NCBI RefSeq assembly: GCF_013294065.1 | Contig: NZ_JABSNM010000011.1 | Coordinates: forward strand, 62,001-126,000 | Source of the DNA: Sphaerotilus uruguayifluvii | GTDB lineage: Bacteria; Pseudomonadota; Gammaproteobacteria; Burkholderiales; Burkholderiaceae_C | Direction of reading: 5' to 3' | DNA: 64,000 bases | Part shown: positions 1 to 64,000 of the stretch, piece by piece | How the letters are laid out: every line of letters starts with the position of its first letter | How positions within the stretch are numbered: position 1 is the stretch's first letter | Notes under the pieces: generated by a model | Told to the model about the DNA's origin: nothing | What the model saw: only the letters and a program-made list of their open reading frames with translations | Databases searched by the model: none | Made by a program: the position numbers and the translations under genes

Positions 1-215
1 CTATGGAGGAGGGTGGAGGAGACAACCAGTGCTTGGGAGTGTCCGTCGTTCGAAAAGTTCTAGGGGACAGTCCCGATTGCTTGTTCGAAAGTGTACCAAA
101 GCAATTGCTGCATTGCAACGAGACCGGGCAGGCGTCCCGCGGCGGCGCCGGCCGGTCCGTGCAGGGCATCGCGGTCGCACGTCACAATCGGGCCCTTTTT
201 CGCGGAGACCGAACG

Positions 216-650
216 ATGGAGTGCACGATCAACTGGATGCCGGCCTCGGGCATGGCCTTTTCCGCCGAGACCGGCAGCGGCCACCTGCTGATGATGGACG
301 GCGCTCCCGAGGGCGGCGGGCGCAACCTCGCGCCGCGCCCGATGGAGACGATGCTCGCCGGCGCCGGCGCCTGCACCGCCTATGACGTGGTGCTGATCCT
401 CAAGCGCGGCCGCCATGCGGTGCAGGGCTGCCAGGTGAAGATGAGCGCCGACCGCGCCGAGACCGAGCCCAAGGTCTTCACCCGCATCGTCATGAAGTTC
501 GTCGTCAGCGGCGCGAAGCTGCCCGAGGCGGCGGTCAAGCGCGCGGTGCAGATGTCCTACGAGAAGTACTGTTCGGCCACCGCGATGCTGGCCAAGACGG
601 CGCAGATCGATCTGGAGGTCGAGATCGTCGACACCGCCGCGGCCGCCTGA
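216..650 (+). CDS. OsmC family peroxiredoxin-like protein
   Basis: 144-residue cytoplasmic protein of the OsmC/Ohr fold. Members of this family reduce organic or fatty-acid hydroperoxides with two cysteines. Both are present: Cys53 in GAGACTAYD and Cys119 in EKYCSATAM, the spacing and contexts typical of OsmC (closest to the YhfA-like branch). The open frame runs back to base 3, but similarity to the family starts only at this ATG, which has a GGAGA-like site about 8 bases upstream. It converges on coq7 with 10 bases between the stops. The physiological substrate cannot be read from sequence. Confidence 0.85.
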   Translation: MECTINWMPASGMAFSAETGSGHLLMMDGAPEGGGRNLAPRPMETMLAGAGACTAYDVVLILKRGRHAVQGCQVKMSADRAETEPKVFTRIVMKFVVSGAKLPEAAVKRAVQMSYEKYCSATAMLAKTAQIDLEVEIVDTAAAA

Positions 651-660
651 CCCCGGTGGA

Positions 661-1308
661 TCAGAGGCGGTGCGCGGTGGCGGTCATGACCTTGGCCGCC
701 GCGCGCATCAGCCAGCGCGCCGGCAGCGGCGGGCGGATGCCGCCTGCGGCCTGAGCGGCTTCGGCGTGGCGGATCTCGTCGTCGCGCATCTGCGCGACGA
801 TCGCCCGCGAGGCGTGATCATGGGCCGGCAGGCGCTGCAGGTGGCCGTCGAGATGCTGCTCGACCTGGCGCTCGGTCTCGATGACGAAGCCCAGGCTGGC
901 GCGGTCGCCCAGGCGCGCCGCGCCCCAGCCGATCGCGAAGGCCCCGGCATACCAGAGCGGGTTGAGCAGCGAGGGCCGGTCGCCGAGCTCCTTCAGGCGC
1001 TGCTCGGTCCAGGCGAGATGGTCGGTCTCCTCGCGAGAGGCTTCCTCCAGCTGCTCGCTCAGCCGCTCGTCGCGGGTGGCCAGCGCCTGCGCGGTGTAGA
1101 GCGCCTGCGCGCAGACCTCGCCGACATGGTTGACCCGCATCAGCGCGCCCGAGAGCCGGCGTTCGGCCTCGCCCAGCTCCGGGGCGCCGGCTTCCTGCTC
1201 CGGATCCGGCCGCGGCGTCGGTCGGCTGGCGTGATGCGCGCTCCAGACGGTGCGCAGGCTCTGGTCCAGGACCGACATCAGGCGGTCCATCGGCGTGGTC
1301 GTTCTCAT
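661..1308 (-). CDS. coq7: 2-polyprenyl-3-methyl-6-methoxy-1,4-benzoquinone hydroxylase (Coq7)
   Basis: 215-residue di-iron hydroxylase that makes demethylubiquinol in ubiquinone synthesis; a peripheral inner-membrane enzyme. The ferritin-like ligand motifs appear in order: [10 protein letters not shown] (Glu), REETDHLAW (ExxH), ETERQVEQH and DDEIRHAE. The length is normal for bacterial Coq7. The frame is open upstream to 1467 but family similarity begins near the chosen ATG; a second in-frame ATG lies six codons on (MDRLMSVLD) and may be the true start. It is a single gene between the OsmC gene and the porin upstream region. Confidence 0.9.
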
Positions 1309-1652
1309 GGCGGCGCCAGTGTAGCGGCGCCGCCCGTGCCCGGGCGCGGCCGACGCCGCGATGCGGCGGAACTGTCGCGACATGACACTTCCATGTCCGT
1401 TGCGGGGGGTGAAAGCCGCCCGGGATGTGGCAGTCCGGCACAGGCTTGTCGCGTCAGTGTCATGCAAGACAGCCTTGTTGTTCGATCACAACGGCAATGC
1501 CCCGTGAGCATCAGTCCCGCTTGGCAATGCGAGAACCGCTCTGGTGCAATACCGGCAGCTTCCGATGAGGAGGTCGGCCTGGCCGGGCAGTGCCGTCGTG
1601 TGACGGTGCCTCGCGCTGCAGGACCCTCTAGTTCAACCTAGGAGATATTTGC
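1309..1652. other. 344-base intergenic region between coq7 and porin
   Basis: No gene is supported here; the open frames crossing it are upstream extensions of coq7 or shadows. It holds the upstream regions of two divergent genes. Visible elements are a palindrome at 1477-1492 (GTTGT, six bases, ACAAC), a plausible sigma-70 promoter at 1521-1549 and the porin ribosome site TAGGAGA at about 1640. No riboswitch or RNA gene was recognised. Confidence 0.5.
1521..1549 (+). promoter_or_regulatory. candidate sigma-70 promoter of porin gene
   Basis: TTGGCA (1521-1526), a 17-base spacer, then TGCAAT (1544-1549). The -35 box matches 5/6 and the -10 box 4/6, with ideal spacing. It would give a leader of about 95 bases before the porin start. 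Assigned by eye only. Confidence 0.35.
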
Positions 1653-2621
1653 ATGAAGAAGTCTCTGCTCGCTCTCGCCGTGCTGGGTGCTTTCGCCGGT
1701 GCCGCTTCGGCCCAGTCGTCCGTGACCATCTACGGCAAGCTGGACCAGGCCGTCGGCAAGAATGTCGGTACCAAGGACAAGGAAGTTCGCGACGGTTCGG
1801 GCAGCCGCATCGGCTTCCGTGGCGTCGAAGACCTGGGTGGCGGCCTGAAGGCCCTGTTCCAGATCGAACACCGCCTCTCGCCGGACACCGGCGCGACGAC
1901 GGTCAGCAGCACGTTCTGGCAAGGCGTCTCGACCGTCGGTCTGGGCGGCTCGTTCGGCACCGTCAACCTGGGCCGTCAGTACACCGCTGCCTTCTCGCTG
2001 GCTCAGAACGTCATCGACCCGTTCGGTGGCGACTCGCTGGGCAACCTGCGCGGCTACAGCCTGACCGGCTCGGTCGCCACGCTGCGTGGTGGCGCGACCG
2101 CCGCGACCAACTTCGGTGGCGCTGGTGTCAACGGTGGCAACACCGTGCGCTATGACGGCAAGTTCGGCCCGGTCGCCGTCGCTGCCGACATCTCCGAAGC
2201 CGTCGGTCCGGATCGTCCGTACTCGGTCGCCGCCCAGTACGCTGCCGGCCCGCTGATGGTCGCTGCCTCGTACGAGAACCCGACCAACGCCAACGACGAC
2301 CTGATCACCCTGGGTGGTTCGTACACCTTCGGTCCGGCCAAGGTCGCCCTGGGCCTGGGTCGCGGTCACAACACCGCCGACGTCACCGTCAAGCAGGCCC
2401 TGGTCGGCGTGACCGTCAAGGTCGGTGCCGCCGGTTCGGTGCTGGCTGGCTACGCTCAGCACAAGGTCGGCTCGGCTGACACCGCCAAGAAGATCTCGCT
2501 GGGCTATCGCCACGACCTGTCGAAGCGCACCCAGCTGTACACGGACGTCACCCGCGTCAACGACGTGATCAAGACGACCGAGAAGACCGGCTACGACTTC
2601 GGCATCATCCACCAGTTCTGA
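1653..2621 (+). CDS. outer-membrane porin (Burkholderiales Gram-negative porin family)
   Basis: 322-residue trimeric-type beta-barrel porin for passive diffusion of small hydrophilic solutes. A Sec signal peptide (MKKSLLALAV to about residue 20, cut after ASA) is followed by the family start SSVTIYGKLD, then GSRIGFRGVEDLGGGLKA and alternating strands, and it ends in the beta-signal IIHQF with terminal Phe. A strong ribosome site TAGGAGA precedes the ATG. Codon choice is richer in GGT, CGT and GCT than in neighbouring genes, as expected for very high expression. A hairpin terminator follows 52 bases after the stop, so it is monocistronic. Confidence 0.93.
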   Translation: MKKSLLALAVLGAFAGAASAQSSVTIYGKLDQAVGKNVGTKDKEVRDGSGSRIGFRGVEDLGGGLKALFQIEHRLSPDTGATTVSSTFWQGVSTVGLGGSFGTVNLGRQYTAAFSLAQNVIDPFGGDSLGNLRGYSLTGSVATLRGGATAATNFGGAGVNGGNTVRYDGKFGPVAVAADISEAVGPDRPYSVAAQYAAGPLMVAASYENPTNANDDLITLGGSYTFGPAKVALGLGRGHNTADVTVKQALVGVTVKVGAAGSVLAGYAQHKVGSADTAKKISLGYRHDLSKRTQLYTDVTRVNDVIKTTEKTGYDFGIIHQF

Positions 2622-2673
2622 TTCCTGCCGGGCCTGCCTCGCGCAGGCCTGCACGATCGACTGACGATGCAAG

Positions 2674-2697
2674 AGGCCACCTTCGGGTGGCCTTTTT
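2674..2697 (+). terminator. Rho-independent terminator of porin gene
   Basis: Perfect 8-bp stem AGGCCACC/GGTGGCCT closed by a TTCG tetraloop, then a run of T (2693-2697). It is the strongest classical terminator in the left half of the window. Confidence 0.88.
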
Positions 2698-2750
2698 CAT
2701 GGGCGGGTGCTGCATGCCTGTGCCCATGATCTGCCCGTCTGCCGGAGTTG

Positions 2751-3461
2751 ATGACCGTGTCGTCGAGATCGCATCGCCTGTTCGCGTCCTTGCTGCCGTG
2801 CCTGCTGGCGGGCTGCGCCGTGCTGCAGCCGTCCGTGCCCGCCCCCGTGGCCGCGAGCGGCGAGGGCTGGGGCATGCAGCGCCTGCCGGGCAAGCGCGAG
2901 ACGATGTACGCCCCGGCGCAGCGCCAGGGCCAGCCCTGCCTGCTGGCGCGGGCGGACCGCTCGGCCAGCCTGTGGCGCCGCCGCGTCGATCCGGCGCAGG
3001 CCGGTGCCGGCACCATCCGCTTCTCGTGGTGGGCCGGCGCGCTGGCGCCGGAGGCGACCGTGGCCGAGTCCGACCAGGACGACGCGGTCGCGCGGGTCGT
3101 GCTGGCCTTCGATGGCGATCTGGCGCGGCTGTCGCTGCGCAACCGCATGATGTTCGACCTCGCCCAGACGCTGACCGGCGAGGCGCCGCCCTACGCGACG
3201 CTGATGTATGTCTGGGACGCGCAGGCGCCGGTGGGCAGCGTGATCGTCAGCGGCCGCACCGACCGCATCCGCAAGATCGTCGTCGAGTCCGGACCGCGCC
3301 AGCTCGGGGTGTGGCGCCACTACGAGCGCGACCTGCGCGCCGACTTCGAGCGCGCCTTCGGCGAGGCGCCGGGCGCGCTGACGGGCCTGGCCTACATGAC
3401 CGACGCCGACAACACCCAGGGCCGCGCCGAGGCCTGCTACGGCCCGGCGCAGCTGCGCTGA
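2751..3461 (+). CDS. DUF3047 family lipoprotein
   Basis: About 236-residue predicted lipoprotein. The N-terminus has basic residues, a hydrophobic stretch and lipobox LLAGC, so it should be lipidated at that Cys (about residue 22). The remainder matches the DUF3047 pattern seen in proteobacterial envelope proteins: IRFSWWAGA, VVLAFDGD, ATLMYVWD and IRKIVVESG. Function is unknown. The start is uncertain: TTG 2748, ATG 2751 or GTG 2757 are in frame, and GGAG at 2744-2747 best fits GTG 2757. It lies between two porin genes but in its own transcription context after a terminator. Confidence 0.78.
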   Translation: MTVSSRSHRLFASLLPCLLAGCAVLQPSVPAPVAASGEGWGMQRLPGKRETMYAPAQRQGQPCLLARADRSASLWRRRVDPAQAGAGTIRFSWWAGALAPEATVAESDQDDAVARVVLAFDGDLARLSLRNRMMFDLAQTLTGEAPPYATLMYVWDAQAPVGSVIVSGRTDRIRKIVVESGPRQLGVWRHYERDLRADFERAFGEAPGALTGLAYMTDADNTQGRAEACYGPAQLR

Positions 3462-3648
3462 GCGTGTCCCGCGCTGGGCTGCAGTCACCTCGGCGACGAA
3501 AGCCGGCTCGGCCGGATCCGTGAATTCCTGAGCCGGAACATCCCTGACAGGGAAACCGCCTGTCCCTTCGTCGCGACAGAGGGCGTCGTGCCGGGGGCTT
3601 TCCACGGAAGAATCATGACACCCGATCCTTCGATCCGATGGAGACATG

Positions 3649-4722
3649 ATGAAGAAGAAGTCCCTCCTGTTTGGTGCAACCCTGGCCGCCCTGCAGTGCG
3701 GCGCGATGGCGCAGCAGAGCACCGTGTCCGTCTACGGCATCGTCGACGTGGCGATGCGCCACACGACCAACGACGGCGCCACCGCGGCCACGCGCGGCGA
3801 CGCGCAGAACCAGCTGACCGCCGGCATGTCGCAGAGCCGCCTGGGCCTGAACGTCTCCGAGGAGATCGGCGGCGGCCTGAAGGGGCTGGTCAACATCGAG
3901 CACCGCTTCAACGCCGACGAGGGCACGGCCGCGGCGGCCGACTTCTGGCGCCAGGCCTGGGTGGGCCTGCAGGGCGGCTTCGGCCGGGTCACGCTGGGGC
4001 GCCAGTACAACGTGCTGTTCGACGTCTTCACCTCGACCTACGCCTCGTTCAAGTATTCGCCCTACATCGAGGCCTACAAGCCGGAGATCGGCTTCTCGCT
4101 GGGCGCGCGCAACAGCAACATGGTCAAGTACCTGGTCGAGAGCGGTCCGTGGCGCGCGGCGCTGCAGGCCAGCCCGTCGGAGGGCGCGGCCACCGGCGGC
4201 AAGTCGATGGGCGGCTACGTGCGCTACGCCAGCGGCCCGCTCTCGGTGGGCGGCGCCTACCTGGAGCTGCATGACGGCGCCGACCTGAAGGTGCAGGCCT
4301 ACACCGTGGGCGGCGCCTATGCCACCGGTCCGTGGAACTTCTCGCTGGGGTGGGCGCGCAACAAGTTCGAGACCGGCTTCAACCCGGCGATCATCGGCAC
4401 GCTGCTGGGCAACGGCGGCACCAACGGCACCTTCGCGCTGGGCAATGTCGAGCACCGCGACATGATCTCGGTCGGCGGCAGCTACCAGCTCAGCCCGCAG
4501 CTCAACCTCGGCGCCCACTACTGGAACGCGCGCCAGACCGGCCGCACGACGGCCGGCGACGGCAAGGCGCACTTCTACGCGGTGGTCGCCGACTACGCCT
4601 TCTCGAAGCGCACCGACGTCTACCTCGAGGTCGACCGCACGAAGTTCAGCGACGGCCTGACCTTCGCCAACGGCGCCACCAGCCGCGTCGGCACGATGGT
4701 GGGCGTGCGCCACCGCTTCTGA
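3649..4722 (+). CDS. outer-membrane porin, second copy
   Basis: 357-residue beta-barrel porin with a signal peptide (MKKKSLLFGATLAALQCGAMA), family start STVSVYGIVDVAM, the SRLGLNVSEEIGGGLKG segment and C-terminal VRHRF. It is clearly diverged from the porin at 1653-2621, so not a recent duplicate. Two ATGs are adjacent (3646 and 3649); GGAG at 3640-3643 fits the second better. Codon use is ordinary GC-ending, unlike the highly expressed first porin. It sits 128 bases upstream of a peptide ABC operon, which suggests but does not prove a role in bringing peptides across the outer membrane. Confidence 0.92.
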   Translation: MKKKSLLFGATLAALQCGAMAQQSTVSVYGIVDVAMRHTTNDGATAATRGDAQNQLTAGMSQSRLGLNVSEEIGGGLKGLVNIEHRFNADEGTAAAADFWRQAWVGLQGGFGRVTLGRQYNVLFDVFTSTYASFKYSPYIEAYKPEIGFSLGARNSNMVKYLVESGPWRAALQASPSEGAATGGKSMGGYVRYASGPLSVGGAYLELHDGADLKVQAYTVGGAYATGPWNFSLGWARNKFETGFNPAIIGTLLGNGGTNGTFALGNVEHRDMISVGGSYQLSPQLNLGAHYWNARQTGRTTAGDGKAHFYAVVADYAFSKRTDVYLEVDRTKFSDGLTFANGATSRVGTMVGVRHRF

Positions 4723-4850
4723 AACATCCGCTCCGGATCTGGCTCCGGAGCCGTTCCAGAAGGCACAATCCGTTTCACGCATTCCACACATTCACAAATC
4801 GGGTCGGGGCAGGGGAGTTGGGCCCCCGCCACCGGCCAAGGAGAAACCGC

Positions 4851-6455
4851 GTGAGACGAGGCGAACGACTGCCGGCCCTGGGCCGGCTTTTCATTGCTGC
4901 CGCCGCCGCATGGGCCCTGGCGGCCGCGCTGCCCCAGGCGCAGGCGGCGACGCTGCGCGTGGCCAACCAGGGCGACGCGACCTCGATGGATCCGCATTCG
5001 CTCAACGAGTCGATGCAGCTGTCGTTCACCGGCAACGTCTACGAGCCGCTGGTGGCGCGCAACCGCCAGCTCGAGCTGGTGCCGGGGCTGGCGACGGCCT
5101 GGAAGATGGTCTCGCCGACCGTCTGGCGCTTCGATCTGCGCCCGGGCGTGCGCTTCCATGACGGCTCGGCGCTGACGGCCGACGACGTGGTCTTCAGCTT
5201 CCGGCGCGCCGCCGGCGAGGGCTCGGACCTGCGCAGCTACCTCGCGCCGGTGCGCGAGGTGCGCCGCGTCGGCGACCTGGCCGTCGAGATCGAGACGAAC
5301 GCGCCGTACCCGATCCTGCCCGACGTGCTGACGGTGGTCTACGTGATGAACCGCGCCTGGTGCGAGCAGCATCACGCGCTCACGCCGGTCGACCGCCGCA
5401 AGGGCATCGAGAACGAGGCCTCGTTCAAGGCCAACGGCACCGGGCCCTACCGGCTGCGCGAGCGCCAGCCCGGCACGCGCACCGTGCTCGAGCGCCATGC
5501 CGGCCACTGGGGCCCCGTCGAGGGCAACATCGACCGCGTCGTCTTCACGCCGATCGGCAACGACGCGACCCGCGTGGCCGCGCTGATGTCGGGCGAGATC
5601 GACCTGATGGAGCCGGTGCCGCTGCAGGACGCCGCGCGGCTGGCGGCGCAGCCGGGCCTGCGGGTGATGCAGGGGCCGGAGATGCGCGTCATCTTCCTGG
5701 GCATGGACCAGAAGCGCGACGAGCTGCTGCAGTCGGACGTGCGCGGCCGCAACCCCTTCCGCGATCGCCGCGTGCGCCAGGCGGTCTACCAGGCGATCGA
5801 CATCGAGGCGATCCGCAGCCGCATCATGCGCGGCGCGGCCACGCCGACCGGCCAGATGGTGGCGCCGGGCGTGCGCGGCTTCCTGCCCGAGCTCGAGACG
5901 CGGCTGCCCTTCGACGCCGACGCCGCGCGCCGGCTGCTCACCGAGGCCGGCTATCCGGCGGGCTTCGAGGTCGGCATGAACTGCCCGAACGACCGCTACG
6001 TCAACGACGCCGAGATCTGCCAGGCGGTGGCCTCCAGCCTGGCCAGGGTCGGCATCCGCGTGAAGCTGCAGGCCGAGACCAAGGCACTCTATTTCCAGAA
6101 GGTGCTCTCGCGCAACACCAGCTTCTACCTGCTGGGCTGGGTGCCGGGCACCTATGACGCGCACAACGTGCTGGCGACCGTGATCGCCACGCCGGACGGC
6201 CGCGGCCAGGGCCAGTTCAACCTCGGGGGCTACAGCCATCCGCGCATCGACGAGCTGACCGCGCGCATCCAGAGCGAGAGCGACCCGGCACGGCGCTCCG
6301 CGCTGATGGCCGAGGCGCTGAAGCTGCACGCGCAGGACATCGGCCACATCCCGCTGCACCGCCAGGCGCTGGCCTGGGGCCTGCGGCGCAACCTCGAGGT
6401 GGTCCAGCGCCCGGACAACTTCCAGGTCTACAAGTGGATGCAGATGCGGCCCTGA
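4851..6455 (+). CDS. peptide ABC transporter substrate-binding protein (SBP family 5)
   Basis: 534-residue periplasmic binding protein of the DppA/OppA type. The signal peptide covers about the first 32 residues (ends AQAQA), then the family pattern follows: LRVANQGDATSMDPHS, NVYEPLVARN, WRFDLRPGVRFHDGS, VFSFRRA, RVAALMSGEIDL, and VRQAVYQAID. The start is a GTG with AGGAG seven bases upstream; the open frame before it is a shadow of the porin. It is the first gene of a five-gene import operon. Dipeptides or oligopeptides are likely cargo, but glutathione or nickel-chelate transporters share this fold. Confidence 0.92.
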   Translation: MRRGERLPALGRLFIAAAAAWALAAALPQAQAATLRVANQGDATSMDPHSLNESMQLSFTGNVYEPLVARNRQLELVPGLATAWKMVSPTVWRFDLRPGVRFHDGSALTADDVVFSFRRAAGEGSDLRSYLAPVREVRRVGDLAVEIETNAPYPILPDVLTVVYVMNRAWCEQHHALTPVDRRKGIENEASFKANGTGPYRLRERQPGTRTVLERHAGHWGPVEGNIDRVVFTPIGNDATRVAALMSGEIDLMEPVPLQDAARLAAQPGLRVMQGPEMRVIFLGMDQKRDELLQSDVRGRNPFRDRRVRQAVYQAIDIEAIRSRIMRGAATPTGQMVAPGVRGFLPELETRLPFDADAARRLLTEAGYPAGFEVGMNCPNDRYVNDAEICQAVASSLARVGIRVKLQAETKALYFQKVLSRNTSFYLLGWVPGTYDAHNVLATVIATPDGRGQGQFNLGGYSHPRIDELTARIQSESDPARRSALMAEALKLHAQDIGHIPLHRQALAWGLRRNLEVVQRPDNFQVYKWMQMRP

Positions 6456-6467
6456 GCCGAGTCCCGC

Positions 6468-7457
6468 ATGCCTGCGATGCTGACGGGGCGCCTGCTGCAG
6501 GCGCTGCTGGTGCTGCTGGCGGTCGAGCTGATCGCCTTCCTGATGTTCCGCCATGTCGGTGATCCGGTGGTCTTCCTGCTCGGCCAGGACGCGACGCCGG
6601 CGCAGGCGGCCGCGCTGCGCGCCTCGCTCGGCCTGGACCGGCCGGTGCTCGAGCAGTACCTGGCCTTTCTCGGCCGGGTGCTGCAGGGCGACCTCGGGCT
6701 GAGCCTGGCGCAGGGCATGCGCGTGTCGCGGCTGCTGCTCGAGCGGCTGCCGGCGACGCTGGAGCTGGCGCTGCTGGCCTGCGCGCTGGCGCTGCTGGCG
6801 GGGCTGCCGCTGGGCATGCATGTCGCGCTGCATCCGCGGGCGCTGTCGGCGCGGCTGGCCGGCGCGGCCACGCTCCTGGGCGTGTCGGTGCCGACCTTCC
6901 TGATCGGCATCGGCCTGATCCACCTGTTCTCGGTCCGGCTGGGCTGGCTGCCGAGCTTCGGTCGCGGCGAGGTCGTCGATCTGGGCGAGGGCTGGACGAC
7001 CGGGCTGCTGACGGCGGACGGCTGGCGCCACCTGGTGCTGCCGGTGCTGACGCTGGCGATCTTCCAGCTCGCGCTGATCGTGCGGCTGGTCGCCGCCGGG
7101 CTGCGCGAGGCGATGGCCTCGGAGTTCGTGCGCTTCGCGCGGGCGCGCGGCCTGCCCGAGACGCGTGTGCGTCGCCATGCGCTGCGCCATGCCCTGCTGC
7201 CGGTGATGACGGTGGTCGGGCTGCAGTTCGGCGGCCTGATCGCCTTCTCGATCATCACCGAGACGGTCTTCCAGTGGCCGGGCCTGGGGCTGCTGTTCGT
7301 GCAGGCGGTGGGCGCGGCCGATGTGCCGGTGCTGGCGGCCTACCTCGGCCTGACCGCGCTGGTCTTCGTGCTGGTCAATCTCGTGGTGGACCTGCTGCAG
7401 CTGTGGATCGACCCCCGGCTGCGCACGGCGGGCCGCGGCGCGGAGGTGCGGGCATGA
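6468..7457 (+). CDS. peptide ABC transporter permease (DppB type)
   Basis: 329-residue inner-membrane permease. An N-terminal helix (about residues 8-28), the conserved start of the soluble loop (LGLDRPVLEQYLAFLGRVLQGDLG) and five further helices are visible. The BPD signature lies in REAMASEFVRFARARGLPE, the coupling helix that contacts the ATPases. It begins 12 bases after the binding-protein gene and overlaps the next permease by ATGA, so all are co-transcribed. The second permease is the DppC-type partner. Confidence 0.92.
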   Translation: MPAMLTGRLLQALLVLLAVELIAFLMFRHVGDPVVFLLGQDATPAQAAALRASLGLDRPVLEQYLAFLGRVLQGDLGLSLAQGMRVSRLLLERLPATLELALLACALALLAGLPLGMHVALHPRALSARLAGAATLLGVSVPTFLIGIGLIHLFSVRLGWLPSFGRGEVVDLGEGWTTGLLTADGWRHLVLPVLTLAIFQLALIVRLVAAGLREAMASEFVRFARARGLPETRVRRHALRHALLPVMTVVGLQFGGLIAFSIITETVFQWPGLGLLFVQAVGAADVPVLAAYLGLTALVFVLVNLVVDLLQLWIDPRLRTAGRGAEVRA

Positions 7458-8314
7458 CGCGCGCGCGGGCGCGCCACCTGGCCGGCGCGGTGCTGCTGCT
7501 CGGGCTGGCCGCGGCCGTGCTGGCGCCCTGGCTGGCGCCGCAGGATCCCTGCGACCTGGCGGCGCTCGACCTGATGGAGTCCGGCCTGCCGCCGGTCTGG
7601 CTCGAGGGCGGCGTGCCGGCGCATCTGCTGGGCACCGACGACCAGGGGCGCGACCTGCTGTCGGCGCTGCTCTACGGCACGCGGCTGTCGCTGGCGGTGT
7701 GCGCGCTGGCGGTGGGGCTGTCGCTGCTGCTCGGCGTCGGCATCGGACTGCTGGCGGCGCAGGCCGGCGGCTGGATCGACGCGCTGCTGATGCGGCTGTG
7801 CGACGTGATGCTGTCCTTTCCGCCGCTGCTGGTGGCGATGCTGACGGCCGGCATCGGCCGGCTGCTGTGGCCGCAGGCCGGCGTGGTGCTGGACTTCGGC
7901 GTCGTCGTGCTGGCGATCGGGCTGACCGGCTGGGTGCCGCATGCGCGCACGGTGCGTGCGGCCGCCGGCGTCGAGCTCGGGCGCGAGCATGTGCTGGCGG
8001 CGCGCGTCATCGGCGTGGCGCCGTGGCGCATCCTGCGCCGGCATGTGCTGCCGCATGTGCTCGCGCCGGTGCGGGTGCTGGCGACGCTGCAGGTCGGCAG
8101 CGCGGTGCTGACCGAGGCGACGCTGAGCTTTCTCGGCCTGGGCGCGCCGCCGACCGTGCCGACGCTGGGCACCCTGGTGCGCACCGGGCATGACCATCTG
8201 CTGTCGGGCCAGTGGTGGCTGGTGGCCTGTCCCGGCGCGGTGCTGGTGCTGCTGGTGCTGGCCGCGCAGGCGCTGGGCGACGCGCTGCAGGGCGAGACCG
8301 GGAGAGATGCATGA
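7454..8314 (+). CDS. peptide ABC transporter permease (DppC type)
   Basis: 286-residue second permease. An N-terminal helix is followed by the typical periplasmic segment HLLGTDDQGRDLLSALLYGTRLSL. The coupling helix is VELGREHVLAARVIGVAPWRILRRHVLPH, and TEATLSFLGLGAPPTVPTLG is the usual DppC C-terminal motif. The ATG overlaps the previous stop and the following ATPase also begins at an ATGA overlap. It forms the channel together with the DppB-type protein. Confidence 0.92.
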   Translation: MTRARARHLAGAVLLLGLAAAVLAPWLAPQDPCDLAALDLMESGLPPVWLEGGVPAHLLGTDDQGRDLLSALLYGTRLSLAVCALAVGLSLLLGVGIGLLAAQAGGWIDALLMRLCDVMLSFPPLLVAMLTAGIGRLLWPQAGVVLDFGVVVLAIGLTGWVPHARTVRAAAGVELGREHVLAARVIGVAPWRILRRHVLPHVLAPVRVLATLQVGSAVLTEATLSFLGLGAPPTVPTLGTLVRTGHDHLLSGQWWLVACPGAVLVLLVLAAQALGDALQGETGRDA

Positions 8315-9323
8315 ACACGAGCACGCCGCTGCTCGAACTGGACGGGCTGGTGGTCGAAGTGGAGCGCGCCGGCGTCGCCCCGGCCGCGGCGCTCGACGGC
8401 CTGTCGCTGACGCTGGCGCCGGGCGAGATGCTCGGGCTGGTGGGCGAGTCCGGCGCCGGCAAGTCGCTGGCGGGCGCGGCGCTGCTGGGCCTGCTGCCGA
8501 CGGGCGCGTGTCAGACCGGCGGCGAGATCCGGTTCGAGGGCCGGCGCATCGACACGCTGGCGCCGTCCGCGCTGCAGCGCCTGCGCGGGCGCCGGCTGGG
8601 CGCGATCTTCCAGGATCCGTCGGCGGCGCTCGATCCGCTGCGCCGCGTCGGCGCGCAGCTGGTCGAGACGCTGCAGGTGCACCACCGGCTCGACCGCCGC
8701 CAGGCGCAGGCGCGTGCGCTGGTGCTGCTCGACGAGGTCGGGCTGCCGTCGCCGCGCACGCTGCTCGATCGCCATCCGCACCAGCTCTCCGGCGGCCAGC
8801 GCCAGCGGGTCGTCATCGCGCTGGCGCTGGCCGGCGAGCCGGCGCTGCTGGTGGCCGACGAGCCGACGACCGCGCTGGACGTGATGCTGCAGGCGCAGGT
8901 CACCGCGCTGCTGCGCCGCCTGTGCCGCCGGCGTGGCACCGCGGTGCTGCTGATCACGCATGACCTGGGCGTCGTCGCCGAGACCTGCGACCGCGTCGCG
9001 GTGCTGCATGCCGGGCGGCTGGTCGAGCACGGGCCGGTCGAGGCGGTGCTGCGCGCGCCGGCGCATCCCTACACCCGCGCGCTGCTGGCCTGCACGCCGA
9101 CGCTCGACGCGGCGGCGTCCGGGCTGCCGCGGCTGCGCATCGAGGGCCTGATGCCGCGGCCGCACGAGCGGCCTGCCGGCTGCGCCTTCCATCCGCGCTG
9201 CGCGCAGGCGGTCGCGCGCTGCCGCACGGAGTCCCCGCCTGCGCCGCCGCCCGTGCTGCCCTCAGGACAGGCCGGCGCGGCCTGCTGGCTGGCGCCCGTC
9301 GCCGAGGCGCCGGAGGGACAGGC

Positions 9324-9327
<4 letters not shown>
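8311..9327 (+). CDS. peptide ABC transporter ATPase (DppD type)
   Basis: 338-residue cytoplasmic ATPase. Walker A is GESGAGKS, the signature is LSGGQRQRV, Walker B is [12 protein letters not shown], and the H-loop is ITHDLG. The oligopeptide-transporter C-terminal extension ([12 protein letters not shown], then cysteine-containing CAFHPRC) is present; in related Dpp proteins such cysteines bind a [4Fe-4S] cluster. It lies between the permease and the second ATPase with ATGA overlaps on both sides. It is expected to form a heterodimer with the next gene product. Confidence 0.93.
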
Positions 9328-10334
<1,007 letters not shown>

Positions 10335-10352
10335 GCTGCGCCCCGCGGGCGC

Positions 10353-10511
10353 TCAGCGCATCGGGGTCGATGCCGAGGGGGCGGGTGCCGACGCGGGCCG
10401 CGCCTCCGGATCCTTCAGCGTCAGCGGGCCCTTCTGGCCGCATCCGACCGCCAGCAAGGCGGTACAGGCCAGCGCTACACTCGTTTTCAGCACCCGTTGC
10501 CAGCTCTTCAC
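10353..10511 (-). CDS. lptM: LptM (YifL)-like small lipoprotein
   Basis: 52-residue lipoprotein. Translation from GTG gives a basic start, a hydrophobic stretch and the lipobox LAVGC, then the hallmark GCGQKGPL segment and an Ala/Pro/Ser-rich tail ending TPMR. In Escherichia coli LptM assists disulphide maturation of the LPS translocon LptD; transfer of that role here is by homology. AAGGAG lies five to six bases before the GTG. It is divergent from cyaY with 53 bases between starts, a conserved betaproteobacterial pairing. The usual partner lysA is not next to it; the peptide importer lies there instead. Confidence 0.85.
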
Positions 10512-10564
10512 GTTCGCTCCTTGCGCGATCTTTCCGTCATCTTCCGAGACCCGAGAACCCCGCC

Positions 10565-10942
10565 ATGACCCCGGCCACTCCTTCCGAAGCGACTCCGTCC
10601 GGCCTCAGCGATGCCGAGTACCTCCGCCTTGCCCACGCGGCGCTGGCGGCGATCGAGACGACGATCGACCGCTGGCTCGACGACGATGTCATCGACATCG
10701 ACACCCACCGCACCGGCGGCCTGCTCGAGCTGAGCTTTCCCGGCGGCAGCAAGATCATCCTGAACACCCAGCCGCCGCTGCACGAGATCTGGATGGCCGC
10801 ACGCGCCGGCGGCTACCACTACCGCTGGGTCGACGGCGCCTGGCGCGACACCCGCAGCGGCGAGGAGTTCTTCGCCGCGCTGTCGGCCCAGGCCAGCGCC
10901 CAGGGCGGCCGCACGCTGCGCCTGGAGCCGCCCCGGGGCTGA
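10565..10942 (+). CDS. cyaY: iron donor protein CyaY (bacterial frataxin)
   Basis: 125-residue frataxin homologue that binds iron and modulates IscS-driven Fe-S cluster assembly in the cytoplasm. The acidic first helix ([18 protein letters not shown]), the strand motif [17 protein letters not shown] and the [18 protein letters not shown] block are all present. It carries an N-terminal extension of about 14 residues before [10 protein letters not shown]. It is divergent from lptM and convergent with mrcA (5 bases between stops). A longer frame that enters from dppF is a shadow. Confidence 0.93.
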
Positions 10943-10947
10943 CTGAG

Positions 10948-13350
10948 TCACTGCGGCGCGCTGGCGCCGCCGCCCCCACCGCCGGCGCTGTCGTCGCGGA
11001 ACAGGTCGAGAATGCCCTTGCGCTCCTCGGCCGCCGGCTTGCTGGCCACGTCGTCCATGCCCAGCGAGCGCACGCCGCCGCCGCCGGCGTTCTCGGCATA
11101 GACCCAGTCGTTGCCGGACTGCACGACGCCGTCGGGCGCGGTGTACTCGACCACCGGCACGTTGCGCAGCGCGTAGCCCATGTAGTCGATCCACACCGGC
11201 AGCGCCAGGCCGCCGCCGGTCTCGCGCTCGCCCAGCGAGCGCGGCGTGTCGTAGCCGATCCACACCACCGCGACCAGCGCCGGGTTGAAGCCGGTGAACC
11301 AGGCGTCCTGCGCGTCGTTGGTCGTGCCGGTCTTGCCGTAGAGGTCCGGGCGCTTGAGCGTGGCCTGGGCCTTCGCGGCCGTGCCCGAGCGGGTGATCTC
11401 CTGCAGCAGCGTGTTCATCAGGAAGGCATTGCGCTCCGGGATCACGCGCATGCGCTCGTCCGGCGCGGTGCGCGGCGGCGTCTGCGCGATCACCTGGCCG
11501 CGCGAGTCGGTGATGCGGGTGATCAGCACCGGATTGACGCGCACGCCGCTGTTGGCGAAGACCGCGTAGGCGTCGGCCATCGACATCGGCGTGACCGAGC
11601 CGGCGCCCAGCGCCATCGTCAGGTAGGCCGGGTGCTTTTCGGCCTCGAAGCCGAAGCGCGTCACCCACTGCTGCGCGTAGGACGGGCCGATCGCCTTCAG
11701 GATGCGGATCGACACCATGTTCTTCGACTTGGCCAGCGCGCGGCGGATCGACATCGGGCCGTCGAACTGGCCGTCGTAGTTCTTCGGCTCCCAGGGCTGG
11801 CTGCCGGTGGTGCCGGCGTCGAAGAACAGCGGCGCGTCGTTGACGACGGTCGTCGGCGAGAAGCCCTTCTCGAGCGCGGCCGAGTAGACGAAGGGCTTGA
11901 AGCTCGAGCCCGGCTGGCGCCAGGCCTGGGTGACGTGGTTGAACTTGCTGCGCGCGTAGTCGAAGCCGCCGACCATCGCGCGGATCTGGCCGCTGCGCGG
12001 ATCCATCGACACGAAGGCGCCCTCGACCTCGGGCTGGTTGACGATCAGCCACTCGCCGCGCGCGCCGCTCTTCATGACCCGGATCACCGCGCCGCGGCGG
12101 ATGCGCTGCTGCGGCGGGGTCTGGTCGAGCAGCGCGCGGGCGGCCAGGCGCAGGCCGTCGCCGCCGACCGAGATGGTCTCGCCGTTCTGCAGCATCGCGC
12201 CGACCTTGCGCGCCGACACCGAGGTCACCACCGCGGCGCGCAGGTCGTCGTAGTCCGGATGGTCCTCGAGCGCCTCGGCGATGCGCGTGTCGAGGCCGGT
12301 GTCGGTGGCGGGCAGCTCGACGAAGGCGCTCGGGCCGCGGTAGGCCTTGCGCTGCTCGTAGTTCATCAGGCCGCGGCGCAGCGCGCGGTAGGCCTGCATC
12401 TGCTCGCTGGCGTTGATCGACAGCTCGACCGTCAGGCCGCGGGTGTAGGCCGCGTCGCCGTACTGCGCGAAGATCAGCTGGCGTGCGGCCTCGACCGCGT
12501 ACTCGGCGTGGACCTCGCTGCTGCGCGGGCTCGGGTAGCTCAGCTCCTGGGCCAGCGCCTCGTCGCGCTGGGCCTCGGTGATGAAGCCGTTCTCGACCAT
12601 TCGTTCCAGGATGTAACGCTGGCGGATGGTCGCGCGCTTGCGGTTGCGGATCGGGTTGTAGGCCGACGGCGCCTTGGGCAGACCGGCGAGCATCGCCGCC
12701 TCGGCCACCGTGATGTCCTTGATCGGCTTGCCGAAGTAGATCTCGCTGGCGGCCGCGAAGCCGTAGGCGCGCTGCCCCAGATAGATCTGGTTCATGTAGA
12801 CCTCGAGGATCTTGCGCTTGCTCAGCTGGCTCTCGATCTTCAGCGACAGCAGGATCTCGTAGATCTTGCGGGTGAAGGTCTTCTCGGTGGGCAGGTAGAA
12901 GTTGCGCGCCACCTGCATCGTGATCGTCGAGGCGCCCTGGCTGCGCGAGTCGCGGAAGTTCTCGACCGCCGCGCGCATGATGCCCTTGAAGTCGATGCCG
13001 CCGTGCTCGTAGAAGCGCGAGTCCTCGATCGCGAGCACGGCCTCCTGCATCACCTTCGGGATCTGGTCGATCGGCAGGTAGCTGCGCCGCTCGTCGCCGT
13101 ACTCGCCGAGCACGACGCCGTCCGACGAGATCACGCGCATCGGCAGCTTGGGCCGGTAGTCGACGAGAGAGTTGATCTCCGGCAGGTTCGGATAGGCCAT
13201 CGCCAGCGCGATGCCCAGGAGGACCAGCATGGACAGCGCTGCTGCCAGCGGCAGGCCGACGATCCAGCCCAGGGTTCGCAGCACCTTCCGGGTGCCTGCC
13301 GATCCCCGGTCAGGACGCGGAGTGTTCGAGGGGGTGCCTTGTTCGCTCAT
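10948..13350 (-). CDS. mrcA: penicillin-binding protein 1A (class A bifunctional peptidoglycan synthase)
   Basis: 800-residue inner-membrane enzyme that polymerises lipid II and cross-links stem peptides. Order: short cytoplasmic tail, one transmembrane helix (about residues 25-52), glycosyltransferase 51 domain with catalytic EDSRFYEHGG (Glu109), an inserted OB-like region, then the transpeptidase domain with SSFK (nucleophile Ser482), SKN and KTGTT. The Gly-rich C-terminal tail is low complexity. Length and layout are normal for PBP1A. It is divergent from the pil operon, an arrangement widely conserved in beta- and gammaproteobacteria. Confidence 0.95.
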   Translation of the reverse strand: MSEQGTPSNTPRPDRGSAGTRKVLRTLGWIVGLPLAAALSMLVLLGIALAMAYPNLPEINSLVDYRPKLPMRVISSDGVVLGEYGDERRSYLPIDQIPKVMQEAVLAIEDSRFYEHGGIDFKGIMRAAVENFRDSRSQGASTITMQVARNFYLPTEKTFTRKIYEILLSLKIESQLSKRKILEVYMNQIYLGQRAYGFAAASEIYFGKPIKDITVAEAAMLAGLPKAPSAYNPIRNRKRATIRQRYILERMVENGFITEAQRDEALAQELSYPSPRSSEVHAEYAVEAARQLIFAQYGDAAYTRGLTVELSINASEQMQAYRALRRGLMNYEQRKAYRGPSAFVELPATDTGLDTRIAEALEDHPDYDDLRAAVVTSVSARKVGAMLQNGETISVGGDGLRLAARALLDQTPPQQRIRRGAVIRVMKSGARGEWLIVNQPEVEGAFVSMDPRSGQIRAMVGGFDYARSKFNHVTQAWRQPGSSFKPFVYSAALEKGFSPTTVVNDAPLFFDAGTTGSQPWEPKNYDGQFDGPMSIRRALAKSKNMVSIRILKAIGPSYAQQWVTRFGFEAEKHPAYLTMALGAGSVTPMSMADAYAVFANSGVRVNPVLITRITDSRGQVIAQTPPRTAPDERMRVIPERNAFLMNTLLQEITRSGTAAKAQATLKRPDLYGKTGTTNDAQDAWFTGFNPALVAVVWIGYDTPRSLGERETGGGLALPVWIDYMGYALRNVPVVEYTAPDGVVQSGNDWVYAENAGGGGVRSLGMDDVASKPAAEERKGILDLFRDDSAGGGGGGASAPQ

Positions 13351-13582
13351 GGACTCCCGCGCGGTCCGGACAGGGAAGGAAGGAGAAGGCCCGCGCGTGC
13401 GGCGGATTATAGGAACTGCTCACGTACCGGGAGATACGTTTGTAACGGCCGCGGCTCGGGCTCTTGTCCGTGCTCCGCTATCGTGCTTGAGTGGCATGCT
13501 CTGCCCTGCGCATCCCGGTGTCGGGTTTGCAACGTTCCCGGATCGGCAAAGCCGGGATATCCTTTGTCCCTCAATGCCTTTG

Positions 13583-13611
13583 TTGATAGCATTGAAGTGA
13601 TTTGTTAACAG
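13583..13611 (+). promoter_or_regulatory. candidate promoter of the pilMNOPQ operon
   Basis: TTGATA (13583-13588; 5/6 to the -35 consensus), a 17-base spacer and TAACAG (only 3/6 to the -10 consensus). A start near 13618 would exclude the upstream ATGs and support translation of pilM from the GTG at 13648. The rest of the 297-base mrcA-pilM interval is lower in GC than the genes and holds no other recognised element. Confidence 0.25.
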
Positions 13612-13647
13612 TCCGGCATGTCTTCGGGCATGTTTTTGGGGAATTGC

Positions 13648-14727
13648 GTGGGCTTTCTTGACCTCCTTCTGGGCCGTCGGCATGCGTCCCTGATCGGTCT
13701 GGACCTGAATTCGTCGGGGGCCAAGCTGGTCGAACTCGGCCAGACCTCGTCGGGCGAGTACGTCGTGGAGCGCTTTGCCAGCGAAGGCTTCGAGAAGGGC
13801 TGGGTCAACGACGGCGTCATCGAGAAGTTCGACGAGGTGTCGGAGGCGGTCCAGCGCCTGGTGCAGCGCAGCGGCACCCGCACGAAGCAGGTCGCGATGG
13901 CGATGCCGCAGTCGGCCGTCATCACGAAGAAGATCATCCTGCCCGGCGGCCTGAGCGAGGAAGAGCTCGAGCTCCAGGTCGAGGCCGAGGCGCACCAGTA
14001 CATTCCGTTCTCGCTCGACGAGGTGAGCCTGGACTTCTGCGTCATCGGGCCGAGCCCGGACCAGGTCGGCGACGTCGAGGTGCTGATCGCGGCCTCGCGC
14101 AAGGACCGGGTGCAGGATCGCCAGGGCCTGGCCGAGGCGGCCGGGCTGAAGCTGGTGGTGCTCGACATCGAGTCCAACGCCTCGCGGCTGGCGATGAGCC
14201 GCGTCGTCGAGGGCCTGCCCAACCAGGGCCGCGACGCGCTGGTGGCGCTGTTCGAGATCGGGGCCGACTCGACCAGCCTGAAGGTGCTGCGCGACGACGA
14301 CATCCTGTACGACCGCGACCAGGCCTTCGGCAGCGCTCAGCTGACGCAGCTGATCGTGCGCCAGTACGGCCTGACCTTCGACGAGGCCGAGCAGCGCCGC
14401 GCCAACGGCGATCTGCCCGAGGACTACGAGTCGACGCTGCTGGCGCCCTTCATCGACAGCCTGGCTCAGGAGATCGGCCGGGCGCTGCAGTATTTCTTCA
14501 CCAGCACGCCGCACCACAAGGTCCACTACGTGATGCTGTCGGGCAACTCGGCGACGCTGCCCGGACTGAAGGAGCGGGTGACCGAGTTCACCGGCTTCGC
14601 CACCCAGATCGTCAGTCCGTTCAACGGCATGCGCATCGGCTCCGCGGTGCGCGAGAGCAAGCTGCGCCGCGAGGCGCCGTCCTATCTGATCGCCTGCGGT
14701 CTGGCGATGCGGAGATTCCTCCAATGA
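13648..14727 (+). CDS. pilM: type IV pilus assembly protein PilM
   Basis: 359-residue actin-like cytoplasmic ATPase that links the inner-membrane PilN/PilO platform to the pilus motor. The family start GFLDLLLGRR..SLIGLDLNSSGAKLVEL is clear, followed by AMPQSAVITKKIILPGG and phosphate-binding elements such as VALFEIGADSTSLKV and YVMLSGNSATLPGL. In-frame ATGs lie at 13618 and 13630, but family similarity and GGGGA five bases upstream favour this GTG. It starts a five-gene operon and overlaps pilN by ATGA. Confidence 0.92.
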   Translation: MGFLDLLLGRRHASLIGLDLNSSGAKLVELGQTSSGEYVVERFASEGFEKGWVNDGVIEKFDEVSEAVQRLVQRSGTRTKQVAMAMPQSAVITKKIILPGGLSEEELELQVEAEAHQYIPFSLDEVSLDFCVIGPSPDQVGDVEVLIAASRKDRVQDRQGLAEAAGLKLVVLDIESNASRLAMSRVVEGLPNQGRDALVALFEIGADSTSLKVLRDDDILYDRDQAFGSAQLTQLIVRQYGLTFDEAEQRRANGDLPEDYESTLLAPFIDSLAQEIGRALQYFFTSTPHHKVHYVMLSGNSATLPGLKERVTEFTGFATQIVSPFNGMRIGSAVRESKLRREAPSYLIACGLAMRRFLQ

Positions 14728-15365
14728 TCCTGATCAACCTCCTCCCGCACCGGGAAGAGAAGCGCAGGCGTCGCCAGCAGGCGTTCTACGCCGGCATCGG
14801 CTTGGCCGTGCTGGCCGGCGTGCTGATCGCGGCCGCCTGGTCGCTGGTGCTCGGCGAGGTCACTCGCGAGCAGACCTCGCGCAACGAGTTCCTGCAGTCC
14901 GAGATCGGGCGCCTCGAGGCGCAGATCAAGGACATCGCCTCGCTGAAGACCGAGATCGAGGCCCTGAAGGCGCGCCAGAAGGTCGTCGAGGACTTCCAGA
15001 TCGACCGCAACATGCCGGTGCACCTGCTCAACGAGCTGGCCGCGCAGACGCCCGAGGGCGTCTACCTGAGCCGCGTGCAGCAGGACGGCCAGGCGATCAA
15101 CATCACCGGCGTGGCGCAGACCAACGAGCGCGTCTCGGAGTTCCTGCGCAACACCGCGCGCAGCTCAAAGTGGCTGAGCCGGCCGGAGCTGGTCGAGATC
15201 AAGGCCGCGCCGGTGGCGCCCAACGCGCGCGACCCGAAGCGGCTGTTCGACTTCTCGGTGAAGCTGACGCTGCGCCGTCCTCAGGACCTGGAGCAGGCCG
15301 ACCGGCCGGCCGGGGCCGCCTCCGGCGCGGCGCCGGCCGCGTCGGCGCCGGCAGGCCACGGCTGA
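14724..15365 (+). CDS. pilN: type IV pilus assembly protein PilN
   Basis: 213-residue bitopic inner-membrane protein of the alignment complex. The conserved N-terminal INLLPHREEKRRRR, which inserts into PilM, is followed by one transmembrane helix (about 20-45), a periplasmic coiled coil rich in Glu/Lys/Leu (about 50-95) and the ferredoxin-like fold (GVYLSRVQQDGQAINITG). The last 25 residues are Ala/Gly/Pro-rich. It starts inside the pilM stop codon. Confidence 0.93.
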   Translation: MILINLLPHREEKRRRRQQAFYAGIGLAVLAGVLIAAAWSLVLGEVTREQTSRNEFLQSEIGRLEAQIKDIASLKTEIEALKARQKVVEDFQIDRNMPVHLLNELAAQTPEGVYLSRVQQDGQAINITGVAQTNERVSEFLRNTARSSKWLSRPELVEIKAAPVAPNARDPKRLFDFSVKLTLRRPQDLEQADRPAGAASGAAPAASAPAGHG

Positions 15366-15381
15366 AAGCGGCAATCCGATC

Positions 15382-16119
15382 ATGGCCATCCGTCCCTCCA
15401 TGAACATCGAACTCGACACGCTGGCCGAGCAGGTCGCCTCGCAGTTCCGCAATCTCGATCCGAACAAGCCGGGCCAGTGGCCGCTGCTGCCCAAGCTGGC
15501 CGCCTGGCTCGCGGTGACGGCCGTCACCGTCGGCCTGGGCTGGTTCGCGCTGATCTCCGACGCCTCCGACGAGCTCGAGAGCGCGCGCAACCGCGAGGCC
15601 ACGCTGAAGAACGAGTACCAGGCCAAGCTCGCGCAGGCGATCAACCTCGACGAGCTGCGCAAGCAGAAGCTGCAGGTGCAGGAATACGTGACCCAGCTCG
15701 AGCGCCAGCTCCCCGGCAAGGCCGAGATGGACGCGCTGCTGTCGGACATCAACCAGGCCGGCCTCGGCCGCGGGCTGCAGTTCGAGCTCTTCCGTCCGGG
15801 CCAGGAGATCGTGCGCGACTACTACGCCGAGCTGCCGATCTCGCTGCGCGTGACCGGCCGCTATCACGACATCGGCTCCTTCGCCGCCGACGTCGCCAAC
15901 CTGTCGCGCATCGTCACGCTGCACAACCTCGTCATCTCGGTGCCGACGCCCGGCAGCGGCCAGGCGGCGCAGGCCGCGCCCGGCGCGCCGCTGGCGATGG
16001 AGGCGGTCGCGCGCACCTACCGCTATCTCGATCCGGCCGAGGTCACCGAGCGGCGCAAGGCGCAGCAGGCCGCCGCGCGCGACGGCAAGGGCCCGAAGCC
16101 CGCAGGAGGCACGCCATGA
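15382..16119 (+). CDS. pilO: type IV pilus assembly protein PilO
   Basis: 245-residue bitopic inner-membrane protein that pairs with PilN and recruits PilP. A cytoplasmic tail (NLDPNKPGQWPLLPKL) precedes the single transmembrane helix (about 40-60), a coiled coil (about 65-110) and the periplasmic fold with ELPISLRVTGRYHDIGSFAADVANLSRIV, the strongest family motif. The C-terminus is rich in Ala/Lys/Gly. It overlaps pilP by ATGA. Confidence 0.93.
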   Translation: MAIRPSMNIELDTLAEQVASQFRNLDPNKPGQWPLLPKLAAWLAVTAVTVGLGWFALISDASDELESARNREATLKNEYQAKLAQAINLDELRKQKLQVQEYVTQLERQLPGKAEMDALLSDINQAGLGRGLQFELFRPGQEIVRDYYAELPISLRVTGRYHDIGSFAADVANLSRIVTLHNLVISVPTPGSGQAAQAAPGAPLAMEAVARTYRYLDPAEVTERRKAQQAAARDGKGPKPAGGTP

Positions 16120-16685
16120 GCACGCGCACCGCCGATTCCCGGACCGGGCTGCGACTGCTGGCCGGGGCCGCGGCCCTGGGGCTGCTGGCGCTGGCCGGCT
16201 GCTCCGATCCGCACGAGGAACTGCGCGCCTGGATGGAGGAGCAGCGCCGCACCGCGCGCCCGCATGTCTCGCCGCTGGTGCCGCCGCGCCGCTTCGATCC
16301 GGAGCCCTACCGCGCCGTCACGCAGGTCGAGCCCTTCAGCGTGCAGAAGCTGCAGGGCCTGCTCAAGCAGGAGAGCCGCCAGCCCAACTCGCTGCTCGCC
16401 GCCGAGATGAACCGCCGCCGCGAGCCGCTCGAGGCCTATCCGCTCGACGCGCTGGCGATGGTCGGCAGCGTCACCCGCGGCGGCCAGCCCTACGCGCTGC
16501 TGAAGGCCGACAGCCTGATCTACCAAGTCAAGGTGGGTGACCACATGGGCCAGAACTACGGCCGCATCACCCGCATCACGGAAACCGAGATTGCCCTGCG
16601 CGAACTCGTGCCTGACACCCTCGGAGAAATCGTCGAGCGCACCAGCACGCTGACCCTCCAGGAGCGGGCCCAGGAGAAGCGATGA
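16116..16685 (+). CDS. pilP: type IV pilus assembly lipoprotein PilP
   Basis: 189-residue inner-membrane lipoprotein that bridges PilN/PilO to the secretin PilQ. The lipobox LALAGC places the lipidated Cys at 29, followed by DPHEELRAWMEEQRR, a flexible linker and the HR-like domain with VGSVTRGGQPYALLKADSLIYQVKVGDHMGQNYGRI, diagnostic for PilP. It overlaps both neighbours by ATGA, so it is translated as part of the operon. Confidence 0.94.
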   Translation: MSTRTADSRTGLRLLAGAAALGLLALAGCSDPHEELRAWMEEQRRTARPHVSPLVPPRRFDPEPYRAVTQVEPFSVQKLQGLLKQESRQPNSLLAAEMNRRREPLEAYPLDALAMVGSVTRGGQPYALLKADSLIYQVKVGDHMGQNYGRITRITETEIALRELVPDTLGEIVERTSTLTLQERAQEKR

Positions 16686-18877
16686 AGACCACCGAGGAAA
16701 ACGCCCGACCGATGATCTCCCGCTGGAGCATGCGCCTGGCCGCACTGGCTGCGCTGGCTGCCGCGCCGGCCATCGGTTTCGCGCAGAACGCGATCCAGTC
16801 GCTGACCAACGGCCTGAAGGACGGCAGCGAGGTGATCCGGCTGGAGTTCAGCGAGCCGCTGACGGCGCCGCCGGCCGGCTTCGTGCTGCAGTCGCCGGCC
16901 CGGGTCGCGCTCGACCTGCCCGGCGTCGTCAACGCCACCGGTCGCGGCACGCAGGAGGTCAACCAGGGCAACCTGCGCTCGATCGCGCTGGCCCAGGGCA
17001 GCGACCGCACCCGGCTGGTGCTGAACCTGAAGCAGGCCACCCGCTACCGCGCCGAGATCGACGGCAAGGCGCTGGTCGTGACGCTGGACCCGGTCACCGT
17101 GCCGACCGCCACGCCGGCGGCCGCGCCGGGCGGCGTGCGTGCGTCGGCCGAGCCGCTGCACTTCGCCGACAGCCACAACGCCTCGGCCGAGGCGCTGCGC
17201 GACATCGACTTCCGCCGCGGCCGCGACGGGGCCGGCCGGGTCGTCGTCGACCTGGCGAGCAACCAGGTCGGCGTCGACATCCGCCAGCAGGGCCAGAACC
17301 TGATCGTCGAGTTCCTGCGCTCGACCGCCCCGCAGGGGCTGCGCCGCCGCCTCGACGTGACCGACTTCGGCACGCCGGTGCAGTCGGTCTCGACGACGCA
17401 GGTCGGCGACCGGGTGCGCATGACCATCGAGCCGCGCGGCAACTGGGAGCACAGCGCCTACCAGACCGACAGCCAGTTCGTGCTCGAGGTCCGGCCGGTC
17501 AAGGTCGACCCGCAGAAGCTCACCGCCGGCCCCGGCTTCAGCGGCGACAAGCTGTCGCTGAACTTCCAGAGCATCGAGGTGCGGGCGCTGCTGCAGGTCA
17601 TCGCCGACTTCACCAACTTCAACATCGTCACCAGCGACACCGTGACCGGCAACGTCACGCTGCGGCTGAAGGACGTGCCCTGGGACCAGGCGCTCGACAT
17701 CATCCTGCAGGCCAAGGGCCTGGGCGTGAAGAAGCAGGGCAACGTGCTGTGGGTCGCGCCGAAGGACGAGCTCGCCGCGAAGGAGAAGTCCGAGCTCGAG
17801 GCCAAGGCCCAGGTGGCCGAGCTCGAGCCGCTGCGCACGCAGTCCTTCCAGCTCAACTACACCAAGGCCGAGGAGATCGCCAAGAGCCTGTCGGGCCAGC
17901 AGTCGACGGCCTCTGCCGGGGCCAGCGGCTCGGCGACCCGGCTGCTGTCCAAGCGCGGCTCGGTGATCTCGGAGTCGCGCACCAACCAGCTCTTCGTCAC
18001 CGACATCCCGGCCAAGCTCGAGGAGATCGGCCAGATGATCGCCAAGATCGACATCCCGGTGCGCCAGGTGATGATCGAGGCGCGCATCGTCGAGGCCGAG
18101 GACACCTTCGGCCGATCGCTGGGCGTCAAGCTCGGCAGCAGCGACCGGCGGGGCGTCAACGGCGGCGTGCCGGGCTGGAACGTCGGCCTGGGCAACCTCG
18201 CGGTCGGCGGCAACTACGGCGGCATCGGCTACACCACCGGCCAGTCCTCGACCAACGACTACAGCAACACCCAGTTCGTCAACCTGCCCGCCAGCACGAC
18301 CAGCCTGGGCGGTGCCAGCGCGGCCACCTTCGCGCTGTCGCTGTTCGGCGCGGCGTCGAACCGCTTCCTGAACCTGGAGCTGTCGGCGCTGGAGGCCGAA
18401 GGCCGCGGCAAGCTGGTGTCGAGCCCGCGTGTCATCACCGCCGACCAGGTCAAGGCGCTGATCGAGCAGGGCACCGAGCTGCCCTACCAGTCGGCGACGT
18501 CCAGCGGCGCCACCGCGATCCAGTTCCGCAAGGCCAACCTGAAGCTCGAGGTCGTGCCACAGATCACGCCCGAGGGCAACATCATCCTCGACGTCGACGT
18601 CAACAAGGACAGCGTCGGCCAGTCGACCTCGGCCGGCTACGCGATCAACACCAAGCATGTGAAGACGCAGGTGCTGGTCGAGAACGGCGGCACCGTGGTG
18701 ATCGGCGGCATCTTCCAGATCGACGAGACCGAGTCGGTCAACAAGGTGCCGCTGCTCGGCGACATTCCCTACCTGGGCGCGCTGTTCCGCAACAAGACCC
18801 GCGCGACCAGCAAGACCGAGCTGCTGGTCTTCCTGACGCCGAAGGTCATCACCGATCGCAGCGCCGCGGCGCGTTGA
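16682..18877 (+). CDS. pilQ: type IV pilus secretin PilQ
   Basis: 731-residue outer-membrane secretin through which the pilus passes. A signal peptide (to about residue 34), two AMIN-type peptidoglycan-binding domains (about 45-130 and 155-255), the STN/N0 domain (ALLQVIADFTNFNIV), an N1 domain, and the secretin core with VRQVMIEARIVEAED and VVIGGIFQIDE, ending TELLVFLTPKVI. A Gly/Asn/Ser-rich insert (about residues 495-560) breaks the secretin domain. It is the last gene of pilMNOPQ; aroK would normally follow but an Ig-like gene comes first. Confidence 0.95.
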   Translation: MKTTEENARPMISRWSMRLAALAALAAAPAIGFAQNAIQSLTNGLKDGSEVIRLEFSEPLTAPPAGFVLQSPARVALDLPGVVNATGRGTQEVNQGNLRSIALAQGSDRTRLVLNLKQATRYRAEIDGKALVVTLDPVTVPTATPAAAPGGVRASAEPLHFADSHNASAEALRDIDFRRGRDGAGRVVVDLASNQVGVDIRQQGQNLIVEFLRSTAPQGLRRRLDVTDFGTPVQSVSTTQVGDRVRMTIEPRGNWEHSAYQTDSQFVLEVRPVKVDPQKLTAGPGFSGDKLSLNFQSIEVRALLQVIADFTNFNIVTSDTVTGNVTLRLKDVPWDQALDIILQAKGLGVKKQGNVLWVAPKDELAAKEKSELEAKAQVAELEPLRTQSFQLNYTKAEEIAKSLSGQQSTASAGASGSATRLLSKRGSVISESRTNQLFVTDIPAKLEEIGQMIAKIDIPVRQVMIEARIVEAEDTFGRSLGVKLGSSDRRGVNGGVPGWNVGLGNLAVGGNYGGIGYTTGQSSTNDYSNTQFVNLPASTTSLGGASAATFALSLFGAASNRFLNLELSALEAEGRGKLVSSPRVITADQVKALIEQGTELPYQSATSSGATAIQFRKANLKLEVVPQITPEGNIILDVDVNKDSVGQSTSAGYAINTKHVKTQVLVENGGTVVIGGIFQIDETESVNKVPLLGDIPYLGALFRNKTRATSKTELLVFLTPKVITDRSAAAR

Positions 18878-18889
18878 TGGTTCACGGCA

Positions 18890-18912
18890 GGACCGTCCGG
18901 GTGGCACGGTCC
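18890..18912 (+). terminator. weak hairpin after pilQ
   Basis: 7-bp stem GGACCGT/ACGGTCC with a nine-base loop, 12 bases after the pilQ stop. No T run follows, so at most it is a weak or Rho-assisted terminator separating pilQ from the Ig-like gene. Confidence 0.3.
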
Positions 18913-19016
18913 GGTCTGTCCGGGCGCTCCCGGAGCATGCAGAATCGACAAGAACGCGCACGCCCCGCCTCGGGCCGGGCGTCGCGCAGGAGCCGCAAGG
19001 CAGAGCAGGGGAATCC

Positions 19017-20993
19017 ATGACCACCACCATGTTTCGCGTCAGCGCGCTCGCGCTGGCGGCCGCTTCCATCCTGGCCGGCTGCGGCGGAGGCGGCAGCGAC
19101 GCCGGCTGCAGCAACTTCGCCAGCAGCTGCTCCAGCACGGACAGCCCCACCGGCAGCGGCCCCACGACCACCACGACCGCCAGCGCGAGCATCGTCGTGG
19201 CGATGTCGTCCGACAGCATCAGCGCCTCGACGCCCGGCACGGTGACCGCCCAGGCCAAGAACGCCGACGGCACCGCCGCCGCGGGCGTGCTGGTGACCTT
19301 CTCGGTGGCCAATGGCGCGGCCACCGTCGATGTCGCCCGCGTCAAGACCGACGCCAGCGGACAGGCGACGACGACGCTGCAGCCCGTCTCGGGCCAGGTC
19401 GGTGCCGATGTCGTCACCGCCAGCTTCACGCCCTCGGGCAGCAGCACCGCGCTGACCGCGCAGAAGGTCTTCACCGTCTCGGCGACCAATGTCAGCCTGA
19501 CCGCGGCCGCGGCCTCGCCGGCGAGCATCTCGTCCTACGGCGCCTCCGTGGTGACGGTCACCGTCAGCGGCGCCTCGTCCGCCTCGCCGGTGACGGTCAA
19601 CTTCTCGTCGACCTGCGCCACCGCCGGCAAGGCCGTGCTGTCGCCGGCCTCGATCACCGTGACCGGCTCCAGCGCCTCGACCACCTACCAGGACAAGGGC
19701 TGCGCGTCGACCGACCGCATCAGCGCCTCGCTCTCCGGCACCAGCCAGCAGAAGCAGGTCGATCTGGTGGTGGCCACGCCGATCGCGCAGTCGCTCGAGT
19801 TCGTCTCGGCCTCGCCGGACAAGATCTGCTTGGCCGGCAGCGGCTGTGCGATTTCTTCCCAGGTGTCTTTCAAGCTCAAGGATCCTTCCGGAGGCGTGAT
19901 TGCCAATCGCATGGTCGCGTTCTCTCTTGATATTCCGAATGTGGCCATCTTGGGCGCCACATCCCTGCCGACGGATGCCAACGGCGTTGTTACGGTTTCC
20001 GTGGCCGCCAAGTCCACGCCGACCCCGGTTCGTGTGCGTGCCAAGGTGCTGAACGCTGATGGTTCTGATGCCGTCTTGCCGACAGGGTCGCCGCTGATGA
20101 CTCTGTCGAATGTGCTGGCGATCAACGCCGGCCTGCCGACGCAGAACGCCTTCAGCTTCGCGGCCAGCGCCTACAACCCGGATGGCTGGAGCCGCGACGG
20201 CACCGAGAGCGACATCCGCGTGCAGCTCAACGACCGCTTCGCCAACCCGGTGCCCGATGGCACGGTCATCAGCTTCGTCGCCGAAGGCGCCAGCGTCATT
20301 CCGGCCAAGTGCTCGACCGTCAACGGGGTCTGCACGACCAAGTTCGTCACCAGCAACTACCGTCCGGCCGACGGTCGCGTGACCGTGCTGGCCTACGCGC
20401 AGGGCGAGGAGTCCTTCGTCGATGCCGACGGCGACCAGAAGTACACCGCCGGAGAGAACTTCGTCGACCTCGGTCCGGTGTTCGTCGACAGCAACGAGAA
20501 CAGCGTGATGGACAGCGCCAGCGGCGAGTACATCGCCGGCTCCGCCGCCAACGGCAGCTGGGACGGCAACACCTATGTGCGCCTGAGCCGGCTGTTCGTG
20601 CTCTCCGATGCCAGCCGGCCGCCGCGTCTGCAGGCGGACAGCTGCTCCGGCAGCGCGATCGGCGGCAGCAGCCGGCTGGTCTTCTCGCCGACCACCTCGT
20701 CGTGCCGCATCACGCAGATGATCTGCGTGCGCGACGCCAACACCGCGGCCGATGCGCTGGGCGGCAACCGCATTCCCGTGGGCGCGACGCTGGCGGTCTC
20801 GACCAAGGCCAAGGGCGCCTCGATCAAGATCGACAACAGCCCGATCACCAGCGGCACCGCGCCGACGACGCACCTGCTGACCGCCGAGCTCGACGACTGC
20901 ACCAAGGCGCTGGAGGCGCCCGGCGCGATCGACCTGACGATCAAGATGCCCAACGGCCAGAGCTACACCTACGACCTCGGCGGCATCAACTGA
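19017..20993 (+). CDS. Ig-like (Big_1-type) domain lipoprotein
   Basis: 658-residue predicted surface or periplasmic lipoprotein. The signal peptide ends in lipobox ILAGC (Cys22), then a Gly run and a Ser/Thr/Pro-rich linker. Repeating bacterial Ig-like units follow, each with an 'added protein freedom' pattern such as GVLVTFSVANGAATV..KTDASGQATTTL, GVIANRMVAFSLDIP..TDANGVVTVSV and PVPDGTVISFVAEGAS..VNGVCTTKFVTSNYRPADG. An acidic segment (SFVDADGDQKYTAGENF, then FVDSNENSVMDSASG) looks calcium-binding. The C-terminal region has several Cys pairs. Function unknown; adhesion or pilus-related roles are guesses from position. Bases about 19,840-20,110 use T-ending codons unlike the rest. Confidence 0.85.
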   Translation: MTTTMFRVSALALAAASILAGCGGGGSDAGCSNFASSCSSTDSPTGSGPTTTTTASASIVVAMSSDSISASTPGTVTAQAKNADGTAAAGVLVTFSVANGAATVDVARVKTDASGQATTTLQPVSGQVGADVVTASFTPSGSSTALTAQKVFTVSATNVSLTAAAASPASISSYGASVVTVTVSGASSASPVTVNFSSTCATAGKAVLSPASITVTGSSASTTYQDKGCASTDRISASLSGTSQQKQVDLVVATPIAQSLEFVSASPDKICLAGSGCAISSQVSFKLKDPSGGVIANRMVAFSLDIPNVAILGATSLPTDANGVVTVSVAAKSTPTPVRVRAKVLNADGSDAVLPTGSPLMTLSNVLAINAGLPTQNAFSFAASAYNPDGWSRDGTESDIRVQLNDRFANPVPDGTVISFVAEGASVIPAKCSTVNGVCTTKFVTSNYRPADGRVTVLAYAQGEESFVDADGDQKYTAGENFVDLGPVFVDSNENSVMDSASGEYIAGSAANGSWDGNTYVRLSRLFVLSDASRPPRLQADSCSGSAIGGSSRLVFSPTTSSCRITQMICVRDANTAADALGGNRIPVGATLAVSTKAKGASIKIDNSPITSGTAPTTHLLTAELDDCTKALEAPGAIDLTIKMPNGQSYTYDLGGIN

Positions 20994-21064
20994 TCCGCCG
21001 GGGGCGGCCGCGCCGGCCGCCTGCGGCTGTGCCCGAGCGAGCCGCGTTAGACTTGACGCCCGTG

Positions 21065-21095
21065 ACGGCGCCGGAACTCCGCGTTCCGGCGCCGT
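21065..21095 (+). terminator. strong hairpin between Ig-like gene and aroK
   Basis: Perfect 13-bp stem (ACGGCGCCGGAAC with its complement) and five-base loop TCCGC, then TCGCGTCTTTT. The T run begins about six bases late but the stem is very stable. It should end transcription from the Ig-like gene, so aroK probably has its own promoter or depends on read-through. Confidence 0.65.
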
Positions 21096-21137
21096 TCGCG
21101 TCTTTTCCCGACCTGTCCGACTTCCTCCCCCGCCCGC

Positions 21138-21755
21138 GTGTCTTCCATCTCGTCCGACGGGGGCGACCCCCGCGTCCGCCCCGGCTCCTCCGTCAGCCTT
21201 GTCGCCATGCCCGGCGCCGGCAAGTCCACCGCCGGCCGGCATCTCGCGGCCGCCCTGGGCTGGCGCTTCGTCGATGCCGACGTCGAGATCGAGCAGCGCA
21301 TCGGCATGTCGATCCGCGCCTACTTCGAGCGCGAGGGCGAGCAGGCCTTCCGCGACCTGGAGCAGCAGGTGATCGCCGAGCTGGTGCAGATCCGTCCGCC
21401 GATCGTGCTGGCCACCGGCGGCGGCTCGGTGCTGCGCGAGGCCAACCGCCGCGCGCTCAAGGAGAACTCGGTCGTCGTCTATCTGCGCGCCTCGCCGGAG
21501 GAGCTGTTTCGCCGGCTGCGCCACGACACCCAGCGCCCGCTGCTGCAGGTGGCCGACCCGCTGCGCAAGCTGCGCGAGCTCTACCGCGACCGCGACGCGT
21601 TCTACCGCGAGACCGCGCACTTCGTCATCGAGACCGGCCGCCCCTCGGTGCCGACGCTGGTCAACATGATCCTGATGCAGCTGGAGCTGGCCGGCGTCGT
21701 GCCCGACGACGAGCGGCCGCTGCCCGGCAGCCTGCCTTCCCGTTCCCGCCGCTGA
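21138..21755 (+). CDS. aroK: shikimate kinase
   Basis: 205-residue enzyme that phosphorylates shikimate at the 3-hydroxyl in aromatic amino-acid synthesis. P-loop AMPGAGKST (residues 23-31), [14 protein letters not shown] with the substrate Asp, FREGEQ-like [12 protein letters not shown], and [10 protein letters not shown] are all present. The start is GTG; no later start would keep the P-loop. The N- and C-termini are each about 10-15 residues longer than typical. aroB follows after 31 bases, the classic aroK-aroB pair. Confidence 0.93.
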
Positions 21756-21786
21756 CCCGGCCGCCGACGACGCTCATCCGCCCGCC

Positions 21787-22917
21787 ATGATGCCGACGAC
21801 CTCCGCCGCTCCTTCCCCCGCCGCCCCGATCCGCGCGACCGTCCGCGTCGAGCTGGGCGATCGCAGCTACGACATCCTGATCGGCACCGGCCTGCTGGAC
21901 GATCCCGCAGCCTGGACCGGCCTGCCGAAGGCGCAGACCGCGATGATCGTCACCAACACCACCGTCGGGCCGCTGTACGCCGCCCGGCTGCAGGCGGCGC
22001 TGGCGCCGCACTACGCGCGGGTGCTGACGGTCGAGCTGCCCGACGGCGAGGCCTTCAAGGACGCCGCGACGCTCGAGCGCATCTACGACGCGCTGCTGGG
22101 CGCCACCTGCGACCGCAGGACGGTGCTGTTCGCGCTGGGCGGCGGCGTGGTCGGCGACATGACCGGCTTTGCCGCGGCCTGCTACATGCGCGGCGTGCCC
22201 TTCGTGCAGGTGCCCACGACGCTGCTGTCGCAGGTCGACTCGTCGGTCGGCGGCAAGACCGCGATCAACCACCCGCTCGGCAAGAACATGATCGGCGCGT
22301 TCTACCAGCCGGTGCGCGTGATCTGCGACCTCGACACGCTCGACACGCTGCCCGAGCGCGAGCTGTCGGCGGGACTGGCCGAGGTCATCAAGTACGGCCC
22401 GATCGCCGACGCCGACTTCCTCGCCTGGATCGAGGCGAACGTCGAGCGGCTGCGCGCGCGCGACAAGGCGGCGCTGGCGCAGGCGGTCAAGCGCTCCTGC
22501 GAGATCAAGGCGCAGGTGGTGGGCTGCGACGAGCGCGAGAGCGGCCTGCGCGCCATCCTGAACTTCGGCCACACCTTCGGCCACGCGATCGAGGCGGGCC
22601 TGGGCTACGGCGAGTGGCTGCACGGCGAGGCGGTCGGCTGCGGCATGGTCATGGCCGCCGACCTGTCGGCGCGGCTCGGCCTGATGCCGGCCGAGTTCGT
22701 CGCGCGGGTGCGGGTGCTGTGCGAGCGTGCCGGCCTGCCGGTGGTCGGCCCGGCCCTGGGGGCGGAGCGCTACCTGCAGCTGATGCAGATCGACAAGAAG
22801 TCCGAGGGCGGCGAGATCCGCTTCGTCGTCATCGACCGCCTCGGAAGTGCCCGGATGCAGGGCGCTCCTGAAGCGATGGTGCGCGAGGTGCTCGCGGCAC
22901 ACTGCAGCGCCGGCTGA
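21787..22917 (+). CDS. aroB: 3-dehydroquinate synthase
   Basis: 376-residue NAD- and metal-dependent enzyme converting DAHP to 3-dehydroquinate, step two of the shikimate pathway. NAD-binding [51 protein letters not shown] and the metal-ligand segment [12 protein letters not shown] are intact. Adjacent ATGs at 21787 and 21790 are both possible. It is translated with aroK; the sigma-factor gene starts 66 bases downstream. Confidence 0.95.
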
Positions 22918-22983
22918 CGGTCTGCCCGGGCCGGTTGGCCGGGTGCCGTTTCGCACGACCATTCCATCCGAGGAGTCCCGCCG

Positions 22984-23613
22984 ATGCCGAGCACGCCTGT
23001 CGACGCCTGGGCCCAGCGCAGCCACCGGCTGGCCGCCTGGCTGTCGCGCATCGCCCTGGGCGACCGCCAGGCCTTCGCGGCGCTCTACCGCGAGACCTCC
23101 GCGCATCTGTTTGGCGTCGTGCTGCGTATACAGCCTGACACAGCCCGCGCCGAGGACCTCTTGCAGGACATCTACATCAGCCTCTGGCAGTCCGCCGGAA
23201 GCTTCGACCCGCAGCGCAGCCAGCCGCTGACCTGGCTGACCAGCATCGCGCGCCATCGTGCGATCGACAGCCTGCGCCGCCGTCGCGGCGAGGTGCGCAC
23301 CGTCAGCCGTCATGTCGCCGACGACGAGGGCGACGAGGAGGGCGGCGACCTGCTGGCCGATCTGCCCGACGACGCGGCCGGGCCGCAGGAGCTGCTGCAC
23401 CAGGCGGCCGAGGCGCGCGAGCTCTCGCGCTGCGTGCAGGGGCTGTCGGCCGAGCAGCAGCAGTGCGTCGCGCTGGCCTATTACCAGGGGCTGTCGCACG
23501 CCGAGGTGGCCGAGCATCTCGCCCAGCCGCTGGGCACGGTCAAGAGCTGGGTGCGCCGCGCGCTGCTGGCGCTGAAGGACTGTCTGGGCCACGCGGTGGC
23601 CCGGGAGCGCTGA
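22984..23613 (+). CDS. ECF RNA polymerase sigma factor (SigK-like)
   Basis: 209-residue group 4 sigma factor. Region 2 covers about residues 28-95 (FAALYRETSAHLFGVVLRI, AEDLLQDIYISLWQSAGSF, PLTWLTSIARHRAIDSLRR). An acidic linker follows, then region 4 (LSAEQQQCVALAYYQGLSHAEVAEHLAQPLGTVKSWVRRALLAL), which reads the -35 element. It is followed one base later by an RskA-type anti-sigma gene, as in SigK/RskA pairs. It probably directs the downstream DUF4331-HupE genes. GAGGAG lies about 8 bases before the ATG. Confidence 0.92.
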   Translation: MPSTPVDAWAQRSHRLAAWLSRIALGDRQAFAALYRETSAHLFGVVLRIQPDTARAEDLLQDIYISLWQSAGSFDPQRSQPLTWLTSIARHRAIDSLRRRRGEVRTVSRHVADDEGDEEGGDLLADLPDDAAGPQELLHQAAEARELSRCVQGLSAEQQQCVALAYYQGLSHAEVAEHLAQPLGTVKSWVRRALLALKDCLGHAVARER

Positions 23614-23614
23614 G

Positions 23615-24340
23615 ATGGACTACGGACGACGCGAACGGGCCGACCGGCTGGCGGCGGCCTATGTGCTGGGCACGCTGCGCGGGCCCGCCCGCCGGCGCTT
23701 CGAGGCGCTGCTGCCGGCGCATCCGGCGCTGCGCGAGGCGGTCGAGGGCTGGCGGCTGCGGCTGGAGCCGATGTCGCAGAGCGTGGCGCCGGTCGCGCCG
23801 CCCGACCGGGTCTGGCAGCAGATCGAGCGGCGCCTGTTCGGCGAGCCGGCACCGGCGCCCGACGAGGCGCCCGCACGCTGGTGGCAGCAGCTGCTGCCGT
23901 GGCGCCTGCTCAGCGGCCTGGCGAGCGCGGCAGCGCTGGGCATGGCGGTGCTGATGCTGCAGCCGCCGCCCGCCGATTCGGACGGTGCGCCGATCGTGGT
24001 GCTGCTGGGGGCCAGCCCGAAGTCGGGCGGCGGATCGGGTGGCGGAGTGATGCACGCCAGCTTCGTCGCCAGCGTCAGCGCCGATGGCCAGGCCCTGGTG
24101 CTGCGTCCGATCGATCTGGTGCCGCTCGAGGCCGGGCGTGCGCTGGAGCTGTGGGCGCTGCCGGCCGACGGGGCGCCGCGCTCGCTCGGCCTGGTCGATG
24201 CGCACGGACAGACCGTGCTGCGCCGTGCCCGGCTGCTGGACGATACCCGCGCCTTCGCGATCAGCGTCGAGCCCGCCGGCGGATCGCCCACCGGCCAGCC
24301 GACCGGGCCGGTCGTCTCGGTCGGCCAGATCGACATCTGA
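23615..24340 (+). CDS. anti-sigma factor, RskA family
   Basis: 241-residue single-pass inner-membrane protein. The cytoplasmic N-terminal sigma-binding domain has RADRLAAAYVLGTLRGPARRRFEALL (about 7-33), typical of RskA-type anti-sigmas. One transmembrane helix lies at about 97-115, and the periplasmic RskA domain carries GRALELWALPADGAPRSLGLV and FAISVEPAGGSPTGQPTGPVV. It lacks the zinc-binding HxxxCxxC of ZAS anti-sigmas. It starts one base after the sigma gene. What periplasmic signal releases the sigma factor is unknown. Confidence 0.9.
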   Translation: MDYGRRERADRLAAAYVLGTLRGPARRRFEALLPAHPALREAVEGWRLRLEPMSQSVAPVAPPDRVWQQIERRLFGEPAPAPDEAPARWWQQLLPWRLLSGLASAAALGMAVLMLQPPPADSDGAPIVVLLGASPKSGGGSGGGVMHASFVASVSADGQALVLRPIDLVPLEAGRALELWALPADGAPRSLGLVDAHGQTVLRRARLLDDTRAFAISVEPAGGSPTGQPTGPVVSVGQIDI

Positions 24341-24408
24341 GTTCCGCCTCCGAGCCCGGCCTCCGGGCCGGATCGATCTCCCGAAAGACCCTGTTGAAAG
24401 AAGGGGCG

Positions 24409-24433
24409 CATCCGGTCTTCGCCGGGCTGCGTA
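24409..24433 (+). promoter_or_regulatory. possible ECF-type promoter upstream of DUF4331 gene
   Basis: CATCC (24409-24413), a 16-base spacer and CGTA (24430-24433) in the 168-base gap after the anti-sigma gene. SigK-type promoters described in actinobacteria have a CCATCC-like -35 box at similar spacing. This is a single by-eye match, so only suggestive. Confidence 0.22.
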
Positions 24434-24508
24434 GGGAAAGGACAGGCGCCGCACCGCGGCGACCGTCCCTCCCGACCCTCCCGCATCCGGCCCTGAAGGA
24501 GAACGATC

Positions 24509-26053
24509 TTGTCGACGACCCTGCAACGCATCGGCGGCCCGCTGGCCGCGATCCCGCTGGCCCTGACGCTGCTCGCCCCTGGCGCCCAGGCCTCCAGCCA
24601 CCGCGAGGCGCCCTTCATCACCACCGCCCCGAAGGTCGATGCCAGCGACTTCTACATGTTCCGCAGCTATGAGGCCGGCCGCTCCGACTTCGTCACGCTG
24701 ATCGCCAACTACCTGCCGCTGCAGGACGCCTACGGCGGCCCGAACTACTTCGCGCTCGATCCGAACGCGCTCTACGAGATCCACATCGACAACAACGGGG
24801 ACGCGAAGGAGGACCTGAGCTTCCAGTTCCGCTTCCGCAACACCCTGTCCAACGGCGGCGCCGGCACCAGCCTGAAGATCGGCGACCGCTCGGTCGGCAT
24901 TCCGCTGGTCCAGTCCGGCCAGGTCTCGCAGGTGGGCGACCCGAACCTGCAGCTGGCCGAGACCTATACCGTGCAGGTGGTGCGCGGCGACCGCCGCACC
25001 GGCACCCGCCAGGCGCTGACCCAGGTCGGCACCGGCAGCGAGACCTTTGCCAAGCCGGTCGACAACATCGGCGTCAAGACGATTCCCGACTACGCCGGCT
25101 ACGCCGCCAGGCATGTGCATGCGGTCGCGATTCCGGGCTGCGCGACGCCAGGGCGGATGTTTGTCGGCCAGCGCCAGGATCCGTTCGCGGTCAATCTCGG
25201 TCCGGTCTTCGACCTGGTCAACGCGCCGGTCTCGGTCATCACCGATCCGGCGCTGACCGGCGCGGTGCCCAACCCGCTCGGCGCGAAGAACGTCACCGCG
25301 ATCGCGCTGGAGATCCACCGCAGCTGCCTGACCCATGGCGACGACGTGATCGGCGGCTGGACCAGCGCCAGCCTGCGCCAGGCCCGGCTGATCGACGGCA
25401 GGCCCGGCAGCGGCCACCAGGCCAGCGAGCGCGCCGGCGGCGCCTGGACGCAGGTGTCGCGCCTGGGCATGCCCCTGGTCAACGAGGTGGTCATCGGGCT
25501 GAAGGACAAGGACCGCTTCAACGCCTCCAAGCCCTCGGGCGATGCGCAGTTCGCCGACTACGTGACCCATCCGACGCTGCCGGCGCTGCTGGAGATCGCG
25601 CTGAACCTGCCGAAGACCGCGCCGACCAACCTGCCGCGCACCGATCTGGTCACCACCTTCCTGACCGGCATCAAGGGCGTGAACCAGCCGAAGAACGTCG
25701 TCGCCTCGGAAATGCTGCGGCTGAACACCGGCATCGCGCCGGTGGCCTATGCCGAGCAGAACCGGCTCGGCATCGTCGGCAACCTGCTGGCCGGCGGCAA
25801 CGACAACGCCGGCTTTCCGAATGGCCGCCGGCCCAAGGACGATGTGGTCGACATCTCGCTGGTGGCGGTGATGGGCGGGCTGTGCCTGGCCAATGGCGAC
25901 ACCGACAAGCTCGGCTTCGGCTCGGCCTGCCGTCCGTCCGCGGTGCCGCTGGGCGCGACGGCGCTGAAGCTGCATGACGCGGTCGACCAGGCCGCGGTGC
26001 CGCTGCTGGCCGGCTTTCCCTACCTGAACACGCCGGTGCCCGGCAGCAAGTGA
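24509..26053 (+). CDS. DUF4331 family secreted protein
   Basis: 514-residue exported protein. A signal peptide of about 28 residues ends in GAQA, then the DUF4331 hallmark SSHREAPFITTAPKVDASDFYMF, ANYLPLQDAYGGPNYF, YEIHIDNNGDAKEDLSFQFRF and VVDISLVAVMGG. The start is TTG with AAGGAGA seven bases before it; no better start exists. Cys residues at the CATPG, RSCL and GLCL segments could form disulphides. The biochemical role of DUF4331 is unknown. Position after the sigma/anti-sigma pair suggests it is the main regulated product. Confidence 0.9.
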   Translation: MSTTLQRIGGPLAAIPLALTLLAPGAQASSHREAPFITTAPKVDASDFYMFRSYEAGRSDFVTLIANYLPLQDAYGGPNYFALDPNALYEIHIDNNGDAKEDLSFQFRFRNTLSNGGAGTSLKIGDRSVGIPLVQSGQVSQVGDPNLQLAETYTVQVVRGDRRTGTRQALTQVGTGSETFAKPVDNIGVKTIPDYAGYAARHVHAVAIPGCATPGRMFVGQRQDPFAVNLGPVFDLVNAPVSVITDPALTGAVPNPLGAKNVTAIALEIHRSCLTHGDDVIGGWTSASLRQARLIDGRPGSGHQASERAGGAWTQVSRLGMPLVNEVVIGLKDKDRFNASKPSGDAQFADYVTHPTLPALLEIALNLPKTAPTNLPRTDLVTTFLTGIKGVNQPKNVVASEMLRLNTGIAPVAYAEQNRLGIVGNLLAGGNDNAGFPNGRRPKDDVVDISLVAVMGGLCLANGDTDKLGFGSACRPSAVPLGATALKLHDAVDQAAVPLLAGFPYLNTPVPGSK

Positions 26054-26100
26054 GCCGCGAGGCGAACGCGCATTCCACCATCCTCATCCGGAGCATCACC

Positions 26101-26382
26101 ATGACCTCTTGCCTGTCCTGGCGCCACCGTGGCGGCCGCCTTCTGGGCGCGGCCGGCCTGGCCCTGCTGCTGGCGGCCTGCGGCGGCAGCGGCGACACCG
26201 CGGCCCATGCCGGCGCGACCGTCATCACCGAGGTGCCGGCCAGCGCCACCGTCTCGGCCGAGGCCTACAGCGGCTTCGCCTCGACGCTGGCGGCCCAGTC
26301 CGACGACACCGCCGAGCCGATCGATCTGGCGATGGTCGTGCCGCCGACCTCCGAGACCGCCGAGCCGGTCGAGCTGCGCTGA
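26101..26382 (+). CDS. small predicted lipoprotein, unknown function
   Basis: 93-residue protein with a basic N-terminus, a hydrophobic stretch and lipobox LLAAC (Cys near residue 26), then GGSGDTAAHAG and an acidic, Thr/Val/Glu-rich tail ending EPVELR. GGAG lies seven bases upstream of the chosen ATG; the longer frame from 26050 has no ribosome site. No known domain recognised. It sits between DUF4331 and the TPR-like gene in the same direction, so it is probably a co-regulated envelope component. Confidence 0.72.
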   Translation: MTSCLSWRHRGGRLLGAAGLALLLAACGGSGDTAAHAGATVITEVPASATVSAEAYSGFASTLAAQSDDTAEPIDLAMVVPPTSETAEPVELR

Positions 26383-26403
26383 GCGGCGCGGGGAGCTTGG
26401 CCG

Positions 26404-27621
26404 ATGCCCATCGCCTCGACATCGCTGCCCGCCCGGCCGGGCCGTGGCCTCGTGCTGGCGGGACTGCTGGTCCTGGCCGGTCCGCTGCAGGCGGCGCCGT
26501 TCACGCCTGCCTCCGACGAGGAGGTGGTCGAGCGGCTGCCGGCCCGGCCCGGCCTGGCCGAGCGCCGCGCCCGCGCCGAGCTGCAGCGCGATCCCTCGCG
26601 TCTGCCGCTGGCGCTGGCGGTGGCGCGCGAGGCGATCGACCGCGCCCGCCGCGAGGGCGATCCGCGCGAGTACGGCGCCGCGCAGGCCGCGCTGGCGCCG
26701 TGGTGGGCGCAGCGCGACGCACCGGCGCCGGTGCGGCTGCTGCGTGCCACGATCCTGCAGGCACGGCATGAGTTCGCGCCTGCGCTGCTCGACCTGCAGG
26801 CGCTGGCGGGCGACGCGTCGGTGCCGCTGGCGCTGCGGGCCCAGGCCGGGCTGACGCAGGTCGCGGTGCTGCAGGTGCAGGGTCGTCTGGCCGAGGCGGC
26901 GCGCGCCTGCCGCGCCCTGCAGGCGCCCGAGCTGGCGGCCGCCGGTGCGGGGCTGGCCCGGGCGGCCGAGGTCTGCGAGGCCGAGATCGACAGCCTGGCC
27001 GGCGGGGATCCGCGCCAGGCGGCACGGCGTCTGGAGGCGCTGGCGCGCCAGGCGCCGCAGGACCGCTGGCTGGCGCTGGTGCGCGGCGAACTGGCGGTGC
27101 GTCTGGGCGACGAGGCCCAGGCCGAGGCGCTGCTGCGGCAGGCGGCCGCTCCGGCGCAGGACCCGTATGCGATCGCCGCGCTGGCCGACTGGCTGCTCGA
27201 CCGCGGTCGCGCGGGCGAGGCGCTGGCGCTGGTCTCGACCGGACCGGCCGAGGCCGACGCGCTGCGGCTGCGCCGGCTGGTCGCGATGGCCCGGCTGAAG
27301 GATGCGCGGGTCGGCGACGAGCTGGCCCGCATGCGCGAGCAGCTGCAGACGGCGCGCCGGCGGGGCGAGCCCCACGCCCGCGAGGAAGCGCGGCTGGCGC
27401 TGGACGTGGAGGCCGATGCGCCGCGGGCCTGGGCGCTGGCGCGCGACAACTGGGCCTCGCAGCGCGAACCGGCCGACGCGGTGCTGCTGTGGCGCAGCGC
27501 ACGGGCGGCGGGCCGGTCCGACGAGGCCATGCGGCTGCTGCGGGCCTGGACGGCCGACCCTGCCCGGGTCGATCGGCGCCTGCGCGAGCCGACCGCAGCC
27601 CCGGCCCGGGAGGTCTCATGA
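26404..27621 (+). CDS. exported TPR-like repeat protein
   Basis: 405-residue protein with an N-terminal signal peptide (GLVLAGLLVLAGPLQAA, cut near residue 30), then helical repeats rich in Ala, Leu and Arg that resemble degenerate tetratricopeptide units (for example LTQVAVLQVQGRLAEAARACRAL, LAVRLGDEAQAEALLRQAA, LADWLLDRGRAGEALALV). Such proteins usually act as scaffolds. It overlaps hupE by ATGA and follows the small lipoprotein by 21 bases. No catalytic motif seen. Confidence 0.8.
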   Translation: MPIASTSLPARPGRGLVLAGLLVLAGPLQAAPFTPASDEEVVERLPARPGLAERRARAELQRDPSRLPLALAVAREAIDRARREGDPREYGAAQAALAPWWAQRDAPAPVRLLRATILQARHEFAPALLDLQALAGDASVPLALRAQAGLTQVAVLQVQGRLAEAARACRALQAPELAAAGAGLARAAEVCEAEIDSLAGGDPRQAARRLEALARQAPQDRWLALVRGELAVRLGDEAQAEALLRQAAAPAQDPYAIAALADWLLDRGRAGEALALVSTGPAEADALRLRRLVAMARLKDARVGDELARMREQLQTARRRGEPHAREEARLALDVEADAPRAWALARDNWASQREPADAVLLWRSARAAGRSDEAMRLLRAWTADPARVDRRLREPTAAPAREVS

Positions 27622-28778
27622 ACCGAAGCCTTCACCGCAGGCCGTGCGGCCTGATGGCGGCGCTGCTGTTCCTGCTGTGCACGCTGGCCTGCCCGGTGGC
27701 CTGGGCGCACCAGGCCAGCGATGCCTATCTGGACTGGCGCATCGACGGTGCGCGCATCGAGCAGCGCATCGACCTGTCGCTGCGCGATCTCGACCGCGAG
27801 CTGGGGCTGGATGCCGATGACGACGGCGTGCTGCGCTGGGCCGAGATTCGCCGGCGCGAGGCCGAGATCGTCAGCCTGGCCGAGGCCGGCGTGACGGTGC
27901 AGGCCGACGGGGTCGACTGTCCGGTGCGCGAGCGCCTCGCGCTCCAGATCGAGCGTCATGCCGATGGTCCGGCGGCGGTGCTGCGTGCGACCCGGGTCTG
28001 CGCGGCGGCGGTGCGGTCGCTTCGGCTGGACTACCGCATGTTCGCCGCCAGCGATCCGGCGCATCGCGGGCTGCTGCGTCTGGAGGACCGGGCGCGAGGC
28101 ACGGTGCATTCCGCGGTGCTGGTGCCGGGCGCGGGCACGCGCGACTGGACGCTGGGCGGCGGCGCGGGCTTCGTCGACTTCGTCGGCGAAGGGCTGCACC
28201 ACATCGCCATCGGGCTGGACCACATTCTCTTTCTGGTCACGCTGCTGCTGGTGGCGGTCTGGCGGCGCGACGGGCCGGGCTGGTCGCCGCGGGAGACGGC
28301 CGCCTCGGCCTGGCGCGAGGCGCTGACGCTGGTCAGCGCCTTCACGCTGGCGCATTCGCTGACCCTGATGCTGGCCGCCACCGGCATGCTGGCGCCGCCC
28401 TCGCGCTGGGTCGAGTCGCTGATCGCCGCCAGCGTCCTGCTGGCCGCGATCGACAACCTGCGCCCGCTGCTGCCCGGGCCGCGCTGGCCGCTGGTCAGCC
28501 TGTTCGGGCTGGTGCACGGCTTCGGCTTTGCCGGGCCGCTGCAGGATCTCGGCCTGCGCGAGGGGCATCTGCTGCTGCCGCTGCTGGGCTTCAACCTCGG
28601 CGTGGAGCTCGGGCAGCTCGCGCTGGTGGCGGTGCTGCTGCCGCTGGCGATCGCGCTGCGCCATGCGCCGGGCTACCGGCGGCTGGCGGTGCAGGGCGGC
28701 TCCGGCGCGATCGCGCTGCTGGCGCTGGTCTGGACCGCCGAGCGCGGTCTGGACCTGTCGCTGCTGCCGCTGCCCTGA
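27618..28778 (+). CDS. HupE/UreJ family membrane protein with periplasmic EF-hand-like loop
   Basis: 386-residue protein of the HupE/UreJ_2 family; relatives are associated with nickel or cobalt uptake. A signal peptide ends AWAHQASDAYLDW; the periplasmic domain (about 31-185) contains an EF-hand-like loop DADDDGVLRWAE (Asp65, Asp67, Asp69, Glu76). The membrane part has about six helices with family motifs GEGLHHIAIGLDHILFLVTLL, SAFTLAHSLTLMLA and LVHGFGFAG, whose His residues may bind metal. No hydrogenase or urease genes are nearby. It is the last gene of the sigma module. Confidence 0.88.
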   Translation: MNRSLHRRPCGLMAALLFLLCTLACPVAWAHQASDAYLDWRIDGARIEQRIDLSLRDLDRELGLDADDDGVLRWAEIRRREAEIVSLAEAGVTVQADGVDCPVRERLALQIERHADGPAAVLRATRVCAAAVRSLRLDYRMFAASDPAHRGLLRLEDRARGTVHSAVLVPGAGTRDWTLGGGAGFVDFVGEGLHHIAIGLDHILFLVTLLLVAVWRRDGPGWSPRETAASAWREALTLVSAFTLAHSLTLMLAATGMLAPPSRWVESLIAASVLLAAIDNLRPLLPGPRWPLVSLFGLVHGFGFAGPLQDLGLREGHLLLPLLGFNLGVELGQLALVAVLLPLAIALRHAPGYRRLAVQGGSGAIALLALVWTAERGLDLSLLPLP

Positions 28779-28779
28779 G

Positions 28780-28800
28780 CCGCGGCGTCGGGCGCCGCGG
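28780..28800. terminator. bidirectional hairpin between hupE-like gene and cysK
   Basis: 8-bp stem CCGCGGCG/CGCCGCGG with a five-base loop in the 25-base gap between convergent stops. Flanking CTGAG and CTCAG add pairing after one mismatch. No T run, so efficiency is uncertain. Confidence 0.45.
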
Positions 28801-28803
28801 GCC

Positions 28804-29727
28804 TCAGCCCTCGACCGGCAGGAAGCCCTCGATCGACAGGTAGCGTTCGCCGGTGTCGTAGTTGAAGCCGAGCACGCGGCTGCCGGCCGGCAGCTCGGCC
28901 AGCTTCTGGGCGATGGCCGCCAGCGTCGCGCCGCTGGAGATGCCCACCAGCAGGCCTTCCTCGCGGGCGCTGCGGCGGGCCATCTCGCGTGCGGCCTCGG
29001 CCTCGACCTGGATCACGCCGTCGAGCAGCTCGGTGTGCAGGTTCTTCGGCACGAAGCCGGCGCCGATGCCCTGGATCGGATGCGGCGCGGGCGCACCGCC
29101 GCTGATGACCGGCGAGGCCGCCGGCTCGACCGCAAACACCTTCAGGTTCGGCCAGGCGGCCTTGAGCGCCTGCGCGCAGCCCGACAGGTGGCCGCCGGTG
29201 CCCACGCCGGTGATCAGCACGTCCAGACCCTCGGGAAAGTCGGCCAGGATCTCCTGCGCCGTGGTGCGCACATGCACCGCGACGTTGGCCGGATTCTCGA
29301 ACTGCTGCGGCATCCAGGCGCCGGGCGTGGCGGCGACCAGCTCCTGCGCCTTCTCGATCGCGCCCTTCATGCCCTTCTCGCGCGGCGTCAGAACGAACTT
29401 CGCGCCGTAGGCCAGCATCAGGCGGCGGCGCTCGATGCTCATGCTCTCGGGCATCACCAGCACCAGCGGGTAGCCCTTGACCGCAGCCACCATCGCCAGG
29501 CCGACGCCGGTGTTGCCCGAGGTCGGCTCGACGATGGTGCCGCCGGGCTGCAGCGCGCCGCTGGCCTCGGCGTCCTCGATCATCGCCAGCGCGATGCGGT
29601 CCTTGATCGAGCCGCCGGGATTGCCGCGCTCGGACTTGATCCAGACCTCGTGGCCCGCGCCGAACAGGCGGTTGACGCGGATGTGCGGCGTGCGGCCGAT
29701 CGTGGCGAGAACGTTGTCAGCTTTCAT
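28804..29727 (-). CDS. cysK: cysteine synthase A (O-acetylserine sulfhydrylase)
   Basis: 307-residue PLP enzyme joining O-acetylserine and sulfide to make cysteine. PLP lysine is Lys42 in [19 protein letters not shown]; the substrate loop is [15 protein letters not shown], the phosphate-binding loop [11 protein letters not shown], and [11 protein letters not shown] is near the end. Length favours CysK over CysM, though the assignment between the two cannot be absolute. The frame is open far upstream, but the ATG has AAGGA at suitable distance and matches the family start. It is divergent from the RAYT gene. Confidence 0.92.
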
Positions 29728-29865
29728 CGGAATTCCTTGCCCTGGTACGAGAACGTGACAGATGGGATGAGGGGTGGAGAATCTGCATTCTGGCGCATCG
29801 ACAGCAGCACCGTCGGCCGCTGACAATCCCGCCGCCCGGCCCCGACCGACCTGTCCTTCCTGCCC

Positions 29866-30579
29866 ATGGCCCGACTGCCTCGCCTTGCCATCGCCGGCCT
29901 TGCCCACCATGTCATCCAGCGCGGGCACAACCGCCAGCCCGTCTTTCTCGACGACGAGGATCGCCTGGCCTATCTGGCCGCGCTGCGCGAATCGGCGGCG
30001 CTGCACCGCGTCGCCGTGCATGCCTATGTGCTGATGTCCGATCACCTGCACCTGCTGGTGACGCCGCCGAGCGCCGAGGCGCTGAGCAAGATGCTGCAGG
30101 CCATCGGCCGGCGCTACGTGGCGGCCTTCAACCGCCGCCACGGCCGCATCGGCACGCTCTGGGACGGGCGCTTTCGCGCCACCGTCATCGAGGAGGGGCC
30201 GCACCTGCTGTCGTGCATGCGCTACATCGAGCAGAACCCGCAGCGCCTCATCCCGCCCACGCCGGCCGGCGAGTACGCCTGGTCGAGCGCGATGCACCAT
30301 CTTGGGCGCCAGCGCGACATGCTGGTGAGCACGCATGCCTGCTACTGGCAGCTCGGCAACACGCCCTTCGAGCGCGAGATCGCCTGGCAGCGCCTGCTCG
30401 ACGAGCCGCTGATGCCCGACGAGGTGCAGATGCAGACCGACAGCGCGCTCAAGGGCTGGGCGCTCGGATCGGGCGCATTTCTTGCAAAGCTGGGCGCCTC
30501 CTGCGAGCGTCCGATGGCCCCGCGCCCGCGTGGCCGTCCGGCACGCGCTCCCAGGTCCGAGACCCCGGCCTCGCCCTGA
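29866..30579 (+). CDS. REP-associated tyrosine transposase (RAYT, Y1/HUH family)
   Basis: 237-residue single-strand DNA transposase-like protein. The start [22 protein letters not shown] is typical of the family. The HUH pair is His60/His62 in [11 protein letters not shown] and the catalytic Tyr is Tyr120 in [11 protein letters not shown]. The C-terminal tail is Arg/Pro-rich. Such domesticated enzymes act on REP-like hairpins and usually do not move themselves. A perfect hairpin starts one base after the stop, and repeat-like motifs follow up to the gltB promoter. Confidence 0.9.
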
Positions 30580-30580
30580 G

Positions 30581-30603
30581 GGCCGCACCGGACCGGTGCG
30601 GCC
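30581..30603. repeat. perfect 11-bp inverted repeat directly after RAYT gene
   Basis: GGCCGCACCGG, one central base, then its exact complement, starting one base after the transposase stop. It has no T run, so it may be either a terminator-like end or the cognate hairpin recognised by the RAYT. Confidence 0.6.
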
Positions 30604-30628
30604 CGGGGCAGGGCCATCCGCTGATCTG

Positions 30629-30690
30629 TCCCCAATTTTATTCAGAAGGGCGGCGGGGGCTTTTGATCGGGAGTCTGACCCCTTTTGTTT
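30629..30690. repeat. REP-like flank motifs of the RAYT locus
   Basis: TCTGTCCCCAATTTTA near 30630 and TCTGACCCCTTTTG near 30675 are paired TCTG[T/A]CCCC-type motifs. I recognise these as sequences often found flanking this transposase family in proteobacteria; that is recollection, not a search. They lie just upstream of gltB. Confidence 0.5.
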
Positions 30691-30761
30691 TTGCTTGAGG
30701 GGCGTGTTGCGCTGCGGTAGATTCGCACGGTTTTCCCTATTGTCATTCCTAGGAGTGCGCC

Positions 30762-35522
<4,761 letters not shown>

Positions 35523-35609
35523 TTGGCGTGTCCGCCGCCGCCATGCGCCCGGGATCCGGGCGCGCGGCGCGGCGGATCCCGACAGCATCACCGCGAGATT
35601 GAACGCATC

Positions 35610-37076
35610 ATGGGTAAGGTCACTGGTTTCCTCGAATACGACCGCATCGAAGAAGGCTACGAGCCGGTCGAGAAGCGCCTCAAGAACTACAAGGAATTCG
35701 TCATCGGTCTGAGCCCCGAGCAGGCGAAGGTCCAGGGCGCGCGCTGCATGGACTGCGGCACGCCGTTCTGCAACAACGGCTGCCCGGTCAACAACATCAT
35801 TCCGGACTTCAACGACCTGGTCTATCACCAGGACTGGCAGAACGCGATCACCGTCCTGCACAGCACCAACAACTTCCCCGAGTTCACCGGCCGCATCTGC
35901 CCGGCGCCGTGCGAGGCCGCCTGCGTGGCCAACATCAACGGCGACGCCATCGGCATCAAGTCGATCGAGCACGCGATCATCGACAAGGCCTGGGCCGAGG
36001 GCTGGGTCAAGCCGCAGCCGGCCAAGGTCAAGACCGGCAAGAAGGTCGCCGTCGTCGGCGCCGGCCCGGCCGGTCTGGCCGCGGCCCAGCAGCTCGCGCG
36101 CGTCGGCCATGACGTGACCGTGTTCGAGAAGAACGACAAGGTCGGCGGCCTGCTGCGCTACGGCATTCCCGACTTCAAGCTCGACAAGGGCCACATCGAC
36201 CGCCGCGTCAAGCAGCTCGAGGCCGAGGGCATCAAGTTCCGCACCAACGTCGTCGTCGGCGAGTGGCCGAAGGGCTCCAAGGTCACCAACTGGGCCAAGG
36301 AGACCGTCAGCGCCGAGAGCCTGAAGGCCGAGTTCGACGCGGTGCTGCTGACCGGCGGCTCCGAGCAGTCGCGCGACCTGCCGATCCCGGGCCGCGAGCT
36401 CTCGGGCATCCATTTCGCGATGGAGCTGCTGCCGCAGCAGAACAAGGTCAACCACGGCGGCAAGGTCAAGGACGCGATCCGTGCCGACGGCAAGCATGTC
36501 ATCGTCATCGGCGGCGGCGACACCGGCAGCGACTGCGTGGGCACCTCCAACCGCCACGGCGCCGCCAGCGTCACCCAGTTCGAGGTGATGCCCCAGCCGC
36601 CCGAGCAGGAGAACAAGCCGCTGGTCTGGCCCTACTGGCCGCTGAAGCTGCGCACCTCCTCGAGCCACGAGGAAGGCTGCGTGCGCGAGTTCGCCATCTC
36701 GACCAAGGAATTCGTCGGCAAGGACGGCCGTGTCACCGGCCTGAAGACCGTGCACGTCGAGTTCAAGGACGGCAAGCTGGTCGAGATCCCCGGCACCGAG
36801 AAGGAATACAAGGCCGACCTGGTGCTGCTGGCGATGGGCTTCGTCAATCCGGTCGCCTCGGTGCTGGATTCCTTCGGCGTGGCCAAGGACGCACGCGGCA
36901 ACATCAAGGCCACGACCGAGATCGACGGCGGCTACAGGACCAGCGTCGACAAGGTCTTCGCCGCCGGCGACATGCGCCGTGGCCAGTCGCTGGTGGTCTG
37001 GGCGATCCGCGAAGGCCGCCAGGCCGCCCGCGCGGTCGACGAGTTCCTGATGGGCTCGACCACGCTGCCGCGCTGA
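35610..37076 (+). CDS. gltD: glutamate synthase (NADPH) small subunit
   Basis: 488-residue beta subunit that passes electrons from NADPH via FAD and Fe-S clusters to GltB. N-terminal cysteine sets [17 protein letters not shown] (about 46-62) and [13 protein letters not shown] bind [4Fe-4S] clusters. The FAD-binding loop is [15 protein letters not shown] and the NADPH-binding loop [13 protein letters not shown]; the end is [21 protein letters not shown]. The chosen ATG gives the family start [12 protein letters not shown]; the upstream in-frame extension is intergenic. A hairpin follows. Confidence 0.96.
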
Positions 37077-37112
37077 TCGGTGCCGGGGCCGTGCGCCCCG
37101 GATGCGCTGCTG

Positions 37113-37134
37113 CAGGCCGCCTCCGGGCGGCCTG
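37113..37134. terminator. bidirectional terminator between gltD and methyltransferase
   Basis: 9-bp perfect stem CAGGCCGCC/GGCGGCCTG with a TCCG tetraloop, placed between convergent stops (37076 and 37137). Only a short T-containing tail follows on the plus strand. Confidence 0.65.
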
Positions 37135-37136
37135 TG

Positions 37137-37889
37137 TCATTGCGGCGGCCTGGGGCGCGCCTCGTAGACGAAGAGCCAGAAGCCGCTGCGCACGACCCAT
37201 TCGGCCGCCAGCAGCTCGACCGCCATCTGCTCGCCCAGCGCCTCCAGCGGCGCCGGGTCGGAAATGTTCGCGTAGGAGAAGAAGGCGCGGCCCTGGGGCG
37301 CCAGATGCGCGGGCAGCTGCTCGAAGAAGCGCCGCGCCAGCTGGCCGGCGGTGTCGTCGAGCGCCGGATGGCGCCGGCCGCCATGGTCGGCGTGCATCAG
37401 CGGCAGGTTGAACAGCACGCTGTCGAAGCGCTGAGGTGCCGGACCGGCCACCGGTGCGAACAGGTCGCCCTGGCGCACCTGGGCCCGTGCGGCCAGGCCA
37501 GCGCGCTCCAGATTGGCCTGGGTGGCGTGCACCGCCGCGTCGGTCACGTCGAGCATCAGCACCTCGTCGGCCAGGCCCTGGTGCAGCAGCGTCAGCCCGA
37601 GCGCGCCGGTGCCGCAGCCCAGCTCCAGCAGCCGGCCCAGGCGAGGGCGCTCGCGCAGCAGCGTGCGCAGGATGAACTGGCTGCTCGAGGCCGCATGCGG
37701 GCGATACAGCCCTGGCGGCGTGTCGATGTCGAGGCCGTGGACCGGGCAGCCGCCGCCGTGCTCGGCCAGCGCGACCACATGGCGCTCGTGCTCGTCGACC
37801 GAGAAGGGCGACAGCATCTCGGCCATCGAGGCGGGCAGGTGGCCGCGGCGCAGCTCGTCGAAGGGGGCGGGCAGGGGGGGCAGCTTCAT
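37137..37889 (-). CDS. class I SAM-dependent methyltransferase (MTS/HemK-like)
   Basis: 250-residue predicted methyltransferase. SAM-binding motif I is [16 protein letters not shown] (about residues 88-103), motif [13 protein letters not shown], and motif [11 protein letters not shown] in place of the NPPY of HemK/RsmC enzymes, which act on glutamine amides or exocyclic amines. The NLPL variant makes the acceptor uncertain. In-frame ATGs also lie at 37898 and 37901; none has a clear ribosome site. It is divergent from the mla operon. Confidence 0.8.
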
Positions 37890-37991
37890 GGACGCCATCA
37901 TGACGCAGGCCAGCGACCGTTCTTCAAACTCGCATCGGAGCTTTCCCCTATCATCGCGGCATCGCCCGCCGGGCGTGAACCTTTTCCGCCC

Positions 37992-38831
37992 TTGGCTGCC
38001 TTGCCTCCTGCCTCTCCTTCCCCTGCCTCCACGCCGCTGGTCGAGCTGCGCGGGGTGACCTGCGGCTACGGCGACCGCGTCATCCTGCGCGATGTCGATC
38101 TGGTGGTGCCGCGCGGCGCGGTCGTCGCGCTGATGGGCACCTCGGGCGGGGGCAAGACCACGGTGCTGCGCCTGATCGGCCGCCAGATCGAGGCCTCGGC
38201 CGGCCAGGTGCGCTTCGACGGCATCGAGATCGGCTCGCTCGACCGCGCCGGCCTGATGGCGATGCGCCGGCGCATGGGCATGCTCTTCCAGTTCGGCGCG
38301 CTGTTCACCGACCTGTCGGTGTTCGACAACGTCGCCTTCCCCTTGCGCGAGCACACCGACCTGCCCGAGCCCATGATCCGCGACCTCGTGCTGATGAAGC
38401 TCGACGCGGTGGGCCTGCGCGGCGCGCGCGACCTGATGCCCAGCCAGATCTCCGGCGGCATGAGCCGGCGCGTCGCGCTGGCGCGCGCCATCGCGCTCGA
38501 TCCGGAGCTGATCATGTACGACGAGCCCTTCGCCGGCCTCGATCCGATCTCGATGGGCGTGGCCGCACGGCTGATCCGCCAGCTCAACGACGCGCTCGGC
38601 GTGACCAGCATCGTCGTCTCGCACGATGTCGACGAGACCTTCTCGATCGCCGACCATGTCGTCTTCATCGCCAACGGCGGCATTGCCGCGCAGGGTTCGC
38701 CCGAGGCGCTGCGCCGCAGCGACGATCCGCTGGTGCGGCAGTTCGTCAGCGCCGCGCCGGACGGGCCGGTGCGCTTCCACTACGCCGCCGCGCCGATCGC
38801 CGAGGACCTCGGCCTGGGAGCGCGTCCGTGA
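37992..38831 (+). CDS. mlaF: phospholipid ABC transporter ATP-binding protein MlaF
   Basis: About 279-residue ATPase of the Mla system, which moves mislocalised phospholipids between outer and inner membranes. Walker A GTSGGGKTT, Q-loop GMLFQFGALFTDLSVFDNVAFPLRE (the MlaF hallmark), signature SGGMSRRVALARA, Walker B LIMYDEPFAGLD and H-loop VVSHDVDE. No ATG exists near the conserved start; TTG 37992 or TTG 38001 are the best candidates, so the first residues are uncertain. The GTG of mlaE overlaps its stop. Confidence 0.92.
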   Translation: MAALPPASPSPASTPLVELRGVTCGYGDRVILRDVDLVVPRGAVVALMGTSGGGKTTVLRLIGRQIEASAGQVRFDGIEIGSLDRAGLMAMRRRMGMLFQFGALFTDLSVFDNVAFPLREHTDLPEPMIRDLVLMKLDAVGLRGARDLMPSQISGGMSRRVALARAIALDPELIMYDEPFAGLDPISMGVAARLIRQLNDALGVTSIVVSHDVDETFSIADHVVFIANGGIAAQGSPEALRRSDDPLVRQFVSAAPDGPVRFHYAAAPIAEDLGLGARP

Positions 38832-39616
38832 GCGGCCCGGCCGATCTGCTCGCGCGCCTGGGGGCGTCGGTGCGTGCCGGCCTGGCCGACATCGGCGACG
38901 CCGCGCGGCTGCTGCTGCGCCTGCTGGCGCTGGTGCCGGCGGCGCTGGGACGCTTCCGGCTGGTGTCGGACCAGATCCATTTCCTGGGCAACCACTCGCT
39001 GGCGATCATCGGCGTGTCGGGCCTGTTCGTCGGCTTCGTGCTGGGGCTGCAGGGCTACTACACGCTGCAGCGCTACGGCTCGAGCGAGGCGCTGGGCCTG
39101 CTGGTGGCGCTGTCGCTGGTGCGCGAGCTCGGGCCGGTGGTGACCGCGCTGCTGTTCGCCGGCCGCGCCGGCACCGCGCTCACCGCCGAGATCGGCCTGA
39201 TGAAGTCGGGCGAGCAGCTCGCGGCGATGGAGATGATGGCGGTCGATCCGGTGCGCCGGGTGCTGGCGCCGCGCTTCGTCGGCGGGCTGATCGCGATGCC
39301 GCTGCTGGCGGCGGTGTTCAGCGCGGTCGGGGTGATCGGCGGCTGGGCGGTCGGCGTGCTGCTGATCGGCGTCGATGCCGGCGCCTTCTGGTCGCAGATG
39401 CAGGGCGGCGTCGACGTCTTCAGCGACGTCGGCAACGGGGTCATCAAGAGCGTCGTGTTCGGCCTGACCGTCACGTTCGTCGCGCTGCGCCAGGGCCACG
39501 CCTGCCAGCCCACGCCGGAGGGCGTCGCGCGCGCGACGACGCGCACCGTCGTGCTGTCGTCGCTGGCGGTGCTCGGTCTGGACTTCGTCCTGACCGCGCT
39601 GATGTTCTCGATCTGA
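38828..39616 (+). CDS. mlaE: phospholipid ABC transporter permease MlaE
   Basis: 262-residue inner-membrane permease with five to six helices. Family motifs: QIHFLGNHSLAIIGVSGLFVGFVLGLQGYYTLQRYG, LVRELGPVVTALLFAGRAGTALTAEIGLMKSGEQLAAMEMM, and GNGVIKSVVFGLTV. The GTG start overlaps the mlaF stop (GTGA). Longer by about 20 N-terminal residues than some relatives. It assembles with MlaF, MlaB and a hexamer of MlaD. Confidence 0.94.
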   Translation: MSGPADLLARLGASVRAGLADIGDAARLLLRLLALVPAALGRFRLVSDQIHFLGNHSLAIIGVSGLFVGFVLGLQGYYTLQRYGSSEALGLLVALSLVRELGPVVTALLFAGRAGTALTAEIGLMKSGEQLAAMEMMAVDPVRRVLAPRFVGGLIAMPLLAAVFSAVGVIGGWAVGVLLIGVDAGAFWSQMQGGVDVFSDVGNGVIKSVVFGLTVTFVALRQGHACQPTPEGVARATTRTVVLSSLAVLGLDFVLTALMFSI

Positions 39617-39646
39617 ACGCGGACCGGGAACCGGAGGAAGCAATCC

Positions 39647-40129
39647 ATGCAGAAATCCCGCAACGATGTCTGGGTCGGCCTGTTCGTCGTGATCGGCGCG
39701 GCGGCCCTGCTGTTCCTGGCGCTGAAGGCCGGCAACCTGCTGTCGCTGTCGTTCGATCCGACCTACCGGATCAGCGCGCGCTTCGACAACATCGGCGGCC
39801 TGAAGGTCGGCGCGGCGGTCAAGAGCGCCGGTGTCGTCGTCGGCCGGGTCAAGGCGATCGGCTTCGACGACAAGATGTTCCAGGCCCGCGTCGACATCGA
39901 GATGCAGCAGCGCTACGCCTTCCCGAAGGACAGCTCGCTGAAGATCCTGACCGCCGGCCTGCTGGGCGAGCAGTACCTCGGCATCGAGCCGGGCGCCTCC
40001 GACCAGAACCTGGCGGCCGGCACCACCGTGACGCAGACGCAGTCGGCGATCGTGCTCGAGACGCTGATCAGCCAGTTCCTCTACAGCAAGGCCGCCGACG
40101 CGAGCAACGCGCCGGCCGCGAAGCCATGA
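39647..40129 (+). CDS. mlaD: MCE-domain protein MlaD
   Basis: 160-residue inner-membrane anchored substrate-binding subunit. One N-terminal helix (about 8-27), then the MCE domain with YRISARFDNIGGLKVGAAVKSAGVVVGRV and LLGEQYLGIEPG; the C-terminal hydrophobic helix segment SAIVLETLISQFLY builds the hexamer pore. GGAGG lies about 10 bases upstream. It overlaps mlaA by ATGA. Confidence 0.94.
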   Translation: MQKSRNDVWVGLFVVIGAAALLFLALKAGNLLSLSFDPTYRISARFDNIGGLKVGAAVKSAGVVVGRVKAIGFDDKMFQARVDIEMQQRYAFPKDSSLKILTAGLLGEQYLGIEPGASDQNLAAGTTVTQTQSAIVLETLISQFLYSKAADASNAPAAKP

Positions 40130-40890
40130 GCGCGCGCCGGTCGCGTCCGCGTGCCGCGCTGGTCTCGGTGCTGGCCGGCGCGGTGCTGCTCGGCGGCTGC
40201 GCGACGGCGCAGCAGCCCGATCCGCTCGAGCCCCTCAACCGCAAGGTCTTCGCCTTCAACGAGGCGGTCGACTCGGCCGTGCTCAAGCCGGCGGCGCAGG
40301 CCTACAAGGCGGTGCTGCCCTCGCCGATGCAGCTGGCGGTCGGCAACTTCTTCGGCAACCTCAAGGACGCCTGGTCGGCGGTCAACCTGCTGCTGCAGGG
40401 CCGCATCGCCGACAGCCTGAGCGACGTGATGCGCGTGGGCACGAACACCGTGTTCGGCTTCATGGGCATCATGGACATCGCCACCGAGCTCGGCTTCGAG
40501 CGCCATGGCGAGGACTTCGGCCAGACGCTGGGCCGCTGGGGCGTGTCGCCGGGCGCCTACATCGTCTGGCCGGTGCTGGGGCCCTCGACGGTGCGCGACT
40601 CGATCGGCATGCCGGTGGACCTGATGGCCTCGCCGGAGACGCTGGTCAACGTCTCGCTGACCCGCCGGTCGATGACCGCGCTGCATCTGGTCAGCACCCG
40701 TGCCGGCGCGCTGTCGGCGACCAACCTGCTCGACGACATCGCGCTGGACAAGTACGCCTTCGTCCGCAATGCCTACCTGCAGCGTCGGCGCAGTCTGATC
40801 TACGACGGCAATCCGCCGGAGGAGGATGACACCGACGCGGCCGCGCCGGCGCCGGTGTCCGCACCGGCCGCCTCCGCCGCGGCGAACTGA
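40126..40890 (+). CDS. mlaA: outer-membrane lipoprotein MlaA (VacJ)
   Basis: 254-residue outer-membrane component that extracts phospholipid from the outer leaflet. Lipobox LLGGC (Cys25), then DPLEPLNRKVFAFNEAVDSAVLKPAAQAYKAV, VGTNTVFGFMGIMDIATELGF, FGQTLGRWGVSPGAYIVWPVLGPSTVRDSIG, all typical of VacJ. The C-terminus is a 30-residue acidic, Ala/Pro-rich tail. In E. coli mlaA is elsewhere on the chromosome; here it is inside the operon between mlaD and mlaC, as in many Burkholderiales. Confidence 0.94.
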   Translation: MSARRSRPRAALVSVLAGAVLLGGCATAQQPDPLEPLNRKVFAFNEAVDSAVLKPAAQAYKAVLPSPMQLAVGNFFGNLKDAWSAVNLLLQGRIADSLSDVMRVGTNTVFGFMGIMDIATELGFERHGEDFGQTLGRWGVSPGAYIVWPVLGPSTVRDSIGMPVDLMASPETLVNVSLTRRSMTALHLVSTRAGALSATNLLDDIALDKYAFVRNAYLQRRRSLIYDGNPPEEDDTDAAAPAPVSAPAASAAAN

Positions 40891-40984
40891 CGGCTCCGGG
40901 CCGTGCGGTGTCCACCGGGCCGCGGCCCGGCCCGTTGAGACCCTGATCCGCTTCCGGGCGGACCTGACTGAAAGGAATCCCTCC

Positions 40985-41602
40985 ATGCTGATGAAGCCCC
41001 GCTGGTCCTCGCTGATCGCCACCGCCGCGCTGGTGCTGGCCACCTCGTTCGCACAGGCCCAGACCGCGCCCGATGCCTGGATCAAGCAGATCTCCGGCGA
41101 CGTCATCGAGACCGTCAAGGGCGACCGGGCCATCCAGGGCGGCGACACGAAGAAGGTCATGTCGCTGGTCGACGCCAAGATCCTGCCCAACGTCGACTTC
41201 CAGCGCATGACCTCGTCGGCGGTCGGCCGCTACTGGCGCCAGGCCACGCCGGAGCAGCAGAAGCGCCTGCAGGACGAGTTCAAGACGCTCTTGGTGCGCA
41301 CCTACGCCGGCGCGCTGGCGCAGATCAAGGACCAGTCGGTCGAGCTCAAGCCGCTGCGCGCCAAGCCCGAGGACACCGAGGTGCTGGTGCGCACCGAGGT
41401 CAAGGGCAAGGGCGACCCGATCCAGCTCGACTACCGCCTCGAGAAGCAGGGCGACGCGTGGAAGATCTACGACGTCAACGTGCTGGGCGTCTGGCTGGTC
41501 GAGACCTACCGCGCCAGCTTCGCGCAGGAGATCTCGGCCTCGGGCATCGACGGCCTGATCGCCAAGCTGGCCGAGAAGAACAAGGCCGCGGCCAAGAGCT
41601 GA
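40985..41602 (+). CDS. mlaC: periplasmic phospholipid-binding protein MlaC
   Basis: 205-residue periplasmic carrier between MlaA and MlaFEDB. Signal peptide of about 25 residues ending SFAQA, then the MlaC/Ttg2 pattern VMSLVDAKILPNVDFQRMTSSAVGRYWRQATPEQQKRLQDEFKTLLVRTYAGAL and WKIYDVNVLGVWLVETYRASFAQEI. AAGGAA is about 7 bases before the ATG. The upstream in-frame extension runs back into mlaA and is not used. Confidence 0.94.
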   Translation: MLMKPRWSSLIATAALVLATSFAQAQTAPDAWIKQISGDVIETVKGDRAIQGGDTKKVMSLVDAKILPNVDFQRMTSSAVGRYWRQATPEQQKRLQDEFKTLLVRTYAGALAQIKDQSVELKPLRAKPEDTEVLVRTEVKGKGDPIQLDYRLEKQGDAWKIYDVNVLGVWLVETYRASFAQEISASGIDGLIAKLAEKNKAAAKS

Positions 41603-41615
41603 GCGGGCGCACACG

Positions 41616-41915
41616 ATGGCTGCCGCCGCGACGACGCTGGAACTGCCGGCCCGGCTGACGCTGGCCGAGGCCCGCGCGGCCGTGGCCGATCTGGGCGCGC
41701 GGGTCGGCGCCGCCCCGGCCGGCGGCCTGCTGCTGGTCGACGCCGGCCCGCTCGGCCACTTCGATTCGAGCGCGCTGGCCGTGCTGCTGGAACTGCAGCG
41801 CCGCGCCGCTGCCGCCGGCCGGCTGCTGCGCATCGAGCGCGTGCCGGCCCGGCTGGCGGAGCTCGCCGGTCTCTACGGGGTGGCCGGGCTGCTGGGGATG
41901 GCCTCGCCGGCCTGA
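41616..41915 (+). CDS. mlaB: STAS-domain protein MlaB
   Basis: 99-residue cytoplasmic STAS protein that stabilises and activates MlaF. The STAS pattern GGLLLVDAGPLGHFDSSALAVLLELQRRAAAAGRLLRIERVPARLAELAGLYGV includes the DSSA core around the conserved serine. It follows mlaC by 13 bases and ends the operon, 16 bases before the convergent hexR stop. Confidence 0.88.
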   Translation: MAAAATTLELPARLTLAEARAAVADLGARVGAAPAGGLLLVDAGPLGHFDSSALAVLLELQRRAAAAGRLLRIERVPARLAELAGLYGVAGLLGMASPA

Positions 41916-41931
41916 AGGTGCCCGGAAGCGC

Positions 41932-42783
41932 TCAGGGCGCCGTGTAGCGCTTCGCGCGCAGGTTGCGCTTGATGTCCTGGAGCATCGGACGCAGGTCCGG
42001 TCCCAGGCGCAGCGCCACGCCGGTGGTCAGGATGTCGATCACCGTCAGGTGCAGCAGGCGGCTGACCATCGGGCTGTAGCGGTCGTAGTCCTCGGGGTGG
42101 TCGACGCTCAGCAGCACATGCGCCTGGTGCGCCAGCGGCGTGCCGCTGGCGGTGATGACGATGGTCGTCGCGCCCCGGCGGCGCGCGATCTCCAGCGCGT
42201 CGAGCAGGTCGCGGCTGCGGCCCGAGTTCGAGATGATGACCACGCAGTCGCCCGGCTCGAGCATGGTCGCGGCCATGACCTGCACATGCGCGTCGTTGTA
42301 GGCGACCGCATGCACGCCGAGGCGGAAGAACTTGTGCTCGGCGTCGTGCGCGACGATGCCGGAATTGCCCACGCCGTAGAACTCGATGCGGCGCTTGTCG
42401 CGCGCGGCCTGCGTCAGCGCGTCGATCGCGCGCTCGAAGGCGTGCGCCGCGGCGTCGTTGCGGTACTTCAGCAGCGCGCTCACCGCGTTGTCGATGACCT
42501 TGACGACCAGATCGGCCGGCTTGTCGTCCTCGTCGACCGAGCGGTGCACGAAGGGCACGCCCTCGTTGACCGTGCCGGCCAGCTTGAGCTTGAAGTCGGC
42601 CAGGCCGTCATAGCCGACGCTGCGGCAGAAGCGCACGACGGTCGGCTTGCTGACATGGGCGCGCTCTGCGAGTTCCGCCACCGGCAGGCTGGCGAAGCTG
42701 CGCGCGTCGGCCAGCACCAGCTTGCCCACGCGCTGCTCGGCCGGCGACAGCGCCGGCAGCGAGGCGCGGATGCGGTCGAGCAT
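41932..42783 (-). CDS. hexR: HexR-type RpiR-family transcriptional regulator
   Basis: 283-residue regulator. N-terminal HTH_6 domain (about 1-77; LSPAEQRVGKLVL, VAELAERAHVSKPTVVRFCRSVGYDGLADFKLKL) and a SIS sugar-phosphate isomerase-like domain (about 115-250; RIEFYGVGNSGIVAHDAEHKFFRLG, VVIISNSGRSRDLLDAL). HexR senses 2-keto-3-deoxy-6-phosphogluconate and represses glucose catabolic genes. It lies 61 bases downstream of zwf on the same strand. A GTG six codons upstream (42801) is an alternative start. Confidence 0.88.
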   Translation of the reverse strand: MLDRIRASLPALSPAEQRVGKLVLADARSFASLPVAELAERAHVSKPTVVRFCRSVGYDGLADFKLKLAGTVNEGVPFVHRSVDEDDKPADLVVKVIDNAVSALLKYRNDAAAHAFERAIDALTQAARDKRRIEFYGVGNSGIVAHDAEHKFFRLGVHAVAYNDAHVQVMAATMLEPGDCVVIISNSGRSRDLLDALEIARRRGATTIVITASGTPLAHQAHVLLSVDHPEDYDRYSPMVSRLLHLTVIDILTTGVALRLGPDLRPMLQDIKRNLRAKRYTAP

Positions 42784-42844
42784 CGGCGGCAGCGCGTTCA
42801 CGCCGCTGCCGAGCGGTGACGAAGATGACGTCGGATGGTTCAAC

Positions 42845-44302
42845 TCACTGTTCCTCGCTCCAGGCGAAGCCGTCGCGGGCGACCAGCGCGCTGGCCGCGG
42901 CGGGGCCCCAGCTGCCGGCAGCATAACCGCGCGGCCCCTCGCCGCCGCTGACACGCTCGCGCTCCCAGGCGTCGAGGATCGGCTCGACCCAGCGCCAGGC
43001 CTGCTCCTGCTCGTCGCTGCGCACGAACAGGTTCAGCCGCCCGGCGATCGCGTCGAGCAGCAGGCGCTCGTAGGCGCCGACGCGCTCGGTCGGGAAGGCC
43101 TTGTCGAAGTCCAGGTCCAGCGAGACCGGCGCCAGCGACTCCGAGGTGCCGCTGCCCTTGGCCGCGAGCAGGTGCAGCTCCAGACCGTCCTCGGGCTGCA
43201 GCTTGATCACCAGCTTGTTGGCCCGCTGCGCGCCGGGGAAGATCGGGTGCGGCACCGGGCGGAAGTTCACGACGATCTGCGCGTCGCGCGCGGCCAGCCG
43301 CTTGCCGGTGCGCAGGTAGAAGGGCACGCCGGCCCAGCGCCAGTTCTGCACCTCGGTGCGCAGCGCGACGAAGGTCTCGCAGTGGCTGCCCGCCGGCACC
43401 TTCACTTCCTGCTGGTAGCCCGGCACCGCCTGGCCGCCGACGCTGCCGGCGCGGTACTGGCCGCGCACCACGTCGCGCGCGACCGACTCCGTCGTGAAGG
43501 GCCTGAGCGACTTCAGGACCTTGAGCTTCTCGTCGCGGATCGCGTCGGCGTCGCTGGTGGAGGGCGGCTCCATCGCGATCATCGTCAGGAGCTGCAGCGC
43601 ATGGTTCTGGATCATGTCGCGCAGCGCGCCGGTGCGGTCGTAGAAGTCGCCGCGCGTGCCCACGCCGATCGACTCCGACAGCGTGATCTGGATGTTGGCG
43701 ATGCTCTCGCGGCGCCACAGCGGCTCGAACAGCGCATTGCCGAAGCGCAGCGCCATCAGGTTCTGCACGCTCGGCTTGCCGAGGTAGTGGTCGATGCGGA
43801 AGGCCTGCTCCTCGCGGAAGACCGAGCGCACCACGCGGTTGATCTCCTGCGCGCTGGCCAGGTCGTGGCCCAGGGGCTTCTCCAGCACGACGCGGATGTG
43901 CGGCGCGTTCAGGCCGGCGCTGCCCAGCTGCTCGCAGATCGCCGGGAACAGGTGCGGGCTGGTGGCCAGATACAGCACCACGGTGTCGGCGCCGCGCGCA
44001 TCCAGCCAGTCCTTCAGGCCGGCGTAGTCCTCCGGCTGCGACAGGTCCATGCGGCGGTAGTGCAGCAGCTCGGCGAAGCGGGCGAACTCCTCGTCGCTCG
44101 GGCGCTTGGAGCTGTCGACCTCGTGGAAGCGCTCCTTGATGAAGGCGCGGTATTCCTCGTCGGTGCGCTGGTCGCGCGCCACCGCCAGGATGCGGCCGCC
44201 GGCGGGCAGCTTGCCATGGCGGAAGGCCTGGAACAGCGCGGGCATCAGCTTGCGCCAGGTCAGGTCGCCGGTGCCACCGAAGAAGACGAGATCGAAGGAC
44301 AT
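42845..44302 (-). CDS. zwf: glucose-6-phosphate 1-dehydrogenase
   Basis: 485-residue enzyme that oxidises glucose 6-phosphate with NADP, the entry to the pentose phosphate and Entner-Doudoroff routes. N-terminal cofactor loop FFGGTGDLTWRKL, VVLEKPLGHD and active-site RIDHYLGKPSVQNL are intact. In-frame ATGs are at 44308 and 44302; GAGG sits seven bases before the second, and family members start MSFDLVFFGGTGDL. It is co-oriented with hexR and divergent from tal-pgi. Confidence 0.95.
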   Translation of the reverse strand: MSFDLVFFGGTGDLTWRKLMPALFQAFRHGKLPAGGRILAVARDQRTDEEYRAFIKERFHEVDSSKRPSDEEFARFAELLHYRRMDLSQPEDYAGLKDWLDARGADTVVLYLATSPHLFPAICEQLGSAGLNAPHIRVVLEKPLGHDLASAQEINRVVRSVFREEQAFRIDHYLGKPSVQNLMALRFGNALFEPLWRRESIANIQITLSESIGVGTRGDFYDRTGALRDMIQNHALQLLTMIAMEPPSTSDADAIRDEKLKVLKSLRPFTTESVARDVVRGQYRAGSVGGQAVPGYQQEVKVPAGSHCETFVALRTEVQNWRWAGVPFYLRTGKRLAARDAQIVVNFRPVPHPIFPGAQRANKLVIKLQPEDGLELHLLAAKGSGTSESLAPVSLDLDFDKAFPTERVGAYERLLLDAIAGRLNLFVRSDEQEQAWRWVEPILDAWERERVSGGEGPRGYAAGSWGPAAASALVARDGFAWSEEQ

Positions 44303-44614
44303 GGACATGCCTCGGGAGGTTGGGGCCGCGGTGCGTCGTCGAGGGCCGGGCCGGAGGGGAGGAGAGACCGAGAGAGGGACCGGATGTAACCAGGTTTCAA
44401 TAATCATGATGCATCAGTTTCTTCGGCCGGTCAATCCGGCCCCCGGATGCGGGCAGGGGCGAGGCGGATCGTGCAGCGCAGCACGATCCGGTAACCGGCT
44501 TGTTCCCGGCGGTGACCGATGCCGCGTCCGACTCGGGTTCTAATGTCGGCCTGTCGCCGTGCGTCGGGTGCGGCGCTTCTCACACCATCTCGTGTCCTTC
44601 AGCACGCCCACGCC
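44303..44614. other. 312-base divergent regulatory region between zwf and tal
   Basis: No gene is supported. It carries the promoters of zwf-hexR (left) and tal-pgi (right). A HexR-like imperfect palindrome lies at 44385-44399 next to ATCATGAT (44404-44411). The half nearest tal contains several GC-rich small inverted repeats (for example GGCCGGTCAATCCGGCC around 44425-44441) but no T-tailed terminator. Confidence 0.5.
44385..44399. promoter_or_regulatory. candidate HexR operator
   Basis: TGTAACCAGGTTTCA, an imperfect palindrome with half-sites TGTAAC and GTTTCA. It agrees at 10 of 15 positions with the HexR site TGTARTWWWAYTACA described in gammaproteobacteria. It lies 83 bases upstream of the zwf start, where HexR would be expected to act. 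Specificity in betaproteobacteria may differ, so this is an inference. Confidence 0.38.
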
Positions 44615-45571
44615 ATGAATCAGCTCGATCAGCTCAAGCAGTTCACCACCGTCGTCGCCGACACCGGCAACTTCAAGCAGCTCGCCCAGTTCGCGCCGCA
44701 GGACGCGACGACCAATCCGTCGCTGATCCTGAAGGCGGTGCAGCAGCCCGAGTACGCGCCGCTGCTGGCCGAGACGGTGGCGGCGCACCGCGGCCGCGCG
44801 CTCGACGAGATCGTCGACGAGGTGCTGGTGCGCTTCGGCCTGGAGATCCTGAAGGTGGTGCCGGGCCGCGTCTCGACCGAGGTCGACGCGCGCCTGAGCT
44901 TCGACACCGCTGCCACGGTGGCGCGCGCGCACCGCCTGATCGCGCTGTACGAGGCCGCGGGCATCCCGCGCGAGCGGGTGCTGATCAAGATCGCCTCCAC
45001 CTGGGAAGGCATCGAGGCGGCGCGCCAGCTCGAGAAGGAAGGCATCCGCTGCAACCTGACGCTGCTGTTCGCCTTCTGCCAGGCGGTGGCCTGCGGCGAT
45101 GCCGGCATCCAGCTGATCAGCCCCTTCGTCGGCCGCATCTACGACTGGTACAAGAAGTCCGCCGGCGCCCAGTGGAACGAGGCCGCGATGGCCGGCGCCA
45201 ACGACCCCGGCGTGAAGTCGGTCAGCCAGATCTACACCTACTACAAGAAGTTCGGCATCGCCACCGAGGTGATGGGCGCGAGCTTCCGCAACGTCGGCCA
45301 GATCAACGCGCTGTCGGGCTGCGACCTGCTGACGATCAGCCCGGACCTGCTGGCGCAGCTGCAGGGCGCCGACGCCCCGGTGGCGCGCGCGCTCGACGCC
45401 GCGGCCGCCAAGGACGCCGCGATCGACGAGGTGCATTTCGACGAGGCCGCCTTCCGCTGGGCGCTCAACGAGGACGCGATGGCCACCGAGAAGCTCGCCG
45501 AGGGCATCCGCGCCTTCGCGGTCGACGCGGGCAAGCTCGACCGCATGATCCTCGACCTGCAGGCCGCCTGA
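44615..45571 (+). CDS. tal: transaldolase
   Basis: 318-residue TalB-type enzyme of the non-oxidative pentose phosphate pathway. [10 protein letters not shown] near the start, Schiff-base lysine in [46 protein letters not shown], and [10 protein letters not shown] are all conserved. Longer in-frame extension upstream lacks similarity; this ATG gives the family start [19 protein letters not shown]. pgi follows 16 bases later, forming a sugar-phosphate operon opposite zwf. Confidence 0.95.
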
Positions 45572-45587
45572 GCCGGGAGCACGCACG

Positions 45588-47240
45588 ATGAGCACCGCAC
45601 CGCGCTGCGACCGCACCGAGGCCTGGTCCCGCCTGGCCGACCACCATGCCGGCGTCGGCCGCGCCCTCGACCTGCGCCGGGCCTTCGCGGCCGACGCGGG
45701 CCGCGCCGGGGCCTTCTCGCTGCAGGCACCGGAGGTCTTCGCCGACCTGTCGAAGAACCTGTGGGACGCCGACACCCGCGCGCTGCTGCTGGCGCTGGCG
45801 CGCGAGTGCCGGATCGAGCAGCGCCGCGACGCGATGCTCGCCGGCGAGCCGATCAACCACACGGAAGGCCGCGCGGTGCTGCACACCGCGCTGCGCGCCC
45901 CGCGCGGCGTCGCGCCCTTCGGCGACGAGGTGCACGAGGTGCTCGACTGCATGCTCGCCTATGTCGAGCAGGTGCGCGACACCGCCACGAGCGGCATCCG
46001 CCATGTGGTCAACATCGGCATCGGCGGCTCCGATCTGGGGCCGCAGATGGTGGTGCCGGCGCTGGACGCCTACACCAGCCCGGCGCTGACGCTGCACTTC
46101 GTCTCCAACGTCGACGGCCACGACATCGCGCCGGTGCTGCGCCGGCTGGACCCGCGCGAGACGCTGGTCATCGTCGCCTCCAAGACCTTCACGACGCAGG
46201 AGACGATGGCCAACGCGGCGGTGGCCCGCGCCTGGTTCCTGGCCGGCTACGGCGAGGGCGGCGAGGCGGCGATCGCGAAGCACTTCGCCGCGACCACCAC
46301 CAACGTGGCGGCGGCGGCGAAGTTCGGCATCACCACCACCTTCGGCTTCTGGGACTGGGTGGGCGGGCGCTATTCGCTGTGGAGCGCCATCGGCCTGCCG
46401 ATCGCGCTGGCGGTCGGGGCGGAGAACTTCCGCGCGCTGCTGGCCGGCGCGCACGCGATGGACCGCCACTTCGCCGAGGCGCCGCTGGAGGCCAACCTGC
46501 CGATCCAGCTCGGCCTGCTCGACGTCTGGTACCGCAATTTCCTGGGCTTCACCAGCCGCTCGGTCGCGCCCTATCACCAGGGCCTGCGCCGGCTGCCGGC
46601 CTATCTGCAGCAGCTGGAGATGGAGTCGAACGGCAAAAGCGTCGACCTCGACGGCGAGCCGCTGCCCTTCGGCACCTCGCCGGTGGTCTGGGGCGAGGCG
46701 GGCACCAACGGCCAGCACGCCTACTTCCAGATGCTGCACCAGGGCACCGACGTGATCCCGGTGGAGTTCGTCGCGGTGAAGACCCCGTGCTACCGCGCCG
46801 AGGGCATCGCCGATCTGCCCGAGGGCGTGCGCGCCGGCCTGGCCGACCAGCACCACAAGCTGCTGGCCAACTGCCTGGCGCAGAGCCAGGCGCTGATGCT
46901 GGGCAAGTCGACCGACGAGGCGATGGGCGAATCCGCGCCGACCGCCTCGAAGGCGCTGGACGCGGCCACCGTCGCGCGCCACCGCACCTTCCCCGGCAAC
47001 CGGCCGAGCACGACGCTGGTCCTCGACCAGCTCACGCCGGCGGCGCTGGGCGCGCTGATCGCGCTCTACGAGCACCGCGTCTTCACCAGCGGCGCGCTGT
47101 GGCGCATCAACAGCTTCGACCAGTGGGGCGTTGAGCTGGGCAAGGCGCTGTGCAACCAGCTGCTGCCGCGCTTCGCCACCGGCGACACGGCCGGGCTGGA
47201 CGGCTCGACCGCGGCGCTGCTGGACCGGCTGCTGGGCTGA
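45588..47240 (+). CDS. pgi: glucose-6-phosphate isomerase
   Basis: 550-residue enzyme interconverting glucose 6-phosphate and fructose 6-phosphate. Sugar-binding NIGIGGSDLGPQMV, SKTFTTQETMANA, signature FGFWDWVGGRYSLWSAIGLPIA, the catalytic Glu/His region QLEMESNGKSV and the C-terminal GALWRINSFDQWGVELGK with catalytic Lys are all present. Normal length. It is convergent with the AraC-type regulator, 21 bases between stops. Confidence 0.96.
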   Translation: MSTAPRCDRTEAWSRLADHHAGVGRALDLRRAFAADAGRAGAFSLQAPEVFADLSKNLWDADTRALLLALARECRIEQRRDAMLAGEPINHTEGRAVLHTALRAPRGVAPFGDEVHEVLDCMLAYVEQVRDTATSGIRHVVNIGIGGSDLGPQMVVPALDAYTSPALTLHFVSNVDGHDIAPVLRRLDPRETLVIVASKTFTTQETMANAAVARAWFLAGYGEGGEAAIAKHFAATTTNVAAAAKFGITTTFGFWDWVGGRYSLWSAIGLPIALAVGAENFRALLAGAHAMDRHFAEAPLEANLPIQLGLLDVWYRNFLGFTSRSVAPYHQGLRRLPAYLQQLEMESNGKSVDLDGEPLPFGTSPVVWGEAGTNGQHAYFQMLHQGTDVIPVEFVAVKTPCYRAEGIADLPEGVRAGLADQHHKLLANCLAQSQALMLGKSTDEAMGESAPTASKALDAATVARHRTFPGNRPSTTLVLDQLTPAALGALIALYEHRVFTSGALWRINSFDQWGVELGKALCNQLLPRFATGDTAGLDGSTAALLDRLLG

Positions 47241-47261
47241 TGCGCTGATCCGGGGCGGGCG

Positions 47262-48236
47262 TCAGGCGCGCTGGCGCGCCAGCGCCTGGCGCATCTGGCG
47301 CGGGCTCGAGAAGCCGGCCAGCGCCACCGCCTCGCGCTCGTCGCGGCCCTGGCGCAGCGCCTGTGCGGCCAGCGTCGCGCGCACCTGCTCCAGCCAGCCG
47401 CGGGCGCTCAAGGACGTGTGCTCGCGGAACAGCCGCGCCAGGTGGCGCGGCGTGACATGCGCGACCGCCGCCATGCGCGCGGCGTCCCAGGCCTCGGCCG
47501 GCGCGGCGGCGACCGCGTCCTGCAGCCGGTGCAGCGCCGGGTGCAGGTGATCGCGGTGCGCCAGCAGGCCGGAGTCCTGCGACGCCTGCGGCCCGCGCCG
47601 CGCGAACACCACCATCACCTGCGCCACCGTCGCGGCGATGTCCTCGCCGCAGTGCCGGCGCACCAGATGCAGCGCCAGATCGATGCCGGCGGTGATGCCG
47701 GCGCTGGTCAGCACCGCGCCGTCGTCGACGAAGACCCGGTTGGCCTGCACCTTCGCCGCGGGCGCGAGCCGGCGCAGCCCGTCGAGCAGCTCGTGGTGCG
47801 TCGTCGCCTGCCGGCCGGCCAGCAGGCCGGCGTCGGCCGCCAGCAGCGCGCCGCTGCACACCGTCAGCAGCCGCAGCGCCCCGGCCGGCGCGCCCGGCGG
47901 GGCCAGCCGCGGCGCCACCGCCCGGCCGAGCCAGTCGCGTGCGGCCAGCCAGTCCGGCGTCGCGCCGACCACCTCGTCCACCTCGCCCGGCCGGCCCAGC
48001 AGCACCAGCCAGGTCGGCTGCGCCGGATCGAAGCCGGCGGGCAGCGGCTCCAGCCCGCTGACCGTCAGCCCCACCGACGAGGCGGTCTGCGGCTGCGGGC
48101 CGATGTGGCGCATGCGGAAGGCCGGCGCCCGCCCGCGCCGGCGCAGCGCCTGGTTGGCGAGCCGGAAGGCCTCGGCGGGCCCGGCCAGATCGAGCAGCAG
48201 CGTGTCGGGCAGGACGAGGAAGACGACGTCGATCAC
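47262..48236 (-). CDS. GlxA-family AraC-type regulator (DJ-1/PfpI plus AraC HTH)
   Basis: 324-residue transcription factor. The N-terminal half is a DJ-1/PfpI domain with the nucleophile-elbow Cys in LLTVCSGALLAADAGLL and TSAGITAGIDLALHLV. The C-terminal half is an AraC HTH pair (about 225-320) with MAAVAHVTPRHLARLFREHTSLSARGWLEQVR. The start is a GTG that overlaps the stop of the upstream DJ-1 gene (GTGA). It probably controls this three-gene operon; the effector is unknown. Confidence 0.86.
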   Translation of the reverse strand: MIDVVFLVLPDTLLLDLAGPAEAFRLANQALRRRGRAPAFRMRHIGPQPQTASSVGLTVSGLEPLPAGFDPAQPTWLVLLGRPGEVDEVVGATPDWLAARDWLGRAVAPRLAPPGAPAGALRLLTVCSGALLAADAGLLAGRQATTHHELLDGLRRLAPAAKVQANRVFVDDGAVLTSAGITAGIDLALHLVRRHCGEDIAATVAQVMVVFARRGPQASQDSGLLAHRDHLHPALHRLQDAVAAAPAEAWDAARMAAVAHVTPRHLARLFREHTSLSARGWLEQVRATLAAQALRQGRDEREAVALAGFSSPRQMRQALARQRA

Positions 48237-48889
48237 GGCCCGCCGGCCTCCTCGGCCCAGGGCACGTCCATCTGGCGCGCGGTGCGATGCGCCAGCGCCG
48301 GTCCGGCGAAATGCGCCACCAGATGCAGTGCCAGATCGATGCCGGCCGCGATGCCGGCGCTGGTCCACAGCGGCGTGCCCTGCGGCGTGCTGGCCGCGAC
48401 CCAGCGCGGGCCGGCGAGCACGTCCAGCGCCGGGTGATCGCGCCGCAGGTCGGCCACGTCCTCCCAGTGCGTGGTGCAGCGTGTGCCCGGGCCGATCAGC
48501 CCGGCATCGGCGAGCACGAAGGCTCCGGTGCAGACCGAGGCCAGTCCGCGCAGGCCGGGCGCGAGCCGCTGCAGCTCCGCGCGCACCTGCCGGTCGGCGC
48601 GCACCTGATCGACCACGCCGCCCGGCACGATCAGCAGATCAGGCGCGGCGGCCGGCCCGAGCCGGGCGTCCGGCAGCAGCCGCACGCCGGCCCGCGCCTG
48701 CACCGGACCGTCCCCGACGGCCAGGCTGAGCACCTCGAAGCCCCAGGCCGGGGCGGGGGTCACGTCGGGGCGCGTGGTCATGCGCTGTGCGGTGGTGAAC
48801 ACCTCGTAGGGGCCGGCGAAGTCGAGCAGCTCCATGTCGTCGAACATCAGCAGGCCCACCCGCAGGCGTGGCAGACCGGCGGCGCTCAT
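48233..48889 (-). CDS. DJ-1/PfpI family protein
   Basis: 218-residue single-domain protein of the DJ-1/PfpI fold. VGLLMFDDMELLDFAGPYEVF starts the domain, the elbow Cys is in LASVCTGAFVLADAGLIG, and TSAGIAAGIDLALHLVAHFAG closely mirrors the regulator encoded next to it, so the two genes look like a tandem duplication of the DJ-1 domain. Overlaps both neighbours (ATGA upstream, GTGA downstream). Enzymatic role (isonitrile hydratase or glyoxalase-like) cannot be chosen from sequence. Confidence 0.84.
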   Translation of the reverse strand: MSAAGLPRLRVGLLMFDDMELLDFAGPYEVFTTAQRMTTRPDVTPAPAWGFEVLSLAVGDGPVQARAGVRLLPDARLGPAAAPDLLIVPGGVVDQVRADRQVRAELQRLAPGLRGLASVCTGAFVLADAGLIGPGTRCTTHWEDVADLRRDHPALDVLAGPRWVAASTPQGTPLWTSAGIAAGIDLALHLVAHFAGPALAHRTARQMDVPWAEEAGGP

Positions 48890-49455
48890 GCGAGCACCTC
48901 CTCGACCCGGCGGATCGTCGCGAAGCGCCCGGCCAGCACGGTCTCGGTGCGCTCGCGGATCTGCGCGGCGCTCAGGCGCTCGCCCGACGGCGTGGTCATG
49001 TCGAAGGTCAGCGTCGCCTCGGTGACGTAGTCGACCGTCCAGCCCTCGTCGCTGGCGTGGCGGGTGGTGGTCTCGCAGCACTGCTCGGTGCGGATGCCGG
49101 CGACGATCAGGTGGCGGATGCCGTGCCGGTGCAGCCACACCGCCAGCGGCGTGCCGACCAGCGCGCTGTGGCGTGCCTTCACGAAGCTCAGCGCCGCGTC
49201 GAAGTCCGCCAGGCCTTCCAGCGGGCGCACCCGACCGCTCGACGCCGAGAAGGGGTTGTCGGGCGTGTCGGGCCCGTCGCCGTGCAGCACGCGCACGACC
49301 GGAATGCCGCGCTCGACGCAGCCGTTCACCAGTCGGTTGACGGCCGCGAGAAAGGGCCGGGCCTCGGCCTCGTTCCAGTAGGCGCGGGCGCGGAAGGATT
49401 CCTGCACGTCGATCAGCAGCAGGGCGGCGGGGCAGGGCAGGTCGGCAAGGGACAT
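48886..49455 (-). CDS. isochorismatase-family cysteine hydrolase
   Basis: 189-residue cysteine hydrolase. ALLLIDVQESF holds the catalytic Asp, and IVAGIRTEQCCETTTRHASDEGW carries the cis-peptide and nucleophilic Cys region. Relatives hydrolyse amides such as nicotinamide or N-carbamoyl compounds, or isochorismate; no siderophore genes are nearby, so a true isochorismatase is unlikely. AAGGAG lies about 6 bases upstream of the ATG. First gene of a three-gene operon with the two DJ-1-type genes. Confidence 0.86.
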   Translation of the reverse strand: MSLADLPCPAALLLIDVQESFRARAYWNEAEARPFLAAVNRLVNGCVERGIPVVRVLHGDGPDTPDNPFSASSGRVRPLEGLADFDAALSFVKARHSALVGTPLAVWLHRHGIRHLIVAGIRTEQCCETTTRHASDEGWTVDYVTEATLTFDMTTPSGERLSAAQIRERTETVLAGRFATIRRVEEVLA

Positions 49456-49586
49456 CGCGGGCTCCTTCAGAAGCGTTTCGGGATGGCCGCCATCGTCGCC
49501 TGCAGCGGGCGCCCGGTCCGGTCGCCGACGGACCGGATGCGACGCGAAACGGACACGCACACCGCCGCCCGTTCGCGCCGCGGGGT

Positions 49587-50780
49587 TCAGGCCGCCGGCT
49601 GCGCCAGCCAGCGCTGGGCCAGCCGCACCCAGAAGGCGGCACCCTTCGGGATCAGCTGGTCGTTGAAGTCGTAGGTCGGGTTGTGCAGGTTGCACGGGCC
49701 CAGGCCGTGGCCGTGCTCGCGGTGCGTGCCGTCGCCGTTGCCGATCATGAAATAGGCGCCGGCCTGGGCCTGCAGGAAGAAGCTGAAGTCCTCCGCGCCC
49801 ATCGTCGGCTCGAATTCATGCACATGCTCGGCGCCGGCCACCTCGCGCATGACCGCGCGGGCGCACTCGGCCTCGTCGCGGTGGTTGATCGTGGGCGGGT
49901 AGTTGCGCTGGAACTCGAACACCACGCTGGCGCCGAAGGCCGCCGCCGTGTGGCGCGCGATCTCGTCCATGCGCCGCTCGATCAGGTCGAGCACCTCCAG
50001 CGTGAAGGTGCGCACCGTGCCCTGGATCTCGCAGGAGTCGGGCACGACGTTGGTGGCCTCGCCGGCGTGGATCATCGTCACCGAGATGACGGCGGCGTCG
50101 ATCGGCTTCTTGTTGCGGGTGACGATGGTCTGGAAGGCCTGCACCATCTGGCAGGCCACCGGCACCGGGTCGATGCCGTTGTGCGGCAGCGCCGCGTGCG
50201 AGCCCTTGCCGGTGATGCGGATCAGGAACTCGTTGCTCGAGGCCATGATCGGGCCGCTGCAGATCGCGAAGTCGCCGGCGGCCAGGCCCGGCCAGTTGTG
50301 CATGCCGAAGATCGCGTCCATGGGGAAGCGCTCGAACAGGCCGTCCTTCATCATCTCGCGCGCGCCGCCGCCGCCTTCCTCGGCGGGCTGGAAGATGCAG
50401 TGGACGGTGCCGGAGAAGCGCTCGCGGTGGGCGGCCAGCTCCTGCGCGGCGGCCAGCAGCATCGCCACATGGCCGTCGTGGCCGCAGGCGTGCATGCGCC
50501 CCGGAATGCGGCTGGCGTGCGCGAAGGTGTTGTGCTCGGTCATCGGCAGCGCGTCCATGTCGGCGCGCAGGCCGATGGCGCGGTTCGCGCCGCCCGGCGC
50601 GCTGCCGCGGATCGTGCCGACCACGCCGGTGCGCCCGAGCCCGCGGTGCACCTCGATGCCCCAGCCCTCGAGCGTGCGCGCGATGACGTCGGCGGTGCGC
50701 ACCTCTTCGAAGCAGAGTTCCGGATGGGCGTGGATGTCGCGTCGGATCGCGACGATGGGGGCGAGATCGGGGGCGTTCAT
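49587..50780 (-). CDS. M20 family amidohydrolase (hippurate hydrolase-like)
   Basis: 397-residue metal-dependent amidohydrolase. RRDIHAHPELCFEE starts the domain, with metal-binding GRMHACGHDGHVAMLL and catalytic FQPAEEGGGGAREM, the dimerisation domain (SHAALPHNGIDPV) and C-terminal GAEDFSFFLQAQAGAYFMIGNGD. Such enzymes cleave N-acyl or N-aroyl amino acids. The frame extends upstream, but this ATG matches the family start. It is a separate unit, 131 bases from the isochorismatase-type gene. Confidence 0.9.
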   Translation of the reverse strand: MNAPDLAPIVAIRRDIHAHPELCFEEVRTADVIARTLEGWGIEVHRGLGRTGVVGTIRGSAPGGANRAIGLRADMDALPMTEHNTFAHASRIPGRMHACGHDGHVAMLLAAAQELAAHRERFSGTVHCIFQPAEEGGGGAREMMKDGLFERFPMDAIFGMHNWPGLAAGDFAICSGPIMASSNEFLIRITGKGSHAALPHNGIDPVPVACQMVQAFQTIVTRNKKPIDAAVISVTMIHAGEATNVVPDSCEIQGTVRTFTLEVLDLIERRMDEIARHTAAAFGASVVFEFQRNYPPTINHRDEAECARAVMREVAGAEHVHEFEPTMGAEDFSFFLQAQAGAYFMIGNGDGTHREHGHGLGPCNLHNPTYDFNDQLIPKGAAFWVRLAQRWLAQPAA

Positions 50781-50910
50781 GGCGGGCGGCGTGGCGGACG
50801 GAATGACGACTTCGGGTCGGGCCATCTTAGCGGTATGGCCGCCCATGCGTGCATGGGCGCTGACCTTGTGAAAGGTCAGGGCGCTTGCTGTTCAAAGCGC
50901 AGATCGAGCG

Positions 50911-51183
50911 TCATTCGTCCCACTCGACCTTGGTTGCAATGCCAGTCGATCTAGGTTGAAAGTCGAAGCAGACTCCCTCGCCTTGGTCGCTCCTGATGCG
51001 GCACTGGCCTGTCAGTGCGTTTGCCAAATCGGTATTGAGCCCGCGCAGCTCGATCGTGTGCTCCGGACGTTGCCAACTCCGCGTTCCGTTTGGCCCTGAC
51101 ACGGGAATTGGAGGTCTGAGGGAAACGGTAAATGCGCAAGCGATCCAAGCGCCGTTTATCAGTACTTCACACGCGGTCATCAT
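50911..51183 (-). CDS. small hypothetical protein
   Basis: 90-residue protein, MMTACEVLINGAWIAC at the start and TGIATKVEWDE at the end, with four Cys. No family recognised. AGGAG seven bases before the ATG at 51183 supports translation, although the frame extends further upstream. Base composition here (50,870-51,340) is less GC-rich with more T-ending codons than the flanking genes, so it may be recently acquired or weakly selected. Surrounding gaps (50,781-50,910 and 51,184-51,345) hold nothing recognised. Confidence 0.6.
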   Translation of the reverse strand: MMTACEVLINGAWIACAFTVSLRPPIPVSGPNGTRSWQRPEHTIELRGLNTDLANALTGQCRIRSDQGEGVCFDFQPRSTGIATKVEWDE

Positions 51184-51345
51184 CGAAGGACTCCTGAAAA
51201 AGGGCCGAGCGTAGTCGCTTGTCAACAGCCCTCCGCGATGTCTTTTCCCAGTCGACAAGGGGCGGCGGCCTGAAGGCGTATTCATCGGCACATGGCCGGG
51301 GGAACTACCTGCTTGAGCTGTGGATTTCTGGAATCATCCCGTCCC

Positions 51346-53427
51346 ATGAGCATCCCCACCCGCGCCCCCGTCAGCGACTCGCTGCGCACCGTCCGCGCCG
51401 CCTGCCCCCACGACTGCCCCGACACCTGTGCGATGCAGGTCAGCGTGGACGACGCCTCCGGGCGGGTCGTGCGCATCCAGGGCCGCGCCGAGCATGTGAC
51501 GACGCATGGCGCGCTCTGCACCAAGGTCTCGCGCTACGCCGAGCGGACCCATCACCCCGAGCGCGTGCTGACGCCGCTGCGCCGCGTGGGCCCCAAGGGC
51601 GCGGGCCGCTTCGAGCCGGCGAGCTGGGACGAGGCGCTGGCCGACATCGCCGGCCGGCTGAAGGCGATCGCCGCGCGTGACCCCGAGGCGATCCTGCCCT
51701 ACAGCTACGCCGGCACGATGGGCCTGCTGCAGGGCGAGAGCATGGCGGCGCGCTTCTTCAACCGCCTGGGCGCCTCGCAGCTCGAGCGCACCATCTGCGC
51801 CTCGGCCGGTGGCGACGCGCTGGCGGCGACCTATGGCGGCAAGGTTGGCATGCTGGTGCGGCATTTCGCCGAGAGCCGGCTGATCGTCATCTGGGGCAGC
51901 CATTCGATCGCGTCGAACCTGCATTTCTGGACCTTCGCCCAGGCGGCCAAGCGCGCCGGGGCGAAGCTGGTCTGCATCGACCCGCGCCGCACCGAGACGG
52001 CCGACAAGTGCCACGTCCACCTGCCGCTGCGCCCCGGCACCGATGGCGCGCTGGCGCTGGCGCTGATGCACGAGCTGGTGGCGAACGACTGGATCGACCA
52101 CGACTACATCGCCCGGCATGTGGATGCGGCTGGCTGGGCGGCCCTGCGCGAGCGGGTGCAGGCCTGGACGCCGGAGCGCGCGGCCGAGGTCTGCGGGCTC
52201 GAGGCCGACGCGATCCGCGCGCTGGCGCGCGATCTGGGCACGACCCAGCCGGCGGCGATCCGGCTGAACTACGGCATGCAGCGCACCCGCGGTGGCGGCA
52301 ATGCGGCGCGGCTGATCGCGCTGCTGCCCTGCCTGACGGGGGCGTGGCGGCACCGCGCCGGCGGCCTGCTACTGTCGAGCTCGGGCTGGTTCGCGTCGGT
52401 GCGTGACGATGCGGCGCGCCAGCGCCCGGACCTGCTCGCCGGCCGCGTGCCGCGCACGCTCAACATGAGCACCATCGGCGACGACCTGCTGCGCGAGGCC
52501 GCGCCCGACTTCGGCCCGAAGGTCGAGGCGGTGATCGTCTACAACAGCAACCCCGTAGCGGTGGCGCCGGAATCGCCGAAGGTGGCGCGGGGCTTCGCGC
52601 GGGAGGATCTGTTCACCGTCGTGCTGGAGCATTTCCTGACCGACACCGCCGACCACGCCGACTGGGTGCTGCCGGCGACGACGCAGCTCGAGCACCTCGA
52701 CCTGCACGTCAGCTACGGCCACACCGACGTGCTGCTGAACGAGCCGGCGCTGGCGCCGCTCGGCCAGGCGCTGCCCAACACCGAGATCTTCCGCCGCCTG
52801 GCCGCGGCGATGGGCTTCGACGAGCCGTGCTTCCGCGACAGCGACGAGACGCTGGCCGCGCAGACGCTGCGCGGCGCGGTGACTTTCGAGGCGCTGAAGG
52901 CCTCGCCCGGCTGGATCAGCCTGCCGATTCCCGATGCGCCCTTCGCCGACGGCGGCTTTCCGACGCCGGACGGGCGGGTGCGCATCGACGTGCCCGGCTG
53001 GGGCCTGCCGGACTTCGTGCCGCCGTGGGAGTCGGTGGCGTCGGCGCCGGAGCTGGCGGTGCGCTATCCGCTGGCGATGATCTCGCCGCCGGCGCGCAAC
53101 TTCCTCAACTCGACCTTCGTGAACGTGAAGAGCCTGCGCGACATCGAGGCCGAGCCGATCGTCGAGATCCACCCGGACGACGCCGCGGCACGCGGGCTGG
53201 CCGATGGCGCGCCGGTGCGCGTCTTCAACGACCGCGGCAGCTACCACTGCACCGCGCGCGTGAGCACCCGCGCGCGGCCCGGCGTGGTCAACGGCCTGGG
53301 CATCTGGTGGCGCAAGCTGGGAATGCGCGGCACCAATGTCAACGAGCTCACGCACCAGAAGCTCACCGACATCGGCCGGGCGCCGTGCTTCTACGACGTG
53401 CTGGTCGAGGTGGAGGCGGCGGCGTGA
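51346..53427 (+). CDS. molybdopterin-dependent oxidoreductase with [4Fe-4S] cluster
   Basis: 693-residue enzyme of the DMSO-reductase superfamily. N-terminal Fe-S ligands are Cys20, Cys24, Cys28 (CPHDCPDTC) and Cys58 (GALCTK). Molybdopterin-binding segments follow, including IVIWGSHSIASNLHF and VCIDPRRTETADKC, and the C-terminal domain has RNFLNSTFVNVKSL and NDRGSYHCTARVS. There is no twin-arginine signal, so it is cytoplasmic. The upstream reading-frame extension to 51292 lacks family features. No electron-transfer subunit is adjacent. It overlaps the metallopeptidase gene by GTGA. Confidence 0.9.
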   Translation: MSIPTRAPVSDSLRTVRAACPHDCPDTCAMQVSVDDASGRVVRIQGRAEHVTTHGALCTKVSRYAERTHHPERVLTPLRRVGPKGAGRFEPASWDEALADIAGRLKAIAARDPEAILPYSYAGTMGLLQGESMAARFFNRLGASQLERTICASAGGDALAATYGGKVGMLVRHFAESRLIVIWGSHSIASNLHFWTFAQAAKRAGAKLVCIDPRRTETADKCHVHLPLRPGTDGALALALMHELVANDWIDHDYIARHVDAAGWAALRERVQAWTPERAAEVCGLEADAIRALARDLGTTQPAAIRLNYGMQRTRGGGNAARLIALLPCLTGAWRHRAGGLLLSSSGWFASVRDDAARQRPDLLAGRVPRTLNMSTIGDDLLREAAPDFGPKVEAVIVYNSNPVAVAPESPKVARGFAREDLFTVVLEHFLTDTADHADWVLPATTQLEHLDLHVSYGHTDVLLNEPALAPLGQALPNTEIFRRLAAAMGFDEPCFRDSDETLAAQTLRGAVTFEALKASPGWISLPIPDAPFADGGFPTPDGRVRIDVPGWGLPDFVPPWESVASAPELAVRYPLAMISPPARNFLNSTFVNVKSLRDIEAEPIVEIHPDDAAARGLADGAPVRVFNDRGSYHCTARVSTRARPGVVNGLGIWWRKLGMRGTNVNELTHQKLTDIGRAPCFYDVLVEVEAAA

Positions 53428-54554
53428 GGGCAGGGCGTCGGATGCTGGCGCTGGCGGCGGGCATCGCGCTGGCCGGCTGCGCCAGCACCGCGGCCGACGA
53501 TGTCGACTCGGCCTGGCGGCCGGGCTACCTGTGGCAGTCGGTGCGCGGGCACCTCGGGATGCTGGCCGAGGCGCGGCCGGTCGACGCGGTGATGGCCGAT
53601 CCGGCCACCGCGCCCGCGCTGCGCGAGCGCCTCGCGCTGAGCCGCGAGATGCGCGACTACGCCGTGCGTGCGCTGGCGCTGCCCGACAACGCCAGCTACC
53701 GGCGCTACGCCGATCTGGGCCGCACGGCGGCGGTGTGGAACGTGGTGGCGGCGCCGGAGCTGTCGCTCGCGCTCAAGACCTGGTGCTTTCCGGTGCTGGG
53801 CTGCGTCGGCTACCGCGGCTATTTCGACCGGGCCGAGGCCGAGAGGCTGGCCACCGCGCTGCGCGAGCGCGGCTGGGAGGTCAACGTCTACGGCGTGCCG
53901 GCCTACTCGACGCTGGGCAAGCTGCCGGGGGCGTGGTTCGCCGATCCGCTGCTCAACACCTTCGTCGGCCAGGGCGAGGTCGATCTGGCCCGGCTGATCT
54001 TCCATGAGCTGGCGCATCAGGTGGCCTACGCGGCCGACGACACCGGCTTCAACGAGTCCTATGCGACGGCGGTCGAGCGCCTGGGCAGCCGCCAGTGGCT
54101 GCGCGAGCACGGCCGCACCGACCTGATCGAGGCGACCGCCCGGCTGGACCGCCGCCGCGCCGAGTTCCGCGCGATGACGATGGCCGCACGCGAGCGGCTC
54201 GATGCGCTCTACCGGAGTACCGCCTCCGACGACGACAAGCGTCGGCGCAAGGCCGAGCTGATCGCCGCGCTGCGCGACGAGTACGCACGCTGGCGCGACG
54301 GGCAGTGGGGCGGTGACCGGGCCTACGACGCCTGGTTCGAGAACGTCAGCAACGCGAAGCTCGGCGTGCTGGCCGCCTACAACCAGCAGGTGCCGGCCTT
54401 CGATGCGCTGTTCGAGCGCGAGGGCCGCGACTGGCCGCGCTTCCATGCCGCGGTGAAGGATCTGGCCGCGCGCCCGAAGGCCGAGCGCGACGCGGCGCTG
54501 GCCGCGCTGACGGCACGGGCCGGCGCAGCGCTCAGTCCTTCAGCGACTCGATGA
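53424..54554 (+). CDS. predicted zinc aminopeptidase lipoprotein (PF10023-like)
   Basis: 376-residue predicted lipoprotein. Signal peptide with lipobox ALAGC (Cys19), then the family's GYLWQSVRGHLGMLAEARPV, WCFPVLGCVGYRGYFDRAEAE, VYGVPAYSTLGKL and zinc-binding HELAHQ with a downstream Glu in FNESYATAVE. Function is predicted only; the family is named putative aminopeptidase. The GTG start overlaps the molybdoenzyme stop, so the two are translationally coupled. Its 3' end overlaps the convergent ACBP gene by 23 bases. ATG 53442 is an alternative start. Confidence 0.85.
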   Translation: MRAGRRMLALAAGIALAGCASTAADDVDSAWRPGYLWQSVRGHLGMLAEARPVDAVMADPATAPALRERLALSREMRDYAVRALALPDNASYRRYADLGRTAAVWNVVAAPELSLALKTWCFPVLGCVGYRGYFDRAEAERLATALRERGWEVNVYGVPAYSTLGKLPGAWFADPLLNTFVGQGEVDLARLIFHELAHQVAYAADDTGFNESYATAVERLGSRQWLREHGRTDLIEATARLDRRRAEFRAMTMAARERLDALYRSTASDDDKRRRKAELIAALRDEYARWRDGQWGGDRAYDAWFENVSNAKLGVLAAYNQQVPAFDALFEREGRDWPRFHAAVKDLAARPKAERDAALAALTARAGAALSPSATR

Positions 54555-54789
54555 GGTCGACGTACTGCTGCTGCGCCTGCGCCCCGGCGGTGCCGGCCAG
54601 TGCCTTCCAGGCGTCCCACTTGGCGCGGCCGACGAAGTCGGTCATGCCAGGGCGGTCGCCCGAGACATCGCCCTCGGTGGCCTGCTTGTAGAGCGCGTAG
54701 ATCTTCAGCAGCGTCATGTTGTCGGGCCGCTCGGGCAGCTGCTTCGAGTCGGCGACGGCCTGCAGGAACAGGGCATTGAGGTCGGACAT
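54532..54789 (-). CDS. acyl-CoA-binding protein
   Basis: 85-residue four-helix ACBP that binds and buffers long-chain acyl-CoA esters in the cytoplasm. Core residues are present: FLQAVADSKQLPERPDNMTLLKIYALYKQATEGDV and FVGRAKWDAWKAL, with the Tyr/Lys pair that contacts the CoA phosphate. Normal length for a bacterial ACBP. Last gene downstream of cheZ on the minus strand, 106 bases away, so maybe read through from the motility genes. Confidence 0.92.
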   Translation of the reverse strand: MSDLNALFLQAVADSKQLPERPDNMTLLKIYALYKQATEGDVSGDRPGMTDFVGRAKWDAWKALAGTAGAQAQQQYVDLIESLKD

Positions 54790-54895
54790 GGCGAGGGAAC
54801 TCCGGAAAGAGGACGAGGCCGTGACGGGCGGGCCAGTGTAGGGCCCGGGCATCACGGCCTCGGCGGGATCCTGTCGCCTCGGCGACCGGCGGTGT

Positions 54896-55582
54896 TCAGA
54901 AGCCCATGCGGGCCAGCAGGTCGTCGACCTCGTTCTGGTCGGTGACCACGTCGGTGCGGGTGCCGTCGACCACCGGGCCCTCGAGCTCGCTGGGCTTGGC
55001 GGGGGCTGCGGGCACGGCCGGCGCGGCCGGGCAGGGTGCGGCAGCGGCCGCTTCGGCGACCGCCTGCTCGACAGACTCCGGGTGCAGGTCGATCAGCAGC
55101 TTGACCAGGTTGGCCTCGAGCTCGTTGGTGACGCGCACGACCTTCTTGATGATCTGGCCGGTCAGGTCATGGAAGTCCTGGGCCATCATGATGTTGGTCA
55201 GATGCTCGTCGATCCGGTCGCACGAGGCGTTCAGGTTGCCGATGTGGCGGTGCACCATCTCGCGCACGCCCGCGTCGATGCCTGCGTCCGCGTCGATCGC
55301 CTCGACGATCCGGCGCGATTCCGACATCAGCTGCTGATGCTCGAGCTTGGCGTCGTCGACCGAGTTCAGCACCCGGTTGGCGGCGTCCGAGGTCTTGTTG
55401 GCGATGTAGTTGAGCCGGCTGCGGGCGTCCGGCAGCGCGCTGGTGGCGGCCTGCAGGTCCGGCATCACGCCCACGTTCACCACGCCGAGCTGCTCGATGG
55501 TGTCGTGCAGCATCCGGGTCAGCTCGCCGATCTGCTGGATCACCTGGGGCGACGCGGCGACCATGGGCACGGTCTGTGTCAT
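54896..55582 (-). CDS. cheZ: chemotaxis protein phosphatase CheZ
   Basis: 228-residue phosphatase of phospho-CheY. The long helical hairpin and catalytic segment MMAQDFHDLTGQIIKKV (Asp and Gln of the E. coli active site) are conserved, and the C-terminal CheY-binding helix QNEVDDLLARMGF is intact. Between them is an Ala/Pro-rich linker (about 180-205). It follows cheY by 16 bases and ends the motility cluster. Confidence 0.95.
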   Translation of the reverse strand: MTQTVPMVAASPQVIQQIGELTRMLHDTIEQLGVVNVGVMPDLQAATSALPDARSRLNYIANKTSDAANRVLNSVDDAKLEHQQLMSESRRIVEAIDADAGIDAGVREMVHRHIGNLNASCDRIDEHLTNIMMAQDFHDLTGQIIKKVVRVTNELEANLVKLLIDLHPESVEQAVAEAAAAAPCPAAPAVPAAPAKPSELEGPVVDGTRTDVVTDQNEVDDLLARMGF

Positions 55583-55598
55583 GGCGTGCTCCCCGGCC

Positions 55599-55997
55599 TC
55601 AGGCCGCCACGGTCATGCGCTGGATGATCTTCGACAGCTTCTCTTCCAGGGTTGCCTTGGTGAAGGGCTTGACGATGTAGCCGGCCGCGCCGATCTGCGC
55701 CGCGCGCACGATGTCTTCCTTGCGCGCCTCGGCCGTCACCATCAGCACCGGGATGTGGCAGAGCGCCGGATCCTGCTTGATCTGCGTGAGCAGCTCGAAG
55801 CCGTCCATGTTGGGCATGTTGATGTCGCTGACGACGAAGTCGATCTTGTTCGCGCGCAGCACCTGCAGCGCGTTGACGCCGTCCTCGGCTTCCTCGATGA
55901 ACTGGCCGCCCATCTCTTTGATCAGGCCGCGCACGATGCGCCGCATCGTGGAGAAGTCGTCGACGACAAGGTAGCGAAGGTCGGAATAGGAAGGCAT
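55599..55997 (-). CDS. cheY: chemotaxis response regulator CheY
   Basis: 132-residue single receiver domain that binds FliM to reverse the motor when phosphorylated. Acidic pair Asp13/Asp14, phosphoacceptor Asp58 in [13 protein letters not shown], Thr88 and Lys110 (GYIVKPFTK) are all in place. The kinase CheA, coupling CheW and receptor-modification genes normally placed between motB and cheY are not in this window, so it must be fed by a locus elsewhere. Confidence 0.95.
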
Positions 55998-56031
55998 GAC
56001 GAGTCCTTGTGCTGGAGGGGCCGCGGGAGGT

Positions 56032-56976
56032 TTATCGACCGGCGGACGCCGGACTTGAGGGGGAGGAGGCCGAGAGGTCCTCGCCCGGGGCGGGGGCCAC
56101 GTCGGTCGACGAGAAGACGCGTTCCTCGGCTTCGCGCGTCATCACGATCAGGCTGATGCGCCGGTTCACCGGGTTGAAGGGGTCCTGCCTGTCGAAGGGA
56201 ATGCTGGCGGCCAGGCCCTGCACCCGCAGGACCCGGTCGTCATGCAGTCCGCCGGCGACGAGCTCGCGCCGCGAGGCGTTGGCGCGGTCGCTCGAGAGTT
56301 CCCAGTTGCTGTAGCCGGCCACGCCGCCGGGGAAGGGCGTGGCGTCGGTGTGGCCCTCCAGCGTCAGCCGGTTGGGCACTTCGGTCAGCACGCCGCCGAT
56401 GGCGCGCAGCACGTCGCGCATGTAGTTCTTGACCTGGTCGGAGCCGCTGTCGAACATCGGCCGCTTCTGGTCGTCGACGATCTGGATGCGCAGGCCGTCG
56501 CGCGTCATGTCCAGGCGCACCTGCGACTTCAGCGAGCGCAGCTGCGGCGAGGCGTCGATGACGGTCTGGACACGCTGCTTGAGCGCGTGCAGCCGCTCCT
56601 GCTCGGCCTGGGCCTGGGTGGCCTTCAGGGCCTGCAGGTTGAAGGTCTTCTTCTCGGCCTCGATGTCGCCCTTGCGGACCTGGCCGTTGGTGTGCGTCAG
56701 GTCGGTGCCCCCGCCCTTGACGACCGAGGAGGCGTCGCCCGCGCCGGAGCCGCCGCCCAGCAGCGAGATCTTCAGCGGCGACTGGAAGTAGTCCTGCAGG
56801 CCCTTCTTGTCGCCCTCGGTGGTCGAGCCGAGCAGCCACATCAGCAGGAAGAAGGCCATCATCGCCGTCACGAAGTCGGCATAGGCGATCTTCCACGCGC
56901 CGCCGTGGGCGCCGTGGCCGCCCTTCTTGATCTTCTTGACGATGATCGGCTGCAGTTTCTTGGAATCACCGGCCAT
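56032..56976 (-). CDS. motB: flagellar motor protein MotB
   Basis: 314-residue stator subunit. N-terminal basic tail, a single transmembrane helix with proton-binding Asp34 ([19 protein letters not shown]), a linker/plug region, and the OmpA-like peptidoglycan-binding domain (about 195-290; [28 protein letters not shown]). C-terminus is Pro/Ser/Ala-rich. It lies 48 bases after motA. Confidence 0.95.
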
Positions 56977-57024
56977 GGCCTGCTCCCGTGAACATGCGGA
57001 GGAGGATCGCGGTCCGCATCGCCA

Positions 57025-57882
57025 TCACTTCTTCTTGACGTGCTGCTCGAGCTCGGAGAAGGTCGGACGCTCGGTCGAGTACAGCACCTTGCGGCCGAAC
57101 TCGATGGCGATCTGCGGCGCGTAGCCCTGCATCGAGGCCATCAGGACGGTCTTGATGGTCTGCAGCTCCTTGCCGTCCTCGTCGATCTTCTGCTCGAGCA
57201 GGCCGGCCAGCGGCTCGGCGAAGCCGTAGGCCAGCAGGATGCCCAGGAAGGTGCCCACCAGCGCCGAGCCGATCATGCCGCCCAGCACCGCCGGCGGCTG
57301 GCCGACCGAGCCCATGGTGTTGACCACGCCCAGCACGGCCGCCACGATGCCGAAGGCGGGCAGGGCGCCGGCCAGGCGGGCGATGGCGGCCGCGGCCGCG
57401 TGGGCCTCGTGGTGATGGGTCTCCAGCTCGGTGTCCATCAGCGACTCGATCTCGTGGGCGTTGAGGTTGCCCGAGACCATCATGCGCAGGTAGTCGCAGA
57501 CGAACTCGGTCACATGGTGGTCATTGCCCACCACCGGGAACTTCTGGAACAGCGCCGAGCTGTGCGGATCCTCGATGTCCTTCTCGATCGACATCAGGCC
57601 CTCCTTGCGGGTCTTCTGCAGGATCTCGTACATCATCGCCAGCAGCTCCATCGCGCGGGCCTTCGAGTACTTCGACGGCTTGAAGCACGCGCCCAGGCCC
57701 TTGCCGGTGGCCTTGAGCACCTTGGTCTGGTTGTTGGCGACGAAGGCGCCGAGCGCACCACCGAAGATGGTGATCAGCTCGAAGGGCAGCGCGTGCAGCA
57801 CCACGCCGATGTTGCCGCCGTGCGCGATGAAGACGCCGAAGATGCAGCCGATGGCGACCAGCCATCCGATGATGACGAACAT
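57025..57882 (-). CDS. motA: flagellar motor protein MotA
   Basis: 285-residue stator subunit with four transmembrane helices (about 4-24, 32-50, 170-190, 200-222). Family motifs: MFVIIGWLVAIGCIFGVFIAHGGNIGVV, KARAMELLAMMYEILQKTRKEG in the cytoplasmic loop with torque-generating charges, and AFGIVAAVLGVVNTMGSVGQPPAVLGGMIGSALVGTFLGILLAYG. It starts the motAB-cheYZ group, 135 bases after the methyltransferase-like/glycosyltransferase gene. Confidence 0.95.
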   Translation of the reverse strand: MFVIIGWLVAIGCIFGVFIAHGGNIGVVLHALPFELITIFGGALGAFVANNQTKVLKATGKGLGACFKPSKYSKARAMELLAMMYEILQKTRKEGLMSIEKDIEDPHSSALFQKFPVVGNDHHVTEFVCDYLRMMVSGNLNAHEIESLMDTELETHHHEAHAAAAAIARLAGALPAFGIVAAVLGVVNTMGSVGQPPAVLGGMIGSALVGTFLGILLAYGFAEPLAGLLEQKIDEDGKELQTIKTVLMASMQGYAPQIAIEFGRKVLYSTERPTFSELEQHVKKK

Positions 57883-58016
57883 GGAACCTGACTCCCGTGT
57901 GGAGGCCGCGGTCCGGAGTGCTCCTCAGGGAGCCGTTCCGGGCCGCGGACGTGATTTGCATATCGGAGCCGTCCCGGGTCACTTGAGACGGGCAAGATCG
58001 GCAAAAGAGGGTGGCT

Positions 58017-59453
58017 TCAGGCCGCAGGCGCGTCCGACGCCGTCAGCGTGCGCCGGCTGGCGACGAACTCCGGCGTCAGCGTCGCGCACAGCGTGTGGAT
58101 CGGCGCGAAGGCCGGATGGCGCGCGATCAGCCGCTCGGCCGAGTCGACGAAGGCCTCGGGCAGGCTCCAGCCGGTGCGCGAGTTGTGGAACAGCGGCAGC
58201 GACAGCAGCCGCGGCATGACCCGGTGCCGCGAGATCGCGGTCAGGCACAGGTCGGTGGCCCAGAGGTGCCAGCCCATCTCCGGCGCGGCGCGATGGATCG
58301 AGTCGCGCGAGACGACGATGGCGACCTCGTCGAAGGACAGCGCCACGCCCGAGCCGGGATGGTCCATGTGGATCAGCCGGTCGATGACCTGGCCGGCGCG
58401 CATCAGCCGCTGGCCCTGCGCATCGACGCCGACGCCGATGAAGCCCAGCAGCGTGTGCCGGCGCTCGCGGGCCGGGATGGCGTCGAGCTCGTCGGCCAGG
58501 CGCTGGCCGAAGCCGGGCGGAAAGTACACGTCCTGGTGGCACAGCAGCAGCCACTCGGCCTCGCAGACCGCCTCGGCCTGCACGATCGCGTCGCCGGGGC
58601 TGGCGGCGCCGCGGCACACCGCGATGCGCGCATTGACCTCGCGCAGCCCCGGCGAGGCCAGCACGTTGGCGCGCAGCTGCGCCTCGTCGGTGGTGGGCAC
58701 GACGACGGCGAAGGGCGCATTCGCGCGCGGCGGCCGCGCTGCCGCCGCCCGGCCCTCGTCGTCGCGGCGGGCCAGCACATGCAGCCGGCGCATCCGGTGC
58801 ACCTCGTCGACGCAGCCCTCGCCCAGGCCGAGCAGGCCGGCGAGCTGGCGCACGCCCTGCGCGAAGGCCGGGTCGGCAGTCTCGACCGGCTCGTGCGCAG
58901 CCAGGTGCGGCAGCCAGCCGGCATCGAGCAGCAGCTTGTAGACGGTGGCCGGTGCGTGGGCGCGCGCCGGATCGTGCTGCGGGTCGCCTGCGGCGGCGGT
59001 GCCGGCCTCCAGCAGCCGGGCCATGCGCTCGAGCGTGCAGCCGTTGTCCAGCGCCAGGCTCAGCCGGGCACCGGGCGCGCAGCACTCGCCCAGCCGCGCC
59101 AGCCAGCGGTCGGCATCGGTCAGCGCGAAGAAGCCCGGCGACAGCAGCAGCAGGTCGACCGAGCCGGCAGGCGGCAGCGGCAGCGCCGTCAGGTCGCCGC
59201 CCGCAGGCAGCGGCAGCGCCTGCCACTGCGCCTGGGGATGGTGCTGGCGATGCCAGGGCGCGAGCATCGCGGCGTCCGCGCCGACCGCGAGCACCTGGCG
59301 CGCGGCCGGCAGCACCGCCAGCCAGCGGCCATCGGGCGGGCGGACCGGGTCGGCGGGCGGCTCGGGACGGCGCAGCTCGATCCTGGCGAGGGAGGCGGGG
59401 GCTGCCGGCGCGCGCGGGCGCGCCAGCGTGGCGTCGGGCAGGGACATCGACAT
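58017..59453 (-). CDS. two-domain protein: methyltransferase-like domain plus GT-A-type glycosyltransferase
   Basis: 478-residue cytoplasmic protein. N-terminal half (about 45-230) looks like a degenerate class I methyltransferase: RQVLAVGADAAMLAP, VDLLLLSPGFFALTDADRWLARLGECCAPGARLSL, VYKLLLDAGW. C-terminal half (about 255-460) resembles Glyco_tranf_2_5-type glycosyltransferases: FAVVVPTTDEAQLRANVL, EAEWLLLCHQDVYFPPGF, LGFIGVGVDAQG, then HLWATDLCL. Two in-frame ATGs (59453, 59447). It sits between flhDC and motAB, so flagellin or surface glycan modification is likely but inferred. Confidence 0.72.
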   Translation of the reverse strand: MSMSLPDATLARPRAPAAPASLARIELRRPEPPADPVRPPDGRWLAVLPAARQVLAVGADAAMLAPWHRQHHPQAQWQALPLPAGGDLTALPLPPAGSVDLLLLSPGFFALTDADRWLARLGECCAPGARLSLALDNGCTLERMARLLEAGTAAAGDPQHDPARAHAPATVYKLLLDAGWLPHLAAHEPVETADPAFAQGVRQLAGLLGLGEGCVDEVHRMRRLHVLARRDDEGRAAAARPPRANAPFAVVVPTTDEAQLRANVLASPGLREVNARIAVCRGAASPGDAIVQAEAVCEAEWLLLCHQDVYFPPGFGQRLADELDAIPARERRHTLLGFIGVGVDAQGQRLMRAGQVIDRLIHMDHPGSGVALSFDEVAIVVSRDSIHRAAPEMGWHLWATDLCLTAISRHRVMPRLLSLPLFHNSRTGWSLPEAFVDSAERLIARHPAFAPIHTLCATLTPEFVASRRTLTASDAPAA

Positions 59454-59509
59454 GCGGGTTCTTGACGGGCGGGGGAAGGGGATTCGGGCCGCGTGCAAAC
59501 GCAGCCCGA

Positions 59510-60337
59510 TCAGCGGATCGCGTAGATCCAGACCGGGCGGTGGCCCTCGCGCTGCAGGCGGGCGTGCGGGCGCATGCCGGGCACGTCGAACTCCAGGCTG
59601 ACCAGCCAGCTGCCCGGACGCATTTCCGCCAGCGCCTTCTCGGCGGCGCGGTTCATGCTCTCGGGGCGCTGGAACAGGTAGACCAGGTCATGCTCGGCCC
59701 AGGAGGCGGCCCACATGTCGCCCTGGCGGATGCACGCCCACGGGCAGCGCAGGCCGGCGGCGAGACGGATCGGCCAGCTCCACTCGATGCCCTCGAGCTG
59801 CGCGTCCGGCCAGAGGCGCTGCAGCGCCTGCAGGCCATGGCCGAGGCCGCAGCCGGCATCCAGCACGCGCGCCATCGGCGGCAGCGGCACCAGCGTCTCC
59901 AGGCCCTCGAGCGCATCGGCCTCGGTCGGGAACAGCGGCGCATCGCGCCAGGCCCGCAGCGGGTAGGCGGCGGCCAGCAGCGCCAGCGGCAGCAGCCACA
60001 GCGCCGGCGGCAGCCCCTGCGCCAGACCGGACAGCGCAAACGACAGCGGGAAGCCCCCGAGCGTGATCAGCAGGCGCCAGCGCGTGCGCGAGCCCAGTGC
60101 CAGCAGCCCCGCCGACAGCGTCGCGAGCACGAAGCCGGCCGGCGGCGGCAGCGCGTTCGCACGCGCAGTCTCCCACAGGCTCCAGGCCAGCGCCCAGGCG
60201 AGCAGGGCGGGCAGGGGCCAGGGCAGGGTGCGGCGTGGAGTGACCTCGACGAGATCTTCTCCCTGACGGGAGGCCCGATCCCGAGGGGCGGCGGGCCGTC
60301 GCTTGTGACGGCGGGACAGGTCAGGCAGAGCGGACAT
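59510..60337 (-). CDS. membrane-anchored class I SAM-dependent methyltransferase
   Basis: 275-residue protein. Two or three N-terminal hydrophobic segments (about 40-60, 70-85, 92-120) precede a methyltransferase domain with SAM motif VLDAGCGLGHGLQALQ, LEGIEWSWPIRLAA and DLVYLFQRPESMNRAAEKALAEMRPGSWLVS. GGAG is about 8 bases before the ATG. The acceptor is unknown. It is 56 bases upstream of the two-domain gene and runs the same way, so they form one unit in the flagellar region. Confidence 0.8.
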   Translation of the reverse strand: MSALPDLSRRHKRRPAAPRDRASRQGEDLVEVTPRRTLPWPLPALLAWALAWSLWETARANALPPPAGFVLATLSAGLLALGSRTRWRLLITLGGFPLSFALSGLAQGLPPALWLLPLALLAAAYPLRAWRDAPLFPTEADALEGLETLVPLPPMARVLDAGCGLGHGLQALQRLWPDAQLEGIEWSWPIRLAAGLRCPWACIRQGDMWAASWAEHDLVYLFQRPESMNRAAEKALAEMRPGSWLVSLEFDVPGMRPHARLQREGHRPVWIYAIR

Positions 60338-60465
60338 CGGGCAGGCTCCGGGAATGCGCGAAGGGGTGGCAGGCCGCTTCCGCGGCATGGCCGAGAGTAG
60401 ATGGCGTGCCCGCGAGACACTCCCCGATGGAGAGCCGGGAAGCCGCCGTTATTGGGGGGCGCAAG

Positions 60466-60498
60466 AAAAAACGGACCCGGGCAATCGCACGGGTCCGT
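60466..60498 (-). terminator. Rho-independent terminator with UUUUUUCUUG tail
   Basis: 9-bp stem (60471-60479 with 60490-60498), ten-base loop, then six U on the minus strand (A run at 60466-60471 on plus). It ends any minus-strand transcript coming from the fused glycosyltransferase gene or the RNA module. Confidence 0.85.
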
Positions 60499-60527
60499 GG
60501 AACGGTGCGCCGAACACCGGAGGAGAC
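60466..60527 (-). ncRNA. candidate small RNA 3' module B with anti-Shine-Dalgarno core
   Basis: Read on the minus strand: GTCTCCTCC (60527-60519), a small hairpin CGGTG/CACCG with seven-base loop (60519-60503), spacer GTTCC, a 9-bp terminator stem ACGGACCCG/CGGGTCCGT (60498-60471) and TTTTTTCTTG. The same order and several identical bases occur 1.8 kb away after flhC. It begins 145 bases after the stop of the fused glycosyltransferase gene, so it may be a separate RNA or processed from that 3' end. No promoter was identified. Confidence 0.5.
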
Positions 60528-60671
60528 TGGCAAACGTCACGGCTAACAAGCGGTGCGGAGCTCGCTCAGAACCGTACCGCCTGCAGGGTGTTTCGACTTC
60601 GGGTGTCCCGACTTGAGGGAACCTGAAAAGGGCGAGGCGTGTTTGCGGGCTTCTTCACGCCGGGCCTGGCG

Positions 60672-62126
60672 TCATGACGTGATCTGGCAGACCGACTTGT
60701 CGAAGTCCAGGCGCTCGTAGTTCAGGTCGGGCACGATCTTCTTCCAGATCTCGACGATCTGCTGCTCCTCCGGCCGCTCGTAGTCGTCGAGCAGGATATG
60801 GAAGCCGGTCGGCGCGAGCTGGGGTGCGATCGCCGCCAGGCTGGGCAGGCGCGCGAGCCTGCAGGTCTGGGCCGGCGGGCCGTCGATGATCACCACGTCG
60901 AAGCGCAGTTCGGGGTCCAGGCCCGACAGGTCGTAGAAGCGGCCGGGCTGCTCGAAGAAGCTCACCTCGACCAGCGGGCAGTGCAGCACCCGGGCGTGTG
61001 CGGCCAGACCATGGCGCTCGAAGTCCTGGCCGGTGCGCTCGGCCCAGACTGCATCGTGCTCGATCGAGTGCAGGCTGCCGCCGCGGCTGGCGATCAGCGT
61101 GGCCAGGATCTTCGAGCCGCGGCCGGAGCCGAACTCGAGCACCCGGGGCTGCGGATGGCGGTCGAGCACATCGATCATGTGCGAGAGGAACTCCGCATCG
61201 AGTGCCCAGCCGCCGGCATCTCCGAGCCAGGCGGCAGGCACCTTTTCCTGCTGGACCAGCCTCTGCAGCGCCAGGGTCCGGAACGGCATCCGCGCCAGGC
61301 GCTGCTCGGTGCTGCGGGCGATCTGCTCGGCGCGAGCGGTCTGGGCGGCCTGCAGTCGCTGCGTCAGCTGGATCAGGCTGTCCGGATGCGTCTCCAGCGG
61401 CCGGGTACAGGGCAGGGCTGGCCGCGACAGCACCAGCTTCGCGCTGGCCTGCTGGGCCGGCGAGCTCAGCGCCTGCGACGGTCCGGCCTGGTTGTGGTGC
61501 GACTGCGGATTGCTGGCGGTGTAGCGGTAGGCCTCGATCGGCAGATGCAGGTAGCGGCGGGTCTGGTCGAGCAGCGGGAAGGCGATCGCGAAGTCGCAGG
61601 CGCACTGCAGCCAGCGACCCTCGTCGTCCTGCAGCATCGTGGCGGGCACCTGCGCGAACAGCTCGGTGCGGAAGCTGAAGAAATGGCTGGTCAGCCAGCG
61701 CTGGCCGCGTGGCGCCCGGGTCGGATCGAGCGGCCCGTTGCCGCCGCGGCGACCGTCGTCAGTGACGTACTGCGTCCAGACGATGTCGTAGCCGCGTGCA
61801 TAGGCGTCGGCCATCTGGGCCAGCGCGCCGTCGTGGATCAGCTCGTCGTCGGCGTCCAGGATGGCGGTGAATTCGCTGCCGTCGCGGCCGAGCAGCTCGA
61901 AGGCGTTGGCGGCCTTGCCCTGCGGCGCCGGGTTGACCACCAGCCGATGGCGGCCGGCGAAATGGCGCGACAGCACCTCGCGGGCCTGTGCGGCCGTGTC
62001 GTCCGTCGAGGCATCGTCGACGAACACCACATGGAAGTCCTGCCAGGTCTGGCGCGTCAGGCTCAGCAGGCTGCGCGTCACGTAGCGGGCGCAGTTCCGC
62101 CCCGAGATGTAGATGGTGGCCGTCAT
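60672..62126 (-). CDS. fused family 2 glycosyltransferase and methyltransferase-like protein
   Basis: 484-residue protein with two domains. Residues about 1-225 are a GT2 glycosyltransferase: IYISGRNCARYVTRSLLSLTRQTWQDFHVVFVDDASTDDT and catalytic DADDELIHDG (DxD). Residues about 300-480 resemble a class I SAM methyltransferase: RVLEFGSGRGSKILATLIASRGGSLHSIEHD and FDVVIIDGPPAQT. A Gln/Ala-rich helical linker joins them. Location downstream of flhC suggests flagellin or surface-glycan modification. The upstream gap to flhC is 228 bases and carries RNA module A. Confidence 0.82.
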   Translation of the reverse strand: MTATIYISGRNCARYVTRSLLSLTRQTWQDFHVVFVDDASTDDTAAQAREVLSRHFAGRHRLVVNPAPQGKAANAFELLGRDGSEFTAILDADDELIHDGALAQMADAYARGYDIVWTQYVTDDGRRGGNGPLDPTRAPRGQRWLTSHFFSFRTELFAQVPATMLQDDEGRWLQCACDFAIAFPLLDQTRRYLHLPIEAYRYTASNPQSHHNQAGPSQALSSPAQQASAKLVLSRPALPCTRPLETHPDSLIQLTQRLQAAQTARAEQIARSTEQRLARMPFRTLALQRLVQQEKVPAAWLGDAGGWALDAEFLSHMIDVLDRHPQPRVLEFGSGRGSKILATLIASRGGSLHSIEHDAVWAERTGQDFERHGLAAHARVLHCPLVEVSFFEQPGRFYDLSGLDPELRFDVVIIDGPPAQTCRLARLPSLAAIAPQLAPTGFHILLDDYERPEEQQIVEIWKKIVPDLNYERLDFDKSVCQITS

Positions 62127-62264
62127 GTTCTCACTCCGCTCGGATGGCGTCCGCCGGGACGCCTCAACGCGACGAGTGGATCACGCGCGCCTGTCGGCTC
62201 ATCCGGGCATGACCTGAGCTTTTTCTGCGCTTCTGTTCATTTCGGGGGCGAGCCGGAAGACAAG

Positions 62265-62291
62265 AAAAAAGGGCCCGGCATGACCGGGCCC
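62265..62291 (-). terminator. Rho-independent terminator of flhDC
   Basis: 8-bp GC-rich stem with a five-base loop followed by six U (A run 62265-62270 on plus). It lies about 65 bases after the flhC stop. Confidence 0.88.
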
Positions 62292-62327
62292 CGAACTGCA
62301 CCGCTCGAGGTGCAAGGGAGGAGACAA
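62265..62327 (-). ncRNA. candidate small RNA 3' module A (flhC 3' UTR) with anti-Shine-Dalgarno core
   Basis: Minus-strand order: TTGTCTCCTCCC (62327-62316), hairpin TGCACC/GGTGCA with six-base loop (62314-62297), spacer GTTCG, 8-bp terminator GGGCCCGG/CCGGGCCC (62291-62271), then TTTTTTCTTG. The core is complementary to GGAGGAGACAA, an extended ribosome-binding leader. It begins 28 bases after the flhC stop, so it is either the flhDC 3' UTR or a small RNA released from it. Confidence 0.5.
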
Positions 62328-62354
62328 GAATCAGGGATCAGTGGGGCGGATCGA

Positions 62355-62891
62355 TCAGTGCAGCTGCAGCGACCCGCTGGCCTTGCCCTTGCCGGCGCGC
62401 GCCGGCGGGTTGCACAGGCCGCAGACGAAGTGCTTGGCGATCTCGTGCGGATGGGTGACGAAGCTGCCGCCGCACTTGGAGCACTTCGTCATCGTCAGCA
62501 TGCCGTTGTCGACGAACTTCACCAGCCGCCAGGCCCGGGTGATCGACAGCAGCGGTTCGAGGTTCTGCGCCTGCGTCTGCTCGAGATAGAGCTGGTAGGC
62601 CTTGATGACCGTGTCGATCTCCTCGAGCTCGGCCACCTTGTTCAGGTATTCGTGGGTGTTCAGGAACAGCGACGCGTGGATGTTGGGCTGCCAGGTCATG
62701 AACCAGTCGGTCGAGAAGGGCAGCTGGCCCTTGCTCGGCGACTTGCCGGCGACTTCCTTGTACAGGCGCAGCAGCCGCTCGTACGAGAGATCGGTCTCCG
62801 ACTCGAGCACCTGCAGGCGGGCGCCGAGCTTGATCAGCGTGACGGCGCGCTCGATCTGGCGGGCTTCGGTGAGGATGCTCTTGGTCTTCAT
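62355..62891 (-). CDS. flhC: flagellar transcriptional activator FlhC
   Basis: 178-residue subunit of the FlhD4C2 master activator of class II flagellar promoters. Conserved segments: LIKLGARLQVLESETDLSYERLLRLYKEV, GQLPFSTDWFMTWQPNIHASLFLN, and the zinc site Cys137, Cys140, Cys157, Cys160 (CSKCGG..CGLC). Length and motif order are typical. It starts 38 bases after flhD and is followed by module A. The C-terminal tail is basic. Confidence 0.95.
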   Translation of the reverse strand: MKTKSILTEARQIERAVTLIKLGARLQVLESETDLSYERLLRLYKEVAGKSPSKGQLPFSTDWFMTWQPNIHASLFLNTHEYLNKVAELEEIDTVIKAYQLYLEQTQAQNLEPLLSITRAWRLVKFVDNGMLTMTKCSKCGGSFVTHPHEIAKHFVCGLCNPPARAGKGKASGSLQLH

Positions 62892-62929
62892 GGTCGTGTT
62901 CCCCTCGCGTCGCAGGTCCGGATCCGGGG

Positions 62930-63253
62930 TCAGGCGGCTTCGCGGTGGCGGCCGGCCATCAGGATGCTGGCGTGCAGGCGCGACACGCCCTCGTTGGCGG
63001 CGCTCTTGCCGTGGTTGGTCAGCAGGCCCCAGACCAGATCGTCGTCGGCGCGCATGCGGCACAGCAGCGTGTTGCACGAGGCGATCTTGAGCATCTGTGC
63101 CGGCGACAGCGTCTCCAGCAGCGCGGCGGTCTCTTCCGAGACGCCCAGGCGGAACAGGGCCTGTTCGCGGTCGGCGCGGATCAGGCTCTGCGCCAGCATC
63201 AGGTACGACAGGTTGGCTTCGCGGATTTCGGCGAGGATCTGGTCGGAATTCAT
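62930..63253 (-). CDS. flhD: flagellar transcriptional activator FlhD
   Basis: 107-residue partner of FlhC. The family pattern ILAEIREANLSYLMLAQSLIRADREQALFRLGVSEETAALLETLSPAQMLKIA is present, and the CNTLLCRMR region corresponds to the segment following the HTH-like helices. AGGAG lies before the ATG (about 63,260). Its upstream region carries a 22-bp repeat array, so its expression is probably under several regulators. Confidence 0.94.
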   Translation of the reverse strand: MNSDQILAEIREANLSYLMLAQSLIRADREQALFRLGVSEETAALLETLSPAQMLKIASCNTLLCRMRADDDLVWGLLTNHGKSAANEGVSRLHASILMAGRHREAA

Positions 63254-63347
63254 GGCTTGCTCCTGGCGGTGTCTGTGTCAGTGCCCGGCTGCTGCGGGGC
63301 GGGTTGTCGATGGAGCGGATTCTGAAGATCCGAACTGGGCGGGAACA

Positions 63348-63427
63348 TCATCCCTCTTCCGTGCCTCGCGTCACCCTGATTCCGTTAGCTTGTCAGCCTG
63401 ATTCCTACGCGCTGTCATCCTGCTTCC
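63348..63427 (-). promoter_or_regulatory. tandem 22-bp direct repeat array upstream of flhD
   Basis: GTCANCCTGMTTCC begins at 63370, 63392 and 63414, exactly 22 bases apart, that is two helical turns. A degenerate fourth copy TCATCCCTCTTCC lies at 63348-63360. The array is about 95-175 bases upstream of the flhD start. The spacing suggests a multimeric regulator binding one face of DNA; the protein is unknown. Confidence 0.6.
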
Positions 63428-63530
63428 GACAAAAACGGGCGTCATGGTGTGTCCAAGGTATCCGGATCGTGAAATTTCGTTGATTTCGCGTGATTGCGGA
63501 TACGGTCTGGAAGTGCTGCAGGTCTCGATT

Positions 63531-63560
63531 GGATGACGGCTCAAGGGGGTCTCGTCATCC
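63531..63560. repeat. 8-bp inverted repeat
   Basis: GGATGACG and CGTCATCC with a 14-base gap. It lies 34 bases downstream of the stop of the leftward TPR gene; it lacks a T run, so it could be a weak terminator or part of the flhDC control region. Confidence 0.4.
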
Positions 63561-63593
63561 GCATGTCTCGCGGAAAAGCGTGAGGATTTCCCG

Positions 63594-64000
63594 TCAGACG
63601 CGCGACCAGCGCGGGGCCTGCGGGGGTCTCCCGGTGGTGCCGTCGCCGGTGCGAGGGGCGGCGGCCGCCCCTTCCTGCAGCTCGGGGTCCTGTCGCATCA
63701 CCCGGTCGAACTCGTCGAGCGCCTCGTCGCTGCGACCCTGGGCGGCCAGGGCCATCGCCAGCATGAAGCGGTGCGGCTCGCTGGCCGGCTCGCTCATCAG
63801 GGCCTGGCGCGCGGCGCGGGCCGCGCCCTCGAAGTCGCCCTGTCCGAAGGCTGCCGCGGCGGCGGTGGAGGGCGTGGCGTTCCGGGGGTGGGTCTCGCGG
63901 ATCGGCTCGGGCAGCCGCAGTCGCGGTGCCCGCTCGGACTGCCGCGGCGCGGAGCGCGCCAGCGTCGCGTCGATTGCCGCCATGGCCCGCGCAAAGGCCG
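63594..64000 (-). CDS. tetratricopeptide-repeat protein, C-terminal part
   Basis: At least 129 residues; the frame stays open to the window edge, so the ATG at 63983 may be internal and the gene partial. One TPR-like unit is visible: AAFGQGDFEGAARAARQALMSEPASEPHRFMLAMALAAQGRSDEALDEFDRVMRQDPELQEG. The C-terminus is Arg/Pro-rich. Orientation matches flhDC, and the role is unknown. Confidence 0.6.
   Translation of the reverse strand, partial: AFARAMAAIDATLARSAPRQSERAPRLRLPEPIRETHPRNATPSTAAAAAFGQGDFEGAARAARQALMSEPASEPHRFMLAMALAAQGRSDEALDEFDRVMRQDPELQEGAAAAPRTGDGTTGRPPQAPRWSRV

Follow-up and report, generated by a model that had tools for sequence, protein, structure and literature searches.

Behind flhC, on its own strand, Sphaerotilus uruguayifluvii and many of its relatives carry a short RNA module composed of an anti-Shine-Dalgarno (anti-SD) core, a hairpin and a terminator hairpin. 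Two copies, modules A and B, are present in the 64,000 nucleotides of this genome analysed here (the window). Our main reading, to which we give a probability of roughly 0.6, is that the flhDC mRNA has module A as its 3′ end and that this end would act, once processed, as a 3′-UTR-derived small RNA (sRNA) repressing genes with a AGGAGACA leader. The features on which this reading is built are located in Table 1.

Table 1. Location of the modules, their parts, neighbouring genes and sister elements (window positions unless a contig is named).
Feature	Position	Strand	Evidence or remark
Module A, flhC 3′ anti-SD double-hairpin RNA	62263..62328	minus	predicted processed form ~65 nt; R1 48.3 bits (module A itself being part of the R1 model); RF02278 32.7 bits
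Module A anti-SD core UUGUCUCCUCC	62317..62327	minus	near-invariant island in 52 loci
Module A hairpin 1	62296..62315	minus	predicted fold; covariation of family helix
Module A terminator hairpin, then U-tract	62270..62292	minus	sequence and predicted fold
Module B, second copy, downstream of the glycosyltransferase gene	60463..60530	minus	R1 33.1 bits, E 2.9e-6 (module B left out of the R1 model)
Module B anti-SD core GUCUCCUCC	60519..60527	minus	
flhC (FlhC, PF05280)	62355..62891	minus	E 6.9e-86; 3′ UTR contains module A
flhD (PF05247)	62930..63253	minus	E 6.8e-40
484-aa gene, glycosyltransferase 2 domain, between modules A and B	60672..62126	minus	PF00535 residues 6-135, E 5.3e-18
RF02278 sRNA, 5′ end	1..24, remainder beyond the window	minus	full G000:C11:61961-62024, 67.4 bits
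Phasin-linked 3′ UTR modules	G000:C1:25205-25276 (L179), G000:C6:224138-224213 (L183), G000:C6:226415-226505 (L178)		

Both modules lie on the minus strand where the original prediction had placed them and share the order of parts it described, namely GUCUCCUCC, a hairpin, GUUC, a terminator and UUUUUUCUUG; the longer core claimed for module A does read UUGUCUCCUCC, and begins about 30 nt after the flhC stop. The 4.89-Mb genome contains two matches to the pattern CTCCTCC-N10..38-GTTC-N12..40-TTTTTTCTTG, which are modules A and B, and none to the reversed CTCCTCC-GTTC-TTTTTTCTTG pattern. By itself, GTCTCCTCC is weak evidence: the window holds three copies against 0.86 expected, three or more occur in 4 of 100 shuffles, and the third copy, at 15-23, is part of a true RF02278 sRNA. 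When cut at the anti-SD, each module is predicted to fold into a single-stranded 5′ core followed by two hairpins (-31.1 kcal/mol, z -3.5 for module A; -28.2 kcal/mol, z -3.4 for module B). However, module B extended by 15 nt at its 5′ side and 3 nt at its 3′ side adopts a different predicted fold in which the first hairpin is gone, and R2, a model of the phasin-linked modules described below, finds module A but not module B at E<=1. Module A is therefore the secure one of the two, and module B is a divergent extra copy local to the glycosyltransferase gene, whose product has no Pfam match outside residues 6-135.

The linkage of the module to flhC is real. It was examined in 79 flhC loci from the closest relatives (the best 80 being kept). 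Of the 78 loci whose downstream sequence spans 250 nt or more, 47 have the motif TCTCCTC on the sense strand in the 250 nt that follow flhC, and none (0/78) has it on the antisense strand; it is found in 5 of 1332 other segments, and shuffles gave a mean of 1.66 and a maximum of 5. A covariance model (R1), for which the window and 33 loci supplied the 34 sequences, matches both window modules and 55 of the 79 flhC loci at E<=0.05, including 22 of the 46 loci outside the model, many of which are close kin of its members; there is no R1 match in the other 24/79. The order of parts thus recurs outside the window, on which the original prediction had staked itself, and its view of the modules as related RNAs with an anti-SD core is supported. 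In the matched loci, the module follows flhC in the same orientation and closes with its terminator, and motA comes next in 46 of 55, the sequence stretch covered containing no motA in the other 9. The modules do flank the glycosyltransferase gene, as had been pointed out, but this position reflects no special tie, the relatives carrying the module behind flhC and mostly before motA. In L053, L069 and G206, the module is located after a methyltransferase-like gene. The core starts 24-188 nt past the flhC stop (47 loci; a value of 11, from an extra site in L070, is left out of this range), and in 7 of the 47 the distance is 24-44 nt. Locus L042 has two flhDC copies, each with its own module. 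Two flhDC copies close together were seen at L019, L023, L024, L027-L031, L034, L042, L049, L062 and L063; the paired copies comprise many Roseateles, Mitsuaria, Paucibacter and Pelomonas loci and one Aquabacterium.

That the module is a conserved RNA element is near certain. It had been argued that stems which differ and still pair amount to covariation; by reading, this is true of the two copies, while covariation proper needed the relatives. Across the 34 sequences, 10 of 15 pairs changed on both sides, and the share of paired cells was 85.6%, as against 77.5% for shuffled and 25-51% for slid controls. Given that RNAalifold on a MAFFT alignment returned only 5 terminator pairs, the two-hairpin structure was set by hand and counted against these shuffled and slid controls. 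A model-fitted alignment of 58 rows, biased towards the structure by construction, gave 13/15 pairs changed on both sides and 93.4% paired. In 52 loci (the 55 matched by R1 minus three weak ones), the core is conserved at near 2 bits per position, as compared to about 0.1 in the flanks, and a U and a UUG are conserved immediately upstream of it.

The link to flhC is confined to a single clade of Burkholderiales. In a sample of 40 genomes of the family, FlhC is encoded in 26 and followed by an R1 match within about 0.8 kb in 6 of them (G000, G204, G206, G210, G225 and G231); this sample overlaps the fetched flhC loci (e.g., G204, L084), and the two sets are not independent. Across 200 genomes of the order, R1 under strict filters matches 76 places in 62 genomes, of which only the window's own lies behind flhC. 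Moreover, in 40 flhC-downstream stretches (4 from the window's family) chosen from the 69 FlhC-bearing genomes of the order, R1 has no match (0/40), and R2 has two at E<=1: L154, where a CCTCCTCCTCCC stretch precedes the terminator without a clear hairpin, and L152, where no CU core was found. CTCCTC or TCTCCT occurs in the 400 nt after flhC in 6/40 of these loci on the sense strand and 1/40 on the antisense strand. The module is also unevenly distributed among close kin: S. natans (L015), with an FlhC 98% identical, carries no more than a weak form (13.6 bits), no R1 match is obtained for Sphaerotilus MAG L016 and MAG L018, Leptothrix L017 has the full module, and many loci titled Roseateles or Mitsuaria are without it. 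By reading, the region after flhC of S. natans ATCC 13338 (L015:4580-5519) is unlike the window and has a second terminator-like hairpin, followed by AT-rich DNA with an apparent acetyltransferase remnant and a transposase start.

Sister modules are found behind phasin genes, and this phasin element is broader than the flhC-linked one. All three phasin genes (PF09361) of the genome are followed by a module. TCTCCT[CT] follows the phasin domain within 550 nt in 23 of 28 family loci on the sense strand and 1/28 on the antisense strand; the corresponding figures in the order sample are 8/25 and 1/25, with 3 of the 8 and 3 of the 25 coming from the window's family, so that 5/22 remain outside it (the counts exclude loci of less than 3,200 bases, 2/30 in the family and 3/28 in the order). 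Covariation is strong, with 18/20 pairs changed on both sides and 86.6% paired vs 70.0% in shuffles. R2, built from 25 phasin modules, has matches at E<=0.1 in 37 of 58 phasin loci, including 15 of the 36 outside the model (weakest E 0.08). It also finds 7 of the 8 flhC sources tried (26.1-34.7 bits; not L021), a stand-alone copy, L175 (23.9 bits), and the RF02278 copy (41.0 bits). The flhC and phasin groups are alike in sequence and shape, 60-80 nt being too short to decide between descent and convergence. As a third host gene, amtB is a lead with mixed counts: at least 11 of the 76 order-sample R1 matches lie directly behind amtB genes (10 by comparing coordinates and 1 from an ORF; L116, L117, L122 and L129 are among them), and R1 gives weak matches in 13 of 30 amtB loci (14-23 bits, E<=0.1), while a model-free count of the core in the 30 loci yields 4 sense vs 3 antisense. 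In another family, a CU-core module occurs 41 nt behind a porin gene (PF13609; L130, G067:C5:110863).

Rfam at gathering thresholds gives 0 matches across the window, whereas a lax scan gives 11. We rejected the idea that module A is a wholly new RNA, since both the E-value scan of the window and a whole-genome scan reveal its kinship with RF02278, to which it scores 32.7 bits against a gathering cut-off of 50; for module B, no RF02278 match is listed up to E 10. The phasin modules reach up to 44.7 bits against the same cut-off, and the only copy in the genome above it lies across the window's left edge. RF02278 had no match at E<=1 in the 8 flhC loci scanned (0/8), one of which matched RF02423 (24.8 bits, cut-off 80). 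The RNAs of RF02278 are described as the double-hairpin RNAs of Burkholderia cenocepacia (PMC5688073), and this toxic sRNA / double-hairpin group (ncS03, ncS05, NcS27, ncS62; bdhR1) resembles module A in having a 5′ UGUCUCCUCC and two hairpins, the second being the terminator. Likewise, their reported length of about 60-65 nt and predicted ribosome-binding-site targets in transport and catabolism are similar to those of module A (PMC5688073, PMC10987360). Module A, on the other hand, scores under the cut-off and is located inside the 3′ UTR of a coding gene. It possesses the single-stranded 5′ UGUCUCCUCC, where module B has AGUCUCCUCC, and the two hairpins with the second as intrinsic terminator, which module B has only in its shorter form. 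By reading, the second CU-rich motif in hairpin 1, also a feature of RF02278, is absent from the hairpin-1 loops of A and B and present in the window-edge copy. The module falls short in score and in the second CU motif and is for this reason not filed as an RF02278 member; module A probably works like one.

S17 of Bordetella pertussis is reported as an Hfq-bound relative of the RF02278 RNAs, processed by RNase E to 67 nt (S17S), with candidate targets that include 32 transporter-related genes or operons and with no impairment of the exponential growth of E. coli (PMC11722255). It shares with module A the anti-SD core, the terminator, a processed form of similar length to the one predicted for module A and transporter mRNAs among its candidate targets but, according to the same source, is intergenic and has its own sigma-A promoter (PMC11722255). 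The main text of that paper names none of flhC, flhD and phasin (PMC11722255). Another Burkholderia RNA, anti-hemB (RF02837), has in common with module A a CUCCUCCCU core and a terminator and differs in layout, its core being placed in the loop of a further hairpin; module A scores 28.3 bits, under the cut-off of 49.5, and the lax scan lists no anti-hemB match for module B. With MmgR / alpha-r8 (RF00519) of alphaproteobacteria, which has a CU-rich core as in module A, the score is 17.5 bits (E 1.7, cut-off 41), and that RNA is of another class with its own gene. CcsR-type RNAs of alphaproteobacteria also have CU-rich anti-SD-like motifs, and no entry of that name is among the 11 matches of the lax scan. 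MmgR is reported to reduce phasin levels, directly or indirectly (PMC8401924), an effect parallel to the phasin-linked modules. The original statement that no such family is known at flhDC in Burkholderiales has to be corrected, as anti-SD RNAs of the order have been described, namely RF02278 and anti-hemB (PMC5688073, PMC11722255). Among the matches listed, the titles and opening abstract lines of open-access PMC articles report no anti-SD RNA linked to flhC or phasin genes. The anti-SD kind of RNA in Burkholderiales is already known, and the subfamily tied to flhC is new.

The candidate targets were sought as AGGAGACA-N2..9-ATG, which occurs in 58 rows in the genome, a few overlapping, against 0 for the reversed control. 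The first 30 rows were taken and 29 predicted proteins scanned with Pfam; one was a 20-residue frame. Seven of the 29 are solute-binding proteins (TctC 2, SBP_bac_1 2, DctP 2, Peripla_BP_4 1), and catabolic enzymes account for at least 8 (phenol hydroxylase, vanillate demethylase-type, catechol dioxygenase-like, PQQ and aldehyde dehydrogenases, Fae, serine dehydratase and enoyl-CoA hydratase); the others include one CheB-CheR protein, two response regulators and three proteins without a family. For NcS27, targets in amino acid and carbohydrate transport and metabolism are reported (PMC10987360), and the AGGAGACA-leader candidates resemble the targets reported for NcS27 and S17 (PMC10987360, PMC11722255). 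The comparison leader TAAGGAG gave 5 rows, a number equal to its reversed control (3+2 vs 1+4), and is therefore no test of transporter enrichment among AGGAGACA leaders. The target list is a sequence match, and would be common to the other anti-SD RNAs of the genome.

A trans-acting RNA originating from the 3′ end of flhC, as originally proposed, is the best fit. The module could instead be an independent sRNA gene with its own promoter, located between flhC and motA by chance. A closely similar RNA in G216 (55.6 bits) appears to stand alone by ORF reading, with no FlhC at E<=1e-20, S17 is reported to have its own promoter (PMC11722255), and by reading the window-edge RF02278 copy shows a sigma-70 promoter-like TTGCAA-N17-TACACT, the second hexamer 66 nt before its core. 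We nevertheless consider this unlikely: the 200 nt upstream contain a sigma-70-like site scoring 9/12 or better in 0/52 flhC loci vs 5/14 stand-alone relatives picked by eye, in a scan that is insensitive in GC-rich DNA, with shuffled rates of 2.6% and 15%, respectively (the shuffle keeping dinucleotide blocks only), and a chance expectation of only about 1/52 for flhC. In addition, cores 24-44 nt past the stop would place such a promoter in or very near flhC. These two observations favour release from the flhDC mRNA. It is similarly rather unlikely that the module is the flhDC terminator and nothing else, its CU-rich stretch having no regulatory role or just loading Hfq for mRNA stability. 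The predicted fold does include a terminator (the 51 modules listed with one were chosen for their T-run) and the stem letters drift while pairing is kept; however, GUCUCCUCC is not needed for termination and yet is the most conserved part, the covarying first hairpin is retained, and an sRNA of reported activity has the same layout (PMC11722255).

Two further readings concern the core itself. In a cis-acting element, the anti-SD core would mask a ribosome binding site of its own operon (flhD, flhC, motA or the next gene) and provide feedback, and some flhC leaders do contain GGAGAC, GGAGGA or AGGAGA. However, the motif is found in the flhC leader of 15/56 loci with the module vs 9/39 without, in the flhD leader of 1/56 vs 4/35 and in the motA leader of 0/46 vs 0/18, and the window's flhC leader is without it. 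Since the motif shows no tie to the module, feedback on these three leaders was rejected, and a cis element altogether appears highly improbable. Even less credible is that the conserved letters are the Shine-Dalgarno sequence of an antisense ORF, for which their complement GGAGGAGACAAG would indeed be good: an ATG lies 3-15 nt beyond it in no more than 19 of 52 loci, the 19 ORFs in question are mostly short (at most 30 codons in 15, 73-230 in the remaining 4), and the hairpins and the U-tract suit the flhC strand. This reading was likewise rejected.

For the 3′-UTR-derived sRNA, the following course may be envisaged. A U-rich stretch lies upstream of the module A core, and an RNase E-type cleavage could occur in it, just upstream of the module, leaving an RNA of about 65 nt whose 5′ end would be the unpaired anti-SD core, as in S17S. 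Together with Hfq, this RNA would pair with GGAGGAGACA-type leaders and block ribosome binding, its main targets presumably being mRNAs for solute-binding proteins and catabolic enzymes. Switching on the motility programme would thereby damp alternative uptake and catabolism, and the sister modules behind phasin genes may do the same in carbon-storage conditions.

A wider reading, which we put forward tentatively and hold to be possible rather than probable, is that, in Burkholderiales, mRNAs indicative of a physiological state have acquired anti-SD RNAs at their 3′ ends on repeated occasions, with one shared AGGAGACA-leader target code. The hosts would be flhC for motility, phasins for carbon storage and perhaps, in some lineages, amtB for nitrogen uptake, and each host mRNA, once made, would shed a short RNA. 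If true, alternative uptake and catabolism would be under a brake that is spread over several mRNAs and carried by them. The multi-copy puzzle of RF02278-type RNAs would become testable in the form of a question: do paralogues located at the ends of different mRNAs signal distinct states to a common set of targets? Two candidate RNA families are now at hand, supported by covariation and below the thresholds of the Rfam models tested. According to a review, the role of riboregulation in the PHB accumulation of Cupriavidus necator is undeciphered (PMC8401924). In one group of environmental betaproteobacteria, the flagellar master operon would gain a second output, an RNA throttling other mRNAs, and the same would hold for phasin genes.
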